The notes beneath the pieces are model-generated. The model searched no databases. It worked only from the letters and a program-made list of their open reading frames with translations, and was not told where the DNA came from. A stretch of DNA of 6,532 nucleotides from Oscillospiraceae bacterium (GTDB lineage Bacteria; Bacillota_A; Clostridia; Oscillospirales; Ruminococcaceae): assembly GCA_017400025.1 (NCBI GenBank), contig JAFQAF010000369.1, positions 1 to 6,532 on the forward strand, written 5' to 3'. Made by a program: the position numbers and the translations under genes. Positions within the stretch are counted from its first letter, which is position 1. The number at the start of each line of letters is the position of its first letter. Shown one piece after another: positions 1 to 6,532 of this stretch.

Positions 1-5
1 TAAAG

Positions 6-551
6 ATGGAAGAAATATTTATACGCAGCCTTGTTCAGGAAGACCTGATGCTGTTTTATACAATGGGCAGTGACACAGAGGCCTGCCGTGCCAGCGGGGC
101 ACACCCGGCGGCAGATATAGTGCAGGCACAGCTGCAGCTGGAAACAGCCATGAAAAACGGCAACTGCTTTGCAATAGTACAGAGAAAGAGCCTGAAACCG
201 GTGGGGCTTATATACGCATCCCCGGATATACACAGGCTGAACAGAAAAGCCTATATGCTGTCCTACCGCCTGGACAGAAACTACTGGGGCAGGGGATATA
301 TGCCCCGGGCAGTAAAATATATGCTGAAATTCCTTTTTATGAACTGCGGTGCCGATGTGGTATCTGTGGCCCATTTCACAGAGAACCTGCGTTCAAAAAG
401 AGTGATAGAAAAGTGCGGTTTTGTGTATGAAGGCACCATCCGCCGCGAATTTGCACACTGGGACGGCAGAATTCTGGACAGCTGTGTTTACTCCATGCTT
501 TATGAAGAATACAAAGAGCTGTATGCAGGGGATAATACAGAGGGCCGGTAA
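6..551 (+). CDS. GNAT-family N-acetyltransferase, RimJ/RimL type
   Basis: This 181-residue protein looks like a cytoplasmic acetyl-CoA-dependent N-acetyltransferase of the RimJ/RimL (Acetyltransf_3) branch of the GNAT superfamily. The acetyl-CoA pyrophosphate-binding loop is seen around residues 93-101 (YWGRGYMPR, the (Q/R)xxGxG/A-type motif), preceded by the acidic strand SYRLD near 86-90. Residues 126-145 carry the usual ENLRSKRVIEKCGFVYEG block, in which Asn, the Arg/Lys pair and the EK-GF-EG pattern are typical of this branch. The length is normal for the family. The ATG at base 6 gives a natural N-terminus (MEEIFIRSLVQEDL), but its ribosome binding site lies outside the window, so an earlier start cannot be excluded. 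TAA at bases 1-3 may be the stop of an upstream gene. No promoter and no convincing terminator are seen for it; the tRNA promoter lies about 40 bases beyond its stop. The substrate is unknown: a ribosomal protein, an antibiotic or a small amine are all possible. Confidence 0.88.
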   Translation: MEEIFIRSLVQEDLMLFYTMGSDTEACRASGAHPAADIVQAQLQLETAMKNGNCFAIVQRKSLKPVGLIYASPDIHRLNRKAYMLSYRLDRNYWGRGYMPRAVKYMLKFLFMNCGADVVSVAHFTENLRSKRVIEKCGFVYEGTIRREFAHWDGRILDSCVYSMLYEEYKELYAGDNTEGR

Positions 552-593
552 AACTGCAAAGAGAAAATCCACGGCTGTTTTACTGTGCTGATG

Positions 594-622
594 TTGACAA
601 TCACCCTTTCAGGTAGTATAAT
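594..622 (+). promoter_or_regulatory. consensus sigma-70/sigma-A promoter of tRNA-Leu
   Basis: A perfect -35 hexamer TTGACA (594-599) and a perfect -10 hexamer TATAAT (617-622) are separated by an ideal 17-base spacer. Transcription should start near base 629, about ten bases before the mature tRNA. This is the best match to the housekeeping consensus in the window and fits a highly transcribed stable RNA. Confidence 0.93.
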
Positions 623-638
623 ATATTAGCTGTAAAAT

Positions 639-725
639 GCCGGTATGATGGAATTGGCAGACGTGCTGGACTCAAAATCCTGTGGTAGTGATACCGTGTC
701 GGTTCGACCCCGACTACCGGCACCA
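639..725 (+). tRNA. tRNA-Leu, anticodon CAA
   Basis: This is a class II tRNA of 87 bases including an encoded 3' CCA (723-725). The acceptor stem GCCGGTA (639-645) pairs fully with TACCGGC (715-721), followed by discriminator A722, as expected for leucine. The anticodon loop CTCAAAA (671-677) places CAA at 673-675, reading codon UUG. The long variable arm GGTA-GTGA-TACC, which identifies the Leu/Ser/Tyr class, and a T arm GTCGG/CCGAC with the loop TTCGACC are both present. The D-arm segment GGAATTGGCAGACG is the usual bacterial tRNA-Leu form. One oddity: the anticodon stem CTGGA (666-670) against TCCTG (678-682) contains a T-T mismatch at 667/681 (tRNA pair 28-42). The gene is monocistronic, with its own promoter and terminator. 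Confidence 0.97.
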
Positions 726-729
726 TCAT

Positions 730-767
730 AAACCTGTGAACTGAAAAGTTTGCAGGTTTTTTGTTTT
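730..767 (+). terminator. Rho-independent terminator of tRNA-Leu
   Basis: The left arm AAACCTGTGAACT (730-742) pairs with AGTTTGCAGGTTT (747-759) across a GAAA loop, giving 13 pairs of which two are G-U. The run TTTTTTGTTTT follows (757-767). It lies five bases after the tRNA CCA end, so it ends the tRNA transcript. Confidence 0.92.
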
Positions 768-799
768 GCACATAACCGGCCTGTATTTTTAACCTGTTG

Positions 800-828
800 T
801 TGGATATACGGCAATCTTGTGCTATAAT
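800..828 (+). promoter_or_regulatory. extended -10 promoter of the PAP2/GNAT unit
   Basis: The -10 hexamer TATAAT (823-828) is perfect and preceded by TGC (820-822), making the extended TGn form. The -35 at 17-base spacing is only TTGGAT (800-805), a weak match, which the extended -10 could offset. Transcription would begin near 835, leaving a leader of about 30 bases. The ribosome binding site TAAGGA (853-858) sits seven bases before the ATG at 866. Confidence 0.75.
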
Positions 829-865
829 AAAATATAAACAATTTCAGAAAAGTAAGGAATAATAT

Positions 866-1708
866 ATGATAAACAAAAAATACAGATGGGGATATCTGGT
901 GGTGATAATACTGTGCATTGCGGCTATGGCTGCCGGCGCAAAATATGACTGGGCAGCCACACATGCCCTGTACAATCCCCGCAATGCCTTTGGCGTATGG
1001 TTTGAAGCGGCTTCCTGGATACCTGTTTATGCGTTTATACCGGTATGGGGTGCCACACTTATGCTGCGCAGAAGAAATACTATGGCACAGTTTTCTTTTG
1101 GCGCTGTGCTGCTTATAGCTTCCTGCTGCCGGTTTATGTACCTTATCTGCGACCATCTGGTAGCCAGGGAATTTATGACCAAAATCAATCCGTACATCTG
1201 CGGTATAATCGGCGGCATAATATCTGCTGCCATATTTCTGGTGATGCGCGGTCTTGGCCGCCCGGTACTGCGCAGGATTCAGGCCCTGTGCTCCTTCGGC
1301 TTTATGTATATGTTCAGCTATCTCGGTGTGATTTTTGTGCTGAAAAAGATATTTGGCCGCGACAGATATGAAGACATCATTGCAGGCGGTGAATATGTAT
1401 TTGCAGAATGGTTCAGACCGGTTTTCTTTTCAGACGGCTCCAGTTTCCCGTCCGGTCATACCGGTGCTGCAATGGGCATACTCATACTGCTTCTGCTGCC
1501 GTTCCTTTTTGAAAGCTGCAAAAAGCTGAAACTGCCGCTTTTCATATTCTGCTATTGCTATGCCGCACTTACAGCGGTAAGCAGGCTGATTATGGGCCGC
1601 CATTTTATCAGCGACACAGCTGCTGCAATACTGATAATGACAATAGTATTTATTGTCCTTACACCTAATTTTGAAAAGACTTACCGAAAAATAATTCTGA
1701 GGGATTGA
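866..1708 (+). CDS. PAP2-family membrane phosphatase
   Basis: This 280-residue integral membrane protein belongs to the PAP2 / type 2 phosphatidic acid phosphatase superfamily, which removes phosphate from lipid phosphates or polyprenyl pyrophosphates at the membrane face. All three active-site motifs are visible. Motif 1 is K160-x6-R167, though the usual following Pro is Tyr168 (GRDRY). Motif 2 is P195-S-G-H198 within SFPSGHTGA. Motif 3 is S239-R240-x5-H246-x3-D250 in SRLIMGRHFISD. His198 and His246 are the expected catalytic pair. About eight hydrophobic segments are seen, roughly at 10-27, 48-66, 75-94, 110-128, 141-159, 198-215, 222-238 and 251-266. The first four lie before the catalytic region, more than in minimal PAP2 proteins. 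The exact substrate (undecaprenyl pyrophosphate, phosphatidylglycerol phosphate or another lipid) cannot be read from the sequence. It is probably cotranscribed with the acetyltransferase that starts four bases after its stop. Confidence 0.9.
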   Translation: MINKKYRWGYLVVIILCIAAMAAGAKYDWAATHALYNPRNAFGVWFEAASWIPVYAFIPVWGATLMLRRRNTMAQFSFGAVLLIASCCRFMYLICDHLVAREFMTKINPYICGIIGGIISAAIFLVMRGLGRPVLRRIQALCSFGFMYMFSYLGVIFVLKKIFGRDRYEDIIAGGEYVFAEWFRPVFFSDGSSFPSGHTGAAMGILILLLLPFLFESCKKLKLPLFIFCYCYAALTAVSRLIMGRHFISDTAAAILIMTIVFIVLTPNFEKTYRKIILRD

Positions 1709-1712
1709 CACA

Positions 1713-2246
1713 ATGGGCGATGATATTATAATCCACAGGGCTGTTCCGGAGGATGCCACCGGTATTGCCATAGTGCGGGCATACACCTGGGCCACAGCAT
1801 ACCGGGGCCTTATACCGGATGAAATATTGCAAAGCCGCATTGACGCGGTTCCTTCCAATGCCGGCAGGCTGAAAAGCCTTATAGAATCGGGAAATTTCAG
1901 CTATGCCGTTGCACTTCATAACAATGCCGTGATAGGTTTTGTAAGTTATGGAAAAAGCAGAGACAGGAATTATCCTGCAGACGGGGAAACCGGTGCATTG
2001 TATGTGCTGAAAGGCTTTGCCGGCTCCGGTGTGGGCAGTGCACTGCTGGACTGCGCAAAAAGAGAACTGGCACAGCAGGGCTTCAGCCATATGATTGTGA
2101 ACTGTCTTCTGGGAAACCCCAGCCTTGAGTTTTACAAACGTATGGGCGGTATAATAACCGGGCAGAAAACCGACGAAATTTTCGGGGGCCATACTATAAC
2201 AGAAAATATCCTCAGATTTAAATTGCAGACAGAACTCCACCTTTGA
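1713..2246 (+). CDS. GNAT-family N-acetyltransferase
   Basis: This 177-residue protein has the Acetyltransf_1-type GNAT fold. The N-terminus (IIIHRAVPEDATGIAIV) is the common opening strand and helix. GETGALYVLKGFAGSGVGSA (91-110) holds beta-4 and the acetyl-CoA loop, with G-S-G-V-G-S as the pyrophosphate-binding turn. NPSLEFYKRMGG (125-136) is the usual C-terminal NxxxxxFYxxxGF-like block. The family acetylates amines on small molecules or proteins; the substrate here is unknown. The ribosome binding site GAGGGA (1699-1704) lies inside the end of the PAP2 gene, eight bases before the ATG, and only four bases separate the two genes, so they form one operon. The last codons double as the left arm of the terminator and the TGA stop lies in its loop. 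It differs from the acetyltransferase at base 6 both in type and in sequence, so the two are not recent duplicates. Confidence 0.9.
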   Translation: MGDDIIIHRAVPEDATGIAIVRAYTWATAYRGLIPDEILQSRIDAVPSNAGRLKSLIESGNFSYAVALHNNAVIGFVSYGKSRDRNYPADGETGALYVLKGFAGSGVGSALLDCAKRELAQQGFSHMIVNCLLGNPSLEFYKRMGGIITGQKTDEIFGGHTITENILRFKLQTELHL

Positions 2247-2261
2247 AGGTGGAGTTTTTTT
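2233..2261 (+). terminator. Rho-independent terminator overlapping the GNAT stop codon
   Basis: AACTCCACCT (2233-2242) pairs perfectly with AGGTGGAGTT (2247-2256) around the loop TTGA, followed by seven T (2255-2261). The left arm encodes the last residues of the acetyltransferase (E-L-H-L) and the TGA stop (2244-2246) lies in the loop, so the hairpin begins inside the gene. Confidence 0.93.
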
Positions 2262-2408
2262 GTGGGAAGCTGTTGAAGCGTATATCCGGAAAATGGATAG
2301 AGTGAAAGGCTGTTTATGTGCAGAACGGGGAATTTTCGGCAATTTTTTTGACGTAATGTACAAATATATTTCAAAAAAACAACAAAAAATATTTATAAAG
2401 TAGATTAT
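2262..2408. other. non-coding stretch upstream of the pfl promoter
   Basis: I find no gene, RNA or repeat here. The second half is A/T-rich, with A runs at about 2372-2390. This may favour DNA bending upstream of the pfl promoter, but the runs lie too far upstream to act as a standard UP element for the -35 at 2430. Confidence 0.5.
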
Positions 2409-2423
2409 TGTGATTTACTCACA
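2409..2423. promoter_or_regulatory. inverted repeat TGTGA-N5-TCACA, candidate operator
   Basis: TGTGA (2409-2413) and TCACA (2419-2423) are perfect inverted half-sites separated by TTTAC. They resemble CRP/FNR-superfamily or Rex half-sites, but those normally have six bases between the arms, so the regulator is not identified. The centre lies about 50 bases before the predicted start of the pfl transcript, a position suited to an activator. The repeat directly abuts the next one. Confidence 0.5.
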
Positions 2424-2439
2424 GTTAGCTTGTGCTAAC
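2424..2439. promoter_or_regulatory. inverted repeat GTTAGC-N4-GCTAAC over the pfl -35
   Basis: GTTAGC (2424-2429) and GCTAAC (2434-2439) are perfect inverted arms around TTGT. The -35 hexamer candidate TTGTGC (2430-2435) lies in the middle, so a protein bound here would touch RNA polymerase directly. This is an operator candidate; the regulator is unknown. Confidence 0.5.
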
Positions 2440-2459
2440 CTACTGTTTTTATGTATAAT
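2430..2459 (+). promoter_or_regulatory. pfl operon promoter
   Basis: The -10 TATAAT (2454-2459) is perfect. The best -35 is TTGTGC (2430-2435) with an 18-base spacer, matching only three of six consensus positions. A perfect -10 with a poor -35 is the usual form of an activator-dependent or regulated promoter. The start would be near 2466, giving a leader of about 67 bases before pflB. Confidence 0.72.
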
Positions 2460-2464
2460 ATAGG

Positions 2465-2484
2465 TGTAATAAGAATTTATTACA
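2465..2484. promoter_or_regulatory. 20-base palindrome at the pfl transcription start
   Basis: TGTAATAA (2465-2472) and TTATTACA (2477-2484) are perfect inverted arms around GAAT. It sits on the predicted start point, five bases after the -10, where a bound repressor would block transcription. The AT-rich arms and four-base centre recall redox-sensing Rex operators (TTGTTAA-N4-TTAACAA), but the bases match only partly, so assignment to Rex is a guess. Confidence 0.55.
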
Positions 2485-2532
2485 TCATATCAATTTCACA
2501 TTTTTCAATAAATACATAAAGGAGACACGATT

Positions 2533-4632
2533 ATGCCTCATATGCATGAAAACTGGTACAGCTTCAAACCTGCAACCTGGGTGAACCGGATTAACGTAAG
2601 AAGCTTTATCAAACATAACTATACACCTTACGATGGCGACGAAAGCTTCCTGGCTGGTCCTACACGTAACACTCTTGACCTGTGGCTGCAGGTAAGGGAA
2701 CTGTCAAACGAAGAAATGGCCAAAGGTGGCGTTCTGGATATGGACACAGAAGTGATTTCCACAATTACTTCCCATGGCCCGGGCTACCTCAACAAGGAAA
2801 AAGAAACAATTGTAGGTTTCCAGACTGACAAACCTTTCAAGCGTGCACTTATGCCATACGGCGGTATAAGAATGGCTGAAAAAGCCTGCGCTGACAACGG
2901 CTATAAAGTAGATGAAAAAATCAGCGAATTTTTCACAGTACACAGAAAAACACACAACGCAGGTGTTTTTGATGCATACACACCGGAAATGAGAGCCTGC
3001 CGCTCCAGCCATATTATCACAGGTCTGCCTGATGCTTACGGCCGTGGCCGTATCATCGGTGACTACCGCAGAATCGCTCTGTATGGTGTGGACAGACTGA
3101 TTGAAGACAAAAATGAACAGAAGGCTTCTACAGAAAAGGTAATGAGCGAAGACAACATCCGTCTGCGTGAAGAACTTTCCGAACAGATTCGTGCACTGCA
3201 GGAACTGAAGAAAATGGCAGCAAGCTACGGCTTTGACATTTCACAGCCTGCAAAAGACGTAAAAGAAGCTATTCAGTGGACATACTTTGGTTATCTGGCT
3301 GCAGTAAAGGAACAGAACGGCGCTGCAATGTCCCTGGGCAGAACATCCACATTCCTGGATATCTACGCACAGCGTGACCTTGACAACGGTGTTTACACAG
3401 AAGAACAGATTCAGGAATTTGTTGACCATTTCATCATGAAACTGCGTATGGTAAAATTTGCTCGTACACCTGAATACAATGCACTGTTCTCCGGCGACCC
3501 TCAGTGGGTAACAGAATCCATAGGCGGTGTTGGCGTAGACGGCAGACATATGGTAACAAAAATGTCTTACCGCTATCTCCATACACTGGACAACCTTGGT
3601 TCTTCTCCGGAACCAAACCTTACAGTTCTCTGGTCTGTACATCTGCCTGAAAACTTTAAACGCTACTGTGCAAAAATGTCCATCGAAACATCATCCATCC
3701 AGTATGAAAACGATGACCTGATGAGAGTGACACATGGCGATGACTATGCTATCGCCTGCTGTGTATCTTCCATGAGAGTGGGTAAAGAAATGCAGTTCTT
3801 CGGCGCCCGTGCAAACCTGGCAAAATGCCTGCTGTATGCTATCAACGGCGGTGTAGACGAAGTTTCCAGAAAACAGGTTGGCCCTAAATACAGACCAATC
3901 ACAAGTGAATACCTGGATTATGATGAAGTAATGGAAAAATACGATGCTATGATGAAATGGCTGGCTGAAGTTTATGTAAATGCACTGAACATCATTCACT
4001 ATATGCACGACAAATACTGCTATGAAAAAATCCAGATGGCTCTTCACGACAGAGATGTAACAAGATGGTTTGCAACAGGTATTGCAGGTCTGTCTGTAGT
4101 TGCTGACTCACTGTCTGCTATCAAATATGCAAAAGTTAAAGTAATCCGTGACGAAACAGGTTTTGCTACAGACTATGAAGTAGAAGGCGATTTCCCTAAA
4201 TACGGCAACGACGATGACAGAGTAGACGAACTGGCAAAAGAAATTGTTCACAGATTTATGGAACACATCAGAAAGATACCTACATACAGAAACGGTATTC
4301 CTACAACTTCCATCCTTACAATCACATCAAACGTAGTGTACGGCAAAGCTACAGGTTCCACACCTGACGGCCGTAAACGCGGTGAAGCATTTGCTCCGGG
4401 TGCAAACCCAATGCACCGCCGTGACACACACGGTGCAGTTGCTTCTATGGCTTCTGTTGCCAAACTGCCATTTATCGATGCACAGGACGGTATTTCCAAT
4501 ACATTCTCCATCATTCCTGGCGCACTGGGCAAAGAAGACAGAATCTTTATGGGCGACCTCGACATCGAACTGGACTGTTCCACAGGTGCCTGTGCAACAC
4601 CTACACTGTTTGAAGGTCTTGACGCTGAATAA
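2533..4632 (+). CDS. pflB: formate C-acetyltransferase (PFL), large subunit lacking the glycyl-radical domain
   Basis: This 699-residue protein is the catalytic core of pyruvate formate-lyase, which converts pyruvate + CoA to acetyl-CoA + formate in the anaerobic cytoplasm. It follows E. coli PflB closely as I recall that sequence. The N-terminal [28 protein letters not shown] block, [23 protein letters not shown] (about 158-180) and the active-site [27 protein letters not shown] are present. Cys409-Cys410 correspond to the catalytic Cys418-Cys419. Similarity runs on through [23 protein letters not shown] and [12 protein letters not shown] (to residue 669). The usual C-terminal glycyl-radical segment is absent. 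In its place is a 30-residue tail (670-699) with a Cys-x4-Cys (C682, C687) and an acidic end, closed by tandem TAA TAA. The missing segment is encoded by the next gene. The ribosome binding site AAAGGAG (2518-2524) lies eight bases before the ATG. The gene largely avoids the ATA isoleucine codon common in the neighbouring genes, a sign of high expression. Confidence 0.96.
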
Positions 4633-4640
4633 TAACTATC

Positions 4641-4647
4641 AGGAGGA
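4641..4647 (+). promoter_or_regulatory. strong ribosome binding site of the glycyl-radical subunit
   Basis: AGGAGGA lies seven bases before the ATG at 4655, in the 22-base gap after pflB. It is a near-perfect Shine-Dalgarno sequence and shows that the small frame is initiated independently rather than being a frameshifted remnant of pflB. Confidence 0.93.
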
Positions 4648-4654
4648 ATAAACA

Positions 4655-4897
4655 ATGATTGCATCCAAATCCCAGATTGACAACCTTGTAAGCCTGCTGG
4701 ACGGCTATATGTCACAGGGCGGTCACCACCTTAATGTAAACGTTTTCACAAGAGAAACTCTGCTGGACGCTCAGGCTCACCCTGAAAAATATCCACAGCT
4801 GACAGTACGCGTAAGCGGTTATGCTGTAAACTTTGTAAAACTCACAAAGGAACAGCAGGACGAAGTTATCTCCAGAACATTCCACGATAAAATCTGA
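4655..4897 (+). CDS. stand-alone PFL glycyl-radical domain protein (small subunit)
   Basis: This 80-residue protein is the C-terminal segment of pyruvate formate-lyase made as a separate polypeptide. [22 protein letters not shown] (10-31) matches the PFL stretch just before the radical site. [27 protein letters not shown] (34-60) carries the radical motif, with Gly55 equivalent to Gly734 of E. coli Pfl[19 protein letters not shown] is the normal PFL C-terminus. E. coli YfiD/GrcA (about 127 residues) also provides this domain in trans, but it has an unrelated N-terminus and works as a spare part beside a complete PflB. Here the partner lacks the domain entirely, so this protein should be an obligatory subunit that inserts its glycine loop next to Cys409-Cys410. 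Database names such as GrcA-like or glycine radical domain protein would fit. It lies in the pfl operon, 22 bases after pflB and two bases before pflA. Oxygen would be expected to cleave it at Gly55. Confidence 0.94.
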
Positions 4898-4899
4898 TT

Positions 4900-5655
4900 A
4901 TGAAAGGCTATATTCATTCTGTTGAAAGCTTTGGCACTGTTGATGGCCCCGGCCTGCGCTTTGTGGTGTTCTTTCAGGGCTGCCCAATGCGCTGCCGGTA
5001 CTGCCACAATCCTGACACCTGGCAGCCCAATACCGGCATGCAGATGTCTGCTGAAGAGATAATGGCACAGTTTATGCGCAACAAAGGTTTTTACACCAAC
5101 GGCGGAATAACCGTCACCGGTGGCGAACCCCTGCTGCAGATTGATTTTCTCACAGAGCTTTTCATCCTGGCCAAAAAGGAAAATATACATACCTGTATTG
5201 ATACTTCCGGTGTTACATATAACCGGGACAATGCGGTGTATATGGAAAAGCTGGACAGACTGATGGAATATACAGACCTTGTTATGCTGGACCTGAAGCA
5301 CATAGATGACGAAAAGCATATAAGCCTCACCGGTCACACCAACAGGAATATCCTTGAGTTTGTAAAATACCTGGACAGAAAAAATATTCCGGTGTGGGTA
5401 AGACATGTTGTTGTCCCTACAGTGACAGACGACCCTGTTTACTGGGACAGACTGGGCAGATTTATGGCTTCTCTTTCCAATGTAAAAGCCCTGGATGTAC
5501 TGCCTTATCACACAATGGGTGTGAAAAAGTACCGGGAAATGGGTATGGAATATCCTCTTGCAGGTGTTCCCGCCCGGGATAAAGAGCTGGCTGTAAAAGC
5601 AAGACAGGCTATTATCAACGGTATGAAACAGGCCAGAGCAGAAAAAAACATATAA
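4900..5655 (+). CDS. pflA: pyruvate formate-lyase activating enzyme (radical SAM)
   Basis: This 251-residue radical-SAM enzyme uses a [4Fe-4S] cluster and S-adenosylmethionine to generate the glycyl radical on PFL. The cluster motif is C28-x3-C32-x2-C35 (CPMRCRYC) followed by HNPDTW. The opening IHSVESFGTVDGPGLRFVVFFQGC is the standard PflA N-terminus. T-x-x-GGEP (GGEP at 74-77) is the SAM-binding motif. DLVMLDLKHIDD (126-137), VWVRHVVVP and LPYHTMG continue the family pattern, and the length is close to the 246 residues of E. coli PflA. Its target glycine should be Gly55 of the neighbouring 80-residue protein. The ATG lies two bases after that gene's TGA and no Shine-Dalgarno sequence precedes it, so translation is probably coupled to the small subunit. 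Unlike pflB, it uses ATA codons often, which suggests lower expression. Confidence 0.96.
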   Translation: MKGYIHSVESFGTVDGPGLRFVVFFQGCPMRCRYCHNPDTWQPNTGMQMSAEEIMAQFMRNKGFYTNGGITVTGGEPLLQIDFLTELFILAKKENIHTCIDTSGVTYNRDNAVYMEKLDRLMEYTDLVMLDLKHIDDEKHISLTGHTNRNILEFVKYLDRKNIPVWVRHVVVPTVTDDPVYWDRLGRFMASLSNVKALDVLPYHTMGVKKYREMGMEYPLAGVPARDKELAVKARQAIINGMKQARAEKNI

Positions 5656-5693
5656 AAACAACAGGCACTGCAGTAAACTGCGGTGCCTGTTTT
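5654..5693. terminator. bidirectional terminator between pflA and the MFS gene
   Basis: AACAGGCACTGCAG (5660-5673) pairs with CTGCGGTGCCTGTT (5678-5691) around TAAA, giving 14 pairs with one G-U. On the plus strand TTTT follows (5690-5693). On the minus strand the complement of A5654-5658 supplies a T5 run. It can therefore end both the pfl operon and the convergent transporter transcript. The plus-strand T run is short, so leakage in that direction is possible. Confidence 0.87.
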
Positions 5694-5735
5694 GTATCTG
5701 ATGTTTTCTGCAATTAAACAGATAAATACATTTTT

Positions 5736-6532
5736 TTATTCTGCTTTGTCTCTGGCAGCCATTTTGCTCAGGGTGATGAATACAAAGATTGCCACTGCAT
5801 TTACCACTGCCCACATCAGCCATGCCATACGGTAGCTGCCGGTAGCATCGTAAATCATAGATGTGATAGGAGAGCCGATAGCAGTACCAATGCTGGAGAA
5901 GCTTGCTACATTGCCGTAAATGGCGCTGTAGTCTTTTTTGCCGAACATTGTCTGTGTGTTGATCGGGTAGCCTACTGTTGTGTATGCAATACCCAGACCG
6001 GAAATAATGATACCTGCATAAAGGAATGTTGTGTTTACTGCAGATGCATAGCAAGCAGCAGCACTTACAAGGCAGATAAGGCTCATTACTGTGGTGAAGA
6101 GAGAACCTTTCTTGTCATAAATCTGGCCGAGAATAACCTTGCATGCGGCCAGAACGCCAAGACTCAGTGCAGACAGGCTGGCGGCAACAGTAGGGTCAAA
6201 GCCCAGGTCTGTTACATAAGGTGAAACATTCTGTACCATTGAACAGGCTGCTGCGGAAGAAAGTGTAACCAGCGGCAGGAACATCCAGAAGTATGGTTTC
6301 TTTCTTGCCTGGGCCAGTGTCATACCGTCATCGGCTGCAGGTGCATCAACAGATGTTTTCACTGCGCCGCCTACAGGTTCCAGGCCTTTTTCTGCTGGAT
6401 AATCCTTGAGGATAAATACTGTGCATGGAACAACCAGCACAAACATAAGTACAGCCAGATAGAAGTATGTATTTCTCCAGCCAACATTTGCAATCAGCTG
6501 GCCGATGATTGGCTGCAGTATCATACCGCCCA
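5736..6532 (-). CDS. MFS transporter, oxalate/formate-antiporter or monocarboxylate type (5' end outside window)
   Basis: At least 264 residues of a major facilitator superfamily permease are visible, ending at a TAA (5736-5738). The frame is still open at the window edge, where Gly-Gly precedes the first visible Met, so that Met is internal and roughly the first four helices are missing. Seen are GQLIANVGWRNTYFYLAVLM (helix 5 end into helix 6), a loop with KDYPAEKGLEPVG, then MTLAQARKKPYFWMFL and six further hydrophobic segments. The last cytoplasmic helix turn includes GQIYDKKGS, the repeat of the MFS loop motif. The pairing of a PE-x-GL-P loop with TL-A-x-x-PxFW before helix 7 is typical of the OFA and monocarboxylate-porter groups. 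The substrate is not determined; carboxylates such as formate, oxalate, lactate or pyruvate are reasonable. The gene converges on the pfl operon. Its promoter is outside the window. Confidence 0.88.
   Translation of the reverse strand, partial: GGMILQPIIGQLIANVGWRNTYFYLAVLMFVLVVPCTVFILKDYPAEKGLEPVGGAVKTSVDAPAADDGMTLAQARKKPYFWMFLPLVTLSSAAACSMVQNVSPYVTDLGFDPTVAASLSALSLGVLAACKVILGQIYDKKGSLFTTVMSLICLVSAAACYASAVNTTFLYAGIIISGLGIAYTTVGYPINTQTMFGKKDYSAIYGNVASFSSIGTAIGSPITSMIYDATGSYRMAWLMWAVVNAVAIFVFITLSKMAARDKAE

Follow-up and report, generated by a model that had tools for sequence, protein, structure and literature searches.

A split pyruvate formate-lyase of Clostridia with a separate glycyl-radical domain and a putative cysteine module on the core tail or on a third small protein

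Described systems and the genes of the locus

Passages of a 2025 paper (PMC12590467) describe most glycyl radical enzymes, pyruvate formate-lyase (PFL) included, as homodimers of a single polypeptide, and they state that further accessory subunits are possibly unidentified or unannotated. The accessory subunits covered in these passages include BSS beta and gamma and HPAD gamma, small proteins with cysteines that accompany a glycyl radical enzyme and bind [4Fe-4S] clusters, in HiPIP-like folds in the case of BSS; the C-terminus of BSS beta touches the glycyl-radical domain (GRD), and hardly any product is formed when this C-terminus is deleted. A GRD can also stand alone, as in YfiD/GrcA (PDB 6owr), GrcA2 and GrcA3 (NCBIfam NF038360). 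For E. coli, passages of PMC8683613 report that a PFL truncated before its GRD (tPFL) attains wild-type-level activity once YfiD carries the radical in trans, with the binding of tPFL and YfiD being undetectable and activation 32-fold lower. According to the same passages, residues 696-733 of cleaved PFL are a proposed recognition element for YfiD, and the 60-residue N-terminal region of YfiD is important for binding to the cleaved enzyme.

The DNA described here is a stretch of 6,532 nucleotides from an Oscillospiraceae bacterium (assembly GCA_017400025.1, contig JAFQAF010000369.1), referred to below as the window, in which all features lie on the forward strand unless stated otherwise. The enzyme that it encodes shares with the PFL of E. 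coli (PflB or formate C-acetyltransferase; PDB 1h16 and 2pfl) the cysteine pair, the radical glycine and the family of the activase, but its core and GRD are separate chains and the core carries in addition a cysteine tail. The core (2533..4632, 699 aa) scores 1114.6 bits against the PFL model TIGR01255 (cut-off 994.2) and matches positions 2-666 of the 744 in this model, while positions 664-744 are matched by a protein of 80 aa (4655..4897), the two jointly spanning the whole model. The alignment with E. coli PFL extends over aa 7-673 of the core and over aa 9-77 of the GRD, the latter with one 5-residue gap. The codons for the active-site residues Cys409 and Cys410 are located at 3757-3762, and that of the radical glycine, Gly55 in the sequence VRVSGYAV, which is aligned with Gly734 of E. 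coli PFL, is at 4817-4819. The GRD gene begins 22 bp after the core gene, has its own ribosome-binding site (AGGAGGA, 4641-4647, read from the sequence), and its stop codon lies 2 bp before the gene for the PFL-activating enzyme PflA (4900..5655, 251 aa), which scores 295.6 bits against TIGR02493 (cut-off 231.75). The first-pass annotation had proposed that the core stops before the GRD and that RVSGYAV is on a separate small protein, and both the reading frames and the TIGR01255 matches bear this out, as they do its placement of the catalytic residues and of the ribosome-binding site.

The window core thus has the TIGR01255 score, the adjacent active-site cysteines and the dedicated radical-SAM activase of a PFL, but the radical glycine is not on its own chain, and judged by its sequence it is a split PFL variant and not a canonical PflB. 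Both cysteines and their context are invariant in all 43 split cores aligned, as is the context of the radical glycine in 23 aligned GRDs. The GRD, in turn, scores above the cut-off of NF038360 (165.5 bits against 158), a model named 'autonomous glycyl radical cofactor GrcA3', and it shares RVSGYAV with the YfiD/GrcA proteins. However, it differs from YfiD in lacking the long disordered N-terminal arm of 60 residues (its homology to other GRDs begins at residue 4-9), in being encoded between a core and pflA, and in having as its partner a core devoid of any GRD, a situation that extends to the genomes of relatives considered below. Beyond the LGK motif, the core ends in a tail (aa 668-699, 4534..4629, with a GDLDIEL stretch), the alignment with E. 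coli PFL ending at aa 673. A new tail after LGKED had been recognised in the first-pass annotation and it is present; however, it is not arbitrary. Its last part (aa 680-699, 4570..4629, including C682 and C687) is a conserved cysteine module, overlooked at that stage, which can be aligned to the C-terminal half of a third small protein found in relatives. The AlphaFold2 model of the core (43 sequences) has a mean pLDDT of 69.5, with the tail below 50, and is weak for placing the tail.

A terminator-like hairpin of 14 pairs (5660..5691), having the longest stem among the region's 6 terminator-like sites (chance expectation 3.2), would close the unit of core, GRD and pflA. A promoter scan of 2250-5760 gave 5 sites (7.0 expected), none of which is upstream of the core. 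The leader contains a perfect inverted repeat, GTTAGC-ttgt-GCTAAC (2424..2439), a candidate operator judged from the sequence, and inspection by eye found in it TGTGA-TTTAC-TCACA at 2409-2423 and an extended TGTATAAT at 2452-2459; the leader elements at 2409-2459 may act as a redox operator. Further upstream, two GNAT acetyltransferases and a PAP2 phosphatase (6-551, 866-1708 and 1713-2246) have no apparent link to the PFL unit, and a tRNA-Leu with the anticodon CAA (639-725) lies between two genes. Convergent with the PFL unit, a partial MFS transporter is encoded on the reverse strand (5736-6530); its top NCBIfam match is an L-lactate MFS transporter, below the cut-off, with the oxalate/formate antiporter family also matched, and it is possibly a carrier of fermentation acids.

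Distribution and phylogeny of the split enzyme

A scan of contigs matched at least 591 stretches, of which 584 were confirmed, and the 80 loci most GRD-like were retained, so that this sample is biased to close kin. A core homologue is found just upstream of the GRD in 79 of the 80 loci; it is a separate ORF in 78 loci and is fused to the GRD in one (L075), and in the remaining locus (L070) the 413 bp upstream of the GRD contain no recognisable core. A full-length PFL elsewhere in the genome, which the first-pass annotation had named among the findings that would speak against its reading if it accounted for all activity, was sought with TIGR01255 in 21 genomes from among those of the 80 loci, namely 20 split genomes and that of L075, all of them genomes of relatives of the source organism. 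No fused PFL above the cut-off is present in 19 of the 20 split genomes, the exception being G015. Because the split PFL is the sole PFL above the cut-off in these 19 genomes, its GRD looks like an obligate subunit and not a spare, and the earlier view that the two genes make up one PFL, with the split form as its normal state, is supported. One genome (G017, that of L058) has a second stand-alone GRD gene (C44:22849-23082) on a contig different from that of the core gene.

The class to which G012 (L041, Ruminococcus sp. YE71) belongs was sampled more widely, with 291 genomes; a TIGR01255 match over the cut-off is present in 148 and a match to the GrcA3 profile at E<=1e-30 in 151, and at least 18 of these 291 Clostridia genomes contain a stand-alone GRD ORF (open frame of 78-106 aa). 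For 17 of these 18 genomes there is no other GRD-profile match at E<=1e-30 among the matches listed, the exception being G276, which like G015 has a fused PFL beside the split one; as most of the genomes searched in this work are metagenome or unnamed assemblies of unstated completeness, such absences are soft.

In a tree based on 111 cores, all of the split cores except L126 (genome G213) form one clade within the fused PFLs (SH-aLRT 99), and L075 is nested inside this clade. When the tree is extended by PDB 38la and seven Coriobacteriia-type cores (P0196, the database entry for 38lb, and six relatives), a single clade (SH-aLRT 93) unites all 88 split rows with L075, 38la and the 7 Coriobacteriia rows; in it 38la pairs with L126 (SH-aLRT 95), and the clade minus these two has a support of 99. 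Both trees were built by a quick method with no bootstrap, and the branch of L126 is long; the grouping of the split cores into one clade suggests a single origin. The members of the deepest pair, 38la and L126, end directly after the LGK motif with no tail, the end of 38la being possibly that of the construct. Based on its place inside the split clade, L075 (1937-4237) is read as a re-fusion; its linker retains CGCEEVTC and its C-terminus reads HCCM, and it is alone among 23 fused loci in having cysteines between the LGK motif and the GRD. The Coriobacteriia-type cores (P0196-P0314) have ends such as CGCC or CACC in place of Cx4C, and their weak placement as sister to an Erysipelotrichaceae core (SH-aLRT 70) hints at horizontal transfer. 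Olsenella, a member of the Coriobacteriia, and Thermophilibacter, both relatives of 38lb, likewise have cores that lack a GRD.

The first-pass annotation was unsure whether a layout of this kind had been described, and the split itself is already visible to others through the NCBIfam GrcA3 model and two PDB chains named 'Formate acetyltransferase' (38la_A and 38lb_A), which align to the window core at E 0, lack a GRD and fall within the split clade (38lb by way of P0196). Of these, 38lb comes from a Coriobacteriia-like lineage and matches P0196 (718 aa), which has a cysteine-rich tail, and 38la ends directly after LGKED, which may be a natural end or that of the construct. No match was obtained between the chains of 38la or 38lb and either the window GRD or the third protein of L069, and the two entries are absent from the matches of the structure comparison (library to 2026-04-08). 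In the open-licence PMC literature, preprints aside, no paper was found on a split, two-part or stand-alone-GRD PFL or on GrcA3, and the same literature gave no description of a glycine-less third protein or of a cysteine tail. What is new here is that the tail of the core matches the end of the third small protein and that this third protein is a glycine-less relative of the GRD.

The third small protein and the cysteine module

The records examined for these features were the window, L001-L080 and L111-L150, or 121 in all (L081-L110 were excluded as short copies), of which 95 are split, 23 fused and 3 incomplete; L120 (genome G226) was dropped due to its frameshifted core, leaving 94 split loci. 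The gap between core and GRD measures 165-446 bp in many of these relatives, against at most 120 bp otherwise, and each long gap contains an ORF (open frame of 66-126 codons), so that a third protein is present between core and GRD in 43 of the 94 loci. This ORF is coding and under purifying selection, dN/dS being 0.04-0.39 in the six pairs with measurable dS (two of the eight pairs were saturated). An RNA element in the long gaps was also considered; however, when the window and nine loci were searched against Rfam, the tRNA of the window was the only match, and such an element was dismissed because the gaps contain an ORF under purifying selection.

The N-terminal half of the third protein resembles the N-terminal half of the GRD (profile-profile comparison, 31 columns, E 5.4e-8) and is related to the stretch starting near residue 683 of E. 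coli PFL, and the radical loop is present in none of the 43 proteins. Their C-terminal half contains Cys-x(4-6)-Cys-x(1-2)-Pro in 41 of 43 cases, and in the 40 that were aligned only the second cysteine and a proline are invariant, L052, which has no proline, being outside this alignment. Of eight third proteins tried, none has a Pfam match above the cut-off and five have weak partial NCBIfam matches to the N-half of GrcA3; the sole one compared with the PDB, that of L069, has no match at E below 1. A structural model (pLDDT 63) consists of one helix with short bridge or strand pieces, and no fold is deduced from it. Where databases name the third protein, it is a hypothetical or uncharacterized protein.

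When 391 genomes of the class were searched with a third-protein profile (A2, built from 40 members), 10 full-length matches (E<=2e-17) were obtained, all ten of them in genomes with a stand-alone GRD. Six of these genomes (G283, G108, G300, G074, G223 and G012) had contributed members to the profile, and the independent finds are therefore G264, G388, G172 and G129. The profile also matches the cysteine tails of two split cores (G128 and G126). The other matches listed involve only the N-half of the profile and frames that are stand-alone GRDs or, mostly, of the length of a fused PFL, and where positions are comparable they fall on the N-half of a GRD; among the matches listed, none of full length is to a genome for which only a fused PFL is known. 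The gene for the third protein of G172 (L112 and L175) is located downstream of the GRD instead of upstream, and the core tail there has no cysteine.

When the tail module of the window core is aligned with the end of the third protein of L061, the score is 77 (1000 shuffles gave at most 50), and by this comparison the core tail carries the same module as the cysteine end of the third protein. The distribution of the two is as follows: 43 of the 94 split loci have the third protein without tail cysteines, 47 have two or more tail cysteines without the third protein, none has both, and four (L112, which is from G172, L115, L122 and L126) have neither. Under a stricter motif, with L120 included, the corresponding numbers are 44 with the third protein, 38 with the tail, 0 with both and 13 with neither, 9 of these 13 retaining at least two cysteines in a degenerate motif. 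The Fisher p of 3e-22 for this exclusion is overstated, as the related loci are not independent, some of them being near-copies (L019 and L113 have identical cores). In a tree-based test, where each trait shows at least 8 changes, 5 independent pairs differ in the third protein, and the tail differs in the opposite sense in 3 of them and is unchanged in 2 (sign test p 0.25). The exclusion of tail and third protein thus appears striking, but it reflects few independent events. In the class-wide draw, at least 22 genomes have a stand-alone GRD, comprising 10 with a third protein, 9 with a cysteine-bearing tail (including G226, whose core is broken) and 3 with neither (G175, G213 and G276).

Among database entries, at least two tail cysteines are present in 118 of the best 120 relatives of the window core, a redundant list of nearest kin. 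The corresponding list for 38lb, likewise redundant and drawn from its nearest kin, has them in 119 of the 119 relatives counted of the best 120 (P0066 was counted in the list of the window core), with ends such as PDCGCC. Two entries, P0065 (805 aa) and P0066 (821 aa), were considered as natural fusions and rejected, as an internal stretch of the core is repeated in them.

Interpretation of the split enzyme

The split, its conservation, the clade formed by the split cores, the absence of a fused PFL above the cut-off from most split genomes searched, and the third protein with its relation to the tail are read directly from the sequences. From them we infer, with high probability, a functional PFL in which the GRD is permanently a separate subunit; the complex, the transfer of the radical and any role of the cysteine module are putative. 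In such an enzyme the core would provide the barrel and the Cys409-Cys410 pair, the 80-aa GRD would supply the missing barrel strand and the glycine loop, and PflA, encoded by the next gene of the unit, would place the radical on Gly55. Once the small subunit is docked, Gly55 would hand the radical to Cys410, and pyruvate and CoA would be converted to acetyl-CoA and formate. A split enzyme of this kind would require a permanent fix for the binding of its GRD, and its active site would be open whenever the GRD is away. The likeliest job of the Cys-x4-Cys module would then be to serve the empty radical pocket during this time, with the N-half of the third protein, or the cysteine end carried by the core, occupying or serving the open pocket. 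The module may act as a placeholder or as a thiol.

A more specific proposal, which we advance tentatively and regard as possible but not probable, is that the split PFL is a three-part machine consisting of the core, a replaceable GRD and a glycine-less GRD relative whose cysteine end guards or re-reduces the Cys409-Cys410 pocket as long as no radical subunit is docked. The N-half of the third protein would stand in for the barrel strand, with the cysteine pair as a thiol tail, and as the lineage of the window carries the cysteine end on the C-terminus of the core, the function would there be exerted in cis. In class I ribonucleotide reductase, a swinging C-terminal cysteine pair (C754/C759 of E. 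coli NrdA) re-reduces the active site. The flexible C-terminal Cys-x4-Cys of the split PFL is similar to that tail, but this is an analogy only and no homology is claimed; we know of no link of the module to thioredoxin. If the three-part proposal is correct, it would, to our knowledge, be the first case of a dummy radical domain in a glycyl radical enzyme.

The module can also be viewed as a metal or [4Fe-4S] site which, in the manner of the BSS and HPAD accessory subunits, controls the GRD. A site of this kind would fit the occurrence of small proteins with cysteines next to a glycyl radical enzyme, the contact of BSS beta with the GRD that is described in passages of PMC12590467, and the Coriobacteriia-type tails with clusters such as CGCC. 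However, most of the 51 two-gene tails have just two cysteines (two in 39, three in 7, four in 1 and none in 4), the N-half of the third protein is homologous to the GRD, only the second cysteine and the proline are invariant in the 40 aligned third proteins, and neither the PDB search with one third protein (E below 1) nor the Pfam searches with eight (above the cut-off) gave a match; a metal site is possible, though less likely than not. Alternatively, the module could serve as a tag for docking, by which PflA or the GRD is recruited, the cysteines being only structural. The N-half of the third protein is indeed related to part of the E. coli 696-733 stretch, for which a role in the recognition of YfiD is proposed in passages of PMC8683613. 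However, a recognition element should not require a near-invariant cysteine, the deepest split branch (38la and G213) shows no tail in the available sequences, and the only third-protein match of G213 is its GRD; a docking tag, too, is possible, though less likely than not.

It is very unlikely that the window GRD is a spare part of the YfiD/GrcA type, which rescues damaged PFL, instead of the normal radical subunit. The NCBIfam name of the family implies such a rescue role, and the homology of the GRD to YfiD (6owr) is clear; however, the partner core ORF ends before the GRD in the 94 split loci and hence has no GRD to lose, 19 of the 20 split genomes searched contain no fused PFL above the cut-off to rescue, and the GRD is without the N-terminal region which, according to passages of PMC8683613, is important to YfiD in binding cleaved PFL. 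It is extremely improbable that the pair represents a fused PFL in decay or wrongly assembled, due to a frameshift or as a pseudogene. The core and the GRD do lie in different frames, and the core of one relative (L120) is frameshifted; however, gene ends and spacing are the same from locus to locus, the window GRD gene is preceded by a ribosome-binding site of its own, and no catalytic residue varies among the aligned relatives. For the group as a whole, a frameshift or assembly error is ruled out by this recurrence together with four further database entries of 699 aa that are 99-100% identical to the window core, and a sequencing error at the window locus appears unlikely.

The reading of the locus as a PFL with a permanently separate GRD bears on a central fermentation enzyme of gut bacteria, which consists of two proteins here and of three in many relatives. 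Current annotation hides the parts of this one enzyme, as its GRD is named a cofactor by NCBIfam and its third protein is called hypothetical or uncharacterized. If the GRD is truly exchangeable, then damage by oxygen would cost the cell a piece of 80 residues and not an enzyme of 700 residues, and if the cysteine module guards the open pocket, it would represent a new way of handling the exposed active site of a radical enzyme. The split PFL together with its module would be a case of an overlooked accessory subunit in the central metabolism of gut anaerobes.
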